Shown one piece after another: positions 1-64,000 of a DNA stretch of 64,000 bases; the first letter of the stretch is position 1; every line of letters starts with the position of its first letter. Location: assembly GCF_002278135.3 (NCBI RefSeq), contig NZ_CP029425.2, positions 186,001-250,000 of the forward strand, written 5' to 3'. The notes beneath the pieces are model-generated. The model searched no databases, had not been told where the DNA came from, and saw only the letters and a program-made list of their open reading frames with translations. The position numbers and the translations under genes were made by a program. The DNA is from Bradyrhizobium ottawaense (GTDB lineage: Bacteria > Pseudomonadota > Alphaproteobacteria > Rhizobiales > Xanthobacteraceae).

Positions 1-142
1 CGGCATAAGCGAGCCGATAACCGATCTTGTAGAAGCTGACGCTGTCGCCGAGACGATTGATCGTCGCCTCCGCGGCATCGACGCTGGGCAGATCGAGCGC
101 GACGATCAGGCGGTCCTTGGGGGCGATCTCGGCTGGCGTCAT
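1..142 (-). CDS. pyrF: Orotidine 5'-phosphate decarboxylase, N-terminal part (cut by window edge)
   Basis: The reverse strand from the ATG at 142 reads into the window edge and gives the first 47 residues of a PyrF-type protein, which decarboxylates OMP to UMP in the last step of pyrimidine synthesis. The segment VALDLPS (Asp17) followed by FYKIGY (Lys39) is the typical first-strand Asp and second-strand Lys pattern of this (beta/alpha)8 family. It follows the FMN reductase gene by 6 bases on the same strand, so the two are probably co-transcribed. Only the start is visible, so the identification rests on these two motifs. Confidence 0.85.
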
Positions 143-148
143 GTCACC

Positions 149-727
149 TCACATCATGCGTTGGGAAAAGTCGATCAACTGCGCCACCAACTCCTTCAAC
201 GCGGCGATATCGCCCTCGTTCTTGAGCTTGTCCATATCGTCATAGGCCTGGTCGGCAAAGGCGAGCGTGAGCTGGCTGGCAATCACATTGGCGTGGCAGG
301 AGGTCAGGATCAGCCGCAGCGCCTGCAGGGCACGGGCCGCACCGAGCCGGCTCTGCGAGGCGCCGGCGAGCGCGAAGGCGCGGTTGCGGAACACATCGCC
401 GCGCGCCTCGTGCAGATCGTGCACGCGGCTGACCCAGTCGATTGCGTTCTTGAGCAGCGGCGGCACCGAGGCATTGTATTCGGGCGAGACGATCAGCACG
501 CCATGATGCGCGCCGATCATACGCTTGAGGTTGATCGCGTGCTTCGGCAGGCCGGACTTGGCCTGGAGATCGCCATCATAGATCGGCAGCGGAAAATCGG
601 CGAGCGAGATGCGGGTGACGTCCACGCCGGCCCGGGCAAACTCATAGGCGGCGACCGCCGCCAGCTTCGCATTGTGCGAGCCGGTGCGCAGCGAGCCGGG
701 AATGATCAGGATCTTGGGAGCTGACAT
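149..727 (-). CDS. NAD(P)H-dependent FMN reductase family protein
   Basis: A 192-residue flavodoxin-like protein of the NADPH-dependent FMN reductase family, whose members reduce flavins, quinones, azo dyes or chromate with NAD(P)H. The N-terminal phosphate-binding loop reads IPGSLRTGSHN (about residues 7-17), and the second conserved block SPEYNASVPPLLKNAIDW (about 75-95) is diagnostic. I start at the ATG at 727 because the flavin loop then lies at the expected distance. An upstream start at 766 would add 13 unconserved residues. The true substrate cannot be told from sequence. It lies directly upstream of pyrF. Confidence 0.82.
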   Translation of the reverse strand: MSAPKILIIPGSLRTGSHNAKLAAVAAYEFARAGVDVTRISLADFPLPIYDGDLQAKSGLPKHAINLKRMIGAHHGVLIVSPEYNASVPPLLKNAIDWVSRVHDLHEARGDVFRNRAFALAGASQSRLGAARALQALRLILTSCHANVIASQLTLAFADQAYDDMDKLKNEGDIAALKELVAQLIDFSQRMM

Positions 728-784
728 CCAATCCAATGCGTTCGGCGAAACGAGCCCGCCGCGCAAAGAACCGAGCCGGCGGAA

Positions 785-1384
785 TTAGTGCTTGCGATAC
801 ACCCAGACGCGGGCGGGCGGAAGGTTCATCCAGATCCGTTCCGAAGCCTCTGTGGACACGCCGGGCAGCGATTTCGGGATCGGCGGCACCACCGCATAGG
901 TGAACTGGACGAAGGGCGCGCCGGGCGCGAGCGCCGTGAAGGCGTCGCGGATCAGCCGCAGCCGCGTCAGCATCGGTTTTGTCACCAGCGGCAGGCCGGA
1001 GACGACCGCGGAGGCCGGCGCGCTCAGGACGTTCCAGAGCGTGTCACGCAGGCGATAGGCATCGCCCTGCACCACCTTGGCCTGCGGATAGCGGTCGCGC
1101 AGCAGGGCGCAGAAGCCGGGATTGTATTCGACGAGGACGAGACGCTTCTGGTCGACGCCGCGCTCGATCAGGGCCGAGGTGATGGCGCCGGTGCCGGGTC
1201 CGAGTTCGACCACAGGCGCGTCCGAATCGACATCGACGTAATGGGCCATGGTCCGGGCCAAGAGCTTGCCCGACGGCATCACCGCGCCCATGTGGAGGGG
1301 CTTTTCGATCCATGATCTGAGGAAGCGCACCTCGTCGTCGAGACGAGGCTTCTTCAACGCACGCGCGGACGATGGCAATGGCAT
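785..1384 (-). CDS. pmtA: Phospholipid N-methyltransferase, PmtA-like
   Basis: A 199-residue class I SAM-dependent methyltransferase. The SAM-binding motif VVELGPGTGAI lies near residue 59, after an N-terminal stretch (HMGAVMPSGKLLARTMA) typical of rhizobial phosphatidylethanolamine methyltransferases that make phosphatidylcholine. From established knowledge as I recall it, Bradyrhizobium pmtA sits beside dnaKJ and affects symbiosis through phosphatidylcholine levels. The gene follows dnaJ on the same strand after about 90 bases. A related rRNA adenine methyltransferase fold is possible, but the length and C-terminal pattern fit PmtA. Confidence 0.78.
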   Translation of the reverse strand: MPLPSSARALKKPRLDDEVRFLRSWIEKPLHMGAVMPSGKLLARTMAHYVDVDSDAPVVELGPGTGAITSALIERGVDQKRLVLVEYNPGFCALLRDRYPQAKVVQGDAYRLRDTLWNVLSAPASAVVSGLPLVTKPMLTRLRLIRDAFTALAPGAPFVQFTYAVVPPIPKSLPGVSTEASERIWMNLPPARVWVYRKH

Positions 1385-1472
1385 GTCAGGACCGGACGGG
1401 ACCGCGGGACCGCGGCGTGTCAGAAAATGGTCATAAAGACGTATAGGCCGAAGGCGGTATGGTCAAGCCGGG

Positions 1473-2600
1473 TCAACTCGCCCGATTACCGAAGAAATCC
1501 TTGACCTTGGCGAAGAAGCCCTCGGATTCCGGCTGGGTGTTGCCGGAGGACAGCTTTTCGAACTCGGCCAGCAATTCCTGCTGCTTCTTGGTGAGGTTCT
1601 GCGGGGTCTCGACCACGACCTGAACATACATGTCGCCCATCTGGCGCGACCGCAGCACCGGCATGCCTTTTGATGCAATGCGGAACCGGCGGTTCGACTG
1701 GGTCCCGGCCGGCACCTTCACCTTGGCCTTGCCCTTCTCGATGGTCGGCACCTCGAATTCGCCGCCGAGCGCGGCCGTCACCATCGAGATCGGCACACGG
1801 CAATGCAGATCGGCGCCGTCGCGCTGGAAGAACTGGTGCTGGGCCAGCGACAGGAAGATGTAGAGGTCGCCGGGCGGACCGCCGCGAACCCCTGCCTCGC
1901 CCTCGCCGGCGAGCCTGATCCTTGTGCCGTCCTCGACGCCCGGGGGAATGTTGACCGAAAGATTCCGCTCGCGGGTGACGCGGCCCTGGCCCGAGCACGA
2001 CGGGCAGGCATCCTCGATCATCTGGCCGCGGCCCTGGCAGCCCGGACAGGTCCGCTCCAGCGTGAAGAAGCCCTGTGACTGCCGCACGCGGCCGGCGCCG
2101 CCGCAGCTCGAACAGGTCTTCGGCTTGGTTCCGGCCTTGGCGCCGATGCCCGAGCAGGCCTCGCAGGTGACCGAGACCGGAATCTCGATCTGCGCGGTCT
2201 TGCCGCCGAAGGCTTCCTCGAGCGTGATTTCCATGTTGTAGCGCAGGTCGGCGCCGCGCTCGCGGCCGCCGCGGCCGCGCTGCCCGGCCATGCCGAACAA
2301 ATCTTCGAAAATATCGGAGAAGGAAGAGGCAAAGCCCGCACCGAAGCCGGCGCCGCCGCCGCCCTGCTCGAAGGCGGCATGGCCGTAGCGGTCATAGGCC
2401 GCGCGCTTGTCCTTGTCCTTGAGGACCTCGTAGGCCTCGTTGATTTCCTTGAACTTGACTTCGCTGGTGTCGTCCCCGGGATTGCGGTCCGGGTGGAACT
2501 TCATCGCCAGCTTGCGGAACGACGATTTCAGAACGGATTCGTCGGCATCGCGTTCGACTTCGAGAGTTTCGTAATAGCAGCGCTTGGTGGACGTGGACAT
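1473..2600 (-). CDS. dnaJ: Chaperone protein DnaJ (Hsp40)
   Basis: A 375-residue type I DnaJ that delivers unfolded proteins to DnaK and stimulates its ATPase. The J domain covers residues 5-70 with the HPDR motif near 37. A Gly/Phe-rich linker containing [11 protein letters not shown] follows. Four zinc-binding CxxCxGxG repeats lie at about 147-215 ([32 protein letters not shown]), and then comes the substrate-binding C-terminal domain. Length and domain order match the family. It lies downstream of dnaK on the same strand with a 245-base spacer. Confidence 0.97.
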
Positions 2601-2770
2601 GTGGGACTCGGTCTATCCAATCGCGATTCAAGTCGGAGCGAAACGACGTCGCCACACGACGATATAGGCAGCCTTCTGCCCGGCGGCAGAGGGTCGCTTG
2701 GCGGCGTTCAGCATAACGGCTGGGAATTGATCGATCGTAACGGGCGACCCGCCCGTCCGTCCCGACACGG

Positions 2771-2797
2771 CGGCCTCCCCCGCGAAGGAGGAGGCCG
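2771..2797 (-). terminator. Hairpin in the dnaK-dnaJ spacer
   Basis: CGGCCTCC at 2771-2778 and GGAGGCCG at 2790-2797 form a perfect 8-bp stem about 50 bases after the dnaK stop. No U-run follows on the transcribed strand, so this may be an attenuator or mRNA-stabilising hairpin that lowers dnaJ relative to dnaK, not a full terminator. Confidence 0.35.
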
Positions 2798-2845
2798 GTA
2801 GAGCGTGTGGGGTCCAAGCCGTCCGCATCATGACCCTCTTGGGGT

Positions 2846-4747
<1,902 letters not shown>

Positions 4748-4850
4748 GGTCCTGATATCCTTGTTTTTGCGGCAGGTTGGCTGGGCCCAGAAGGCACCCG
4801 ACCGAAACCCCCTAAGATCAAACATCCGCGATATTGCGATGATTGAGGCT

Positions 4851-4879
4851 CATATAGGAGGGGGGGAGGGGCCCGCAAG
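4851..4879 (-). promoter_or_regulatory. Sigma32 (RpoH)-type heat-shock promoter of dnaK
   Basis: On the reverse strand, CTTG (4879-4876) is followed after exactly 17 bases by CCTATAT (4858-4852). This fits the alphaproteobacterial RpoH pattern CTTG-N17/18-CYTATnT. It lies about 105 bases upstream of the dnaK ATG. RpoH control of dnaKJ in bradyrhizobia is established knowledge; the assignment of this exact site is inference from the match. Confidence 0.7.
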
Positions 4880-5140
4880 GACCGAAGCTACGTTTCTGCC
4901 GTGAAAACATTGGGTTTTGGACGATGATATCCGGGCTTCACCGCCCTTGCGGGTGAGGAATTATTAACAGGTTCAGGCTTCAGCAAGCCCCCGCTACCGC
5001 AAGCCCGCCCACCCTGTTGCCGCAAGCCCAAACCCGGTAAAAGGCGGACCGGCCGGGCAGCCGCCACAGCTGCTTCGCGCGACAATGCGGCCCGGTGGCC
5101 GACCATCGAACGGCCTCAATGTGAACCAATCAGAGTGCCC
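4880..5140. other. Divergent intergenic region, no gene seen
   Basis: This is the rest of the spacer between dnaK (leftward) and the secreted-protein gene (rightward). Open frames here are short and unconvincing. No repeat or RNA gene was recognised. Confidence 0.4.
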
Positions 5141-6082
5141 ATGAAGCTGATCCGCCCCCTCGCCGCGCTCGCCCTTCTGATCGCCTCCGCGTTTCCGGCC
5201 TTCGCCGCCGACGCCGTGTTTCCACCCGGCTTGCGCCTCGGCATGGTGCCGCTGGTCGGTCTCAGCACGGCAAAAACGTTTCCGGGATTCGAGAGCGAGG
5301 ATGGCAGCGTCAAGGTGTTGATCACCGAGCTGCCGCCGGCAGCCTATGGCGAGGTCGTGAGCGCCTTCAATTCCAATCCGGCCGGCGCTGGCGGCGTCAA
5401 GCAGGACAAGATCGAGACGCCCGCGGGCCTCGCTTATTTCACCACCGAAAGCGGCAAGGCCGGCGACACCCCGGTGAAGCGCTATTCGATGATCGTGCCG
5501 GGCGCCGGCTTCTCCGGCTACGTCGCGGTGCAGGTCCCGGAGAATGCGACCAAGATCTACACGGATGAGGCGGTGCGGCAGATGTTTGCGACCGCCACTA
5601 CCCGCAAGCAGGTCTCGGCCGAGGAGCAGATCGCGCTGATGCCGTTCAGGATCACCGATCTCGCCGAATTCAAGGACATCCGCACTCTGGCGCCGGGCTC
5701 GAGCATCATCCTGGCGGACGGCGACGAGAGCACCGGTTACGAGTCGAAGCCGTTCATGATCCTCGGCCTGATCGGCGCCACGCCGCAGCAGGCCGACGAC
5801 CGCGCCCGCTTCGCCCAGGAGGCGGCGCTGCAGATTCCCGGCGTGCGCGAATCGCGCGTCACCATGTCCGAGCCGATCCGCATCAACGGCCAGCAAGGCT
5901 TCGAGACCCGGATCGACGGCATCAGCGGCAAGGACAAGGTCCCGGTGACCGTGGTGCAGTGGATCCGCTTCTCGAGCGGAGGCGCCTCGCTGCGCATCAT
6001 CGCCAGCGCCCCGCGCGACCAGTGGCTGGCCGCCTTCACTCGCTTCCGCGCCGTGCGCGACGGCATCCAGCCGAAGGGGTAG
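5141..6082 (+). CDS. Exported protein of unknown function
   Basis: A 313-residue protein with a clear signal peptide: KLIRP, then a hydrophobic run of Ala and Leu, ending AFPAFA|AD, so cleavage near residue 22 is expected. The mature part has no motif I recognise. It looks like a soluble periplasmic domain of mixed alpha/beta composition, with several TVVQWIRF-like strands. I use the ATG at 5141; a GTG at 5135 in frame is possible. It diverges from dnaK and ends before a family A repeat. Its function is not inferable from sequence or context. Confidence 0.75.
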   Translation: MKLIRPLAALALLIASAFPAFAADAVFPPGLRLGMVPLVGLSTAKTFPGFESEDGSVKVLITELPPAAYGEVVSAFNSNPAGAGGVKQDKIETPAGLAYFTTESGKAGDTPVKRYSMIVPGAGFSGYVAVQVPENATKIYTDEAVRQMFATATTRKQVSAEEQIALMPFRITDLAEFKDIRTLAPGSSIILADGDESTGYESKPFMILGLIGATPQQADDRARFAQEAALQIPGVRESRVTMSEPIRINGQQGFETRIDGISGKDKVPVTVVQWIRFSSGGASLRIIASAPRDQWLAAFTRFRAVRDGIQPKG

Positions 6083-6107
6083 GCCAGAGGCGCTCCAACA
6101 CACTCGG

Positions 6108-6266
6108 TGTCGTCCCGGCCTAGCGCGCAATTGCGCGCGGGGGGCCGGGACCCATACCGCGTGATCTCGCGATTGCGGTCGGTCGCAGTACCCACGAAGA
6201 GTCTTCGCCAAACTTCTCCCTGGGGGTATGGGTCCCGGATCTGCGCTGCGCTTGTCCGGGACGACA
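6108..6266. repeat. Intergenic palindromic repeat, family A copy 1
   Basis: The element begins GTCGTCCCGG and ends CCGGGACGAC. Inside it, GGGACCCATACC near the left arm is mirrored by GGTATGGGTCCCGG near the right arm, so the whole unit can fold into hairpins at both ends. Related copies lie at 15746-15873, 39704-39834 and 56939-57070. Confidence 0.75.
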
Positions 6267-6387
6267 GCGGTGTTGAGGCTGCACGCCCAACCCCTCATCA
6301 AACCCGGCCGCATTTTCGGGCTTCTGTTCGTACACGAACGGAACTAGGCTTCGTCTCCGTTGAGTTCATCCGAAGGGGAGGCGAACG

Positions 6388-7113
6388 ATGCTGGATCGGC
6401 GACAAGTCTTGGCAATGCTTGGGACGACGGCGCTTGCAACGCTGGCTCCAACCGCACTCCTTGCAGCGGCATCGATCAAGCCGGACGATGCCTCCGCGCT
6501 GCTCGTGATCGACGTGCAGAACTGCTTCCTGCCCGGCGGCAGCCTCGCGGTGAAAGAGGGCGAGCAGGTGGTGCCCGTCATCAACAAGATCTCGAAAGCA
6601 TTTGCGAATGTGGTGATGACGCAGGACTGGCACACGCCGGGCCACATCTCGTTTGCGTCGGTGCATTCCGGCAAGAAGCCGTTCGAGACCGTCGACCTTC
6701 CCTATGGCAAGCAGGTGCTGTGGCCCGACCATTGCGTGCAGGGCACCGATGGCGCTTCGCTGTCGAAGGACCTTGCGATCCCGCACGCCGAGCTCATCAT
6801 CCGCAAGGGCTTTCACAAGGACGTCGACAGCTATTCGGCCTTCCTCGAAGCCGACGGCAAGACCTCGACGGGACTTGCCGGCTATCTGAGGGGACGCAAG
6901 ATCAAGCGCGTCTTCGTCGCAGGGCTCGCGACGGATTTCTGCGTCGCCTGGACCGCGCTCGACGCGCGCAAGGCTGGCTTCGAGGTCTATGTGGTGGAAG
7001 ACGCCTGCCGCGGCATCGACACGCAGGGCTCGCTGGCAAAAGCCTGGGCCGATATGGCCAAGGCCGGCGTGAAGCGGATTCAGTCTGCGGATATCGCGAG
7101 CGCGCAGGGCTAG
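6388..7113 (+). CDS. Nicotinamidase/isochorismatase-family hydrolase with an export signal
   Basis: A 241-residue cysteine hydrolase resembling nicotinamidase PncA, which converts nicotinamide to nicotinate. Catalytic Asp is in LLVIDVQNCF (about residue 40), the metal ligands in DWHTPGH (about 79-85), the WPDHCVQGT block follows, and the nucleophile Cys lies in ATDFCVAWTA (about 184). Unusually, the protein begins MLDRRQVLAMLGTTALATLA, a twin-arginine-like or Sec signal ending in ALLAAA, so the enzyme is probably periplasmic. Most PncA proteins are cytosolic. An internal start would remove the signal, but no good ribosome site is seen there. Confidence 0.85.
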   Translation: MLDRRQVLAMLGTTALATLAPTALLAAASIKPDDASALLVIDVQNCFLPGGSLAVKEGEQVVPVINKISKAFANVVMTQDWHTPGHISFASVHSGKKPFETVDLPYGKQVLWPDHCVQGTDGASLSKDLAIPHAELIIRKGFHKDVDSYSAFLEADGKTSTGLAGYLRGRKIKRVFVAGLATDFCVAWTALDARKAGFEVYVVEDACRGIDTQGSLAKAWADMAKAGVKRIQSADIASAQG

Positions 7114-7119
7114 ATGACT

Positions 7120-7220
7120 GTCATTCCGGGGCGATGCGAAGCATCGAACTATGGTGCGCCATTGCGCACCTCAGAATCCCGAGATTCCGGGTTTGGCTCT
7201 TCGAGCCGCCCCGGAATGAC
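7120..7220. repeat. Intergenic palindromic repeat, family B copy 1
   Basis: It starts TGTCATTCCGGGGCG and ends CGCCCCGGAATGACG, which are inverted copies of each other. The inner part holds GGTGCGCCATTGCGCACC, a second palindrome. A related copy is at 58121-58229. It fills the space between the convergent nicotinamidase-like gene and grpE. Confidence 0.7.
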
Positions 7221-7229
7221 GCAAAAAAA

Positions 7230-7847
7230 TCAGTTCGCCGCGCCGCTCGACTCGTTGTTGTTCGCCGCGGCCGCGGGCTTCGCGCCGCCCTTGGCGACAC
7301 CGACCAAGGCCGGGCGCAGCACGCGCTCGCCGATGGTGTAGCCGGCCTGCATGATCTGCACCACGGTGCCCGACGGCACCGACGCATCGGGCACTTCGTA
7401 CATCGCCTGGTGGAAGTTCGGGTCGAACTTCTGGCCCTGCGGATCGAGCTTCTTCACGCCGTGCTTTTCCAGCGCGTTGAGCAGCGAGCGCTCGGTAAGC
7501 TCGACGCCTTCGATCAGCGAGATCAGGCCGGGATCGGCCGTGGCGCGGGCCTCGGCCGGAACGGCATCGAGCGCGCGCTGAAGATTATCGGCGATGTCGA
7601 GCACGTCGCGGGCAAAGCCGGTGATGCCGTAGAGGCGGGCGTCGGCGACCTCCTTGGTGGTACGCTTGCGCAGATTCTCCATCTCGGCCAGCGTCCGCAG
7701 CATGCGGTCACGCGCCTCGGCGGCTTCCTTCTGCAACTGCTCGACCGAGCCGGGCTCGGGATCGTCGGGCATGATGTAGGGTTTTGACACCACGGGCTCG
7801 CCGGTCGCGGCAGTCGTGTCTTCGGGTTGCCGGTCTTGCTCGGTCAT
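7230..7847 (-). CDS. grpE: Nucleotide exchange factor GrpE
   Basis: A 205-residue GrpE, the exchange factor that releases ADP from DnaK. An acidic, disordered N-terminus is followed by a long coiled coil (about 30-90, containing [12 protein letters not shown]) and the C-terminal beta domain with [12 protein letters not shown] and [19 protein letters not shown]. It lies 96 bases downstream of hrcA on the same strand. A weak sigma32-like pattern (CTTG at 7918-7915, then GATAT about 18 bases on) precedes it, so it may have its own heat-shock start. dnaK and dnaJ lie 2.5 kb away on the same strand. Confidence 0.97.
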
Positions 7848-7925
7848 CGGCTCTAATCTCGAACTCGTTTCCAGGGATTGTTGGCCCGGATATCGTGCCT
7901 AAAGCGCCGAAAATCAAGCGCCCGT

Positions 7926-7945
7926 GATCGGCGGAAACGCCGATC
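7926..7945 (-). terminator. Hairpin at the end of hrcA
   Basis: GATCGGCG and CGCCGATC form a perfect 8-bp stem around a 4-base loop, overlapping the hrcA stop codon. It is not followed by a strong U-run, so it could be a weak terminator or a processing hairpin between hrcA and grpE. Confidence 0.4.
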
Positions 7946-9032
7946 AGCCTCCCAAAAGACGGCTGACGATGCGGGCCGCGTAGTCCACGGTCGGGATCAC
8001 GCGGGCATAATTCAGCCGGGTTGGCCCGATCACGCCCAAAACACCGACAATATGGCCGGCGGCATCCCGATAGGGCGAGATGATCGTAGAGGAGCCGGAC
8101 AAGGAAAACAGTTTGTTCTCGGAACCGATGAAGATACGCACGCCCTCAGCGGTCTCGGCACGCCCCAGCAGGTCGATCACGCCGCGCTTGGTCTCGAGAT
8201 CGTCGAACAGCAGGCGCACCCGTTCCAGATCCTCCAGCGCATGCAGGTCTTCGAGCAGATTGGCGTGGCCGCGGACGATGAGCTGGCGATCCTCGTTCTC
8301 GCCGCCGGACCAGCTGGCGATGCCGGCGGAAATCACCTTCTGTGCGAGCTGATCGAGCTCGGCGCGGGCCTCTCCAAGTGCCGTCTCGAGCTCGAGCCGC
8401 GCCTCGGCCAGGGTGCGGCCGCGGATGCGCGCATTGAGGAAATTGCCGGCCTCGGTGATCGCCGAGGAGGGAACTCCGGGGGGCAGCGACAGCACGCGGT
8501 TTTCGACCTGGCCGTCCTCGCCGACCAGGATCACCAGCGCCTTTTCCGGTTCCAGACGGACGAATTCGATGTGTTTCAGCCGCGCATTGGATTTCGGCGT
8601 CAGCACCACCGCGGCGGCGCGGGTCAGGCCCGACAGCCGCGTCAGCGCCTGGTCCAGCGCCGCCTCGACCGATTGCGCCTGGCCGACGGTGGCAAGCTGG
8701 CTCTGGATCGACTGCCGCTCGGCCTCGTTGAGGTCGCCGACCTGCATCAGGGCATCGACGAAGAACCGCAGGCCGAGTTCCGTCGGCAGCCGACCGGCGG
8801 AGGTGTGCGGGGCGTAGATCAGGCCGAGCTGTTCCAGATCGGCCATGACGTTGCGGACCGAGGCCGGCGACAGCGGCATGGCGATGAGGCGCGAGATATT
8901 GCGCGAGCCCACGGGCTCACCGGTCGCGAGGTAACTTTCGACAATTTGACGAAAGATGTCGCGAGAACGCTCGTTGAGCTGGGCGAGGCCTGCGCGCGGC
9001 GCGATCAGATGGATCGGATCGTGATGGGCCAC
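7944..9032 (-). CDS. hrcA: Heat-inducible transcription repressor HrcA
   Basis: A 362-residue HrcA, which represses chaperonin genes by binding CIRCE elements and needs GroEL for folding. The N-terminal winged helix includes [17 protein letters not shown] and the recognition region [18 protein letters not shown] (about 20-72), followed by the GAF-like domain and the conserved block [17 protein letters not shown] near the C-terminus. The start codon is GTG at 9032, preceded by GAGAGGAG. No CIRCE sequence was found in this window, so its targets lie elsewhere. It is divergent from rph. Confidence 0.96.
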
Positions 9033-9213
9033 AGACGGTAACTCCTCTCAGATGCTCATAATTTGTCCATCCAGGAGGGTTCTGACAAGCGTCGCGTTTG
9101 CAGGGTGGAGAACCGGGGGTGAAAAAGCCTTGTCCTTTCCCCTTGCCGCATACCCTCACCCCACCTACAAGCACCGCGAATAGCCCTAACCTGCGAGTTT
9201 TGGAGGATTTCCC

Positions 9214-9927
9214 ATGCGGCCAAGCCGCCGTGCGCCCGACGAATTGCGCCCCGTGACGCTGGAGCGCGGCGTGGTCAAATATGCGGAAGGCTCCTGCCTG
9301 GTGAAATTCGGCGACACCCATGTGCTGGTCACCGCCACGCTGGAAGATCGCCTGCCGCCGTGGCTGAAGGGCCAGGGCCGCGGCTGGGTCACCGCCGAAT
9401 ATGGCATGCTGCCGCGCGCGACCTCCGAACGCACCCGCCGCGAGGCCTCCGCCGGCAAGCAAAGTGGCCGCACCGTCGAGATCCAGCGCCTGATCGGCCG
9501 CTCGCTTCGCACCATCGTCGATCTCGAAGCGCTCGGTGAGCGCCAGATCACGGTCGATTGCGACGTGCTCCAGGCCGACGGCGGCACGCGCACGGCCTCG
9601 ATCACCGGCGCCTGGGTCGCGCTCGCCGATTGCATCAACTGGATGAAGGCGCGCAACATGATCAAGGCCAATGTGATGCGCGACAACGTCGCTGCGATCT
9701 CCTGCGGCATCTACAACGGCACGCCCGTGCTCGATCTCGACTATGCCGAGGATTCGGAAGCCCAGACCGACGCCAATTTCGTCATGACCGGCGACGGCCG
9801 CATCATCGAGGTGCAGGGCACCGCGGAACGCGAGCCGTTCACGCAGGACGAGTTCCTGAAGCTGATCGCCCTGGCGCAAAAGGGCATCGCGCGTCTCGTG
9901 GACTTGCAGAAACTGGCTGTCGCGTAG
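9214..9927 (+). CDS. rph: Ribonuclease PH
   Basis: A 237-residue RNase PH, a phosphorolytic 3'-5' exoribonuclease that trims tRNA 3' ends. Typical blocks are [14 protein letters not shown] at the start, [10 protein letters not shown] near 65, and [20 protein letters not shown] near 110. Length matches the family. A GGAGGA ribosome site precedes the ATG. The gene is followed 11 bases later by rdgB, and the pair is a common arrangement in alphaproteobacteria. Confidence 0.97.
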
Positions 9928-9938
9928 TCAATAAGCCC

Positions 9939-10574
9939 ATGCACCGCCGAATCACCGGAAAGCTGGTCATCGCCACCCATAATCCCGGCAAGCTCGCCGA
10001 GATGAAGGAGCTGCTCGCGCCGTACGGCATCGAGGCGGTGTCGGCCGGAGAGCTCGGCCTCGGCGAGCCCGACGAGACCGGCAACGATTTCCGCAGCAAT
10101 GCCGCGATCAAGGCGATCGCGGCAGCGCGGGCGACCAAGCTTCCCGCCTTTGCCGACGATTCCGGCATCGTGGTCGACGCACTCGACGGCGCGCCGGGCA
10201 TTTTCTCCGCGCGCTGGGCTGGACCTTCCAAGGATTTCGCCGCGGCGATGGCGCAGATCGAGCGCCTGTTGCAGGAGCGCGGCGCCACCACGCCGGACAA
10301 GCGCAAAGCGCATTTCGTCTCCGCGCTCTGCGTCGCCTGGCCCGACGATCATCTCGAAGAGGTCGAGGCGCGCGTCGACGGCACGCTGGTCTGGCCGCCG
10401 CGCGGCACCGCCGGCTTCGGCTACGACCCGATGTTCCTGCCGGACGGCCACAGCCGCACCTTCGGCGAGATGGACAGCATCGAGAAGCACGGCCTGCCGC
10501 CGCTCGGCCTTGGCCTGTCGCATCGCGCCCGCGCCTTCGTGAAACTGGCGGAGATCTGCCTTGAGCCGCGCTAA
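9939..10574 (+). CDS. rdgB: Non-canonical purine NTP pyrophosphatase (RdgB/HAM1)
   Basis: A 211-residue HAM1-family enzyme that hydrolyses dITP, ITP and XTP to monophosphates and keeps deaminated purines out of DNA. The signature [16 protein letters not shown] lies at residues 11-26, and [12 protein letters not shown] near 69-80 carries the catalytic acidic residues. [11 protein letters not shown] occurs near 157. I use the ATG at 9939, because further extension would run into rph. The 3' end overlaps hemW by 14 bases, which points to one transcript rph-rdgB-hemW. Confidence 0.96.
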
Positions 10575-11715
10575 GGAAGCCTTCGGCGTCTACGTGCACT
10601 GGCCGTTCTGCCTGTCGAAATGCCCGTATTGCGACTTCAACAGCCATGTCCGCCACGCTGCGATCGACGAGGCGCGCTTCGCCTCCGCCTTCGCGCGCGA
10701 GATCGCAGCCACCGCCGAGCGCTCGCCCGGCCGTGAGGTCACCTCGATCTTTCTCGGCGGCGGCACACCGTCGTTGATGCAGCCCGCAACGGTCGGCGCG
10801 GTGCTCGATGCGATCGGCAAGCACTGGACCGTCGCCGGCGATGTCGAGGTGACGCTGGAGGCGAATCCGACCAGCGTCGAAGCCACGCGCTTTGCCGGCT
10901 ATCGCACCGCCGGCGTCAACCGCGTCTCGCTCGGCGTGCAGGCGCTCGACGATGCCTCGCTGAAAGCGCTGGGCCGCCTGCACAGCGCGCGCGAGGCGCT
11001 CGATGCCGTCGCCATAGCGCGCCGCTCGTTCGATCGCTATTCGTTCGATCTGATCTACGCCCGTCCCGACCAGACGCCGGCGATGTGGGCCGATGAGCTG
11101 CGTCTCGCCATCGACGAAGCGGCCGAGCATCTGTCGCTCTATCAATTGACGATCGAGGAAGGCACGCCGTTCTTCGGCCTGCACCAGGCCGGCAAATTGA
11201 AGACGCCGGACGAAGCGGTGGCGCGCGCGCTTTACGACGTCACGCAGGAGACCTGCGACAAGCTCGGGCTGCCCGCCTACGAGATCTCCAATCACGCACG
11301 GCGCGGCGCCGAGTGCCGGCACAATCTGGTCTATTGGCGCGGCGAGGAATATGCCGGCATCGGCCCCGGCGCGCATGGCCGGCTCGACATCGACGGCGTC
11401 AGGCACGCCACCGCCACCGAGAAGCGTCCCGAGGCCTGGCTGATGCGGGTCGAGACCAATGGCCATGGTGTCGTCACCGACGATCTGCTCAACAGCGAAG
11501 AGCGCGCCGACGAATTTTTGCTGATGGGACTGCGCCTCGCCGAAGGCATCGACCCCGAGCGCTACAAAGCCCTCTCCGGCCGCCCGCTCGATCCCAAGCG
11601 CATCGCGCTGCTGCGCGAGGAAGGCGCGATCACGGTGGATGCGACGGGCCGCTTGCGCGTGACGAGCAGCGGTTTTCCGGTGCTGGATGCAGTGGTCGCG
11701 GATCTCGCGGCATAA
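10561..11715 (+). CDS. hemW: HemW-type radical SAM protein (haem chaperone)
   Basis: A 384-residue radical SAM protein. CLSKCPYC near residue 16 binds the 4Fe-4S cluster, and [10 protein letters not shown] follows near 64. The pattern [12 protein letters not shown] fits HemW, which transfers haem, and not true HemN, the oxygen-independent coproporphyrinogen oxidase. Older annotations call this gene hemN-like. The start is a TTG at 10561 inside the end of rdgB; no ATG lies close enough to keep the N-terminal strand. It is probably translationally coupled to rdgB. Confidence 0.92.
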
Positions 11716-11720
11716 CGCGC

Positions 11721-11822
11721 TGCCGTAGGGTGGGCAAAGCGAAGCGTGCCCACGAATTCCATGCGATTAGCTGAGAGATGGTGGGCACGGCGCGAAGCGC
11801 GCCTTTGCCCACCCTACGGCAC
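11721..11822. repeat. Intergenic palindromic repeat, family C copy 1
   Basis: The unit begins GCCGTAGGGTGGGCAAAGCG and ends with the inverted form GCCCACCCTACGGC; the inner arms GCGTGCCCAC and GTGGGCAC also pair. It fills the gap between the convergent hemW and lipoprotein genes. A second copy lies at 55894-55977. Confidence 0.7.
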
Positions 11823-11834
11823 TGTCGTCCCGAA

Positions 11835-13022
11835 CTACGCCCCAAAACTCTTCGGCGAGCCCGCGACGGCAACGCCGCCACCCTGGGTCACCTTCATCAC
11901 CGCAAGCCCGCGCTCGTTGGTGCCGTCCGCACGGAAACGAAACAGGCCGTCGATGCCGGCAAAGCCGGACGGATTGGTCAGTACGTCGGACGAGAAGCGC
12001 GTGGTGCCTTGCGTGCGCGCCAGCGCGGCGACGAGGGCGACCGCGTCATAGGCCAGCGTTGCCGTGCGAATCGGTTCGGCGCCGTATTTGGTGCGGTAGC
12101 GGCCGGAGAAGGCGCGGAAGCCGGCCGGGTCGGGCGCGGCATAGAGGCCGCCTTGCAAGCTCGCATTCGCATAAACCCGCGGATTGTCCCACAGGCCGGT
12201 GCCGAGCAACTGGATGTTGCGTAAGTTCGCGCCCGCCGCGGTCATCGCATCTGCGACCGTCACCACGGCATCGCCGTCATCGGCAATGAACAACGCATCC
12301 GCGCTGCCGAGTTGCTGCGCCACGGTGCGCGCCGGCGTGGCGCGATCGGCGCCGTATTTTTCGAACGAGACGATGCGCCCGCCGCGGCGCGGCACGGCCG
12401 CTTTCACCGCGGCCTCGACGACATTGCCATAGGCATTGTCGGGCACCAGCACGGCGACGGAGCGCTTTCCGATGCTGGCGGAATATTCGACGATGCGGTT
12501 GACGTCGGACTCCGGCAGGAAGGAGAGCAAATAGACGCCGCGGCCGGCGATGCTGGAATCGGTCGAGAACGCCATCACGGAAATGCCGCGCGTGCGCGCG
12601 ACTTGCGCCACCGCCGGCACCGATTGCGCGAACAGCGGTCCCAAAATGATCTCGGCGCCTTCGTCGACGGCCTGCTGCGCGGCGCCCTGCGCGCCTTGCG
12701 GGCTGCCATTGTCATCCTTGATCAGCAGCTGGATGTTCGGGTTCTGGAACTCGGCCAGCGCCATCTCGGCGGCGTTGCGCATGGATTGCGCGGCCAAGCC
12801 GGCATTGCCGGCGGCCGAGAGCGGCAGAATCACGGCGACCTTCACGCCGCCGGTGCCGGCGGTCGTCGCCTGTTGCGGGGGACCTGCGGGCTGAGCCGGC
12901 GGCGTCGAGTTCGAGAAGGGGTTGGAAAACTGGCTCAGGCTCTGCTGCACGCCGGCGCAGGCCGACAGCAGTGGCGTGCCGAGCAACAGGCCGAGCGCGC
13001 TCCGGCGGGTCGCCCCTGACAT
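11835..13022 (-). CDS. Periplasmic-binding-fold lipoprotein (penicillin-binding protein activator type)
   Basis: A 395-residue protein with a lipoprotein signal: basic TRRS, a hydrophobic run and lipobox LLSACAG near residue 22. A Pro/Gln-rich linker follows, then a two-lobed periplasmic binding fold (KVAVILPLSAAGNAGLAAQ, DEGAEIILGPLFA, VMAFSTDSS). This is the fold of LppC/LpoA-type activators and of branched-chain amino acid receptors; Bradyrhizobium copies are usually called penicillin-binding protein activator. I chose the ATG at 13022 for the signal. Starts at 13067 and 13127 are possible. It is divergent from rsmI. Confidence 0.78.
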   Translation of the reverse strand: MSGATRRSALGLLLGTPLLSACAGVQQSLSQFSNPFSNSTPPAQPAGPPQQATTAGTGGVKVAVILPLSAAGNAGLAAQSMRNAAEMALAEFQNPNIQLLIKDDNGSPQGAQGAAQQAVDEGAEIILGPLFAQSVPAVAQVARTRGISVMAFSTDSSIAGRGVYLLSFLPESDVNRIVEYSASIGKRSVAVLVPDNAYGNVVEAAVKAAVPRRGGRIVSFEKYGADRATPARTVAQQLGSADALFIADDGDAVVTVADAMTAAGANLRNIQLLGTGLWDNPRVYANASLQGGLYAAPDPAGFRAFSGRYRTKYGAEPIRTATLAYDAVALVAALARTQGTTRFSSDVLTNPSGFAGIDGLFRFRADGTNERGLAVMKVTQGGGVAVAGSPKSFGA

Positions 13023-13406
13023 CAGGGACCCCGGAACGGGAGATTTTGGATAACGCGGGCCCACCATTTCAGCTTCTCTTCTGACCCGTCGGCGCCGGCG
13101 GGTCACGACATTCTTTCCACGACACAAGCCACGGATTCAGGCATATTGTCGGCAAATAGTTAACCGAAACAAAAGGATAATAGCCGCTTAACGCGGCCGC
13201 CTTGCTGTCCCGGCAGCTATTTGCCCTCGCTCATTCAGCATCAAGGCGGCGTTTCGGTCGCGAATATGGCGCGAGAGCCCTCACGCCCTCTCGGCGTGAT
13301 CCTGGATCGATCACATTCCCGTCCGTTCCTCGCCCCTCACCTCGGCGCGATCTTTTTCGGCGAACCGGTTCCCAGCCCTGCGGATCGTGCCTAAGTTGAC
13401 TTCATT

Positions 13407-14343
<937 letters not shown>

Positions 14344-14357
<14 letters not shown>

Positions 14358-14745
14358 GGTCCCGGTGGAGCCGAAGGTCGCCTCGCCCGAGCGCGTCGCC
14401 GCGTTCCACACCGGCATCTCCGCGGAGAGTCGCGCCGCGGCCTATCTCATGGCCAAGGGCTATCGCATCCTGGCCAAACGCTACCGCACCCCGCATGGCG
14501 AGATCGACATCGTGGCGCGCCGCCGCAATCTGATCGCTTTCGTCGAGGTCAAGGCGCGGGCCACGCTGGATGACGCGGCCTTCGCCGTGACGCCGCGCCA
14601 GCAGCAGCGCATCATCGACGCCGCGCAAGGCTGGCTCGTGGCGCATCCCGAGCATGCCGAATTCGAATTGCGATTCGACGCCATGCTGATTGCGCCGCGC
14701 TCACTTCCGCGCCATGTGTTGGCGGCATTCGACGCCTCGACCTGA
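14344..14745 (+). CDS. YraN/UPF0102 family protein
   Basis: A 133-residue UPF0102 protein with a restriction-endonuclease-like core: [13 protein letters not shown] near 31, GEIDIVARR near 55 and [10 protein letters not shown] near 67. The Asp, Glu and Lys arrangement is that of nuclease-fold proteins, but the family's activity is not settled. It overlaps the end of rsmI and is followed by gshB 10 bases later, so rsmI, yraN and gshB probably share an mRNA. Confidence 0.93.
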
Positions 14746-14755
14746 AAGGCAGACC

Positions 14756-15700
14756 ATGAAACTGAACGTCGCCGTCCAGATGGACCCCATCGCCCGCATC
14801 AACATCAAGGGCGATTCCACCTTTGCGCTGCTTCTGGAGGCGCAGAAGCGCGGCCACGGCCTGTCCTATTATACGCCCGACAAGCTCTCGATGGTCGGCG
14901 AGGAGATCGTGGCTCCGGTTCAGCTCCTGACCGTGCGCGACGAGCCGGGCGATCACTTCACGCTCGGCGAGCCCAGGCGCGAGGCGCTGAACGGCTTTGA
15001 CGTGGTGCTGCTGCGCCAGGACCCGCCGTTCGACCTCGCCTACATCACCTCGACACATCTTCTGGAGCGCATCCATCCGAAGACGCTGGTGGTCAACGAT
15101 CCCGCCTCGGTGCGCAACGCGCCGGAAAAGCTGTTCGTGATGAATTTTCCGCAGCTGATGCCGCCGACGCTGATCTCGCGCGACTTAGATGAGATCAACG
15201 CGTTCCGCGACAAGCACGGCGCCGTCGTCATGAAGCCGTTGCATGGCCATGGCGGCGCAGCGGTGTTCCGCGTGATGCCGCAGGACATGAATTTCGGCTC
15301 GCTCTTCGACATGTTCTCGGTGACGTTCCGGGAGCCCTGGGTGATCCAGCAATTCATCCCCGAGGTGAGGCACGGCGACAAGCGCATCATCCTGGTCAAC
15401 GGCGAGTTCGCCGGCGCCGTCAACCGCGTGCCGGCCGCCGACGACCTCCGCTCCAACATGGTGCGCGGCGGCGCGGCGCAGGAGACCGAGCTCACCCCGC
15501 GCGAGCGCGAGATCTGCGCCACCGTCGGTCCGGCGCTACGCGAGCGCGGCCTGTTGTTCGTTGGCATCGACGTCATCAACGGCAACCTCACCGAGATCAA
15601 CGTCACCTCGCCGACGGGCATCCGCGCTATCGCGCGCCTCGGTGGCCCGGATGTTGCGGCGAAGGTCTGGGACGTGATCGAACAGAAGCGGGCGAAGTAG
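14756..15700 (+). CDS. gshB: Glutathione synthetase
   Basis: A 314-residue prokaryotic-type glutathione synthetase, an ATP-grasp enzyme joining gamma-glutamylcysteine and glycine. The N-terminus [20 protein letters not shown], the nucleotide-binding stretch [17 protein letters not shown] near 155-171, and the C-terminal [21 protein letters not shown] near 268-288 are all characteristic. The ATG at 14756 gives the usual N-terminus; an upstream start inside yraN is unlikely. It is last in the rsmI-yraN-gshB string. Confidence 0.97.
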
Positions 15701-15745
15701 CACTCTGCAATGATGACGTTGCGGAGCGCGCGAACTCTCCTCAGC

Positions 15746-15873
15746 GTCGTCCCGGCGAACGCCGGGACCCATACCGCGGAATCTATCCGGGGAGCTTGGT
15801 CGCGGTACCGGGCGCTCAATCTTCGTCAAGCTGCTCCCTGGGGTTATGGGTCCCGGCGTTCGCCGGGACGACA
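15746..15873. repeat. Intergenic palindromic repeat, family A copy 2
   Basis: The left arm CGTCCCGGCGAACGCCGGGAC is itself a hairpin, and its mirror lies at the right end (GTCCCGGCGTTCGCCGGGAC). The inner blocks ACCCATACC and GGTTATGGGT are shared with the other copies. The remaining 15874-16165 stretch before cpaB shows no gene; a TTATAC sequence near 16087 could be part of a cpaB promoter. Confidence 0.75.
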
Positions 15874-16165
15874 CCGATGTTATGGAGCGCGCTGCGATCT
15901 CATTGGCATGATCGCACCCACACACCACTAACCACCCATTCACCATGACGCCGCGCATGTCATTCGAACGGACGTTCCGTACTGCGTGAATCTACGGGGC
16001 TGCTGGCCGACCGGATAACGCCGCGTTCACCATCTGCCGAAAACCAGCATCGAGGCCGGCCATCGCATTCGGCCTCGCAACACCCCTTATACTTTTACTC
16101 CCTACTCATCGACACGGGGAACCCGCCAGGTGCGGTTCGAGTGCCCCGCGTAAGAGTAGAAGCGT

Positions 16166-16987
16166 ATGAATACCGCACGCATTGTCGTTCTCGTCATCGC
16201 GCTGGGCGCCGGTGGTGTCGCTGCGTATCTGGCGAGCGGCTTCGACAACAAGCCCGCGCCCGTCCTGCCCGTCGCCGAGAAGCTGCCGACCGTCGAGGTC
16301 CTCGTCGCCAAGTCCGACATCGGGCTCGGCCAGGCCGTGAAGCCCGAGGACCTGCAATGGCAGGCCTGGCCGGCAGCGACCGCGAGCAGCGCCTTCATCC
16401 GCCGCGACAGCAGGCCCGAGGCGCAGACCCAGATTGCCGGCTCGATCGCCCGCGTCCCCCTGATGCAGGGCGAGCCGATCCGCGAGCAGAAGCTGGTCAA
16501 GGCCGACGGCTCCGGCTTCATGGCCGCGATCCTGCCCGCCGGGATGCGCGCCGTTTCCACCGAGATTTCAGCCGAGACCGCCGCTGGCGGCTTCATCCTT
16601 CCGAATGACCGCGTCGACATCGTCCTGACTCGCCGTCTGAAGAACCCCGACGGCGCCAACAACAACGGTCCGACCGGCGGCAACGACCTCGTCCTGTCCG
16701 AGGTCATCCTGACCAACATCCGCGTGCTCGCGATCGACCAGGCGCCGAAGGAGAAGGACGGCCAGAACGCCGTCGTCGGCAAGACCGTCACGCTCGAGCT
16801 TCGGCCCGACCAGGTCGCAGTGCTCGCAGCCGCGCGCCAGGGCGGCACGCTCCAGCTCGCGCTGCGGAGCATCGTCGATGCCAACGCAGTCGACGGCACG
16901 CCCGAGGACCAGGGGATCAAGCGTGCGGGCGGCGTGAACGTGATCCGTTACGGGGTGCAGGCACGGCAATTGACGTCACAGAAGTGA
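16166..16987 (+). CDS. cpaB: Flp pilus assembly protein CpaB (RcpC)
   Basis: A 273-residue CpaB. An N-terminal membrane segment (IVVLVIALGAGGVAAYLA) is followed by a SAF domain beginning VEVLVAKSDIGLGQ (near 47) and a C-terminal beta-rich domain with GKTVTLELRPDQVAVLAAA. In Tad systems this periplasmic protein works with the secretin, possibly by contacting peptidoglycan. It opens the cpaBCDE operon, with cpaC 13 bases downstream. No pilin or prepilin peptidase gene precedes it here. Confidence 0.93.
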   Translation: MNTARIVVLVIALGAGGVAAYLASGFDNKPAPVLPVAEKLPTVEVLVAKSDIGLGQAVKPEDLQWQAWPAATASSAFIRRDSRPEAQTQIAGSIARVPLMQGEPIREQKLVKADGSGFMAAILPAGMRAVSTEISAETAAGGFILPNDRVDIVLTRRLKNPDGANNNGPTGGNDLVLSEVILTNIRVLAIDQAPKEKDGQNAVVGKTVTLELRPDQVAVLAAARQGGTLQLALRSIVDANAVDGTPEDQGIKRAGGVNVIRYGVQARQLTSQK

Positions 16988-17000
16988 TGATGGGGATAGC

Positions 17001-18518
17001 ATGAACTACGGGGATGATCGGATGGGCCTGCGCCTTCGGGGGAAGCGCACGCGCTCGTTCTGGACGGGGACGATGCTGGTGCTGGGGCTGCTCGCAGCCC
17101 CCGACCTGGTCAGCGCGACGGATGCGCCGGTCGGCGACCAGGCGCCGATGCGGGCACCGGATCTCGGCGTGTCGTCGGTCGGGACCATCGCGTCGGCGAA
17201 GACGCGTTTTCTCTCGCTTGGCGTCGGCAAATCCGTCGTCATCGACCTGCCGCGCGAGGTCAAGGACGTGCTGGTGGCCGATCCCAAGATCGCCAATGCA
17301 GTGATCCGCTCGGCCCAGCGCGCCTATATCATCGGCGGCCAGGTCGGCCAGACCAACGTCGTGTTCTTCACCGCCGACGGCCAGCAGGTCGCCTCCTATG
17401 ACATCGCAGTGAAGCGCGACCTCAACGGCATGCGCGCGGCCCTGCGCCAGTCGCTGCCGGGCGTCCAGATCGAAGGCGTCGGCGACAGCGTGATGCTGAC
17501 CGGATCGGTGTCGAGCCCAGTCGAGGCCCAGCAGGCCGGCGAGGTCGCCGCAAAACTGGTCGGCGGCTCGGACAAGGTCGTCAACAGCATCGTCGTGCGC
17601 GGCCGCGACCAGGTGATGCTCAAGGTCGTCGTCGGCGAAGTGCGCCGCGACATCGTCAAGCAGCTCGGCGTCGATCTCAGCGCCAGCCTGAACGCCGGCA
17701 CCGCGGTGGTGAATTTCAACAATTCCAACCCGTTCTCGGTCTCGGGCGGACCGATCGTCGGCAGCAACGGGCTCGGCGTCGCCGGCCTCGCCAAGGGCGT
17801 CGCCACCGTCAGCGCCACCATGCGCGCGATGGAAAGCGCCGGCGTCATGCGCACGCTCGCCGAACCGAGCCTGACCGCGATCTCGGGCGAATCCGCCACC
17901 TTCATCGCCGGCGGCGAATTCCCGATCCCGGCAGGCTATTCCTGCGATCCGGTCACCCACGTCTGTACCACCCAGGTCACCTACAAGAAGTTCGGCATCT
18001 CCCTGAACTTCACTCCCGTCGTGCTCAGCGAAGGTCGCATCAGCCTGCGCGTGATGACCGAGGTCTCGGAGCTGTCGAATACGAATTCGATCACGTTGAC
18101 GCAGGCGGTGTCCTCGACCTCGAGCAACTCGATCACCATCCCCTCGATCCAGACTCGCCGCGCCGAGACGACGCTGGAAATTCCCTCGGGCGGCTCGATG
18201 GCGATGGCCGGCCTGATCCAGCAGCAGACCAAGCAGGCGATCAACGGCCTGCCCGGCGTCGACCAGGTGCCGATCATCGGCGCGCTGTTCCGCAGCCAGG
18301 ACTTCGTCAACAACGAGACCGAGCTGATGGTGATCGTGACGCCCTATGTGGTGCGCGCGGTCGCCCAGAAGGAATTGGCGCGGCCCGACGACGGCTTCGC
18401 GCCGGCCTCGGACGCGCAGACCGCACTGCTCGGCCGCATGAACCGCCTCTATGGCATCGCGCGTCGCGTCGATCCGATCGCCGGCGCGCCCGGCGATTTC
18501 GGCTTCATCATCGACTGA
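17001..18518 (+). CDS. cpaC: Type II/III-like secretin CpaC (RcpA), outer-membrane pilus channel
   Basis: A 505-residue secretin that forms the outer-membrane pore of the Flp/Tad pilus. A signal peptide (MLVLGLLAAPDLVSATD) precedes a pilus-assembly N-domain (KSVVIDLPREVKDVLVADP), a BON-like segment (IEGVGDSVMLTGSV) and the secretin domain, with VMLKVVVGEVRRD and the C-terminal GLIQQQTKQAINGLPGVDQVPIIGALFRS. These blocks are highly characteristic. It sits between cpaB and cpaD. Confidence 0.95.
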   Translation: MNYGDDRMGLRLRGKRTRSFWTGTMLVLGLLAAPDLVSATDAPVGDQAPMRAPDLGVSSVGTIASAKTRFLSLGVGKSVVIDLPREVKDVLVADPKIANAVIRSAQRAYIIGGQVGQTNVVFFTADGQQVASYDIAVKRDLNGMRAALRQSLPGVQIEGVGDSVMLTGSVSSPVEAQQAGEVAAKLVGGSDKVVNSIVVRGRDQVMLKVVVGEVRRDIVKQLGVDLSASLNAGTAVVNFNNSNPFSVSGGPIVGSNGLGVAGLAKGVATVSATMRAMESAGVMRTLAEPSLTAISGESATFIAGGEFPIPAGYSCDPVTHVCTTQVTYKKFGISLNFTPVVLSEGRISLRVMTEVSELSNTNSITLTQAVSSTSSNSITIPSIQTRRAETTLEIPSGGSMAMAGLIQQQTKQAINGLPGVDQVPIIGALFRSQDFVNNETELMVIVTPYVVRAVAQKELARPDDGFAPASDAQTALLGRMNRLYGIARRVDPIAGAPGDFGFIID

Positions 18519-18572
18519 GACGAACGGACGGCTGGGGAACGGGGCAGGAATCGGGCAAGAGGGGACGAAGCG

Positions 18573-19307
18573 ATGACGAAGACCACAGCCGATCGACGTC
18601 GCAATCTAGGCGTCGCGCTGGCACTGACGGGGCTCTCCGTCATGCTGGGCGCCTGCAACACCACCGGCGAGATCGTCACCCAGACGGTGCCGACCGACTA
18701 TCGCCAGCGCCACCCGATCGCGGTGCAGGAAGGCAAGAAGTCGATCGTGATCTTCGTCGGCAAGGCGAGGGGCGGCCTGTCGGCCGCGCAGCATTCGGAC
18801 GTCGCGGGCATCGCCCGGGACTGGGTGCGCGAAGGCACCGGCTCCGTCGTCGTCGACGTTCCCGTCGACGCTGCGAATTCGCGCGCGGCGGCTGCGACCT
18901 ATCGGGAAATCCGTTCCGTGCTCGCATCCGGCGGCGTGCCGTCGCGTGCCATCGTCCAGCATCCCTATCGCCCTGAAGATCCCGGGCTGCTGCCCACCAT
19001 CCGCCTGAGCTATTCGAAGATCGCCGCGGTCGCCGGCCCCTGCGGGCTGTGGCCGGAAGACCTCGGCCCCAACATCCTCGATCCCGGCTACAACGAGAAC
19101 CGGCCCTACTTCAATCTGGGCTGCGCCAGCCAGCGCAATCTCGCCGCGATGATCGACAATCCGGCCGACCTCGAGCAGCCGCGATCCGAGACGCCGGCCT
19201 ATACCGCGCGGCGCGACATCGCCTTTGATCGCTACCGCAAGGGCACTGCGATCTCGACTCCCAATTCCGAGGCCGACAGGGCCAAGCTCAGCGACACAGG
19301 CAAATGA
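18573..19307 (+). CDS. cpaD: Pilus assembly lipoprotein CpaD
   Basis: A 244-residue CpaD-family protein. The lipoprotein signal ends LGACN (Cys near 28), and the conserved core includes GLWPEDLG and YNENRPYFNLGCASQRNLAA (about 167-195), where CpaD proteins carry a CxxxxxxNLAAM-type block. It is thought to assist the CpaC secretin at the outer membrane. The stop codon overlaps the cpaE start by 4 bases, so the two are translationally coupled. Confidence 0.92.
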   Translation: MTKTTADRRRNLGVALALTGLSVMLGACNTTGEIVTQTVPTDYRQRHPIAVQEGKKSIVIFVGKARGGLSAAQHSDVAGIARDWVREGTGSVVVDVPVDAANSRAAAATYREIRSVLASGGVPSRAIVQHPYRPEDPGLLPTIRLSYSKIAAVAGPCGLWPEDLGPNILDPGYNENRPYFNLGCASQRNLAAMIDNPADLEQPRSETPAYTARRDIAFDRYRKGTAISTPNSEADRAKLSDTGK

Positions 19308-20593
19308 CGGGCATCCACGACGAAGAAGCGGACGATCCGCAGCACCCCGAGGAACACATTGCGCCGGTTCCCCGCATTTCGGTGCAGGCCTTTTGCGAGA
19401 CCGAGAAGACGCTGGCCGCGGTAACCGCGGCCGGGCAGGACCGCCGGCTCGCCAAGGCGCACCTCACCGCCAAGGACGGTGGCCTTGCCGCGGCGATCGA
19501 AGTCTATGAATCGATGCCGACGCCGAACGTGATCGTGATCGAATCCGACGGCACGCGCGACATCCTCGAGGGACTGGACGACCTCGCCGGCGTCTGCGAC
19601 CCCGGCACACGCGTGGTCGTGATCGGCAATCCCAACGACACCGCGCCCTATCGCGAGCTGGTGCGCCGCGGCGTCAACGATTATGTGGTGGGACCGGTTG
19701 AAACCCTCGACGTCGTCCGCTCCATCTGCAGTCTGTTCTCGGCCTCCGAGGCCATCATCACCGGCCGCGTCATCGCGGTGGTCGGCGCCAAGGGCGGCGT
19801 CGGCGCCTCCACCGTCGCGCACAATTTGGCCTGGACCATTGCGCGTGACCTCGCGCTCGATTCCGTCGTGATCGACCTCGACCTCGCCTTCGGCACCGCG
19901 GGCCTCGACTACAACCAGGACCCGGTGCAGGGTATCGCCAACGCGGTGCTGTCGCAGGACCGGCCGGACACGGCGCTGATGGAGCGCCTGCTCTCCAAAT
20001 GCACCGAGCGCCTCAGCCTGCTCGCGGCGCCTGCCACCCTCGACCGCGTCTACGATTTCGGCGCCGAAGCTTTCGACGCCGTGTTCGACACGCTGCGCAT
20101 GACCACGCCCTGCATCGTGCTCGACGTTCCCCACCAATGGTCCGGCTGGACGCGGCGCGCGCTGGTGAACGCCGACGACATCGTCATCGTGGCCGAGCCC
20201 GATCTCGCCAATTTGCGCAACACCAAGAACATGCTGAGCGTGCTGAAGGCGGCGCGGCCGAACGACCGGCCGCCGCTGTATTGCATCAACCAGGTCGGCA
20301 TGCACAAGCGCGCGGAGATCGAGGTCAAGGCGTTCGCCAAGACCATGGAAAGCCAGCCGATCGCGGTGATCCCGTTCGATTCAAAGCTGTTCTCCACCGC
20401 CGCCAATAACGGCCAGATGATCGCGGAGGTCTCCAAGAACCACCGCACCACCGAGCTGTTCCAGAACATGGCGAACCGCCTCGCCGGCCGCGGCGAGGTG
20501 AAGAAGCCGAAGCGCTCGCTGCTCGGACCGCTGCTGAAGAAGTTGAAGGGCAAGTCAAGCCGCAACTCGGCGCCGCATCGCAAGGCGTCGTAA
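19304..20593 (+). CDS. cpaE: Pilus assembly ATPase CpaE (MinD/ParA-like)
   Basis: A 429-residue protein with a receiver-like N-terminal region (about 20-140) and a MinD/ParA-type ATPase domain starting VVGAKGGVGAST (deviant Walker A, near 162), with VIDLDLAFG near 190. CpaE localises the Flp pilus machine to a pole in Caulobacter. It is the last gene of the operon here, and the expected next genes cpaF, tadB and tadC are absent; a TPR lipoprotein gene converges on it instead, 21 bases away. Confidence 0.93.
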   Translation: MTGIHDEEADDPQHPEEHIAPVPRISVQAFCETEKTLAAVTAAGQDRRLAKAHLTAKDGGLAAAIEVYESMPTPNVIVIESDGTRDILEGLDDLAGVCDPGTRVVVIGNPNDTAPYRELVRRGVNDYVVGPVETLDVVRSICSLFSASEAIITGRVIAVVGAKGGVGASTVAHNLAWTIARDLALDSVVIDLDLAFGTAGLDYNQDPVQGIANAVLSQDRPDTALMERLLSKCTERLSLLAAPATLDRVYDFGAEAFDAVFDTLRMTTPCIVLDVPHQWSGWTRRALVNADDIVIVAEPDLANLRNTKNMLSVLKAARPNDRPPLYCINQVGMHKRAEIEVKAFAKTMESQPIAVIPFDSKLFSTAANNGQMIAEVSKNHRTTELFQNMANRLAGRGEVKKPKRSLLGPLLKKLKGKSSRNSAPHRKAS

Positions 20594-20614
20594 GCGTACA
20601 CCAAAAGGGGCGGA

Positions 20615-21400
20615 CTACTTGTCCGCCCGCTGCTGCTTCTTCGCCAGCAGCTGCCGCAGCGCCGCGACCTTGGCCGCGGCCTGGTCCGGCGGCAAATCTG
20701 CCTTCACGAGGATTTCGGCCTCGGCCTCGCGGCCCTGCAATCCCAGCACGAGCGCGAGATTGGCGCGGACCCGCGCATCGTTCTGATTGCGCTGATAAGC
20801 GCGGCCGAGCACCTGTTCGGCCTTCGGCAGATTGTTTTGCAGCATATAGGACAGGCCGAGATTGGACAGCACGGTCGGCTCGTCCGGCACGATCTTCAAC
20901 GCCGCGGCATAATATTGCTGCGCCTCCTCGTTGCGGCCGAGCTGATCGAGCGCCGCACCTTGCGCCGACAGGATGCGCCAGTCCGGATCCTCCGGCGCAT
21001 GCGCGCGGCTGAGGACGTCGAAGGCCTGCTGGAAATTGCCGCTGTCGGCGAGCGCGCGGCCATAGCCGGCGAGCAGCGCCTTGTTGCTGGGATGGGCGAG
21101 CACCGCCTGCTCCATGACCGCAACCGCCTGCGCGCGCTGGCCGGTCTCGCGCAGCGCCTTGCCGTAGGCGAGCGCAACGTTGGGATCACTGGGCTTGGCG
21201 CGATAGCGCTCGCGCAACGCATCCATGTCGGACCTGGCGTCAGCCTTGGCGTCGGCCTTGACAGCCGTTTCCGATCTAACGCCAAGCGCGCCGGTCACAT
21301 CCTCGATGCCGGCGGTCTGGCAGCCACCGAGGACAAGCACCAGGAGTGCGGGAAGCAGCAATCTCGCCGGGGAAGAGGCGAGGGACGAACGCTTGGACAT
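20615..21400 (-). CDS. TPR-repeat lipoprotein, TadD-like
   Basis: A 261-residue lipoprotein with lipobox LGGCQT near residue 26, then several tetratricopeptide repeats (for example PNVALAYGKALRETGQ, AALKIVPDEPTVLSNLGLSY) spanning about 70-230. TadD, the lipoprotein of Tad pilus loci, has this make-up. The position facing cpaE supports a pilus role. I use the ATG at 21400; a TTG at 21418 would add 6 residues. Its exact partner is inferred from context only. Confidence 0.82.
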   Translation of the reverse strand: MSKRSSLASSPARLLLPALLVLVLGGCQTAGIEDVTGALGVRSETAVKADAKADARSDMDALRERYRAKPSDPNVALAYGKALRETGQRAQAVAVMEQAVLAHPSNKALLAGYGRALADSGNFQQAFDVLSRAHAPEDPDWRILSAQGAALDQLGRNEEAQQYYAAALKIVPDEPTVLSNLGLSYMLQNNLPKAEQVLGRAYQRNQNDARVRANLALVLGLQGREAEAEILVKADLPPDQAAAKVAALRQLLAKKQQRADK

Positions 21401-21481
21401 ACTCTGATCACTCGGCAACTGATCAGAGATGCTTACCGATTAACGCTAAAGTCCCGTTAAGGACGCGGCCTGTGTGACCTC

Positions 21482-21583
21482 AAAGCATGATCCGGAAAGT
21501 GCGCAGCGGTTTTCCGGAAAGATCATGCTTAAACAACAACCTAAAGCGCGATGACGATTGGTCCTCATCGCATCGCGCTTTAG
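21482..21583. repeat. RIME-like double palindrome
   Basis: Two adjacent palindromes. The first runs AAGCATGATCCGGAAA to TTTCCGGAAAGATCATGCTT (21483-21530). The second has perfect 13-base arms CTAAAGCGCGATG and CATCGCGCTTTAG (21541-21583). This matches the build of rhizobial intergenic mosaic elements (RIME), known in rhizobia. The stop codon of the PilZ gene lies inside the second palindrome. Confidence 0.75.
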
Positions 21584-21825
21584 TCGGTGAACTCGGCACC
21601 GAATTCGCAGCCGATCCGCCAGCGCAGGCGGCATTGGCGGGAATAGTCGGGTGCGAAGATGATGGTGAATTGCGGCGGCACTTCAAGGAATTCCGCCACC
21701 ACTTTCACGCCGCCATCCGAGATATCGGTGATCGTGCAGTCCCGCGGCAGCGAGCCCGCGCCAAAATGGATCTTGGCGAGCCGGCTGCACACCCGACGTT
21801 CGCTTCTCCGGCGATTTGCAAGCAT
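21580..21825 (-). CDS. PilZ domain protein (putative c-di-GMP binding)
   Basis: An 81-residue stand-alone PilZ domain. The c-di-GMP-binding signature appears as RRSERR at residues 5-10 and DISDGG near 34-39, followed by the beta-barrel strands. Single-domain PilZ proteins act as c-di-GMP receptors or adaptors. It shares the region with pilus genes, and two diguanylate-cyclase-type genes occur near the end of the window, but a direct link is not shown. Its stop codon is supplied by the RIME-like repeat. Confidence 0.87.
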   Translation of the reverse strand: MLANRRRSERRVCSRLAKIHFGAGSLPRDCTITDISDGGVKVVAEFLEVPPQFTIIFAPDYSRQCRLRWRIGCEFGAEFTD

Positions 21826-21996
21826 TTGAATTGTTCACCCGTTAGACCACGGCCCATCCCGCAGCCTCAGGAGTAGCGGACATTCGTTGGAATGTGCTGA
21901 GGACAGAAGCCGGCATTCGAGGCTTAGTGTCGGCGTGGCGTTTACGATTGGTTAGGGCTTGCTCGCCCTCCGGGATCGTTCCCGTATTGTTCTTGC

Positions 21997-22004
21997 GGAG
22001 AAGG
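21997..22004. repeat. Target-site duplication, left copy (GGAGAAGG)
   Basis: The 8 bases GGAGAAGG abut the left inverted repeat and recur at 24814-24821 directly beyond the right inverted repeat, as expected for a DDE transposon insertion. Confidence 0.85.
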
Positions 22005-22030
22005 GGTAATGGGTCCGTTCAATTGTGACG
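22005..22030 (+). repeat. Left terminal inverted repeat of the transposon
   Basis: It starts GGTAATGGGTCC and ends TTGTGACG; all 26 positions match the reverse complement of 24788-24813. Confidence 0.9.
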
Positions 22031-22103
22031 TTTTTGGTCGCCACCTAGCGGATCGCGCGGGGTAGGCGCATATTCTGCATGACCGCTCATGCAGGAGATC
22101 GCC

Positions 22104-22331
22104 GTGGCGAAGCGCCCGACAGACCCCAACCAACTCGCCAAGAAAGTCATCGGTATAGCTACCGGCGAGGAAACAGACGATCATACAAGGGAGAAGGATC
22201 CGGCGGCGGTGGCTCTTGGCCGGCGCGGGGGTCTGAAGGGTGGGAAGGCCCGCGCGGCTAGTCTGTCGCCTGAGCAGCGAAGCGAGATCGCGAGGCGGGC
22301 CGCGCAATCTAGATGGCGGCGCGATTCTTAA
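22104..22331 (+). CDS. Small basic protein of the GRRGGLKGGKARA type, transposon passenger
   Basis: A 75-residue basic protein. It starts MAKRPTDPNQLAKKVIGIA and carries VALGRRGGLKGGKARAASL followed by RSEIARRAAQSRWRR. Proteins of this type are common in Bradyrhizobium and often found in accessory regions; the lysine/arginine- and glycine-rich pattern suggests nucleic-acid binding, but no function is established to my knowledge. I use the GTG at 22104, which has CAGGAGA 6-12 bases before it; an ATG at 22089 lies upstream of that ribosome site. It lies 73 bases inside the left end of the transposon. Confidence 0.75.
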   Translation: MAKRPTDPNQLAKKVIGIATGEETDDHTREKDPAAVALGRRGGLKGGKARAASLSPEQRSEIARRAAQSRWRRDS

Positions 22332-22443
22332 GAGTCTGGAAATAATCGCTTTTTGACTCTGGCGGCTAAATCATTGCGACTCCTAGCGGAATCGCGAAAG
22401 ACAGTTTGACTTCATGGGGGGAAAACAATATAAAAACAAACAA

Positions 22444-22630
22444 GGGGCGGATTTTTCCGCCCCCAGGTTGTCATGATATTCCAACCCTCGGTTGGAGACG
22501 GGTTGCAGCCCTCTCCATTTCTCTGCCGAAGCTCAGGTGGATAGACACGACTTCCTCGATCTTCTCCCGGCGGGACACCCCCGCTGGTTGGTTTCAGAGC
22601 CACACACGGCCACCCGAATCGGGTGGCCGT
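22444..22630 (+). ncRNA. Hairpin-rich stretch inside the transposon, candidate small RNA
   Basis: This gene-free part of the 415-base space between two passenger genes holds a perfect 8-bp hairpin (22444-22463), a bulged stem GGAGA-GGG/CCC-TCTCC (22494-22516), a weaker stem near 22568-22586, and a final 11-bp stem-loop (22606-22630). The density of stems suggests a structured RNA or paired terminators. No known RNA family was recognised. Confidence 0.3.
22606..22630 (+). terminator. Strong stem-loop
   Basis: ACGGCCACCCG and CGGGTGGCCGT form an 11-bp perfect stem with a 3-base loop, followed by TGTCGTTT. It could end transcription from the left passenger gene in either direction. Confidence 0.5.
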
Positions 22631-22746
22631 TGTCGTTTCCGACGCCAGTTCCTTACCATATCTCAGATACAATACAAAGCTCCTGTTGAAAGAATCTTCG
22701 CGGGCAGCTAATACGACCTGTATCAGAACACAGGAGGAACATACTC

Positions 22747-23241
22747 GTGGCCGACAGCGCGCTAGAGAATGCAGAGCGGCGGCGCGATGCTCTTGCCGGC
22801 GAAATCAATGCTCTCCAACAGGAGATCGAGACGAAACGCAAGGAATTGGAACGGGTTAAGCAGTTCATTTCTGACTATATGGCTTTTTCCTCCCCGACTG
22901 GCGAACTGCAATTCACGCTCAAGCCGCCGCCAGCGCCAGTAGCCAAGAAGGGCAAGCAAACGGCCAATCCGGATCGAAAAATCGTAGGGGATCATGTCGA
23001 GCGGCTGTTGCGGAAATTGGGGCATCCGATCCCGCGCGATGACTTGTTCATGGCCCTAAAGCTTGATGGCGTCGAGATCGTGGGCAAAGACGCACTGATG
23101 GTGCTCAGCACCATGATGTGGCGGATGCAGGAGCGGTTCGTCCGTATTCCTGGCAAGGGCTATTGGCTGAAATGGGAACCGTGCCCTGCCGTGGGCTACA
23201 TTCCGCCGCCAGCTCCGTTGATGCCACCAGACTACAAATAG
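22747..23241 (+). CDS. Unknown protein with N-terminal coiled coil, transposon passenger
   Basis: A 164-residue protein that I do not recognise. Residues 1-45 form a predicted coiled coil (ENAERRRDALAGEIN, QQEIETKRKELERVKQ). A proline-rich linker (PPPAPVAKKGKQ) follows, then a compact region from about 75 to 135 (IVGDHVERLLRKLGHPIPRDDLFMAL) that looks like a winged helix. The C-terminus is again proline-rich. The GTG start at 22747 has a strong AGGAGGA site. It lies 69 bases upstream of the transposase and could be a DNA-binding accessory or regulator; this is inference. Confidence 0.7.
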   Translation: MADSALENAERRRDALAGEINALQQEIETKRKELERVKQFISDYMAFSSPTGELQFTLKPPPAPVAKKGKQTANPDRKIVGDHVERLLRKLGHPIPRDDLFMALKLDGVEIVGKDALMVLSTMMWRMQERFVRIPGKGYWLKWEPCPAVGYIPPPAPLMPPDYK

Positions 23242-23310
23242 CTCCATACGAATATGGTTAATGGAATCTAATGCTTGACCGCTCAAGCATACGGCCGTAT
23301 ATTCCCTGCC

Positions 23311-24186
23311 ATGAACAAGCTCGACAAAGCCGAACGCGCGAAAATCCTCACGCTTCTCTGTGAAGGGATGAGCATCCGAGCCATCTCGCGCGTGACTGGA
23401 GCCGGCAAGAACACCATCCTTCGCTTGCTCATCGACGCCGGTCGCGCATCGGCAGGGTATCAGGACCGAGTTCTTCGGAACCTGCCCTGCAAGCGAGTGC
23501 AGGTTGATGAGGTCTGGTCTTTTGTGCGGGTGAAAAGCCGCAACGTCGCCAAGGCGAAGGTTGCTTCGGCTGACGCTGGCGATGTCTGGACTTGGACTGC
23601 GCTCTGCGCCGATACCAAGCTGCTGGCGAGCTTCTACGTTTCTGATCGCTCATACGGCGCCGCCAAGGAATTTATCGGCGATCTCAGCGAGCGCCTTTCG
23701 CACCGTATCCAACTGACGAGCGATGGCCATAAAGCTTACGTGCAGGCTGTTGTCGATGCCTTCGGCACCGACATCGACTATTCAATGTTGATAAAGAAGT
23801 ACGGACAGGACTACGGCGGGAGCGCGCCAGAGCGGCGGTATAGCCCCGCCGTGTGCATAGGCATCGAAAAAGATGCAATCATCGGAAGCCCTGACATGGC
23901 GCACGTCAGCACGTCCTTTGTGGAGCGCCAGAACTTGACGATGCGAATGTCAATGCGCCGCTTCACCCGCTTAACCAATGGCTTCTCTAAGAAAATCGAG
24001 AACCATGCTTGTGCAGTCGCATTGCACTCCATGTTCTACAACTTCGTTCGTGTCCATCAGACGCTTAAGACGACACCGGCAAAGGCTGCTGGCGTCACGC
24101 TGCGGGTCTGGACCATGGCGGACATGGTTGACATGATCGAGGCTTGGGAAGCGCGTGAGGCGCGTCAAATACGGCTAGCCGCATAG
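23311..24186 (+). CDS. IS1-family-like DDE transposase
   Basis: A 291-residue single-frame transposase. A helix-turn-helix region covers about residues 8-42 (ILTLLCEGMSIRAISRVTGA). The catalytic triad is visible as Asp66 in VQVDEVWSFV, Asp138 in LTSDGHKAY and Glu205 in FVERQNLTMRM. The sequence after Glu205, RRFTRLTNGFSKKIENH, is the typical IS1-type tail. Classical IS1 uses two frames with a frameshift; here it is one intact frame. The ATG at 23311 is chosen because the HTH then lies at the N-terminus. It is followed by a strong terminator. Confidence 0.9.
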   Translation: MNKLDKAERAKILTLLCEGMSIRAISRVTGAGKNTILRLLIDAGRASAGYQDRVLRNLPCKRVQVDEVWSFVRVKSRNVAKAKVASADAGDVWTWTALCADTKLLASFYVSDRSYGAAKEFIGDLSERLSHRIQLTSDGHKAYVQAVVDAFGTDIDYSMLIKKYGQDYGGSAPERRYSPAVCIGIEKDAIIGSPDMAHVSTSFVERQNLTMRMSMRRFTRLTNGFSKKIENHACAVALHSMFYNFVRVHQTLKTTPAKAAGVTLRVWTMADMVDMIEAWEAREARQIRLAA

Positions 24187-24218
24187 AAAAAGCCCCACCC
24201 GTTAGGGTGAGGCTTTTT
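24187..24218 (+). terminator. Rho-independent terminator after the transposase
   Basis: AAAAAGCCCCACCC and GGGTGAGGCTTTTT pair around a GTTA loop, with T-run on the right and A-run on the left, so it can work on both strands and may also serve the oppositely oriented toxin gene. Confidence 0.85.
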
Positions 24219-24330
24219 GTTTGGGGCCGGTATGCGCCTCGCCGTAAGAAGGCAACACCCTCGCCCCGACAGGTCCCCGAAGGGATAGACCTACAATATG
24301 TCCCCACGAAACTAATTTTTCAATAAGGAA

Positions 24331-24729
24331 CTAGGGGAACCCCAAGGCGTGTTTTAGTCCCTCTTCAACCTTTTTTAGATCGTTCGCATCTAGCGACTCT
24401 CCTGAATAGTTCCCGTGACCTATGAAAACACGGGTTAATCTGGAGTGCGAAACGTTCATTATTGCGGTGCAAACCGCCCAGGTATCCACGGTCAGGGTCT
24501 CATACTTTCCGGCAGCGAAAGGAACGTCAGCCGGGGTAGCGGCGTGGGGCGCAGTCGCGGAAAATGGCACGACCAAACATCGGCCCGGACCAGCTCCGTG
24601 GCGATGATTATAAGACCGAGGCGAAACGACGACCGCCCGTCTAACCTTGTCTATCTCCGGCGAAACTCTCGCCATGTCATAATCACAAATCAGAATGCGG
24701 CCCCGTTCGGGCACAAAATTTATAGGCAT
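24331..24729 (-). CDS. PemK/MazF-family-like toxin (endoribonuclease type), transposon passenger
   Basis: A 132-residue protein matching the PemK/MazF pattern: PERGRILICDYDMA at residues 7-20, a KxRRAVVVS strand near 28-36, CLVVPFSAT near 50-58, and the block VDTWAVCTAIMNVSHSRLTRV near 81-101. Such proteins usually cut mRNA and are held in check by an adjacent antitoxin. No antitoxin-like gene overlaps it: upstream are only 58 bases and the right inverted repeat. Its ATG at 24729 has GGGGGAA before it, and TTGCGT-N18-GATACT on the reverse strand may be its promoter. Confidence 0.72.
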   Translation of the reverse strand: MPINFVPERGRILICDYDMARVSPEIDKVRRAVVVSPRSYNHRHGAGPGRCLVVPFSATAPHAATPADVPFAAGKYETLTVDTWAVCTAIMNVSHSRLTRVFIGHGNYSGESLDANDLKKVEEGLKHALGFP

Positions 24730-24787
24730 ACGATTCCCCCGCGAGCGGAGTATCGGTTGTGCTACCCTCCAAACGCAAGCCTACGTT

Positions 24788-24813
24788 CGTCACAATTGAA
24801 CGGACCCATTACC
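24788..24813 (-). repeat. Right terminal inverted repeat of the transposon
   Basis: This is the exact reverse complement of 22005-22030 over 26 bases. Confidence 0.9.
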
Positions 24814-24821
24814 GGAGAAGG
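24814..24821. repeat. Target-site duplication, right copy (GGAGAAGG)
   Basis: Identical to the 8 bases at 21997-22004 immediately outside the left end. The comM start lies 49 bases further on. Confidence 0.85.
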
Positions 24822-24870
24822 TCCGTCTCTGCTACCCCTAATTGTGCGAGAGGGGCAGGCTGGTTTGAGC

Positions 24871-26409
24871 ATGGTTCAGCGGGTTTCCACCGTCGCCTTC
24901 GAGGGGATCGAGGCCCGTGCGGTCGACGTGCAGGTGCAGGTCGCGCCGGGCCTGCCGGCATTTGCCATCGTCGGCCTGCCGGACAAGGCGGTGTCGGAGG
25001 CGCGCGAGCGGGTGCGCTCGGCGCTGATCGCCTCAGGGTTGGCGCTGCCGGCGCGGCGGATCATCGTCAACCTGGCGCCGGCCGACCTCCCGAAGGAAGG
25101 CAGCCATTACGACCTGCCGATTGCACTAGGCTTGATGGCGGCGATCGGCGCGATCCCGCCGGATGCGCTGACCGGCTTCACCGTGCTCGGCGAGCTCGGC
25201 CTCGACGGCTCGATCGCGCCCGTGGCCGGCGTTCTTCCCGCCGCGTTCGGCGCCAATATGCGCGAGGAAGGGCTGATCTGCCCGGCCTCGTGCGGCTCCG
25301 AAGCGGCATGGGCGAGCCCGGACATCCAGATCATCGCGGCGAGCTCGCTGATCCAGATCGCCAATCACTTCAAGGGCACCCAGGTGCTGTCGCGGCCGTC
25401 ACCGAAGGTGCATGAGCCCGCCGCCTCCACGCTCGACCTGCGCGACATCAAGGGCCAGGAAAGCGCCAAGCGCGCGCTGGAGATCGCGGCCGCCGGCGGG
25501 CATCATTTGCTCATGATCGGGGCGCCCGGCGCCGGCAAATCGATGCTCGCGGCGCGCCTGCCCTCGATCCTGCCGCCGCTGTCACCGAGCGAACTGCTCG
25601 AGGTCTCGATGATCGCCTCCGTTGCCGGCGAAATCGAGGGCGGCGCGCTGACGGCCAAGCGGCCGTTCCGCTCGCCGCATCATTCCGCGAGCATGGCCGC
25701 GCTCACCGGCGGCGGCATGCGCGCAAAGCCCGGCGAGATCTCGCTGGCACATCAGGGCGTGCTGTTCCTCGACGAATTGCCGGAGTTCGATCCGCGCGTG
25801 CTGGATTCGCTCCGGCAGCCGCTGGAGAACGGCGAGGTCGCGGTGTCGCGCGCCAATCATCGCGTCACTTACCCTGCCCGCTTCATGCTGGTCGCGGCGA
25901 TGAATCCGTGCCGCTGCGGCAACGCGTTCGAGCCGGGCTATGCCTGCAAGCGCGGCCGCGTCGACCGCTGCACCGGCGACTACCAGGCGCGCATCTCCGG
26001 CCCGCTGATGGACCGTATCGACCTGCGCATCGAAGTTCCTGCCGTGACCGCAGCCGACTTGATCCTGCCGCCCCCGGCGGAAGGCTCCGCCGAAGTCGCC
26101 GCCCGCGTGGCGGCAGCGCGCGACATCCAGCTCGCGCGTTATGCCGATGCCGGCCTGCCCCGTGTCCGCACCAATGCCGAGGCTCCTGCCTCTGTGCTGG
26201 AGGAGATCGCAAAGCCGGACGCGCAGGGCCAGAAGCTGCTGCGCGACGCCGCCGAGACCATGCGGCTGTCGGCGCGCGGCTATCACCGCGTGCTGCGGGT
26301 GGCGCGCACGCTGGCGGACCTCGATCGCGCCGACAAGATCGGCCGGCTGCATCTCGCCGAAGCGCTGTCCTACCGCGCACTCGCGGAGGATGTGCGCCAG
26401 ATGGCTTGA
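24871..26409 (+). CDS. comM: ComM/YifB-family Mg-chelatase-like AAA+ ATPase
   Basis: A 512-residue YifB/ComM protein, a hexameric helicase-like ATPase that promotes branch migration during natural transformation in other bacteria. The N-terminal Lon-like domain reads MVQRVSTVAFEGIEARAVDV and GLPAFAIVGLPDKAVSEARERV. Walker A is IGAPGAGKSML near 216, Walker B VLFLDELPEF near 299, and a four-Cys zinc block (NPCRCGNAFEPGYACKRG) follows near 347. I use the ATG at 24871; longer frames reach into the transposon. The transposon has separated the gene from its original upstream DNA. Confidence 0.95.
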   Translation: MVQRVSTVAFEGIEARAVDVQVQVAPGLPAFAIVGLPDKAVSEARERVRSALIASGLALPARRIIVNLAPADLPKEGSHYDLPIALGLMAAIGAIPPDALTGFTVLGELGLDGSIAPVAGVLPAAFGANMREEGLICPASCGSEAAWASPDIQIIAASSLIQIANHFKGTQVLSRPSPKVHEPAASTLDLRDIKGQESAKRALEIAAAGGHHLLMIGAPGAGKSMLAARLPSILPPLSPSELLEVSMIASVAGEIEGGALTAKRPFRSPHHSASMAALTGGGMRAKPGEISLAHQGVLFLDELPEFDPRVLDSLRQPLENGEVAVSRANHRVTYPARFMLVAAMNPCRCGNAFEPGYACKRGRVDRCTGDYQARISGPLMDRIDLRIEVPAVTAADLILPPPAEGSAEVAARVAAARDIQLARYADAGLPRVRTNAEAPASVLEEIAKPDAQGQKLLRDAAETMRLSARGYHRVLRVARTLADLDRADKIGRLHLAEALSYRALAEDVRQMA

Positions 26410-26506
26410 TCATTCCGCGCATCAACCCGGCGGTAACGAGTTTCCTTTACGCTCTGCAAACCATAAGGCCCAATGAGTTCCCCGGGGCCTCGGCGAGTAG
26501 AGTGTC

Positions 26507-26980
26507 ATGTTGCGTTTCAAGATCCTGGCCTCGGTTGTTCCCTTGTTGGCGGCTGCGGTGTTCGCCCGCGCGGAGATCGGATCGGTCTCGCATCCCTGCA
26601 TCGCCCTCGGCGAAACCTCGGTCGAGCTCACCTCCCTGTTCTGGACCGCCGGCGTCCATGTCGCCTTCACCGAAGATCCCGCCCGGGCCACGGTGCGGGT
26701 TCAGATCACCGACGATGCCGATACTGCGGACTTCGCCGTGGTCGACGACGGTCTCGGTTCCGAGCCGGATTCCTGTCAGGCCAATCCCTCGACGCGCCTC
26801 GTCTCGATTGCCGCTCAGCCCGTCGATGGCGGCCAGGTGATCTATCTCTCCACCGAAGGGCCGGCGGATTACCGCATCTATGTGCGCTCGAAGTCGTTCT
26901 CGCAGCGCGAGGCCGCGGCGCTGATCGTCGGCGCCCATGGCGGCCATCGCCCGCTCCCGCTCCAGGCCGCCTCGCTCTGA
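26507..26980 (+). CDS. Small exported protein of unknown function
   Basis: A 157-residue protein with a signal peptide (KILASVVPLLAAAVFARA) and probable cleavage near residue 22. Two Cys residues (HPCIALG and PDSCQAN) could form a disulphide. The mature part is mostly beta with many Val and Asp. I recognise no family. The ATG at 26507 gives the signal. It lies between comM and a hybrid histidine kinase, on the same strand as both, 97 bases after comM. Confidence 0.72.
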   Translation: MLRFKILASVVPLLAAAVFARAEIGSVSHPCIALGETSVELTSLFWTAGVHVAFTEDPARATVRVQITDDADTADFAVVDDGLGSEPDSCQANPSTRLVSIAAQPVDGGQVIYLSTEGPADYRIYVRSKSFSQREAAALIVGAHGGHRPLPLQAASL

Positions 26981-27100
26981 GCCATTAACACTTGGTCAAC
27001 CCTGTTTGGAGGCAGCGCCAAAGCCTCAAGCTGTTCGCAAGGTCGGCGCGACATCGTCGCAGACGGCGGGTGGCGGTATTTCGAAGAAGAGTCGGGGTCG

Positions 27101-29344
27101 GTGGCGATGGGTCGGACGTTCCGGATCAAGGTGCGCATGCGCCGCTTCAGGCGACAGCATCCCCGCATCGCTTTCGCGATCCGCTCTTTCATGATCTTCT
27201 CGGCGACCTTCGGCGGCGCCTATGGCTTCGTGTCCGGCAGCCGGTCCGAGAACTCCGGCTACGATCCCCACACCTTTGCGATCGGCGCGAGCTTCCTGTT
27301 CGCGCTCGCCTGCCTCGGCCTTGCGACGCTGAGCATGCGCCTGCGTTTCGTGAACAAGCGACTGCGTAGCCTCGCAGCCCACAACGAGGCGCTGATCGAC
27401 CGCAATTGGGAGCTGAAGGAGGCGGAAGAACGCGCCCGCAGCCTGTTCGAGCAGCAGGGCGACCTCATCGTGCTGCGCGCTACCGATGGCCGCATCACCT
27501 TTGCCAACGAAGCCTATTGCGCGCTCGCAGGACAGGCGCGCAGCGCGCTGGTCGGCACGCGCTTCGATTTCGACGTGCTGGAGCAGGGTGACAGCGCCCG
27601 CGAGAGCAGCGGCACACGCATCCACGACCAGAAGATCGCAACCCCGCTCGGCGCGCGCTGGATCGCCTGGCGCGAAGGCTATGTCCGCCTCGATGCCGGA
27701 CAGCCCGCCGAATTGCAGAGCGTGGGACGCGACGTCACCGACCGCACCGAGACCGAACGCGCTCTGTCCGACGCGCGCGACCAGGCCGACGCCGCCAACC
27801 GCGCCAAATCGCGCTTCCTCGCGATGGCCTCGCACGAAATCCGCACCCCCCTGAACGGCATCATCGGCATGGGCGGCCTCCTGCTCGACACCAATCTGAC
27901 GCCGGAGCAGGCGACCTATGCCAAGGCGGTGAAAACCTCGGGCGAAGCCTTGATGGCGCTGATAGAGGAGCTGCTCGACTATTCCAAGATCGAGGCTGGC
28001 AAGCTTGATCTGGAGCAGCGTCCCTTCGCGCTCTCGACCCTGGTCGAGGAGATCACCGAGCTGCTCGCGCCCCGCGCGCAGGCCAAGGCGCTCGAGATCG
28101 CCGCCTATGTCGACGAGCGCCTGCCGCTGGAGGTGGTCGGTGATGCCGCGCGGCTGCGCCAGGTGCTGCTCAACCTCGCCGGCAACGCCATCAAGTTCAC
28201 CGCGAGCGGTGGCGTCGCGCTGATCGTCGAGCCCGGCATCTGGCCGAACGAGATCAGCTTCCTGGTCCGCGACACCGGCATCGGCATTGCGCCGGAGGCG
28301 CAGCAGCGCATCTTCCGCGAATTCGAGCAGGCCGACGAGCGCGTCGCCCGCACCTATGGCGGCACCGGGCTCGGCCTTTCCATCAGCGAGCGCATCGTCA
28401 AGCGCATGGGCGGCCGGATCACGCTCGCGAGCGAGCCGGGCAAAGGCTCGACCTTCGAGATCGCGGTGCCGCTTCCGCCGTCGCAAGCCAGCGCGGGACA
28501 GACGGCCTTTCCAAGTCCCGACCTCACCGGCAAGTCGATGCTCCTCGTCGCCGACGGCATCGAGGCCTCGCTGATCGCGCGGCGCCTCGAGCGCTGGGGT
28601 GGCCAGACCTGCATGATTACGGATGCCGCGGTCGCCGAAGCGCTGCTGCCGGAACGCTCATGGCACGCGGTGCTGATCGATCGTGCGATCGGCCCTGCCG
28701 CGGCCGACCAGCTGGGCGAAATGGCCCGCGCGCATGCGTTGCAGCGCCTCGTGCTGCTGACCTCTGGCTCGCGCCACGAAAAGCTGTCCCCGGCCTTCAC
28801 CGGTTTTCTGGTGAAGCCACTGCGGGCGGCCTCGCTCGCCGCGCGCCTTGCGATGACACCGGAGGTGGCCTCGCCCGATCTGGCGCCGGAACCACCGGCG
28901 GAAGCTGCCGGCGCGACGCCGGCCAAAGGAGCGACCAAGGCCCTGTCGATCCTCGTCGCCGAGGACAACGAGATCAACGCGCTGTTGATGCGCTCGCTGC
29001 TGACGAAGCTCGGCCATCGCGTCGTCATCGCCGTCCACGGCGAGGCCGCGCTGGAGTCCTGGCTCGCCGCTTCATCGGCCGGCACGCCCTATGATCTCGT
29101 GCTGATGGACATCCAGATGCCGCAGCTCGACGGCATCGAGGCGACGAAGCGAATCCGAACGCATGAGGCGGCGACCGGCGGCCACCACACGCCGATCCTT
29201 GCGCTCACCGCCAATACGCTGGTGGAGGATCGCTATGCCTGCTTCGAAGCGGGCATGAACGGATTCCTGATCAAGCCGCTCGATCGCGACAAGCTGGACG
29301 AAGCGCTGGCAGGGCTGGCGGCGTCACGGCGGCTGGCAGTCTGA
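27101..29344 (+). CDS. Membrane hybrid sensor histidine kinase with response regulator domains
   Basis: A 747-residue hybrid kinase. Two membrane segments lie at about residues 25-45 and 58-80, then a PAS-like sensor domain (about 110-225), a HisKA domain with SHEIRTPLNG (His about 245), and an ATPase domain with NLAGNAIKFT, DTGIGI and GGTGLGLS. A degenerate receiver region (about 465-585) and a full C-terminal receiver follow (EDNEINALLM near 621, phospho-acceptor in LVLMDIQMP near 669). A phosphorelay to an unlinked partner is likely. The start is either GTG at 27101 or ATG at 27107. The input signal is unknown. Confidence 0.93.
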   Translation: MAMGRTFRIKVRMRRFRRQHPRIAFAIRSFMIFSATFGGAYGFVSGSRSENSGYDPHTFAIGASFLFALACLGLATLSMRLRFVNKRLRSLAAHNEALIDRNWELKEAEERARSLFEQQGDLIVLRATDGRITFANEAYCALAGQARSALVGTRFDFDVLEQGDSARESSGTRIHDQKIATPLGARWIAWREGYVRLDAGQPAELQSVGRDVTDRTETERALSDARDQADAANRAKSRFLAMASHEIRTPLNGIIGMGGLLLDTNLTPEQATYAKAVKTSGEALMALIEELLDYSKIEAGKLDLEQRPFALSTLVEEITELLAPRAQAKALEIAAYVDERLPLEVVGDAARLRQVLLNLAGNAIKFTASGGVALIVEPGIWPNEISFLVRDTGIGIAPEAQQRIFREFEQADERVARTYGGTGLGLSISERIVKRMGGRITLASEPGKGSTFEIAVPLPPSQASAGQTAFPSPDLTGKSMLLVADGIEASLIARRLERWGGQTCMITDAAVAEALLPERSWHAVLIDRAIGPAAADQLGEMARAHALQRLVLLTSGSRHEKLSPAFTGFLVKPLRAASLAARLAMTPEVASPDLAPEPPAEAAGATPAKGATKALSILVAEDNEINALLMRSLLTKLGHRVVIAVHGEAALESWLAASSAGTPYDLVLMDIQMPQLDGIEATKRIRTHEAATGGHHTPILALTANTLVEDRYACFEAGMNGFLIKPLDRDKLDEALAGLAASRRLAV

Positions 29345-29448
29345 TCGAAAACCTCACGGGAACCTCATCCCATCTGGCAATCGACAATTGAAATCGACCG
29401 CGTTGCGCGTCACCATCCTCCGGGGGGCATTGCAGGAGGGTTTCGCGC

Positions 29449-30078
29449 ATGAACGTGCTGTGCCGCCTCGTACTTACTGTCCTTCTCGCTGGATTTTCCC
29501 GATACGCCGCGGCCGATACGCCGGAGCTCATCGCCGCGCTCAAGCAAGGCGGCTACGTGCTGATCTTTCGGCACACCGCCACCGATGACAACCAAAAGGA
29601 CGTCTACCCCTTCAAGTTCGACGACATGAGCGCCCAGCGTCAGCTCAGCGAAAAGGGCAGGGACATGGCGCTCCAGATCGGGGCAGCGGTCAAGGACCTC
29701 GCGATCCCGATCGGCGATGTCTACACCAGCCGGCTCAACCGTGCGATCGAGGCCGGCAAGCTGATCTCCGGCCGCGAGGTCAAGCCGGTCGACGCGTTGA
29801 CGGACAGCAGCAACGCCAGCGCATCGGGAATGGCAAACCCCACCGGCGCCAATGCAAAGGCCGGGCAGGCCGTGCGCAAGCTCGTCGACGCGCCGCCGAA
29901 GGCAGGCAGCAACAATTTCCTGGTCACCCACAAGACGAACATCGCCGATGCCTTCGGGAAGGAGGCCGGCGACGTCGGGGAAGGCGAGGCCTTCGTTTAC
30001 AAGGCCGGCAGCTCGGGCCCCGCCACCTTTGCCGGACGCCTCAAGCCTGCAGATTGGAGCGCCAAAGCCGGCAAGTGA
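29449..30078 (+). CDS. Exported histidine-phosphatase-superfamily protein
   Basis: A 209-residue member of the histidine phosphatase (PGAM-like) superfamily with a signal peptide (CRLVLTVLLAGFSRYAAA). The catalytic motif reads VLIFRHTATD near 37-46, with RHT instead of the common RHG. YTSRLNRAIEAG near 95 supplies the second Arg, and LVTHKTNI near 162 the second His. The key Arg and His residues are present, so activity is plausible; substrate unknown. A GCAGGAGGG ribosome site precedes the ATG at 29449. Confidence 0.82.
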   Translation: MNVLCRLVLTVLLAGFSRYAAADTPELIAALKQGGYVLIFRHTATDDNQKDVYPFKFDDMSAQRQLSEKGRDMALQIGAAVKDLAIPIGDVYTSRLNRAIEAGKLISGREVKPVDALTDSSNASASGMANPTGANAKAGQAVRKLVDAPPKAGSNNFLVTHKTNIADAFGKEAGDVGEGEAFVYKAGSSGPATFAGRLKPADWSAKAGK

Positions 30079-30307
30079 AGCGCCCACATTCGACCCTGAT
30101 CGCTGGCGTGATGGAGGGGCCGGATTTCCCCGGCCTCTCGACGAGCCGGCTCACGTGGAGGGTATCCGGCCAACGTCTGCGCAAACCGAGATTTGCCGAG
30201 ACATTGCCGAAACGCCGCAGACAGATTGACCTTGTGCGACTTGCCCCCGCACGATCGACTTGTGATACCCACGTCTTGCGAGTTCCGACTGAAAGGCTGG
30301 CGAACAC

Positions 30308-31366
30308 GTGAGAACATCGGAAGACCGCTCATTTCTCGTATTGCTTGCCGTGGTCACGCTAGCATTTGGCTGGGTGCTCTGGCCTTTCTCCGGAGCATTG
30401 CTGTGGGCCACGCTGCTGGCCATCATCTTCGCCCCGCTCTATCGACGCTTCCTGGAAACCCTCCCGGGAAAGCGCAACCTTGTCGCATTCTCCACCGTCG
30501 TCATCGTGGTGGTGATCGTCTTGATCCCCGTCGCGATCGTCATCGCTTCGCTCATCGACCAGGGAGGGGAGCTGTATCAGCGCGTTCAGTCGGGGGAGAT
30601 CAGCTTTGCTCATCCGCTTCAGCAGCTGAAATCCGCGCTGCCCGACTGGGCTGCCCCCATGGCGGATCGCCTCGCCAGCATCGATTTTTCGGCCCTGAAG
30701 GAACGCCTGTCGGGCCTGCTCGTCCCGGCTGGCCAGCAGCTGGCCGGGCACGCGATCAACATCGGTCAGTTGACCCTCGAATTCGTCGCAAGCTTGCTCG
30801 TGATGTTGTACTTGCTGTTTTTTCTGCTGCGCGACGGTGACGAGCTGAACGCACGCATCCGCGACGCCCTGCCGCTGCGTGCGAGCCACAGCGCCGAGAT
30901 TCTGCATGCGTTCACCCTGGCGGTTCGCGGGACCATCAAGGGAATCATCCTCGTTGCCCTGATTCAGGGCGCGCTTGGCGGGGTGATCTTCTGGCTGCTC
31001 GGACTGACGGCGCCGCTACTGGCGGGCGCGCTGATGGCGCTGCTCTCGCTTCTGCCCGTGCTCGGCTCCGCGCTGGTATGGCTTCCGGCCGGGCTCTATC
31101 TGCTCGTGGCAGGCTCGGTCACGAAGGGAATCATCCTGCTCGCTTTCGGCACCTTCGTGATCGGCCTCGCGGACAACTTTCTCCGCCCCATCCTGGTAGG
31201 ACAGTCGATCCGGATGCCGAGCTACATTGTGTTGCTCGCCACCCTGGGCGGCCTTGCGGCTTTCGGAGCAAACGGCTTCGTCATCGGCCCACTCGTCGCG
31301 GCTATGTTCCTGACGGCCTGGCAGGTCTTCGTCCGCTCGAAAGAGCAACAGGAGGTCCGGAAATGA
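30308..31366 (+). CDS. AI-2E family (PerM-type) membrane transporter
   Basis: A 352-residue integral membrane protein of the AI-2E transporter/PerM family. Roughly eight membrane segments are visible: two in the first 60 residues, one near 65, then after a soluble stretch (about 85-145) five more, with the family pattern GLADNFLRPILVG near 285 and GAFGANGFVIGPL-like glycines near the end. Known members export autoinducer-2 or act as Na+/H+ antiporters; the substrate here is open. The start is a GTG at 30308. Confidence 0.88.
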   Translation: MRTSEDRSFLVLLAVVTLAFGWVLWPFSGALLWATLLAIIFAPLYRRFLETLPGKRNLVAFSTVVIVVVIVLIPVAIVIASLIDQGGELYQRVQSGEISFAHPLQQLKSALPDWAAPMADRLASIDFSALKERLSGLLVPAGQQLAGHAINIGQLTLEFVASLLVMLYLLFFLLRDGDELNARIRDALPLRASHSAEILHAFTLAVRGTIKGIILVALIQGALGGVIFWLLGLTAPLLAGALMALLSLLPVLGSALVWLPAGLYLLVAGSVTKGIILLAFGTFVIGLADNFLRPILVGQSIRMPSYIVLLATLGGLAAFGANGFVIGPLVAAMFLTAWQVFVRSKEQQEVRK

Positions 31367-31370
31367 CCTG

Positions 31371-31610
31371 CTACGCGGCGCAAGCTATGAAGCGCGGTGC
31401 GGAGAGCTTGTCGGGCGGCCCCGGGGTGCCCTTGAAGATGGTGTCGGTCTTTGCCGCACGCTTGCAATGCGGACATACGAAGAGATGCGCAATGACCGGA
31501 ACCGGCTCGTCCGCGAGCAGTTCCGAGCGGTACCACCTCATCTCGACATGGCAATCCGGGCAGGTCGGTGCTTCGAGCTGTTCCGCAGCACTTCTGAGAC
31601 GATCAACCAT
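31371..31610 (-). CDS. Small protein with two CxxC motifs (zinc-ribbon-like)
   Basis: A 79-residue protein with CPDC near residue 17 and CPHC near 46, spaced as in a zinc ribbon, and otherwise no known domain. The ATG at 31610 puts the first CxxC close to the N-terminus; an upstream start at 31673 is possible. It converges with the AI-2E transporter gene, ending 5 bases from it. Function unknown. Confidence 0.65.
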   Translation of the reverse strand: MVDRLRSAAEQLEAPTCPDCHVEMRWYRSELLADEPVPVIAHLFVCPHCKRAAKTDTIFKGTPGPPDKLSAPRFIACAA

Positions 31611-31709
31611 CGAGCCCTCGCGTTTTCGAAGGTCATAGCCCAATACCTCTTGCCGGTCTGCAACAAAAGACACGCTGCACGAACGCGCAGGATCCGCCGA
31701 CCGCCGCGA

Positions 31710-32666
31710 CTACAGTCGCCTGAGCGCCACGTTCTCCACGGTGTGGTCGGCGCCCTTCTTCAGGATCAGCGTCGCGCGAGGGCGGGTCGGCAGGATATTG
31801 TCCTCGAGATTGGCGAGGTTGGTGCGCTCCCAGATCGCGATCGCGGTGGCAGTGGCTTCCTCGTCCGACAGCAGCGCGTAGCGGTTGAAGTAGGACTTTG
31901 GATTGGTGAATGCGGTGTCGCGCAGCGCCAGGAAGCGCTTGATGTACCATTGCCGCAACGGGGCTTCGTCGGCGTCGATATAGACCGAGAAATCAAAGAA
32001 GTCGGAAACCACAGGCACCGCCTTGCCGTCGCGCGGCAGCTTGCCGGTCTGCAGCACGTTGACGCCCTCGACGATCAGGATATCGGGCTGGTCGATCTCG
32101 GCCCACTGGTTCGGCACGATGTCGTAGGTCAGATGCGAATAGACCGGTGCACGCACATGGCGGCGGCCGGACTTGATATCGGAGAGGAAGCTGAGCAGCA
32201 GCGGCAGGTCGTAGCTTTCCGGAAAGCCCTTCTTCTGCATGATGCCCTGCCGGTCGAGCACGGCGTTCGGATAGAGGAATCCGTCGGTGGTGATGAGTTC
32301 AACCTTCGGGCGCGGCGACCAGCGCGCCAGCAGGGCCTGGAGCACGCGGGCCGTGGTGGATTTTCCGACCGCGACAGAGCCGGCGACGCCGATGATGTAG
32401 GGCACCTTGCGGTCGCGGATGTTGAGGAACTGGCGCTCCGCATAATACAGGCGCTGCATCGCATCGACATAGATCGAGAGCAGGCGCGACAACGGAAGAT
32501 AAATGTCCTCGACTTCCTTGAGATCGAGGCGATCGTGCAGCGAGCGCAGCCGGTCGAACTCGCCCGGCTCCAGCGTCATCGGCGTATCGTCGCGCAGACG
32601 CGCCCACTCCTCGCGCGAATAGATGCGGTACGGATTATACTGCTGCTCGGGTGCGCGGATGTCCAT
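31710..32666 (-). CDS. coaA: Type I pantothenate kinase
   Basis: A 318-residue bacterial type I pantothenate kinase, the first and feedback-controlled step of coenzyme A synthesis. The P-loop [15 protein letters not shown] lies near 96-110, and the conserved TTDGFLYPN and KGFPESYD follow near 130-150. Length matches E. coli CoaA. It follows hisE by 27 bases on the same strand and is last in the his gene string, an arrangement seen in other rhizobia. Confidence 0.97.
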
Positions 32667-32693
32667 AACGCGACCTTTCCCTTGGGGCTTATA

Positions 32694-33014
32694 CTAGCCC
32701 TTACGCGACGCTTTCTCTTCCAGCCCTGACATATTCGTACGCTTGTCGAGCGCCGCTTCCACCTCTTCCAGCTTTACGCCGCGGGCCTTCAGCAAGACAA
32801 GGAAGTGATAGAGCAGGTCGGCACTCTCGGCGATCAGATGCGCGCGATCGTTTTCGACTGCTGCGATTACGGTTTCGACTGCTTCCTCACCGAACTTCTT
32901 GGCGCAATGCTCTGCGCCCTTGTCGAGGAGCTTGCGGGTATAGGACGCTTCGCCGCCGGCCGCCGCGCGGGCGTCGATGGTCTCGGCCAGATCGTGGATC
33001 GTGAAACGCGGCAT
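32694..33014 (-). CDS. hisE: Phosphoribosyl-ATP pyrophosphatase
   Basis: A 106-residue HisE that converts phosphoribosyl-ATP to phosphoribosyl-AMP in histidine synthesis. It is all-alpha of the MazG type: [13 protein letters not shown] near 42 and [15 protein letters not shown] near 62-76 supply the metal-binding Glu and Asp residues. The ATG at 33014 gives [14 protein letters not shown], typical of the family. It lies 90 bases downstream of hisF. Confidence 0.96.
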
Positions 33015-33104
33015 CGGAATTACTCGGAAACACGCTTGGCAACACACTTGGCCACGGAGGCCATTCCCCGCTACCTCATGTAGCACTTTTACGAACGGGA
33101 GTCG

Positions 33105-33878
33105 TCAGGCATCGAGGCGCATGGCCAGTCCGCGCCGGGCCATGTGCTCCTTGGCTTCGCGGATGGTGAATTCCCCGAAATGGAAGATCGAGGCGGCCAG
33201 CACGGCCGTGGCGTGGCCGTCGCGGATACCGTCGACGAGGTGGTCGAGATTGCCGACGCCGCCTGAGGCGATCACGGGCACGGCAACGCTGTCGGCGATC
33301 GCCCGGGTCAGCGGGATGTCGAAGCCCTGCCTCGTGCCGTCGCGATCCATCGAGGTCAGCAGGATCTCACCGGCGCCGAGCGAGACCACTTCCTGGGCAT
33401 ATTCGATGGCGTCGATGCCGGTCGAATTGCGACCGCCATGGGTGAAGATCTCCCAACGGTCGCCGCCGGGGCGCTTGACGCGCTTGGCATCGATCGCAAC
33501 CACGACGCATTGCTCGCCGAATTTCTCGGCCGCTTCCTTGACGAACTCGCGCCGGGATACTGCGGCGCTGTTGATCGAGACCTTGTCGGCGCCGGCGCGC
33601 AGCAGCGTCTTGATGTCGTTGACCTCACGCACGCCGCCGCCGACGGTCACAGGCATGAAGCAGGCCTCCGCCGTGCGCCGGACCACGTCCAGCATGATGC
33701 CACGATTCTCATGGGTCGCGGTGATGTCGAGGAAGGTGAGTTCGTCTGCGCCGGCGGCGTCATAGGCGATCGCGGCTTCGACGGGGTCGCCGGCATCTCT
33801 GAGATCAACGAAGTTGACGCCCTTGACGACCCGTCCGTCCTTGACGTCGAGGCAGGGGATCACGCGCACCTTGAACAT
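33105..33878 (-). CDS. hisF: Imidazole glycerol phosphate synthase subunit HisF
   Basis: A 257-residue (beta/alpha)8 cyclase that forms the imidazole ring and AICAR using ammonia supplied by HisH. The N-terminus [19 protein letters not shown] holds the catalytic Asp (near 11), and VVVAIDAKR near 130 holds the second. It ends after hisA by 3 bases, so hisA and hisF are tightly coupled. Confidence 0.98.
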
Positions 33879-33881
33879 GTG

Positions 33882-34634
33882 TCAGCTCCCAGGCGCGCGC
33901 GCGTTGCGGATCAAGGTGAGGGCGGCGGCGGGATCGAGCCGGCCGTCATAGAGCGCGCGGCCGGCAATCGCGCCGGCGAGCTTTTTCGCGCGCGGTGTCA
34001 GCATGGCTTTCACATCTTCGATCGAGGCGAGGCCGCCTGAGGCGATCACGGGAATCGAGATGGCGTCGGCCAGCGCGATGGTCGCATCGAGGTTCAGGCC
34101 CTTGAGCAGGCCGTCGCGCGCGATGTCGGTGAAGATGATGGCGGCAACGCCGGCATCCTCGAAGCGCTTTGCGATCTCCAGCACCGTGACCTGCGAGGTC
34201 TCGGCCCAGCCTTCGACCGCGACCTTGCCGTCGCGGGCGTCGAGCCCGACCGCGACGCGGCCGGGGAATTTTTTCGCCGCAGCCTTCACCAGCTCCGGAT
34301 CGCGCACCGCAGCGGTGCCGATGATGACGCGGGTGATGCCCTTGTCGAGCCAGGCTTCAACGGTCGCGAGATCGCGAATGCCGCCACCGAGCTGCACCGG
34401 AATCCTGATCGTCTGCAGCATCGCCTCGACGGCTTGCGCATTCACCGGCTTGCCGGCGAACGCCCCGTCGAGGTCGACGACGTGGAGATACTCGAAGCCC
34501 TGCGCGACGAAGCTCTGCGCCTGCGCGGCCGGGTTGAGGTTGAACACGGTCGCGCGCGCCATGTCGCCTTGCTCGAGGCGCACGCATTGGCCGTTCTTGA
34601 GGTCGATCGCAGGAAAGAGAATCACGGTTTCCAT
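33882..34634 (-). CDS. hisA: Phosphoribosylformimino-AICAR ribotide isomerase HisA
   Basis: A 250-residue (beta/alpha)8 isomerase, fourth step of histidine synthesis. [15 protein letters not shown] near 6-20 carries the catalytic Asp, and [14 protein letters not shown] near 125-138 the second. The ATG at 34634 gives the usual length; the longer frame reading back through hisH is a shadow. Its first 13 bases overlap the end of hisH. Confidence 0.97.
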
Positions 34635-35272
34635 CGCAAAAAGTTCGAGATCAGAGCGAGGCCAAAACGCTGGCTCTTCTCGGGGTGGAATTGGGTGCCG
34701 ATCGCGGTGTCCTTGCCGACGATCGCGGTGACAGGCCCGCCGTAATCGGCGCGCGCGAGCACGTCCGCCTCGTTGGCGGCATTGAGGTGGTAGGAGTGCA
34801 CGAAATAAGCGTGCTGGCCTTTCGGGCCGAGCGGCAGCCTGTTCAGCACCGGATGTTCCTGCAGTGCGTCGAGCGTGTTCCAGCCCATGTGCGGGATCTT
34901 CAGGCTCTCGTCGCGCGGCGTGATCTTCTCGACGTCGCCGCCGATCCAGTTCAGGCCATCGGTCGTGACGTGCTCCTTGCCGCGGGTCGCCATCAGCTGC
35001 ATGCCGACGCAGATGCCGAAGAACGGCCGCGCCTTGACCCGCACCGCTTCGGTGATCGCCTCGACCATGCCATTGACGGCATCGAGCCCGCGCCGGCAAT
35101 CGGCGAAGGCGCCGACCCCCGGCAGCACCAGACGGTCAGCCTCGTAGGCCTGATCGGGATCGCTGGTGACGAAAACCTTTTGCGGATTTTCGAGGCTGCG
35201 CGCGGCGCGCTCGAACGCCTTGGCGGCGGAATGCAGATTGCCAGAACCGTAATCGATGATGGCGACGCTCAT
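34622..35272 (-). CDS. hisH: Imidazole glycerol phosphate synthase glutaminase subunit HisH
   Basis: A 216-residue class I glutamine amidotransferase that feeds ammonia to His[11 protein letters not shown] near 5-14, [11 protein letters not shown] near 50, the nucleophile in [11 protein letters not shown] near 82-92, and the His-Glu pair in QFHPEKSQ near 196 are present. The start overlaps the preceding DUF2628 gene by 4 bases (ATGA), and the end overlaps hisA. Confidence 0.97.
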
Positions 35273-35799
35273 CTTGACCCTCCCGGTTCTGGAAACAACC
35301 CGATGATGCCGCCGGCCGGAATCGGCGGCGGATTCGAGAATGGCTGACCCGGCACGCTGCGGGTCGGCGGCGGGCCGCCGCGATCGACGGCCCATTGATC
35401 GTTGACGATGCCGTGCTGCTTCTGGCTCCAGCGCTCGAAGAAGCGACGCTCGGCGGTGTCCTCGTCATCGCCAACCACCACGTCGAGCTGTCGCCATTTG
35501 CCGCGCGACAGCGTCCAGCGGCGCAGGCTCGAGGCCTCGAAACCCATCAGCAGCGCGACGATGAGATCGGCGAAGAAGATCGAGCCCCGTCCGACGCCGA
35601 GGCTCGACAGTCCGGCGTTGAACGCTGCGACGAAAACAACCCAGCCGATCAGCGCCAGCCACAGCCGATTCCACAGCAGCCAGAACGGACCGAGGATCAT
35701 CGCCCAGAAATGGAATCCGTCGCGCACGAACACGAACTTGTCGGTCGCGCGCAGATCGGCTCCGGCAGGGGAGGGAGCATGAACTGTGTAGACAGGCAT
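35269..35799 (-). CDS. DUF2628 family membrane protein
   Basis: A 176-residue protein of the DUF2628 type. Two or three membrane segments lie at about 28-65 and 72-92 ([31 protein letters not shown]), followed by a hydrophilic tail rich in Pro and Gly. It is wedged between hisB and hisH, overlapping hisH by 4 bases, so it is co-transcribed with histidine genes. No link between its function and histidine is known to me. Confidence 0.85.
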
Positions 35800-35865
35800 G
35801 GTGATGCCCCGTTCCTAGGAATTCAGTGATGCCGCAAGCGGCGCGCAGCCGCTGGCCGAAAGACG

Positions 35866-36459
35866 TTAGCCGCCGAGCGAGCCCTTGGTGGACGGGATTT
35901 CTCCCGCCGCTTTCGGATCGATCGCGACCGCGGTGCGCAGCGCCCGCGCCAGGCCCTTGAAGCAGGACTCGGCGATATGGTGGCTGTTATCGCCATATAG
36001 GGTCTCGACGTGGAGAGTCACGCCGGCATTCATGGCGAAGGCCTGGAACCACTCGCGCACCAGCTCGGTGTCGAACTCGCCGATCTTGTCGCGGGGGAAG
36101 TCAGCCTTGAACACCAGGAAAGGGCGGCCAGAGATGTCGATGACCACACGCGAGAGCGTCTCGTCCATCGGCATGTGCACGCCGGCATAGCGGGTGATGC
36201 CCGCCATGTTGCCGAGCGCCTGCTTGACCGCCTGGCCGAGCGCGATGCCGGTGTCTTCGGTGGTATGGTGGTAATCAATGTGCAGATCGCCCACCGCCTT
36301 GACCGTGAGGTCGATGCGGGAATGGCGGGCGAGGAGATCGAGCATATGGTCGAAAAAGCCGATGCCGGTCGCGATATTGGCCACGCCGGTGCCATCGAGG
36401 TTCACGGAGACCTCGATGTCGGTTTCCTTGGTCTTGCGCTTGATCGTAGCGGTGCGCAT
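35866..36459 (-). CDS. hisB: Imidazoleglycerol-phosphate dehydratase
   Basis: A 197-residue monofunctional HisB. The metal-binding His and Glu residues appear in [18 protein letters not shown] near 33-50, [15 protein letters not shown] near 60-74, and again in the C-terminal half ([19 protein letters not shown] near 155-173). It lacks the fused phosphatase of enterobacterial HisB, as usual in alphaproteobacteria. It is first in the string hisB-DUF2628-hisHAFE-coaA and is divergent from hslV. Confidence 0.98.
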
Positions 36460-36543
36460 TGAAACTAGCTCTCATCCTGGCTCGGGGGCCGAAAACGCCG
36501 GTCTTTTAACAGCCAAATGGCGCCTTCGCTACCGCGGGATCGC

Positions 36544-36571
36544 CTTGGCAGGCCGGCACTTCCACCTATGG
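36544..36571 (+). promoter_or_regulatory. Sigma32 (RpoH)-type promoter of hslV
   Basis: CTTG at 36544-36547 is followed after 17 bases by CCTATGG at 36565-36571, one base off the CYTATnT pattern and with the same spacing as the dnaK promoter in this window. It lies about 90 bases before the hslV ATG. hslVU heat-shock control is established for other bacteria; this site is an inference. Confidence 0.55.
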
Positions 36572-36660
36572 TGAGCAAATTGGGGCCGGAGCGGCCCGTT
36601 GTGCCCTGGTTGTCCCCTTGCCCCCGACCGCCTAAATCAGGCCGGACAACGAGGTACTTC

Positions 36661-37221
36661 ATGCAGGATTCCCAGAACAGCTCGCCGGGCTGGCACGGCA
36701 CCACGATTTTGACGGTGCGCAAGGGCGGCAAAGTGGTGGTCGGCGGCGATGGCCAGGTCTCGATCGGCCAGACCGTGATCAAGTCCAACGCTAAAAAGGT
36801 CCGCAAGCTCGGCAAGGGCGATGTGATCGGCGGCTTTGCCGGCGCGACCGCCGACGCCTTCACGCTGTTTGAGCGGTTGGAAGCCAAACTCGAGCAATAT
36901 CCGGGGCAGCTGACCCGGGCCGCGGTCGAGCTGGCCAAGGACTGGCGCACCGACCGTTATTTGCGGCGGCTGGAGGCCATGATGATCGTGGCCGACAAGG
37001 ACGTCTCCCTGGTGCTGACCGGCACCGGGGACGTGCTCGAACCCGAGGCCGGCGTCATGGCGATCGGCTCCGGCGGCAATTACGCGCTGGCGGCGGCACG
37101 GGCCCTGCTCGACACCGACAAGGACGCCGAGACCATCGTCCGCCGCTCCCTCGACATCGCCGCTGACATCTGCGTCTACACCAACCGGAATTTGACGATC
37201 GAGAGCCTGGCAGCGGGATAG
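36661..37221 (+). CDS. hslV: ATP-dependent protease peptidase subunit HslV
   Basis: A 186-residue HslV, the proteasome-like peptidase that pairs with the HslU unfoldase. The catalytic Thr lies in [20 protein letters not shown]. Unlike E. coli HslV, where Thr follows Met1, a 13-residue segment precedes it ([13 protein letters not shown]), so a propeptide must be removed. [16 protein letters not shown] near 138 is typical. The ATG at 36661 is the first base after a run of short frames and gives the normal rhizobial length. Confidence 0.97.
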
Positions 37222-37224
37222 GCC

Positions 37225-37707
37225 ATGGCGCCCGCCCACACCTTCCGCCCGATGGCCGAGGCCGATCTGCCTATGATCCGGCGCTGGCTGGACGCGCCGC
37301 ATGTCGCCGAATGGTGGCATGATCCGGAGACGCTCGAGTTCGTCAGCGGCGACCTCGAGCATCCTGACTTGGCGCAGTTCATCGTCAGCCTTGACGGTCG
37401 GTCTTTCGCCTATCTGCAGTGCTACCAGATCGGCGATTGGCATGTCAGCTTCGGCTCGCAGCCCGTGGGCACCCGCGGCCTCGATCAATTCATCGGCGAG
37501 GCTGACATGGTCGGATGCGGCCACGGCTCGGCTTTCATTCGCGCTTTCATCGATCAGCTCTTTGCCCGCGGCGTGCCGCGCATCGTGATCGACCCCAACC
37601 CCGCCAATCCGCGCGCAATTCGTGCCTATGAGAAAGCTGGATTCGTGCCGCAGCACGAGATCGTTACGCCCGATGGTCCCGCACTCCTGATGATCCGAGA
37701 CCCATGA
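37225..37707 (+). CDS. GNAT acetyltransferase (AAC(6')-like)
   Basis: A 160-residue GNAT-fold acetyltransferase. [25 protein letters not shown] at its start and the C-terminal block [22 protein letters not shown] resemble AAC(6')-type aminoglycoside acetyltransferases and siderophore-acyl transferases; GxGxG-like acetyl-CoA binding is seen as [14 protein letters not shown] near 96. The real substrate is unknown. It begins 3 bases after hslV and overlaps the next gene by 4, so it belongs to the hslV-hslU transcript. Confidence 0.85.
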
Positions 37708-38321
37708 CGCTTGCCGCGACTTCCACCGCCAAGACGGCGTTCCCGCCGCTCGCCTGGGCCGGCATCGCGCTGTTGCTGCTGGCGCTGCAGGCTGCGATCC
37801 TGTTCGGCATGGGGCGGGTGCCGATCTGCACCTGCGGCTATGTCAAGCTGTGGCACGGCGTGGTGAACAGCTCGGAGAACTCCCAGCACATCGCCGACTG
37901 GTACACCTTTTCCCATGTTCTGCACGGCTTCCTGTTCTATGGCCTGACCTGGCTGCTGTTCGCGCGATTGCCGTTGCTGTCTCTATCCTGGCCGGCTCGA
38001 CTGATCATCGCCATGCTGATCGAAGGCGCCTGGGAGATCGTCGAGAACTCGCCCTTCATCATCGAGCGCTACCGCGCCGGCACGATCTCGCTGGATTATT
38101 TCGGCGACAGCATCGTCAATTCGGTCTCCGACAATCTGGCCATGATGCTCGGGTTCCTCGTCGCGCGCGTTCTGCCCGTATCAGCGACGATCCTGATCGG
38201 CCTCGCCTTCGAGATCATGCTGGCGCTGCACATTCGCGACAATCTGACGCTCAATATCCTGATGCTGATCCATCCGATCGAGGCGGTGAAGCAATGGCAA
38301 TCCGGCCCGCCCATCATCTGA
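37704..38321 (+). CDS. DUF2585/UPF0314 family membrane protein
   Basis: A 205-residue membrane protein of the UPF0314 type, with about four or five hydrophobic segments (near 15-38, 72-93, 98-115, 142-160, 164-182). The conserved [11 protein letters not shown] near 43-53 and [18 protein letters not shown] near 62-79 are family marks. Its ATGA overlaps the GNAT gene, and hslU begins 49 bases after it. Function unknown. Confidence 0.87.
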
Positions 38322-38370
38322 CCTAAAAAGCGACTTGTCCTTGACCGCCTCCCGCCCTAGCTAGACAGAC

Positions 38371-39675
<1,305 letters not shown>

Positions 39676-39703
39676 TTTTGGCCTGGCACGCTATCAATCG
39701 GTT

Positions 39704-39834
39704 GTCGTCCCTGCGAAAGCAGGGACCCATAACCACCAGCGGTCCTTGTTGAAACAGATAGTAGCTCCAGCCCTGCCTCAAATAACCTCCTGTGGTTATG
39801 GGTCCCGGGTCGCGCTTCGCTTGCCCGGGACGAC
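39704..39834. repeat. Intergenic palindromic repeat, family A copy 3
   Basis: It begins GTCGTCCCTGCGAAAGCAGGGACC and ends GCCCGGGACGAC. The left stem (CCCTGC/GCAGGG) differs in sequence from the right stem, but both keep perfect pairing. GGGACCCATAACCA near the left and TGGTTATGGGTCCC near the right are inverted copies. Confidence 0.75.
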
Positions 39835-39867
39835 GGCGGAGGTCGATCGCGCCAGCCCGGGTGCTGC

Positions 39868-40992
39868 GTGATCGCTCCGATCCAGAACAATCCCTGGCGA
39901 CTCCTGCTCGCGATCAACGCGGCGGTCATCGTCGGCGTGTTCATTCACAAGATCCAGCTGCCGCCTTACGTCCCTTACATCCATCTCGTGGTCGACTACC
40001 ATTTCGGCTTCATCAAGCGCGCGCTGATCGGTGCCACCGTCGCGCTGTTCACGGACAAGGTGCCGGTCTGGTCGGTGTTCGCGATCGGCGGGGTGACGTG
40101 GCTGGTGACGCTGGCCCTGTACGCAAGGCTGTTTCAGAAGAGCTTTGGCTTCACCGCGAAAACGCTGCCGCTGTTCGTCTTCATTGCGGGCTCGCCGTTC
40201 TTCCTCAAGAACTTCATGCACACGCTCGGCCATTTCGACATCTATGGCTGTGCGCTGGCGCTCGTTCTGCTGCTGATGCCGGCGGGGTCGCTGCTGTTCG
40301 TGGCTTTGGCTGCGCTGTTCTCGATCGTTCTCGTGCTGATCCACCACATTCATCTGCTGATGTATGTGCCGACGATCGTCACCATCGTCGTGATCAGGCA
40401 CTATCTCGCCTGCGGGCTCAATCGCGGCAATATCGCCTTCGGCATCGTCGCCCTGATCATTGTCGCGGCGCTGTTCTTTGCGGCACAATTTTTGGGAACG
40501 ATGCCGATCCCCGAAGCGGATTTCGTCGCCTATCTGAAGAGCCGGATGGCCGATCCCTCGCGAGCCGATCTGCTGCAATTCGCCTACATCTGGTACCAGC
40601 CGCTGTCCAAGGAGGTCTCGGACACCTGGGGGCGCCTGCCGCACAACGTCCTCGGCGTACCCGTGTTCGCGCTGCTGATCTGGCTGCACACGCCGCTGTG
40701 GCGTTTCTTTTCGAAGCTCATCGGCGCGCTCGCAAGCGAGACGCACCGCCGCCTCGTGCTCGCGGCACTGATCGGAATCAGCCTCGCCTATCTCGTGATG
40801 TTTGCGATGGTGTTCGACTATTCGCGCTGGATCTCGAACTGGGCGGTCTGCATGTTCCTGCTCCTGCATGCCGTGAAGATGCTGCCGGCCGCGCAGGAGA
40901 CAGCGCTGATCCCGACGGAGGATCAGAAAACGAATATCTTCGGCCTGATCCTCACGCTGATCCCGCGCGTTGGAATCATCCGGCCGTTTTAG
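39868..40992 (+). CDS. Multi-spanning membrane protein of unknown function
   Basis: A 374-residue membrane protein with about eight hydrophobic segments, containing many aromatic and His residues between segments (HLVVDYHFGFIKRAL near 37-51, NFMHTLGHFDIYG near 108, IHHIHLLMYVP near 143-153). This layout is reminiscent of glycosyltransferase-like or polyprenol-dependent enzymes, but no family was recognised. The start is a GTG at 39868. It ends in front of a strong inverted repeat. Confidence 0.72.
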   Translation: MIAPIQNNPWRLLLAINAAVIVGVFIHKIQLPPYVPYIHLVVDYHFGFIKRALIGATVALFTDKVPVWSVFAIGGVTWLVTLALYARLFQKSFGFTAKTLPLFVFIAGSPFFLKNFMHTLGHFDIYGCALALVLLLMPAGSLLFVALAALFSIVLVLIHHIHLLMYVPTIVTIVVIRHYLACGLNRGNIAFGIVALIIVAALFFAAQFLGTMPIPEADFVAYLKSRMADPSRADLLQFAYIWYQPLSKEVSDTWGRLPHNVLGVPVFALLIWLHTPLWRFFSKLIGALASETHRRLVLAALIGISLAYLVMFAMVFDYSRWISNWAVCMFLLLHAVKMLPAAQETALIPTEDQKTNIFGLILTLIPRVGIIRPF

Positions 40993-41040
40993 AGCACTGG
41001 TTGAAGTCTAATCGAGTATGGCCAACAGCGATGCTCTCTC

Positions 41041-41071
41041 CGTTCCCTCCCCCCTTGTGGGGGAGGGAACG
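41041..41071. terminator. Perfect 13-bp stem-loop between convergent genes
   Basis: CGTTCCCTCCCCC and GGGGGAGGGAACG pair perfectly around a 5-base loop, between the membrane-protein gene and the Smr gene, which converge. No clear U-run follows, so it may instead be another dispersed palindrome. Confidence 0.5.
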
Positions 41072-41113
41072 CACTTTCGCCGGAGCGCGTGTCGAGTCTC
41101 ATCGTTTCAGGTC

Positions 41114-41704
41114 TTAAAACCTCGCCCGCCTGATCCGCACATACAGCGCGCCCTCGCCGCCATGGCCGATATGCGCCGTCTCGAAGCCGACGACGAAGGC
41201 GCGGAATTCCGGCAGGCTCAGCCATTCCGGCACCAGGCGGCGCAGCACGCCGCTTTCGCCGCCGCTGCGGCCCTTGCCGGTGATGACGAGGACGAAGGTC
41301 AGGCCGTCGTGATGGGCGCGGTGCAGGAAGCCGGTCAGGGCGCGATGCGCGCGCGTCTGGGTCATGCCGTGCAGATCGAGCCGCGCCTCGATCTCGCTGC
41401 GGCCGCGCGACAGCTTTGTGCGCTCGCGCTTGCCGAGCGGCGCCAAGGGCGGGACGGCCGGTTTTGCGGCGCGCGGCGCCGGTGCAGCGGCGACCGGCCG
41501 TGGCGATGACGCAGGCCGCGTGACGGGTGCTGCGGGCAAAGGCTCGGTGCGCGGAGCGGCATGCGCCTTCGCCGCGCGGTGCTTCCTCAGCGGCTTGACC
41601 TGTTTGGCAACGACTTCCCACAGCTCGCGCTCCTCCTCGCTCAGCGCGCGGCGGCGCGGCGAGGGGCGAGGCTCCAGCACGGGCGGACGGGACGATCGCT
41701 TCAT
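41114..41704 (-). CDS. Smr/MutS2-domain protein
   Basis: A 196-residue protein with a disordered Pro/Ala-rich N-terminal half and a C-terminal Smr domain (about 105-195). ARLDLHGMTQTRAH near 107 carries the LDLHG motif, and VLVITGKGRSG near 138 the TGKG motif, both of Smr nucleases. Smr-domain proteins cut nucleic acids; whether this one acts on mRNA or DNA is unknown. Its start overlaps the mltA stop by 4 bases. Confidence 0.9.
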   Translation of the reverse strand: MKRSSRPPVLEPRPSPRRRALSEEERELWEVVAKQVKPLRKHRAAKAHAAPRTEPLPAAPVTRPASSPRPVAAAPAPRAAKPAVPPLAPLGKRERTKLSRGRSEIEARLDLHGMTQTRAHRALTGFLHRAHHDGLTFVLVITGKGRSGGESGVLRRLVPEWLSLPEFRAFVVGFETAHIGHGGEGALYVRIRRARF

Positions 41705-43239
41705 TGCTGCCGATGGGGCCGTTTCTTCACTGGCCGCTGGGGTTCGGAAGCGGGCTCGATCACGGGACGCGGCGCCGGCAGCGGGACTGGACCCGCGATG
41801 GCGACGGTGTCGCTCTTGGTTTCCGCGGGGCCGGCGGCAGCGGCCGGCTTCGCCGTCCCCTTCCCGGGGTCGGTTTGCGGAAACAGCTTGGCGATCTTCT
41901 CCGAGGGGCGCGGATCAGGCAGCGGCAGCCGGGCGCCGCGTGCCGAGGGATCGAGGCCCTTCGGCACCAGCATCACGAAATGCATGGGATGGCGCAGTCG
42001 CCCCGAGATGCGGCCGGCCTCCTGGCCTGCGCCGAAAAACAGATCGGCGCGCGCAGGGCCAATGATGGCCGAGCCGGTATCCTGCGCGATCATCAGCCGA
42101 TGGAACGGTGTCTTCGAGCGTTCGGACTCGATCGGCAGCTCGCCCTCAATGAAGAACGGCGTGCCGTAGACATGCAGCGCCTTGTCCACCGCGATCGAGC
42201 GTCCCGCCGTCAGCGGGATACCCTGCGCGCCCACCGCCTCATCCTTGTCGGAGAGGTTGACCTCTCGGAAGAAAATATAGGCGCGGTTCTGGCGGCGCAG
42301 ATCCTTGGCACCGTCAGGATTTTGCGCCATCCACTCCCTGATCTTCTGCATCGACATCTCTTCCTTCGGAATGATGCCGCGCTCGATCAGGACGCGCCCG
42401 ACGGCAGTGTAGGGATAGCCGTTATAGGCGTCGTAATTCAGCCGGACCGTGCCGCCGTCGTCGAACTTGATCCGCGCCGAGCCCTGGATCTGCGCGAACA
42501 GCAGATCGGTCGGATCCTTCAGCCAGGCGATCTCCAGCCCGCGGCCGGCGATCTTGCCGTCCTCGATCTCGCCGCGGTCGTAATAGGGCACCAGCTTGCG
42601 GCGGCCGATCTTGCGATAGACCGGGCCCTTGTTGGGCAGGCTGACCGAATCCTGCTTGTAGCCGCGCACGAACAGATTCGAGGGACGCCGGTAGACCGGA
42701 ACGTTGTAGACGTCGGTCTGCGTGCGCGATCCCTCCAGCACCGGCTCGTAATAGCCGGTGACGAAACCGTCGGGCTCGCCGAGGCGGGAGATCCGCAGCG
42801 GCGCGAAATTCTCCTCGAAGAAGGTCTTTGCTTTGGCGTCGTCGATGAGATCGAGCGATTTCGCCGCCCGGCAAGGTTCGCTCAGCGAACCTCCCAAGGC
42901 TTTCGGCTCGGCCGCGCCGGTTTGTGCATTGATCGGCTTGCAGCTGGCGCGGAACGTCTTGTACGCCGCGAGATGATTGTCATCGCTCCAGCCCTTCACG
43001 TCCGCCCAGGCCAGCGGCAGATATTGCGCGCCCGGAATTTCGAACGGCAGCGGGAGCTGCGGATAGGGCAAGGCCCGCGGCGGAGCCGCAGGCAATTGCG
43101 GGGGATGATGGTGATGGCTGCGATAGTGGCGCCGCGCGGCCTCGGCGCCGAGCGAAAACGACGACAGCACGACGACACCTGCGCAAAGCGCCGTCGCGCC
43201 GGTCTTCAGATAGACCTTAATTCGCGCTTCCGGTGCCAA
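41701..43239 (-). CDS. mltA: Membrane-bound lytic murein transglycosylase A
   Basis: A 512-residue MltA-type lytic transglycosylase, which cleaves peptidoglycan with anhydro-muropeptide formation. A signal peptide (LKTGATALCAGVVVLSSFSLGAEA) is followed by a His-rich patch, the MltA barrel domain (about 100-300, FVTGYYEPVLEG and YNGYPYTAVGRVLI), and the 3D domain with AQDTGSAIIGPARADLFFG near 395, which holds catalytic Asp residues. The C-terminal 80 residues are Pro/Ala-rich. The start appears to be a TTG at 43239 overlapping the Tim44 gene; no ATG is available near the signal. Confidence 0.93.
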   Translation of the reverse strand: MAPEARIKVYLKTGATALCAGVVVLSSFSLGAEAARRHYRSHHHHPPQLPAAPPRALPYPQLPLPFEIPGAQYLPLAWADVKGWSDDNHLAAYKTFRASCKPINAQTGAAEPKALGGSLSEPCRAAKSLDLIDDAKAKTFFEENFAPLRISRLGEPDGFVTGYYEPVLEGSRTQTDVYNVPVYRRPSNLFVRGYKQDSVSLPNKGPVYRKIGRRKLVPYYDRGEIEDGKIAGRGLEIAWLKDPTDLLFAQIQGSARIKFDDGGTVRLNYDAYNGYPYTAVGRVLIERGIIPKEEMSMQKIREWMAQNPDGAKDLRRQNRAYIFFREVNLSDKDEAVGAQGIPLTAGRSIAVDKALHVYGTPFFIEGELPIESERSKTPFHRLMIAQDTGSAIIGPARADLFFGAGQEAGRISGRLRHPMHFVMLVPKGLDPSARGARLPLPDPRPSEKIAKLFPQTDPGKGTAKPAAAAGPAETKSDTVAIAGPVPLPAPRPVIEPASEPQRPVKKRPHRQQ

Positions 43240-43924
43240 CCAGCTTCCAGTTCGGATCGCGAGAGGTGACGTCGCGGGCGAAAGTCCAGATGTCGGTGAT
43301 GTCGGCGACCGTGTCGGCGCTGCCGTCGACGATATTGCCGGCCTTGTCTCGGGTGGCCGAGATCATCTGCGAGACGAAGCGAATCGTGAGCTGGGCGGTA
43401 CGGTCGCGCAGCTCGGCGCCGACGAGTTCGGCCTTGTCGATCGAGACGAAGCGGGTCTCGGTCTTCTGCTCGTTCTTCTCGCGTTCCTTGATCGCGGCCT
43501 CGAAGCTGTCATAGACGTCCGAGGACAACAGGTCGCGCAGCGCGCGGCGGTCGCCATTGGCAAAGGCCAGCACGATCATCTCGTAGGCACCGCGGGCGCC
43601 CGAGATGAAATGGCGCGGGTCGAACGTGGCATCCTTGTCGACGATGGCATCCAGGCCCTGCGCAAGCGCGGTGCCCGGCTCGGTCAGGCCCTTCCAGCGA
43701 TCGGAGGGCGGGGTCGGCTCAGCCGTCGGCGCCAGCGGGGCCTGGTCGATCACCTTGCCCGGCATGGTCACGACGTTGTTGTCCTGGGCACCCCCGAGCG
43801 CATTGCGAGCGGCGGTCCGATCGAACGGCGGCCGCTCGTTGCCGGTACGCTGCCCGAGCACGCTGCGCAGCCGCAGAAAGATGAAGACCGCCAGCGCCAG
43901 GAAGATGATGGTGTAGATGTCCAC
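43217..43924 (-). CDS. Tim44-domain protein (TimA-like adaptor)
   Basis: A 235-residue protein with one N-terminal membrane anchor (IYTIIFLALAVFIFLRLRSVL, residues 3-23) and a Tim44-like domain (about 95-233, FISGARGAYEMIVLAFANGD and TRDPNWKLVGTGSAN). The Tim44 fold is shared with mitochondrial import protein Tim44; alphaproteobacterial members are anchored in the inner membrane and proposed as adaptors. It runs into mltA with overlap and is divergent from secB. Confidence 0.9.
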   Translation of the reverse strand: MDIYTIIFLALAVFIFLRLRSVLGQRTGNERPPFDRTAARNALGGAQDNNVVTMPGKVIDQAPLAPTAEPTPPSDRWKGLTEPGTALAQGLDAIVDKDATFDPRHFISGARGAYEMIVLAFANGDRRALRDLLSSDVYDSFEAAIKEREKNEQKTETRFVSIDKAELVGAELRDRTAQLTIRFVSQMISATRDKAGNIVDGSADTVADITDIWTFARDVTSRDPNWKLVGTGSAN

Positions 43925-44334
43925 GTCGGATTCGCTTTCTGGTCTTTGCTCTGGGTCTTCGCTTTGGGGTCGTCGCCGGGAAAATCAATCCGGCCAGTAG
44001 ACCGTTCCATACGGGAACGGCAAGTCTACATCACCATTTTAGGTCCACGTCAGGTCCGTGGGATGTAGGCACGAAATCTTGCCCGGCCAATGGCGCCTTT
44101 TGGCACAGCACCGAGTGTAGCGCGTTTTATGCTTAAGGGGAAACCCGATCCTGCCCGGAAATCGCGCATCTTCAATCATTTAAGGCGCAGTTTTGCGGAA
44201 AAGGCGGGATGAACGCGGCGGTTGCGACGCGGCCGGAATCCGCCTCCGGGACCGTTCGTCCTTGTGGAATGAGGCGGCCCTATGTTAGCCAACCGCCGCG
44301 AAATTCAGCCCAAATCGGGTAAGGAGAGACTCTC
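43925..44334. other. Divergent intergenic region, no gene seen
   Basis: Between the Tim44 gene and secB. Frames are short and unsupported. AAGGAGAGA near 44319 is the ribosome site of secB. No repeat family is present, and no promoter could be assigned with confidence. Confidence 0.4.
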
Positions 44335-44817
44335 ATGACCAATGGTAACGGCACCCCTCCCGAGGCGGCCCAGGCTCCCCAGCTCAACGTGCTGGCGCAA
44401 TATACCAAGGACCTTTCGTTCGAAAATCCGAACGCGCCCAGCTCGCTCCAGCAGCAGAGCCAGCCTCCCCAGATCAACATCCAGATCAATGTCAGCGCCA
44501 ACAATCTCAGCGAACAGGAGTTCGAGGTGACGTTGTCGGTCGAAGGCAAGGCCGAGACCGCGGGCAAGATCATGTTCTCGTTCGAGCTCGCCTATGCCGG
44601 CGTGTTCCGCATCGCCAACGTGCCGAAGGAGAATCTGCATCCGCTGGTCATGATCGAGTGCCCGCGCCTGCTGTTCCCGTTCGCCCGCGAGATCATCGCG
44701 ACCGCGGTGCGCGACGGCGGGTTCCCGCCCCTGATGCTGGATCCGGTCGACTTCGTCGGTCTCTACCGCCAGAACATGGAGCGGCAAATGGCCGCTCAGC
44801 CGAGCGGCCAGGCCTAA
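44335..44817 (+). CDS. secB: Protein-export chaperone SecB
   Basis: A 160-residue SecB, the tetrameric chaperone that holds preproteins unfolded and passes them to Sec[23 protein letters not shown] near 16-37 is the family opening, and [20 protein letters not shown] near 101-120 with [13 protein letters not shown] near 128-140 is typical. The gene converges on dnaQ with a 4-base overlap of the stop codons, and both lie on the origin side of the window. Confidence 0.98.
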
Positions 44818-45527
44818 CCAGCCGGAGGAGCTGGAGCGGGCAAAAACTCGTTCCAGATCGCCTTGTCGCCGAGCGTTGCGATGAAGGCCTTGTGGGCCTC
44901 ACGCTCGGCATCGGAAACCCGCGGCGCGAGCGGCACCAGCCGCTGCCGCCGCGGCGCATCGCCAGCCGCATTGACCCGAATCTCCTGAGCGTCCGACGCC
45001 AGAAGCAGCTGCGACTGCCGCGCCCCGACCAGATCGACATAGACCTCGGCCAGCAGCTCGGCATCCAGCAGCGCGCCGTGCTTGGTGCGGTGTGAATTGT
45101 CGATCGCATAGCGCGAGCAGAGGTCATCGAGCCGGTTGGACACGCCGGGATGCTTGCGCCGCGCCAGCAGCAGCGTATCGACCAGCCGTTCGCGCGGGAT
45201 CGCCGCGCGCTTGATCTTGTCGAGCTCGGCATTGATGAAGCCGATGTCGAACGAGGCGTTGTGGATCACCAGCGGCGCATCGCCGATGAACTCCAGAAAC
45301 GCATCGACGACCTCGTGGAACAGCGGCTTGGTCGACAGAAATTCGGCCGACAAACCATGCACCGCAAAAGCTTCCGCCGGCATGTCCCGTTCGGGATTGA
45401 TATAGACGTGATACGTCTGCCCCGTCGGCATGCGGTTGAGCATCTCGACGCAGCCGATTTCGACCAGACGATCGCCGCGCAGCGGATCAAGGCCGGTGGT
45501 TTCGGTGTCGAGAACGATTTCGCGCAT
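44814..45527 (-). CDS. dnaQ: DNA polymerase III epsilon subunit (proofreading exonuclease)
   Basis: A 237-residue DEDDh exonuclease. ExoI reads [12 protein letters not shown] near 4-15, Exo[13 protein letters not shown] near 92-102, and Exo[19 protein letters not shown] near 151-166. It gives proofreading to the replicative polymerase. It lies upstream of nothing else on its strand except coaE 58 bases before, as in other alphaproteobacterial origin regions. Confidence 0.97.
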
Positions 45528-45585
45528 GTCTTGAGATCAGTAGCTTGAGAGCAGCGTCTTGAGAACCGTGTGAGGAGACGGCGAA

Positions 45586-46185
45586 TCAGGCTCGCCGCTG
45601 CGGCATCTTAACGACCTCGGCCAGGATGTGGGCGATTTGCGCGCGCACCGGGTCAAGTCCGTGTGACGTATCCACCACGAAATCGGCCCGCTTGCGCTTC
45701 TCGGCGTCCGGCGTCTGCTTGGCAATGATCGCGTCGAGCTTGGCTTCGTCCATGGTACCGCGCGCCAGCACCCGCTCGCGCTGGAGTTCCGGCGAGGTCG
45801 AAACCACGACCACGGCATCGACCCGCTTCTCGCCACCGGTCTCGAACAGCAGCGGGATGTCCAGCACCACGACCGGCGCCTTGGCGGCTTCCGCCTCGGC
45901 AAAAAACTTTTGCCGGGAGGCGCCGAGCATCGGATGGACGATTTGCTCGAGCTGCTTGATGGCCGCGGGGTCGTGCACGACGCGCGCCGACAGTTTTGGC
46001 CGGTCCACCTTGCCGTTCACAGTGGTGCCGGGAAAGGCGGCCTCGATGGCGGGCGCCGCTTCGCCTTCATAAAGCTGATGCACGGCGGCATCGGCGTCGT
46101 AGACGGGCACGCCGGCCTCCGCGAACAGTTTCGCAGTGGTGGATTTCCCCATCCCGATCGAGCCGGTCAGTCCCAGGATCCGCAT
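45586..46185 (-). CDS. coaE: Dephospho-CoA kinase
   Basis: A 199-residue P-loop kinase for the last step of coenzyme A synthesis. [18 protein letters not shown] near 4-21 is the Walker A region, [13 protein letters not shown] near 106 and the RV...RGTMDEAK lid near 136 are typical. It follows maf by 23 bases. A second coenzyme A gene, coaA, is 13 kb away. Confidence 0.97.
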
Positions 46186-46208
46186 CGGCGCTCAGCCCTG
46201 TCTGTCAT

Positions 46209-46817
46209 TCACACCGCAACTAGCCGTTCGCGTCGCAGGAACGCAAGCAGCGGCAGCAGCGGCAGGCCGAGAATGGTGAAATGATCGCCCTCGATCCGCT
46301 CGAACAGATGGATGCCCAGGCTTTCAAGCTGATAGGCCCCGACGCTGGTGGTGACGGCGTCGCCGGCAGCGTCCAGATAGGCTGAAAGCTCGTCCTCGGT
46401 CATTTCGCGCATGGTCATATGTGCGACCGCGACGTCTTCGAAAACAATCTTGCTGTCATGCGCCACGGCCACGGCGGAATTCAGCTCATGGCTGTTGCCG
46501 GCGAGATCGCGCAATTGCGCCAATGCCTGCGGACGGCCTGCGGGCTTGTTGAAAAGACGGTTGCCAAGAGCCAGTGTCTGATCGGCCCCGATCACGTAGC
46601 TTCCGGGATGATTGGCCGAGATCGCCTTGGCCTTTTCGCGCGCCAGCAGCAGTGCGATCTCGCGCGGATTTGAAAGCGCCGAAGCTAATTGAATACCGCG
46701 CTCGTCGATATCGGCGGTAATAGCCTTGAACTCCAGCCCGGCATTGGCCAGCAGCATTTTTCGGGCACTGCTCTGCGAGGCCAGAATCAACGGATGTTTG
46801 CCGAGCCACAGACCCAT
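46209..46817 (-). CDS. Maf-like nucleotide pyrophosphatase
   Basis: A 202-residue Maf/YceF-YhdE protein, a nucleoside triphosphate pyrophosphatase. LILASQSSARKMLLANAG near 10-27, IGADQTLALGNR near 74-85 and DAAGDAVTTSVGAYQLESLG near 149-168 are the family blocks. The ATG at 46817 is chosen over a longer frame reaching into ppsR. It follows ppsR by 8 bases. Confidence 0.95.
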   Translation of the reverse strand: MGLWLGKHPLILASQSSARKMLLANAGLEFKAITADIDERGIQLASALSNPREIALLLAREKAKAISANHPGSYVIGADQTLALGNRLFNKPAGRPQALAQLRDLAGNSHELNSAVAVAHDSKIVFEDVAVAHMTMREMTEDELSAYLDAAGDAVTTSVGAYQLESLGIHLFERIEGDHFTILGLPLLPLLAFLRRERLVAV

Positions 46818-46825
46818 CGCGAAAG

Positions 46826-47665
46826 CTATCCGGAAGGCCGGTTGCGCTGGCGATCGCTGTAGAGCTTCATGATCGCCGCCGCGGTTTCCTCGATCGAGCG
46901 TCGCGTGACATCCAGCAGCGGCCAATCATGCTTGGCACTGAGCTTGCGCGCAAACGCAACTTCCTCGGTGACCGACTGCCTGTCCGTATAGGTGTCGTTG
47001 CCGGAGTCGGTCCCCATCGAAAGCAGGCGATTCTGACGGATCTGGATCAGGCGTTCCGGCGTCGCGTGCAGGCTGACGACCAGCGGCCGCGTCAGCGTCT
47101 CCAGTTGCGAAGGCACCGGAATGCCGGGAACCAGCGGCACGTTGGCGGTGCGGATGCCGCGATTGGCCAGATAAATCGACGTCGGCGTCTTGGAAGTGCG
47201 GGACACACCAACCAGCACCACGTCGGCATCGTCGAGACCTTCGACATGCTGACCATCGTCATGGATCATGGTGTAGTTCAGCGCATCGATGCGCTTGAAA
47301 TATTCCGCGTTGAGGACGTGCTGGGCGCCGACGCGGCCGGTGGTCGCAGCCCCGAGATAGGCTTCGAACAGCTGCATCACCGGGCCGATAATCGACAGGC
47401 TCGGAACATTGATCTCCTTGCACTTGTCCTCGAGCCTGGAGACCAGATCCTTCTCCAGCAGCGTGAACAGCACGATCCCCGGCGCTTCCTCGATCTCGTC
47501 GAGCACGCGGTCGAGCTGCTTCTGGCTGCGCACCAGCGGATAGACATGCTCGACCGGGGTGACGTTGGCGTATTGGGCCGCAACCGCGCGTGCCACGGTG
47601 ATCAGCGTCTCGCCGGTGGAGTCGGACACGAGGTGCAGATGGAAATAATTGTTCGAGGTTGGCAC
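46826..47665 (-). CDS. ppsR: Pyruvate, phosphate dikinase regulatory protein (PpsR/DUF299)
   Basis: A 279-residue bifunctional kinase/pyrophosphorylase that switches PEP synthetase or pyruvate phosphate dikinase. [16 protein letters not shown] near 12-27 and [20 protein letters not shown] near 149-168 (P-loop-like) are diagnostic. The start is a GTG at 47665. This gene is the homologue of the RP001/CC0001 type gene that borders the chromosome origin in Rickettsia and Caulobacter. Its 5' end faces the putative oriC. Confidence 0.95.
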
Positions 47666-48124
47666 AAAATCTCTTTGTATGGAGTCGGTGTGGATTGTGG
47701 ATTTCTGTGGAGCTTAACCCCTCGGAAAGGGTTGCGCGACACCAGGGGCGGGACAAGTGCCAATTTTCTTCACACCGCTGCCCGTCAGGACAAGTCCGGC
47801 GCCCTCGCTGCGGGGAAACGGGATTGCGCGGACAACCCCCTTGATAAGCTGCCGACAGAAAGGCGCAAGCCTTTGAAGCTGGCCGACTTATCGTAAATCG
47901 CCGCAGCGATCAGGGATATGTTGATGGATGTGAACAAGCGCGCGTGAACGTGCGGACGGAATTGTGTGAGTCCAATCCACGGTCACATAGACTCAAACCT
48001 TAAGAATCTAAGATTCTAGATTTGAGGAAGGCGCTACGGACGGATATGTGTGCAGGCAAGACCTTAACGAGTTCTTACTATCCCCAGCGTTCCCTCGGCT
48101 GGCTCAGAAATCCGGACGCAGAAA
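47666..48124. other. Putative chromosomal replication origin (oriC)
   Basis: Gene-free 459 bases between ppsR and hemJ. Five GANTC sites (CcrM-type) lie at 47682, 47968, 47990, 48004 and 48012, four of them within 49 bases. Three TGTGGA boxes in a row (47689, 47696, 47706) resemble the reverse of the DnaA box TTATCCACA, and CAATCCACG at 47973 is another partial match. An AT-rich stretch (about 47995-48025) and TTAA-N7-TTAC at 48064-48078, close to a CtrA site, complete the picture. The ppsR neighbour matches known alphaproteobacterial origins. Confidence 0.72.
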
Positions 48125-48559
48125 ATGTTTGAAGACGTCTATCTCTGGATCAAGGCGCTGCACGTGATCGCCGTCATCTCCTGGATGGCGGGCATGCTCT
48201 ATCTGCCGCGGCTGTTCGTTTATCACAGCGAGGCCGAAATCGGCTCGAAGCAGTCGGAAACGTTCAAGGTGATGGAACGTCGGCTGCTCAAGGCCATCAT
48301 CAACCCGGCCATGATCGTCACCTGGCTCGCCGGGCTCTATCTCGCCTGGTCCGGCCACTGGTTCTCGTTTGGCTGGCTGCACGTAAAACTGGCATTGGTC
48401 CTGGCGATGTCCGCGGTCCACGGCTTTTTTTCTCGCTGGCTGAAGGATTTCGCCGCGGACCGACGCCCCCGGACCCAGAAATTCTATAGAATTATCAACG
48501 AGGTGCCGACCGTCCTGATGATTCTCATCGTCATCATGGTGATCGTGAAGCCGTTCTAG
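48125..48559 (+). CDS. hemJ: Protoporphyrinogen oxidase HemJ
   Basis: A 144-residue membrane protein of the HemJ family (formerly UPF0093), which oxidises protoporphyrinogen IX to protoporphyrin IX. Four membrane helices are visible; the invariant His lies in WIKALHVIAVISWMAGMLYLPRLFVYH (residues 8-34) and the conserved Lys in the WLHVKLAL segment near 84. It is the first gene on the right side of the origin. hemE, often next to oriC in relatives, is not present here. Confidence 0.95.
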   Translation: MFEDVYLWIKALHVIAVISWMAGMLYLPRLFVYHSEAEIGSKQSETFKVMERRLLKAIINPAMIVTWLAGLYLAWSGHWFSFGWLHVKLALVLAMSAVHGFFSRWLKDFAADRRPRTQKFYRIINEVPTVLMILIVIMVIVKPF

Positions 48560-48593
48560 GCAAGGCGCGCGACGATTAGCTCAGCGCTTCGGC

Positions 48594-48622
48594 TTGCGGA
48601 GAAGGGAGCGATTTTCTATATT
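48594..48622 (+). promoter_or_regulatory. Candidate sigma70-type promoter of rho
   Basis: TTGCGG at 48594-48599 is followed after 17 bases by TATATT at 48617-48622. It would give a leader of about 175 bases before the rho ATG. Long rho leaders used for autoregulation are known in other bacteria. Confidence 0.5.
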
Positions 48623-48806
48623 ATCGATATCCCACCCAACGCAGGCGGATGTGGTTGTGTCTGAGCTTTCCAGAGGCCGGACACCGCATCAGGTTTGAAG
48701 CCTCATCGGCACTTAACCTTGCCAGACCTGCGGACCTTATCTTCTCACGTCCGCATTTCAGAGCCTCCTCGCACCCCTCCCAAGGTTACCCCACAGGACC
48801 ACCCCA

Positions 48807-50072
48807 ATGCGGGAAATTAAACTCGAAGACCTCAAGTCCAAAACGCCGGCCGAGCTCGTCTCGTTCGCGGAGGAGAACGGGGTCGAGAATGCCAGCACCA
48901 TGCGCAAGCAGGAGCTGCTGTTCGCCATCCTCAAGCAGCTCGCGCTCGCCGAGACCGATATTGTCGGCCAGGGCGTCGTCGAGGTTCTCTCCGACGGCTT
49001 CGGCTTCCTCCGCTCGCCCGATGCGAATTATCTGCCGGGCCCGGACGACATCTACGTTTCGCCGTCGCAGATCCGCCGTTTCGGCCTGCGCACCGGCGAC
49101 ACCATCGAAGGCCACATCCGCAGCCCGAAAGAGGGCGAACGCTATTTCGCGCTGCTGAAGGTCAACACGCTCAATTTCGAGGATCCGGAAAAGGCCAAGC
49201 ACAAGGTCAATTTCGACAACCTCACGCCGCTGTTTCCGAATCAGCGTTTCCGCATGGAGATCGACGATCCGACGCGGAAAGACCTTTCTGCACGCGTGAT
49301 CGACATCGTCGCGCCGATCGGCAAGGGCCAGCGTGCATTGATCGTCGCGCCGCCGCGCACGGGTAAAACCGTGCTGATGCAGAACATCGCGCACTCGATC
49401 ACGCACAATCACCCCGAATGCTATCTGATCGTGCTGTTGATCGACGAGCGTCCGGAAGAAGTCACGGACATGCAGCGCTCGGTGAAGGGCGAGGTCGTGT
49501 CGTCGACCTTCGACGAACCCGCGGTGCGTCACGTCCAGGTCGCCGAGATGGTGATCGAAAAAGCCAAGCGTCTGGTCGAGCACGGCCGCGACGTCGTGAT
49601 CCTGCTCGATTCGATCACGCGTTTGGGCCGCGCCTACAACACCGTGGTGCCGTCATCCGGCAAGGTGCTGACCGGCGGTGTCGACGCCAATGCGCTGCAG
49701 CGCCCGAAGCGCTTCTTTGGTGCCGCCCGCAACATCGAGGAGGGCGGCTCGCTGACCATCATTGCGACCGCGCTGGTCGATACCGGCAGCCGAATGGACG
49801 AAGTCATTTTCGAAGAGTTCAAGGGCACCGGTAACTCGGAACTGATCCTGGATCGCAAGGTCTCGGACAAGCGCACCTTCCCGGCGATCGACATCTCGCG
49901 CTCCGGCACCCGCAAGGAGGAGCTCATCACCGATCCGCAGGTGCTCAAGAAGATGTACGTGCTTCGCCGCATCCTCAACCCGATGGGCACGATGGACGCG
50001 ATCGACTTCCTGCTCGACAAGCTGCGCTCGACCAAGAGCAATTCGGAGTTCTTCGACTCCATGAACACCTGA
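48807..50072 (+). CDS. rho: Transcription termination factor Rho
   Basis: A 421-residue hexameric RNA helicase that terminates transcription. The N-terminal RNA-binding domain (about 1-130, [19 protein letters not shown]) precedes the P-loop [12 protein letters not shown] near 178 and the R loop region [20 protein letters not shown] near 290-309. Length is normal. A terminator follows 23 bases after the stop. It lies between hemJ and mnmE, as in other alphaproteobacterial origin regions. Confidence 0.98.
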
Positions 50073-50094
50073 GCATGGTGCAGCAAGAAATTAG

Positions 50095-50118
50095 AGGGCG
50101 CCTTCGGGCGTCCTTTTT
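50095..50118 (+). terminator. Rho-independent terminator after rho
   Basis: AGGGCGCC and GGCGTCCT pair with a TTCG loop (one G-T pair), followed by TTTTT. Confidence 0.85.
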
Positions 50119-50386
50119 CGTTGTGCGGCTCTGCTGCGGCGTAGATGCAGCATGGAGCTGTGTCGACGCGCAGATCCAGATTTCTCAGAAGATGTTGATA
50201 TACCTACAGAATGCTTGACATCGGCTGGCGGACCTTTGCCAAACGGCGAGGTTTTTGCAGCGAATTTCCGGGTCTCTATTGCGATGCAACATGATCTTTG
50301 CTGCGGCAAAGGCGCAGCAAAACGGACCCGCCGCGGTCCTGGGAGCGGCCCATTTGCCTTTTCGTCCCGAGCCGGACAAATAGGCC
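50119..50386. other. Upstream region of mnmE, no gene seen
   Basis: This spacer holds TTGACA near 50215, a good -35-like hexamer, but no convincing -10 at the right distance. No repeat or RNA was recognised. Confidence 0.4.
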
Positions 50387-51739
50387 ATGCATCCGCGAGA
50401 CCAGACCATCTTTGCGCTCTCGTCCGGCCGGGCGCCGAGTGCGATCGCCGTGGTGCGCGTCTCGGGTCCGCAAGCCGGTCTGGCGCTGACGACCTTGGCG
50501 GGGAAGCTGCCGGCGCCGAGGCAGGCCAGCCGCCGGCTGCTTCGTGACGGCGCGGGCCAGCCGATCGACGATGCGGTCGTGCTGTGGTTTCCGGGGCCGG
50601 CCAGCGCGACCGGCGAGGACGTCGCCGAATTCCACGTTCATGGCGGCCGCGCCGTGCTCTCGGTACTGGTCGCCGCAATTTCGATAATTCCGAATATGCG
50701 AGCCGCCGAGCCGGGCGAGTTCACGCGGCGCGCGTTCGAGAACGGCAAGCTCGACCTGACCGAAGCCGAGGGTCTCGACGATCTCATCCATGCCGACACC
50801 GACCGCCAGCGGCGCCAGGCGCTGCGCCAGTTGCAGGGCCTGCTCGGTGACCGCGCGCGCGACTGGCGCGAGCGCATCATCGAGGCCTCGGCGCTGATCG
50901 AGGCCGGCATCGATTTTTCCGACGAGGGCGATGTGCCGGCGGAATTGAGGTCGCCGGCGGTGAAAGCGATCAAGGCCCTGCACGACGAAATCACAAAAGT
51001 CCTTGCGGCACAGGGACATTCTGAACGGCTGCGTGAGGGCCTGGTGGTTGCGATCGCGGGCGAGCCGAATGTCGGCAAGTCGACGCTGATGAATCAGCTC
51101 GCGCGCCGCGAGGTCGCGATCGTCTCGCCGCATGCCGGCACGACGCGCGACGTGATCGAGGTCCAGCTCGATCTCGATGGCTATCCCGTCACGGTGATCG
51201 ACACCGCCGGCATCCGCGAGACCGATGATCCGGTCGAGCAGGAGGGCGTGCGCCGCGCGCGAGCGCGGGCCGAGGACGCCGACCTCGTGCTGTGGCTGGT
51301 GGAGGGGGAGCAAGCCGTCAATCCGGACGCGCTGCGTTCCCTTCGGAAATCCGAAGGCGGCGATCGGTCGGAGGGGTCCGTCTGGATCGTCCGCAACAAG
51401 ATCGATCTCGGGGGCCGGGCTAGCAAGTTGAGCAGCGAGTTCGGGATCTCGGCGAGACAGGGTGATGGCATCCCCGAGCTGGTCGATGCGCTGGTGAAAT
51501 TCGCTTCCGAGTTTTTCGGAACCACCGAGGGCGCGCTGGTGACCCGGGCTCGCCAAAGGGAACTGTTGGTCCGGACGTCGGAGAGCTTGCGCCGGAGTCT
51601 GGACCTTGTAGAAGACGGCGAGGAGCTTGCAGCCGAAGAGCTGCGCGCCGCCGCTTACGCCTTGGGCCGATTGCTGGGCCGGGTAGATGTCGAAGACGTC
51701 CTCGGAGCGATCTTCCAAAAGTTCTGTATCGGAAAATAA
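50387..51739 (+). CDS. mnmE: tRNA uridine-5-carboxymethylaminomethyl modification GTPase MnmE (TrmE)
   Basis: A 450-residue MnmE that acts with MnmG to modify U34 of tRNAs. The N-terminal tetrahydrofolate-binding domain opens [21 protein letters not shown]. The inserted G domain has [12 protein letters not shown] near 222, [10 protein letters not shown] near 269 and RNKID near 339. The C-terminal CIGK carries the conserved Cys. The C-terminal helical region is normal. It is followed by a parS-bearing space before mnmG. Confidence 0.98.
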
Positions 51740-51912
51740 AGCTAGTTCTTCATTGTAGAACTAGCGCTTGTTCCATTCCTTCTGTCTCACGTTATCCCGC
51801 TCGCTTTAAGCTCGATATCGATCGGGAACCCGCTTCGGAATCGGGGTGGCGTGAAGCGTGAATTGGGGCCTTTGGCTCCTTCGCCTCATCCGGTCCGGTC
51901 TGGGTGCCCGGA

Positions 51913-51928
51913 TGTTTCACGTGAAACA
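51913..51928. promoter_or_regulatory. parS centromere site 1
   Basis: TGTTTCACGTGAAACA, a perfect copy of the conserved bacterial parS palindrome bound by ParB. Confidence 0.93.
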
Positions 51929-52158
51929 CTGGTTGGGTGAGAGTAAGGCCGGGCGAATTGGAGTTCCTCTCTTCAAGCGAGTCCCAGGACCATTCCAGGG
52001 CCTCTATTTTCGCCTCTTATTGCGAAGAGCCCCTGCGACGAAGCAATCCACGCTGCCTCCGAGAAAGGGATTCTGGATTGCTTTGCTCGCAATGCCTGTG
52101 GCCATCATCGGATCCAACATCCACCCAGTCGTCACCTTGCCGGGTGGAATGCCGATTT

Positions 52159-52174
52159 CGTTTCACGTGAAACA
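52159..52174. promoter_or_regulatory. parS centromere site 2
   Basis: CGTTTCACGTGAAACA, one base from the perfect palindrome at its outer edge. Confidence 0.92.
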
Positions 52175-52246
52175 CGAAACAATTCAATGGCCATTCTACT
52201 GTGCATGGGGTTGTTTTCGTGAAATCGCTTTCGGCCCCCTGGTCCG

Positions 52247-52262
52247 TGTTTCACGTGAAACA
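52247..52262. promoter_or_regulatory. parS centromere site 3
   Basis: TGTTTCACGTGAAACA, perfect; it lies 54 bases before the mnmG start. Confidence 0.93.
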
Positions 52263-52316
52263 TGCCTCGCCAGTTTCTTCTTCCGGCTTTCCCGACACTG
52301 AGCTAGAAGTCCGGAC

Positions 52317-54197
52317 ATGCGAACAGAGCGAGAGAGCTTCGACGTCATCGTGATTGGCGGCGGCCACGCCGGCTGTGAAGCCGCGGCTGCGTCTGCCCGG
52401 ATGGGCGCAACGACCGCACTGGTGACGCATCGTTTCTCTACCATCGGTGCGATGTCCTGCAATCCCGCGATCGGCGGCCTCGGCAAGGGGCATCTGGTTC
52501 GTGAAGTCGATGCGCTGGACGGTCTGATGGGTCGCGTCGGCGATGCCGGCGGCATCCAGTTTCGCGTGCTCAATCGCCGCAAAGGTCCCGCCGTCCGTGG
52601 TCCTCGGGCCCAAGCCGACCGGAAGCTTTATGCCGCTGCGATGCAGGCCGCGATCCGGGAAACTGAGGGTCTTTCCGTCATCCAAGGCGAGGCTGACGAG
52701 CTGATCGTGGTCGATAACCGCGTCACCGGACTGCGCCTGGCGGATGGCCGGGAGCTTCGGGCAGGGGCTGTTGTCGTCACCACCGGTACCTTCCTCCGTG
52801 GTCTCATTCATCTCGGAGAGAAGAACTGGCCGGCCGGCCGGGTCGGAGAGGCGCCCGCGATGGGTCTTTCCGGCTCCTTCGAGCGCGCCGGCTTCACCCT
52901 TGGACGGCTCAAGACCGGCACTCCGCCGCGTCTCGACGGCACCACGATCGACTGGTTCGCAGTCGAAATGCAGCCCGGAGACGAGCCGCCGGAGCCGTTT
53001 TCGGTGATGACCGAGCGGATCACCACCCCGCAGATCCAGTGCGGGATCACCCGGACCACATCCGCGACCCATGAGGTGATCCGGGCCAATGTCCATCGCT
53101 CCCCGATGTACTCCGGCCAGATCAAGAGCTCTGGTCCCCGCTATTGCCCCTCCATCGAGGACAAGATCGTCCGCTTCGGCGATCGTGACGGTCATCAGAT
53201 CTTCCTGGAGCCGGAAGGCCTCGACGACAGCACCGTCTATCCCAACGGCATCTCGACCTCGCTGCCGGAGGAGGTCCAGCTCGCGATCCTCGCCAGCATC
53301 CCCGGCCTTGAGCGAGTGAAGATGGTCCGGCCGGGCTATGCCATCGAATACGACCACATCGATCCCCGCGAGCTCGATCCGACCCTGCAGACCAAGCGCC
53401 TCCGCGGCCTGTTCCTGGCCGGACAGATCAACGGCACCACCGGATACGAAGAGGCTGCCGGGCAGGGCATCGTGGCCGGCCTGAACGCGGCACTGGCTGC
53501 GAGCGGGGCCGCATTGACGGTGTTCGACCGTGCCGACGGCTATCTCGGTGTGATGATCGACGACCTCGTCACCCGCGGGATCAGCGAGCCCTATCGGATG
53601 TTCACTTCCAGGGCCGAGTATCGCCTGACCTTGCGGGCGGACAATGCCGATCAGCGTTTGACCGAGAAGGGGATCGCTTTGGGGTGCGTCGGCAGTGCCC
53701 GGACCCAGCATCATCGTGCCAAGATGGACGCCCTGAACGCGGCCAGGGCGCTGTCGAAGTCGCTGGCGATCACCCCGAACGAAGCGATCAAGCACGGGCT
53801 GTCCCTGAACCGGGACGGCCAGCGCCGGTCGGCGTTCTCCCTGATGGCCTATCCGGATATCGGCTGGAGCCAGGTCCGCGCGATCTGGCCGGAGCTGTCC
53901 GCCATCGATCCCGTCATCGCTACCCATCTCGAGATCGACGCCAAGTACGATGTCTACCTCGAGCGCCAGAGCGCCGACGTCGAGGCCTTCCGGCGCGACG
54001 AGGGGCTGGTGCTGTCTGAGGTCGATTACCAGCAGGTGCCCGGGCTCTCCAACGAGGTGCGTGCCAAGCTGGAGAAGGCACGGCCGTTCACCGTCGGGCA
54101 GGCTGGCCGGATCGACGGCATGACGCCGGCAGCGCTCGGCATTCTCGCGGCCTATCTCCGGCGTGAGGCACGCAAATCCACCAAGGCAATCGCATAG
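52317..54197 (+). CDS. mnmG: tRNA uridine-5-carboxymethylaminomethyl modification enzyme MnmG (GidA)
   Basis: A 626-residue FAD protein, partner of MnmE. The Rossmann dinucleotide motif [12 protein letters not shown] lies near 12-23. [15 protein letters not shown] near 274-288 and [19 protein letters not shown] near 365-383 are typical. Length is normal. It begins shortly after a parS site and ends two bases before another parS; rsmG follows in the same frame. Confidence 0.98.
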
Positions 54198-54198
54198 G

Positions 54199-54214
54199 CG
54201 TTTCACGTGAAACA
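54199..54214. promoter_or_regulatory. parS centromere site 4, overlapping the rsmG start
   Basis: CGTTTCACGTGAAACA immediately after the mnmG stop. Its internal GTG at 54207 is the only usable start codon near the 5' end of rsmG. Confidence 0.92.
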
Positions 54215-54980
54215 GCGCGGACCGGGCGGGGACAGACCGCTAACGCGACGACCAGGGACAGGTGAGGGCGCGCATCGTCGATCTGACCCGGGACCGACCA
54301 AGCCGAAGATCGACAAAGCCAGTGCCAACGATCAGGCGCTCGATTCCGTCATCGCTGCCGACAAGCGTGAGGCGCTCGAGCTCGCGCCCGTTTCACATGA
54401 AACGGAAGCCCGGCTCGATCGCTACATCGCGCTGCTGCGGGAGTGGCAGGCCAAGACCAATCTGGTCGCGCCCTCGACCCTGCCAAACCTCTGGACCCGG
54501 CACATCGCCGACTCGCTCCAGCTCGTCGATCTCGCGCCCGCCGCGAAGCGCTGGGCCGATCTCGGCAGCGGCGGCGGCTTTCCCGGCGTCGTCCTGGCCT
54601 GCGCCATGGCCGGGACGCCGGGTGCGAGCGTTCATCTCGTCGAGCGAATCGCCAAGAAGGCGGCGTTCCTGCGCGAAGCGGTTCGCGTCACCACATCTCC
54701 GGGAGTCGTACATCTCGCTGAGATCGGGGATAATGTGGATAGAATCACCGGCCCCGTCGATTGCGTCACCGCCCGTGCGCTGGCTCCGCTACATCAACTC
54801 ATCGGCTTTGCGGAGCCGCTGATGCGCCAAGGCGCAAAGGCGTTATTTCTCAAGGGTCAAGATGTAGAGGCTGAATTGACCGAAGCCGCTAAATATTGGA
54901 ATATCGAGCCTCGACTCCACCAAAGCCGCACGGGTGACGGCTGGATCGTGGAGCTCGATGCCGCCGAACGGCGCAGCTGA
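54207..54980 (+). CDS. rsmG: 16S rRNA (guanine(527)-N7)-methyltransferase RsmG (GidB)
   Basis: A 257-residue RsmG, a SAM-dependent methyltransferase for G527 of 16S rRNA. The core reads LLREWQAKTNLVAPSTL near 75-91, SAM motif ADLGSGGGFPGVVLA near 114-128, and DCVTARALAPLHQLI near 189. The first 55 residues are unusual, charged and low in complexity. The frame is open from the mnmG stop, and GTG at 54207 inside parS site 4 is the only ATG/GTG/TTG before the core. parS site 5 lies inside its coding region. Confidence 0.93.
   Translation: MKQRGPGGDRPLTRRPGTGEGAHRRSDPGPTKPKIDKASANDQALDSVIAADKREALELAPVSHETEARLDRYIALLREWQAKTNLVAPSTLPNLWTRHIADSLQLVDLAPAAKRWADLGSGGGFPGVVLACAMAGTPGASVHLVERIAKKAAFLREAVRVTTSPGVVHLAEIGDNVDRITGPVDCVTARALAPLHQLIGFAEPLMRQGAKALFLKGQDVEAELTEAAKYWNIEPRLHQSRTGDGWIVELDAAERRS
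54389..54404. promoter_or_regulatory. parS-like site 5, inside rsmG
   Basis: CGTTTCACATGAAACG has the parS arms with one central change (ACATG for ACGTG). It is translated in rsmG as VSHET. Confidence 0.6.
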
Positions 54981-55010
54981 GGCGCTCAGGGGTTGAGTGG
55001 GGAAATTTCG

Positions 55011-55889
55011 ATGACCGTGATTGACGAGCCGCAGCAAGAGCAGACCCAAGAACCGACCCAAGAACCGACCAGCGAGGTGCCGCATGGCCATCCGCGCATC
55101 CTGGCGCTGGCGAATCAGAAGGGCGGTGTGGGGAAAACAACCACAGCGATCAATCTTGGCACCGCACTCGCCGCGATCGGCGAGCGTGTGTTGATCGTCG
55201 ATCTCGATCCGCAGGGCAACGCCTCGACCGGCCTCGGCATCGATCGCCGCAACCGCTCATGCTCGACCTATGACGTGCTGATTGGTGAAGCCCCGCTGCG
55301 CGAGGCCGTGGTCTCGACCGCGGTGCCGCGGCTGCACATCGCGCCCTCGACCATGGATCTCTCCGGCCTCGAGCTCGAGCTCGGCACCACGCCTGGCCGC
55401 GCCTTCAAGCTGCGCGACGCCATCGGTGCGCTCAACAACAACGTCTCGCCGGATGCCGACTACACCTATGTGCTGATCGACTGCCCGCCCTCGCTCAACC
55501 TGCTCACGGTGAACGCGATGGCGGCGTCGGACGCGATCCTGGTGCCGCTGCAGTGCGAGTTCTTCGCGCTCGAAGGTCTGTCGCAATTGCTGCAGACCGT
55601 GGAGCAGGTGCGCTCGACGCTCAATCCGAACCTGTCGATCCACGGCATCGTGCTGACCATGTTCGACTCGCGCAACAACCTCTCCAACCAGGTCGTCGCC
55701 GACGTCCGGCAGTTCATGGGCGAGAAGGTCTACAAGACCATGATCCCGCGCAACGTGCGCATCTCGGAAGCGCCGTCCTACGGCAAGCCGGTGCTGGTCT
55801 ACGATCTCAAATGCGTCGGCAGCGAAGCCTATTTGCGGCTCGCCACCGAAGTGATCCAGCGCGAGCGCGAGCTGCGCGTCACGCATTGA
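55011..55889 (+). CDS. parA: Chromosome partitioning ATPase ParA
   Basis: A 292-residue ParA/Soj ATPase that moves ParB-parS complexes and so segregates origins. After an acidic, Gln/Glu-rich N-terminus with a short repeat (QEPTQEPTSE), Walker A reads NQKGGVGKTTTAINL near 36-50, then VDLDPQGNAS near 67 and LIDCPPSLNLLT near 160. The ATG at 55011 follows GGGGAAA; a TTG at 54993 would add 6 residues. It is followed by a family C repeat and parB. Confidence 0.98.
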   Translation: MTVIDEPQQEQTQEPTQEPTSEVPHGHPRILALANQKGGVGKTTTAINLGTALAAIGERVLIVDLDPQGNASTGLGIDRRNRSCSTYDVLIGEAPLREAVVSTAVPRLHIAPSTMDLSGLELELGTTPGRAFKLRDAIGALNNNVSPDADYTYVLIDCPPSLNLLTVNAMAASDAILVPLQCEFFALEGLSQLLQTVEQVRSTLNPNLSIHGIVLTMFDSRNNLSNQVVADVRQFMGEKVYKTMIPRNVRISEAPSYGKPVLVYDLKCVGSEAYLRLATEVIQRERELRVTH

Positions 55890-55893
55890 CGAG

Positions 55894-55977
55894 GCCGTAG
55901 GGTGGGCAAAGGCGTCTTCGCCGTGCCCACCGTCTTCCACACACGATCGGTGGGCACGCTTCGCTTTGCCCACCCCA
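55894..55977. repeat. Intergenic palindromic repeat, family C copy 2
   Basis: It begins GCCGTAGGGTGGGCAAAGGCG and ends GCTTTGCCCACCCC, with inner arms CCGTGCCCACCG and CGGTGGGCACG. It lies between parA and parB, so it would be present in a parA-parB transcript. Confidence 0.7.
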
Positions 55978-56038
55978 AGATTCTACGATTCGAAATTCAG
56001 TTCTGGAGTGCTGCACCGTGAATCCAAGGGAGCTGGCG

Positions 56039-56926
56039 ATGGCCGACGAAGCGCGTTCGCGATTGGGCCGGGGTCTTGCAAGTCTGATCGGTGACGTCGG
56101 CGGCGAGGCTCAGCATGTCGATCGGCCGCGCGCGCAGCGCAAGGTGCCGATCGAGTTCATCAAGGCCAATCCGCGCAATCCGCGCCGCACCTTTTCGGAC
56201 ACCGAGCTGAAGGAGCTCAGCGAGTCGATCAGGCAGCACGGCGTGATCCAGCCGATCGTGGTGCGTCCGGTGAAGGGCGCACAGGACCGCTTTGAGATCA
56301 TCGCCGGCGAACGGCGCTGGCGCGCCTCGCAGATGGCCGGCCTGCACGAAGTGCCGATCGTCCCGGTCGACATCAGCGACAGCGACGCGCTGGAGTTCGC
56401 GATCGTCGAGAACGTGCAGCGCGAGGACCTCAACCCGATGGAAGAGGCGCAGGGCTATCATGCGCTCGCCAACGAGTTCAAACGCAGCCAGGACGACATC
56501 GCAAAGGTCGTCGGCAAGAGCCGCAGCCACGTCGCCAACATGATGCGGCTGACGAAGCTGCCGGCCGAGGTGCAGGCCTTCATCGCGACCGGTGAGCTGA
56601 CCGCAGGCCACGCCCGCGCGCTGATCGGCGTGCCCGATCCGCTCGCCGCCGCCAAGCGCATCGTCGAGGAGGGCCTCAACGTCCGCCAGGCCGAAGCGCT
56701 CGCGCATGAAGAGGGCGTACCGGAGCGCAAGCCGCAAAAGGCGCGCGCCACCGGCGGCAAGGAAAAGGACCCCGACACGATCGATCTCGAAAAGCGCGTC
56801 AGCGACGCGCTCGGCCTCAAGGTCACCGTCAATCACCGCGATCCCGGCGGCTCGGTCCAGATCAGCTACAGCAACCTCGATCAGCTCGACGAAGTGATGA
56901 AGCGGCTGGCGAAGGGCGTGCTGTAG
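56039..56926 (+). CDS. parB: Chromosome partitioning protein ParB
   Basis: A 295-residue ParB/Spo0J. SRLGRGLASLIGDV near the N-terminus is the ParA-contact region. KVPIEFIKANPRNPRRTF and AGERRWRASQMAGL (about 95-108) form the CTPase domain, ENVQREDLNPMEEAQGY near 128-144 follows, and the helix-turn-helix KSRSHVANMMRLTKLP near 160-175 binds parS. A C-terminal dimer domain ends the protein. I choose the ATG at 56039 with AAGGGAG before it; a GTG at 56018 is possible. Confidence 0.97.
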   Translation: MADEARSRLGRGLASLIGDVGGEAQHVDRPRAQRKVPIEFIKANPRNPRRTFSDTELKELSESIRQHGVIQPIVVRPVKGAQDRFEIIAGERRWRASQMAGLHEVPIVPVDISDSDALEFAIVENVQREDLNPMEEAQGYHALANEFKRSQDDIAKVVGKSRSHVANMMRLTKLPAEVQAFIATGELTAGHARALIGVPDPLAAAKRIVEEGLNVRQAEALAHEEGVPERKPQKARATGGKEKDPDTIDLEKRVSDALGLKVTVNHRDPGGSVQISYSNLDQLDEVMKRLAKGVL

Positions 56927-56938
56927 GCCAAGCCCTCG

Positions 56939-57070
56939 CTGTCATCCCCGCGAACGCGGGGACCCATACCGCGTGATTTATCGATCGGACCGGGCGCGCA
57001 GTACCGGACCGCAAGTCTTCGCCAAACGACTTCCTGTGGTTATGGATCCCCGCGTTCGCGGGGATGACAG
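56939..57070. repeat. Intergenic palindromic repeat, family A copy 4
   Basis: The left arm TGTCATCCCCGCGAACGCGGGGACC and right arm GGATCCCCGCGTTCGCGGGGATGACA are inverted, with the inner ACCCATACC and GTGGTTATGG blocks. It separates the convergent parB and holA genes. Confidence 0.75.
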
Positions 57071-57076
57071 CGTGGC

Positions 57077-58105
57077 TCAGCCCCGCCGCTTCGCGTTCGC
57101 GGCGATCGCCATCAATGTCCGCTGGGCGATGGCGGCGGCTAGCGTGGATTGCTTGCGGGTGTCGAGCGCCGCGGTCGCGAGCTGCTCGATGATGGCGGCG
57201 AGCCGCGCCACGCTGAAATTTCGCAGCGCCGTTTCGACCGCGGGCTTACGTGAAAAATGCAGGCGCGGATAGCCGCCGTCGAGCACGGCGGAGGCAGGCT
57301 GGCCGTCGGCGATTGCGAGCGCCGATTTGTGCAGCCACGCAGCCTGACGCTGCGCGGCGGAGATGATCACGCCGGGATAGGTGCCGGCGATCATGGCCTT
57401 TGCGAATTCGGTCTCGACGATGTCGGGCCGTCCGGCAAAGGCCCCGTCGACGATCGGGTCGAGCTTGAGCTCGGACGCATCAGCGACCACGGCCATCACG
57501 TCGTCCAGCGTGACCTCGCCTTTGCCGTGGGCGTAGAGCGTCAGCTTGCGCAGCTCGTTGCGCGAGGCCTGGCGGTCGCCGCCGAGGAACGACATCAGCG
57601 CCGCGCGGGCGTCCTGCGCGATGCGCAAATTTGCGATGCGCAATTCGTCATCCATCAGCTTGGCAAGGTCGCGCTCGGTGTCGGGATAGCAGCCGATCGC
57701 TACCGCGGCCTTGGCCTTCTCGCAGGCTTTTCGCAGCGGCGATTCCGGGCGCAGCTCGCCGGCCTCGATTACGACGCGGCAATCTTTCACCGACATCTCC
57801 GCCAGCGTATCGATGCCGCTGGCAAAGCTGCGCGAGCCGGCGCGAATGCGGATGGCGCGGCGGCCGCCGAACAGCGGCACCGTCATGGCCTCGTCGACGA
57901 GGCGCGAGGGCTCGGCGGAGAGCTCGTCACCGTCGAGCCTGACCAGCGAGAACGGATCGTTGGGATCATCGACGGCAGAGGCGATCAGCGCATCGGCGCG
58001 CTCGCGCACCAGGCCGGCATCGGGACCGTAAAGAAGGATGATCGGGCGGCCCGCATCGGGGCGGGCGAGGAAGGCGTCGATCTCTTTTCCACGCAGCGCG
58101 ACCAT
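57077..58105 (-). CDS. holA: DNA polymerase III delta subunit
   Basis: A 342-residue HolA, the clamp-loader subunit that opens the sliding clamp. FLARPDAGRPIILLYGPDAGLVRERADAL near 10-38 and LVRLDGDELSAEPSRLVDEA near 58-77 are the typical N-terminal domain, and the C-terminal DIVETEFAKAMIAGTYPGVII region follows. The ATG at 58105 starts MVALRGKEID; a longer frame reaches into a repeat and is unlikely. It lies downstream of leuS-lptE on the same strand, separated by a family B repeat. Confidence 0.93.
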   Translation of the reverse strand: MVALRGKEIDAFLARPDAGRPIILLYGPDAGLVRERADALIASAVDDPNDPFSLVRLDGDELSAEPSRLVDEAMTVPLFGGRRAIRIRAGSRSFASGIDTLAEMSVKDCRVVIEAGELRPESPLRKACEKAKAAVAIGCYPDTERDLAKLMDDELRIANLRIAQDARAALMSFLGGDRQASRNELRKLTLYAHGKGEVTLDDVMAVVADASELKLDPIVDGAFAGRPDIVETEFAKAMIAGTYPGVIISAAQRQAAWLHKSALAIADGQPASAVLDGGYPRLHFSRKPAVETALRNFSVARLAAIIEQLATAALDTRKQSTLAAAIAQRTLMAIAANAKRRG

Positions 58106-58120
58106 GTTGCCTGTTACCTT

Positions 58121-58229
58121 GTCATTCCGGGGCGCGCGAAGCGCGAACCCGGAATCCAGAGGTTGGGAATCGAGATTCTCAGGTGCGCAATTGCGCACCG
58201 TAGTTCTCGCTTCGCGAGCCCTGAATGAC
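58121..58229. repeat. Intergenic palindromic repeat, family B copy 2
   Basis: It starts GTCATTCCGGGGCG and ends CCCTGAATGAC, with the inner palindrome GGTGCGCAATTGCGCACC. It is inserted between lptE and holA, which are in the same direction. Confidence 0.7.
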
Positions 58230-58237
58230 GGGAATAA

Positions 58238-58775
58238 TCAGGTGCCTGCGGTGAAGAACGAGGCGAGCCGGGTGGTGATGTTCTCAGCGATCTCGTTGGC
58301 GGCACGATCCTCCGCGTCGCGCACGGCGCGGGTGCGAGAGAAGCGCTGATAGGACCCTGGCATGTCATAGGACACGCGCGAGAACGTGGTGCCGGTCATC
58401 ACCGACTTACCGGTCGCGACCTCGATCAGATTGTACTGGGCGTCGATGCCGAGGTTTTCGCTGGTCGGCAATCCCGTCGTGGCGCTGACGATCAGCGAAG
58501 AACGGCTGGAGGTGAAGCGGATGTCCAGCCGATGGGTCGGCGGCATTCCCGTCGCGGTGCCGTAGAGCTTGAAGGCGAGAGCATTGCGGACTTCGACACC
58601 GACACGGGCCTCGCGGGAGGCATTGGGCTTGGCGATCGGTGGGAGCTCGACCCCCATCAGTTTCTCGCGCAAGCCGGGGGTGCCGTCGCCACGCTCGGCA
58701 TACATCGGCTGGAAGCAACCAGCCGTCAGCGCCGCCAATGCGGCGACCGCCAGCAAGCGGGCTGCGATGCGGATC

Positions 58776-58789
<14 letters not shown>
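58238..58789 (-). CDS. lptE: LPS-assembly lipoprotein LptE
   Basis: A 183-residue lipoprotein with signal [22 protein letters not shown] (lipobox TAGC, Cys near 25). The mature part fits LptE, the plug of the LptD outer-membrane translocon that inserts lipopolysaccharide; [20 protein letters not shown] near the C-terminus is typical of alphaproteobacterial members. It overlaps the end of leuS by 14 bases, a common leuS-lptE pairing. Confidence 0.9.
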
Positions 58790-61400
<2,611 letters not shown>

Positions 61401-61582
61401 GGAATCGTTGGGGTTTTCGTGGGTTCGGCCGTCTCAAGACGGCGGACTAGGCCATAGAAGTCCTTAGGGGGTCAATGGGTTGCCGCAGTTTGGAACTTTG
61501 TCGGGGCCTCCGCATAACTACGAAGGTCGGCGTTGGGGTGTGATTAAGGGGTCAATGCCAATTTGCGGCCCGACGAGACCGC

Positions 61583-62638
61583 ATGAGTGCGATGGATTCC
61601 AGCTTCGACGAGCCCGATTACGACTATGCCGCGTCCATTGCCGGACGGGCGATGCGGAGCATGGCCGAACAGCGGATTGCGCCGACCCCGGCCAATTTTG
61701 CCGTCTGGTTCCTGTATTTCGGGGACGGCCATGAGGATCTGCGCAACGCGATCGATCTTCTGATCGACCACAATCGTCCTTTCGACGCCCGAACCAATCA
61801 GGACCTGTTCAAGACCTATGTCGCGCCCCAGGTGAGTGCCGCCGTGGTCGACACGTCCGAGCGGCTGCAGGCGCTCATGGGGGCCGCGAAGGAGTTTCTG
61901 GCGACCGCGATCGCCGACAATCATTCGCAGATGCAGGTCATCAGCGAGGTGGCGGACCAGGGCAAGGCCGGCGTCGATCCGAAGGCGCTGGTTGCCCAGC
62001 TCATGAACGAGCTGGCGCGGGCCGCCACACGGGCGACACGGCTGGAAGCCGGCTTTGCGGAAAAGACCCGCGAGCTCGACGTGATCCGCGATTCGCTATC
62101 GAGGTCCGAGGAGCGCGCCCGGACCGACACGCTGACCGGCCTCGCAAACCGGCGGGCGCTCGACGAATTCCTGCGCAAGGCGCAGGCGACTGCCGCGTGG
62201 GGCGAGCCGCTCAGCGTGCTGATGCTCGACATCGACCACTTCAAGACTTTCAACGACAATTTCGGCCACGGCGTCGGCGACCAGGTGCTGCGCCTGATGG
62301 CGAAGGTGCTGCGCGAAAAGGTTCGCGAGCAGGACCTGCCGGCCCGCTATGGCGGCGAGGAGCTGATCGCGGTGCTGCCGGATGCCGATCTCGCCACCTG
62401 TGCCGAGATCGCCGAGCGGATCAGGCACGCGCTCGCCGAGTGCACGATCACCCGCCGCTCCACCGGCGAGGTTCTGCCCAGCATCAGCGTGTCGATCGGC
62501 GTGGCGCAGTACCGGGCCGGCGAAGCGATCACCGATCTCGTCGAGCGCTGCGATCGCGCACTCTATCTCGCCAAGAGCAGCGGCCGCAATCGCGTGGTGA
62601 CGGAGACCGAGCTCGATCGCGCCGGGGCTGCGGGATAG
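61583..62638 (+). CDS. Diguanylate cyclase (GGDEF domain) with GGEEL active-site variant
   Basis: A 351-residue soluble protein. The N-terminal 170 residues have no membrane segment and no known sensor domain. A GGDEF domain follows from about 175 (RTDTLTGLANRRALDEFL). The active site reads RYGGEELIAVLP, with Leu in place of Phe, and an RxxD inhibitory-site candidate (REQD) lies exactly five residues before it. So it may make c-di-GMP with product inhibition, or be an altered cyclase. No EAL domain is present. Confidence 0.9.
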   Translation: MSAMDSSFDEPDYDYAASIAGRAMRSMAEQRIAPTPANFAVWFLYFGDGHEDLRNAIDLLIDHNRPFDARTNQDLFKTYVAPQVSAAVVDTSERLQALMGAAKEFLATAIADNHSQMQVISEVADQGKAGVDPKALVAQLMNELARAATRATRLEAGFAEKTRELDVIRDSLSRSEERARTDTLTGLANRRALDEFLRKAQATAAWGEPLSVLMLDIDHFKTFNDNFGHGVGDQVLRLMAKVLREKVREQDLPARYGGEELIAVLPDADLATCAEIAERIRHALAECTITRRSTGEVLPSISVSIGVAQYRAGEAITDLVERCDRALYLAKSSGRNRVVTETELDRAGAAG

Positions 62639-62681
62639 CCTGTTGAGGGGTGGAGACGACGACGTTGGTCTTGGCTGACGA

Positions 62682-64000
62682 TCAGCCCGCCATCATCATT
62701 TCGGTGGCGCCGGTCTCGATCGCCTGCACGCCGTGCTCGACGACATTGTTGCGGCCGCGGTGTTTTGCGGCGTAGAGCGCGGCGTCGGCGGCTTCGATCA
62801 GGTCGCCGGGACGCAAGGCCTCGTTCGGCTTCGTCGCGGCAACGCCGATCGAGACGGTGACGATCATGTGGGCTGAGGTGATGTGCGGCAGGCACAGCTT
62901 CAGCACGGCCGCGCGGGCCAGCTCGCCGATTTCCACGGCGCGGTTCACATCGGTGTTCGGCAGCAGCAGGCAGAATTCCTCGCCGCCATAGCGCGCCGCA
63001 AAGCCCATCGTGTCGGCGGCGATGCCGGACAGCGACTCGCCGAGCCTGGTCAGGCAGGAATCGCCCTCGAGATGGCCATAGGTGTCGTTGAACAGCTTGA
63101 AATGGTCGACGTCGATCATCAGCAGCGCGAGGTCGCTGCCATATTGCTGCGCGCGCATCCACTCGAAGTCGAGCCGGCTCTGGAAGCCGCGACGGTTGGC
63201 GAGCCCCGACAGCATGTCGATCGAGGCCATCACCGTCAGCCGGTCGTTGCTCGCGATCAGCTCGCGCTCGCGCTGGCTCAGCTGCGCCGCCATCGCGTTG
63301 AACGCGCGGGCGAGCGGCACGAACTCGGCCGGCAGGCGATTGCGCGCCGCGCGGGCCGACAGATCGCCCTCGCCGAGACGCTTGGCCATGTCGACGAGCA
63401 TCTCGATCGGCTTGATGACGAGCTTTTCGGCGGCGATCAGCGCGCCGAGCAGGACGAACACGACGACGAAAGCGAGCTGGAGATAGGCGGTGCGGATGTC
63501 GCGGTTGACCGCCGCGGACACCTTGTCCTCGTCGATGCTGGCGATCAGGCGGGCGTTGGTGCCGGAGATCCGGATGTAGCTGACCGCGCGGCGCGAGCCG
63601 TCGGCGGCGAGGAAAGACAGTGAGCCTTCATCCTGGTCGGAACGAAGGGCCCTGTCGGCGATGGCCGACATCAGCGGCATGTTGTCGAGCGGACGGCCGA
63701 CTGCGCTGTGCTGATCGGCCGGAGCGGCCAGCACGGTGCCTGCGCTGTCCACCAGCACGGCGGTGATGCCGGCGCGGCCGCCAAGATTGCTCATGACCTT
63801 CGACATCCAGTCGAGATTGACCGTGGCAAGGACGACGGCATCGGAGACGCCGCTGAAGGCGGACACCGGATAAACTGCCATCACCGTCGGCGTCGCTATC
63901 GGCCGCGACAGGATGAAATCGCTCAGCACGAAGCGGCCGCTCGTTTGGGCCTGCTGAAAGTAGGGCCGGTCGCTCAGGTCGAGGCCGACATACATGTTGT
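62682..64000 (-). CDS. Membrane-bound diguanylate cyclase with HAMP and GGDEF domains (cut by window end)
   Basis: At least 437 residues read from the window end; the 5' part is missing. The visible part has a periplasmic double-Cache-like sensor (DLSDRPYFQQAQTSGRFVL, AVYPVSAFSGVSDAVVLAT), a membrane segment near residues 170-192, a HAMP domain (IEMLVDMAKRLGEGDLSARAA) and a GGDEF domain with RYGGEEFCLLLP. No RxxD inhibitory site lies five residues upstream. It converges with the first GGDEF gene, with a 43-base gap. Confidence 0.9.
   Translation of the reverse strand, partial: NMYVGLDLSDRPYFQQAQTSGRFVLSDFILSRPIATPTVMAVYPVSAFSGVSDAVVLATVNLDWMSKVMSNLGGRAGITAVLVDSAGTVLAAPADQHSAVGRPLDNMPLMSAIADRALRSDQDEGSLSFLAADGSRRAVSYIRISGTNARLIASIDEDKVSAAVNRDIRTAYLQLAFVVVFVLLGALIAAEKLVIKPIEMLVDMAKRLGEGDLSARAARNRLPAEFVPLARAFNAMAAQLSQRERELIASNDRLTVMASIDMLSGLANRRGFQSRLDFEWMRAQQYGSDLALLMIDVDHFKLFNDTYGHLEGDSCLTRLGESLSGIAADTMGFAARYGGEEFCLLLPNTDVNRAVEIGELARAAVLKLCLPHITSAHMIVTVSIGVAATKPNEALRPGDLIEAADAALYAAKHRGRNNVVEHGVQAIETGATEMMMAG

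Follow-up and report, generated by a model that had tools for sequence, protein, structure and literature searches.

The element analysed here, an intact DDE transposon present in a single copy, belongs to an IS1-related single-ORF family, and insertions of this family proved, statistically, to be strongly enriched near LexA-type boxes or at a spacing of exactly 7 bp from TTGAC/-35-like sequences. When the intact element, its family and the promoter-side targeting are considered together, the best reading is that these IS1-type transposons are steered to host promoters, and we regard it as likely. The initial annotation had recognised the element but had missed the SOS box and promoter where it is inserted; the choice of targets is the part that is new. 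For the copy in the window (the whole stretch of DNA analysed, 64,000 nucleotides), comparisons with about a hundred relatives suggest membership in a widespread family with a near-constant small protein and, frequently, a constant spacing between insertion and the control sites of genes.

An intact transposon between comM and its putative SOS box

The two 26-nt ends of the element were 100% complementary, with GGAGAAGG on both sides (Table 1), exactly as the initial annotation had described; two such end matches were found in none of 100 shuffles. The terminus GGTAATG and the 8-bp duplication have the form of IS1-type ends (GGnnnTG, 8-9 bp). The element is the sole copy in its own 8.59-Mb single-contig genome, where no stray ends were detected at E 0.001. 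The expectation that the same ends would recur at other sites held only in part: the exact 26-bp ends had no second occurrence in the genomes searched, but related ends, for example GGTAGTGGGTCAGTTTGA, carry many different 8-bp duplications. The proposed search for an empty site was successful, with one uninterrupted 1-363 match in at least 121 of 257 genus genomes (hand count).

Table 1. Positions of the element, its parts and its surroundings in the window
Feature	Position	Strand	Details
LexA/SOS box GTTC-N7-GTTC of comM promoter, alphaproteobacterial type	21978..21992	.	exact pattern; 4 bp from duplication
Target duplication, left copy, GGAGAAGG	21997..22004	.	8 bp
Whole transposon	22005..24813		2809 bp
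Left terminal inverted repeat	22005..22030	+	26 bp, perfect
Palindrome TGCATGACCGCTCATGCA, operator-like, ahead of GRRGG gene	22076..22093	.	18 bp; putative function
GRRGG small protein, family core gene	22104..22331	+	75 aa from GTG; longest frame 22089-22331
Spacer with strong hairpins, 5' of coiled-coil gene	22340..22746	+	from conservation and RNA folding
Coiled-coil cargo protein	22747..23241	+	164 aa
Palindrome TGCTTGACCGCTCAAGCA over -35-like TTGAC of transposase promoter	23272..23289	.	
IS1-type DDE transposase, single frame	23311..24186	+	291 aa, from ATG; frame open
PemK/MazF-like toxin cargo	24331..24729	-	E 5.3e-13
Right terminal inverted repeat	24788..24813	-	26 bp, perfect
Target duplication, right copy, GGAGAAGG	24814..24821	.	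8 bp
Target gene, comM/yifB-like Mg-chelatase-family ATPase	24871..26409	+	Pfam Mg_chelatase 4.7e-93 on 24844-26409

The element sits between the ATPase gene, which we take to be comM, and the putative SOS box of that gene, separating the two. The alphaproteobacterial LexA box follows the rule GTTC-N7-GTTC, and a box of this pattern, as expected for a LexA-regulon gene, was found in the comM promoter. Three exact patterns occur in the window; as chance alone gives approximately two (8 fixed bases, two forms), the comM box counts through its recurrence and not singly. Each of the other genus loci inspected likewise has this box next to comM.

The transposase had been assigned to the IS1 type as a single-frame DDE enzyme, and this was borne out by the open frame and by a Pfam DDE_Tnp_IS1 match of 25.0 bits, barely over the cutoff of 24.1. 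IS1 was also the best NCBIfam family, at 59.4 bits and under the cutoff of 100. Membership in IS1595 was rejected (17.3 bits against a cutoff of 75). Residues D66, D138 and E205 were unchanged in 26 relatives, and a structure model (mean pLDDT 65) resembled integrases and Tn5 transposase. A sequence search for solved relatives returned none at E 0.1, and Pfam reported no zinc finger.

A family with a constant core and variable cargo

Set 1 comprised 72 elements delimited from 98 transposase-bearing loci, the window included. Exact duplications were present in 65 of them, given that the choice of ends favoured pairs having a duplication and that the ends of relatives were filtered for the GGnnnTG form. 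Their sizes ranged from 2186 to 4492 bp, with none below 1300. Set 2, drawn from the same taxonomic order as set 1 and including some genomes that contributed several loci each, added 30 further elements (27 with exact duplications), and element size over both sets was 2.2-4.7 kb. The family was found in several phyla. At 2809 bp the transposon is intact, exceeds IS1 in size and carries genes outside transposition, as the initial annotation had it; it is no isolated case but belongs to a large family (72 + 30 delimited). The family core consists of two inverted ends of the type GGTAGTGnnTCAGTTTGA, the GRRGG gene and a transposase whose promoter has a conserved TTGAC, and insertion duplicates 8 bp. 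TTGAC was located at -36/-35 of the transposase promoter in 50 of 72 elements, and a TIR-like half-site lay upstream of that promoter in 33 of 58 (shuffled mean 2.4).

The GRRGG gene had been counted among the passengers. It was present in 72/72 elements of set 1 and 29/30 of set 2 and is therefore a core gene; in all 72 set-1 elements it lies 5' of the transposase on the same strand. When 54 whole genomes were examined, 37 of 39 strong GRRGG matches (E <1e-15) fell within 2.5 kb of a transposase match, and none was detected in the 17 genomes without a transposase (hand tally). In the window the gene probably starts at GTG 22104, with AGGAG ahead, rather than at ATG 22089. Three helices were predicted for the protein. 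No fitting family was found in Pfam or NCBIfam, and comparison of the predicted fold with solved structures gave no real match (one PDB match, E 9.3).

In the window copy the palindromes at the GRRGG and transposase genes are nearly identical. A shared operator was rejected as a family rule, as this likeness does not generalise: a self-match of at least 12 was observed in 4/72 elements versus 4/432 cross pairs. The spacer had a mean column identity of 80% against three genus genomes. An Rfam scan of 21900-24900 detected no RNA family at the gathering score, and the spacer had no match on plasmids.

The other two genes described as passengers are indeed variable cargo. The coiled-coil gene and the window's version of PemK each had a homologue in only 1 of the 71 other set-1 elements (L033 for the former), and one half of the Pfam scan showed a PemK domain in 2 of its 71 cargo frames. 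A type II module would pair this PemK/MazF toxin with a neighbouring cognate antitoxin, but none was recognised: from 24730 to the right end, the toxin strand has no start of a frame of at least 50 aa. Cargo varies across the family and is often toxin-antitoxin or phage-defence-like. It is positioned mostly between the GRRGG and transposase genes, often also to the right of the transposase.

Insertions are enriched near LexA-type boxes and 7 bp from TTGAC

In set 1, a LexA/SOS box lay within 40 bp of 15/65 elements (0.1 expected; background 23/14,412 windows), and TTGAC stood exactly 7 bp from the duplication in 15/65 (0.09 expected, at 0.00071 per bp and strand). The pattern was spotted by inspecting set 1, and these rules can therefore be tested on set 2 alone. 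There, each was obeyed by 6/26 elements, with 0.04 expected for each. On the right side in set 1 the TTGAC count was 12 at +7 versus a mean of 0.16 elsewhere, a peak at -3 apart. A -10-like hexamer followed 16-18 bp on at 7 of 21 TTGAC+7 sites (background 3.6% of 1163).

The gene next to 20 of the 21 SOS-box elements was dnaE (11), comM (6), lexA (2) or recA (1), and the LexA-type box was 4-7 bp from the insertion, or 13-17 bp in four cases. At recA, locus L185 contained a tandem pair of identical elements that share one 8-bp sequence, present three times. Locus L212, with a transposase 39% identical, lacks GRRGG but lies at a lexA SOS box; GRRGG is therefore not required for targeting there. 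Neither the SOS rule nor the looser TTG+7 rule fitted the targets of 20/65 elements in set 1 and 14/26 in set 2.

Alternative explanations

Could the promoter-side copies be survivors of selection after random, or merely AT- or intergenic-biased, insertion? Such insertions leave genes unbroken, so intergenic survivors are expected for any element, promoters are located there, and the targets that obey neither rule fit this explanation. However, a survival filter does not yield a single exact offset (the 12 cases at +7) and leaves the tandem pair with identical 8 bp at recA unexplained, and we consider it improbable. Much the same low probability applies to co-option, in which copies at SOS boxes would be retained because LexA then governs the element's genes, with movement or cargo expression upon DNA damage. 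SOS boxes do flank 15/65 and 6/26 elements, but the box is faced by the left end in the window copy, L125, L128 and L132 and by the right end in L124, L033 and the dnaE group; the box-bearing dnaE promoter faces outward and reads into the host gene, and the majority of targets lack an SOS box.

Vertical inheritance of old insertions would make the recurrence at dnaE and comM a matter of common descent with no targeting. Within the genus, transposases are closely alike at dnaE (84-90% identity) and among four elements at comM (83-93%), and the SOS label is clustered on the transposase tree (10 changes versus a shuffled mean of 19.1, 0/500 as low). The insertions are for these reasons not all independent, and common descent partly connects those found at the same gene. 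As a full account, descent is more doubtful still than the two explanations above. The window copy is only 55-59% identical to that comM clade, yet lies at an equal distance from the same box; L124 lies at this position in inverse orientation; and the site is empty in the genus genomes counted above. Statistically, the same base position beside comM was struck by distinct lineages. The SOS label requires at least 10 changes on the tree, and TTG+7 is scattered over it; the TTGAC+7 cases span several phyla and different genes.

Comparison with known systems

Classical IS1 elements have two overlapping frames, InsA/InsB', with a frameshift, and are under approximately 1.2 kb, features not demanded of single-ORF groups. 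The window family shares with IS1 the DDE core with the IS1 Pfam domain, a helix-turn-helix ahead of the catalytic domain, GG-nnn-TG ends and the 8-bp duplication. It differs in having one frame, a size of 2.2-4.7 kb (2186 bp in the smallest set-1 element), the GRRGG gene and extra genes, and in that Pfam reports no zinc finger. The single-ORF, ISMhu11-type group of IS1 in ISfinder has a single ORF and larger sizes and would resemble the window family in these respects; ISMhu11 was not mentioned in the literature searched.

By annotation, the element has the IS-type ends, transposase and non-transposition genes of a transporter IS (tIS). We know of no GRRGG core gene or promoter register in tIS. 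On the window transposase the IS1595 profile scored 17 bits versus 59 for IS1. Transporter IS and members of the IS1595 family such as ISNha5 carry passengers (Siguier 2009, cited in PMC11891212) and IS1595 elements make 8-bp duplications (PMC8101967); IS-like ends, transposase, passenger genes and 8-bp duplications are shared. The literature searched, mostly openings of abstracts, contained no promoter- or SOS-box-directed IS1-type elements, and a term search of PMC13384398 was also empty.

The yeast retrotransposons Ty1 and Ty3 contact the transcription machinery and thereby insert at set positions close to promoters; they work alike, but are an unrelated type of element in an unrelated host.

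Proposed mechanism and significance

For targeting by IS1-type transposons we propose that the transposase-target complex would dock on promoter DNA, through the sequence itself or through a protein bound to it, either an RNA polymerase sigma factor or LexA. The ends would then be joined at a distance of roughly one helical turn. In the window, such docking would have inserted the element with the comM SOS box on one side and comM on the other. GRRGG may partner the transposase by binding DNA or in assembly, and perhaps also acts as a repressor at the two palindromes; cargo such as PemK may aid persistence of the element. We lean, by a narrow measure, to the fuller view that a defence- and toxin-carrying IS1-type family evolved register-precise insertion beside sigma-70 promoters and LexA operators, where the transcription complexes of the host, or the sites they bind, would serve as landing marks, and that nearly all members have a dedicated GRRGG small protein as partner.

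To our knowledge, few bacterial DDE elements pick their targets by host regulatory sites. If true, a family whose landing sites keep a constant spacing from promoters, and in some lineages adjoin the recA, lexA, dnaE and comM operators, would represent a natural targeting system and would offer defence and toxin cargo a route to spread without gene breakage. It would also provide a direct test case linking transposition, transcription and DNA damage, and would give a function to seek in the GRRGG proteins, which are unnamed in Pfam and NCBIfam.

Structure of the element and its empty site

The element in the window has the structure that the initial annotation claimed, with perfect inverted ends of 26 bp and the same 8 bp outside each. 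It is a single copy in its own genome (one contig of 8,589,152 bases), where no other ends of its type were detected at E 0.001, and no further match to its end with up to three mismatches was found across the window. When both flanks joined by one GGAGAAGG (363 nt) were searched against 257 genomes, the empty site that the annotation had anticipated was recovered as an uninterrupted match over positions 1-363 in at least 121 of them; part of the other genomes match the query only partially. The SOS box of comM is separated from the left end by 4 bp and the duplication, and comM itself begins, as read from the sequence, about 50 bp past the right duplication; the insertion has likely cost comM its SOS control. 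Since three exact LexA-box patterns occur in the window against about two expected by calculation, a single box beside the element means little.

Features of the window element and its surroundings
Feature	Position	Strand	Size	Remarks
SOS box of comM	21978-21992			
Left target duplication, GGAGAAGG	21997-22004		8 bp	directly outside left end
Element	22005-24813			
Spacer	22340-22746			
GAACACAGGAGGAAC	22726-22740			immediately 5' of coiled-coil gene; likely ribosome-binding site and exact LexA-box pattern
Transposase	23311-24186		291 aa	begins with ATG; IS1 catalytic domain
PemK	24331-24729	minus		clear domain match
Right target duplication, GGAGAAGG	24814-24821		8 bp	directly outside right end
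comM start	24871			ATG
Third GTTC-N7-GTTC pattern	43472-43486			exact; chance level

The transposase scored 25.0 bits against the Pfam IS1 domain (cutoff 24.1) and 59.4 bits against the NCBIfam IS1 model, below its cutoff of 100. Asp66, Asp138 and Glu205 are unchanged across 26 relatives and are read as the putative DDE residues; the predicted fold (mean pLDDT 65) resembles retroviral integrases and Tn5 transposase, with a best E of 6e-4. No antitoxin frame was recognised next to PemK, the 164-aa coiled-coil protein matched no Pfam or NCBIfam model over a curated cutoff, and none of the three non-transposase proteins had a PADLOC match at E 0.001. The spacer and the coiled-coil gene also occur in stretches from three genus genomes (L113, L115 and L122) with 80% mean column identity. 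All four aligned sequences retain the LexA-box pattern before the gene, L122 differing by one spacer base. The three copies adjoin GRRGG-like fragments, with no credible transposase match and no recognisable ends in the stretch; this may be either a relative in decay or a unit that has been captured, and it may hold a structured RNA.

A family of elements with GRRGG as a core gene

An alignment of 26 transposases, used as the query against a single genome of each species, gave at least 80 loci, to which 20 stretches from genomes of the genus were added. A transposase match of at least 100 residues was present in 98 loci, the window counted, and ends were delimited in 72 (set 1; 2186-4492 bp, median 3246), 65 of which carried an exact duplication, under a procedure that favours pairs with a duplication and requires GGnnnTG. 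An order-wide search detected the transposase at E 1e-20 in 47 of 397 genomes, and the 40 stretches taken provided 30 elements (set 2) once one duplicate had been removed, 27 with exact duplications. Single elements of this set measured 2320-4708 bp, and two of the 30 were the tandem copies of locus L185, 2795 bp each and spanning 5598 bp together. A phylum-wide sample yielded a match at E 1e-40 in 14 of 398 genomes; among 72,556 plasmid records the transposase was rare (8 at E 1e-30).

The GRRGG gene, which the initial annotation had counted as non-transposition cargo, is instead a core gene, found in 72/72 set-1 and 29/30 set-2 elements. The weakest set-1 match had an E of 1.4e-7, the copy in L126 looks truncated, and in all 72 the gene precedes the transposase and shares its strand. 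Among 54 whole genomes, 37 of the 39 strong GRRGG hits (E under 1e-15) had a transposase match no more than 2.5 kb away; the other two (G207:C140 and G525:C63) had none at that distance. None of the 17 transposase-free genomes had a strong hit; four had weak hits, which fall within longer frames in the cases with a stated length. No Pfam or NCBIfam model named the protein when 40 members were scanned, and its predicted fold of three helices (pLDDT 87, pTM 0.42) had no counterpart in the PDB. Long frames of 356-450 aa between GRRGG and the transposase (G603:C15, G633:C106, G401:C1, G558:C1 and G395:C17) carry the C-terminal GRRGG motif as well, so that some predicted cargo proteins share it.

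For the remaining cargo, 141 frames of 110 aa or longer in set 1 minus the window were scanned in halves of 70 and 71; frames were chosen by length and some may not be genes. Among the matches listed (the first 25 families per half), Pfam gave HTH_3 (24), Peptidase_M78 (17), P63C (6), PemK (2) and singles such as HicB and DNA methylase, while PADLOC, among the matches listed, gave PD-Lambda-2_B (16), several RmrA models and single restriction-modification enzymes. These defence labels are suggestive only, because HTH and M78 proteins often serve functions unrelated to defence.

Insertion at SOS boxes and TTGAC

Alignment of the flanks revealed LexA-type boxes of the alphaproteobacterial motif GAAC-N7-GAAC, and TTGAC, at constant distances. 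An SOS box lay within 40 bp in 15 of 65 set-1 elements, compared with 23 of 14,412 background windows. In 15/65, TTGAC started at a distance of exactly 7 bp from the duplication, on one side or both; in eight, all at dnaE, it stood at -3 on the right, against mean counts of 0.16 (right) and 0.12 (left) for each remaining offset. Under the same rules set 2 gave 6/26 for the box and 6/26 for TTGAC, with both in three elements. A TTG at +7, an SOS box or both accompanied 45/65 elements of set 1 and 12/26 of set 2, the other targets being explained by neither. A -10-like hexamer followed 16-18 bp on at 7 of 21 TTGAC+7 sites versus 3.6% of 1163 background TTGACs. The genes after TTGAC sites are ordinary ones where a domain was found, namely in six of ten proteins scanned (triosephosphate isomerase, HisG, RecO and others); the ten include L085 and L108, near misses to the strict rule.

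Eleven of the 21 SOS-box elements were at dnaE (DNA polymerase III alpha type), six at comM, two at lexA and one at recA; beside the box of L073 none of these genes was found. At comM the duplication lies 4 bp from the box in the window element and in L124, L125, L128, L132, L033 and L215, with L124 and L033 in opposite orientation; the window transposase is 55-59% identical to those of the L124 clade. At recA, L185 comprises two identical head-to-tail copies, and a single 8-bp sequence is present there three times. A shorter two-ended piece abuts a full element across a common 8-mer in L118, L035 and L119, which is weaker evidence of recurrence as the outer 8-mer differs from that at the junction; these pieces (L118:5237-5785, L119:10971-11391, L035:3598-5170) look like older, non-autonomous derivatives. 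Three further comM sites were seen: in L216 (genome G043) and L217 (G115) an interruption of 1.5 and 1.4 kb, respectively, divides the promoter region, with no transposase match or recognisable ends, and L218 (G003) has an uninterrupted site and a second partial copy downstream.

Mapped onto a tree of 101 transposases, the SOS label required at least 10 changes versus a shuffled mean of 19.1, and is thus partly inherited. TTG+7 required 30 changes (shuffled, 29.6) and is, judged by this tree, spread through the family.

Possible basis of target choice

The window element has the anatomy of a transporter IS (tIS; PMC11891212), related to IS1; the IS1595 features compared with it come from PMC8101967. 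A literature search found no promoter- or SOS-box-directed elements of IS1 type, weak evidence as it covered little of the IS literature. L212 stands at lexA and lacks GRRGG; this points to the transposase or a host factor, rather than GRRGG, as what picks the target there. Insertion may be based on docking on promoter DNA, a reading which fits the fixed spacing, the recurrence at the same base and the two registers at dnaE, about 10 bp apart with TTGAC at -3 or +7. The candidate docking mark would be the base sequence, a sigma factor, LexA, or a mixture that differs by lineage.
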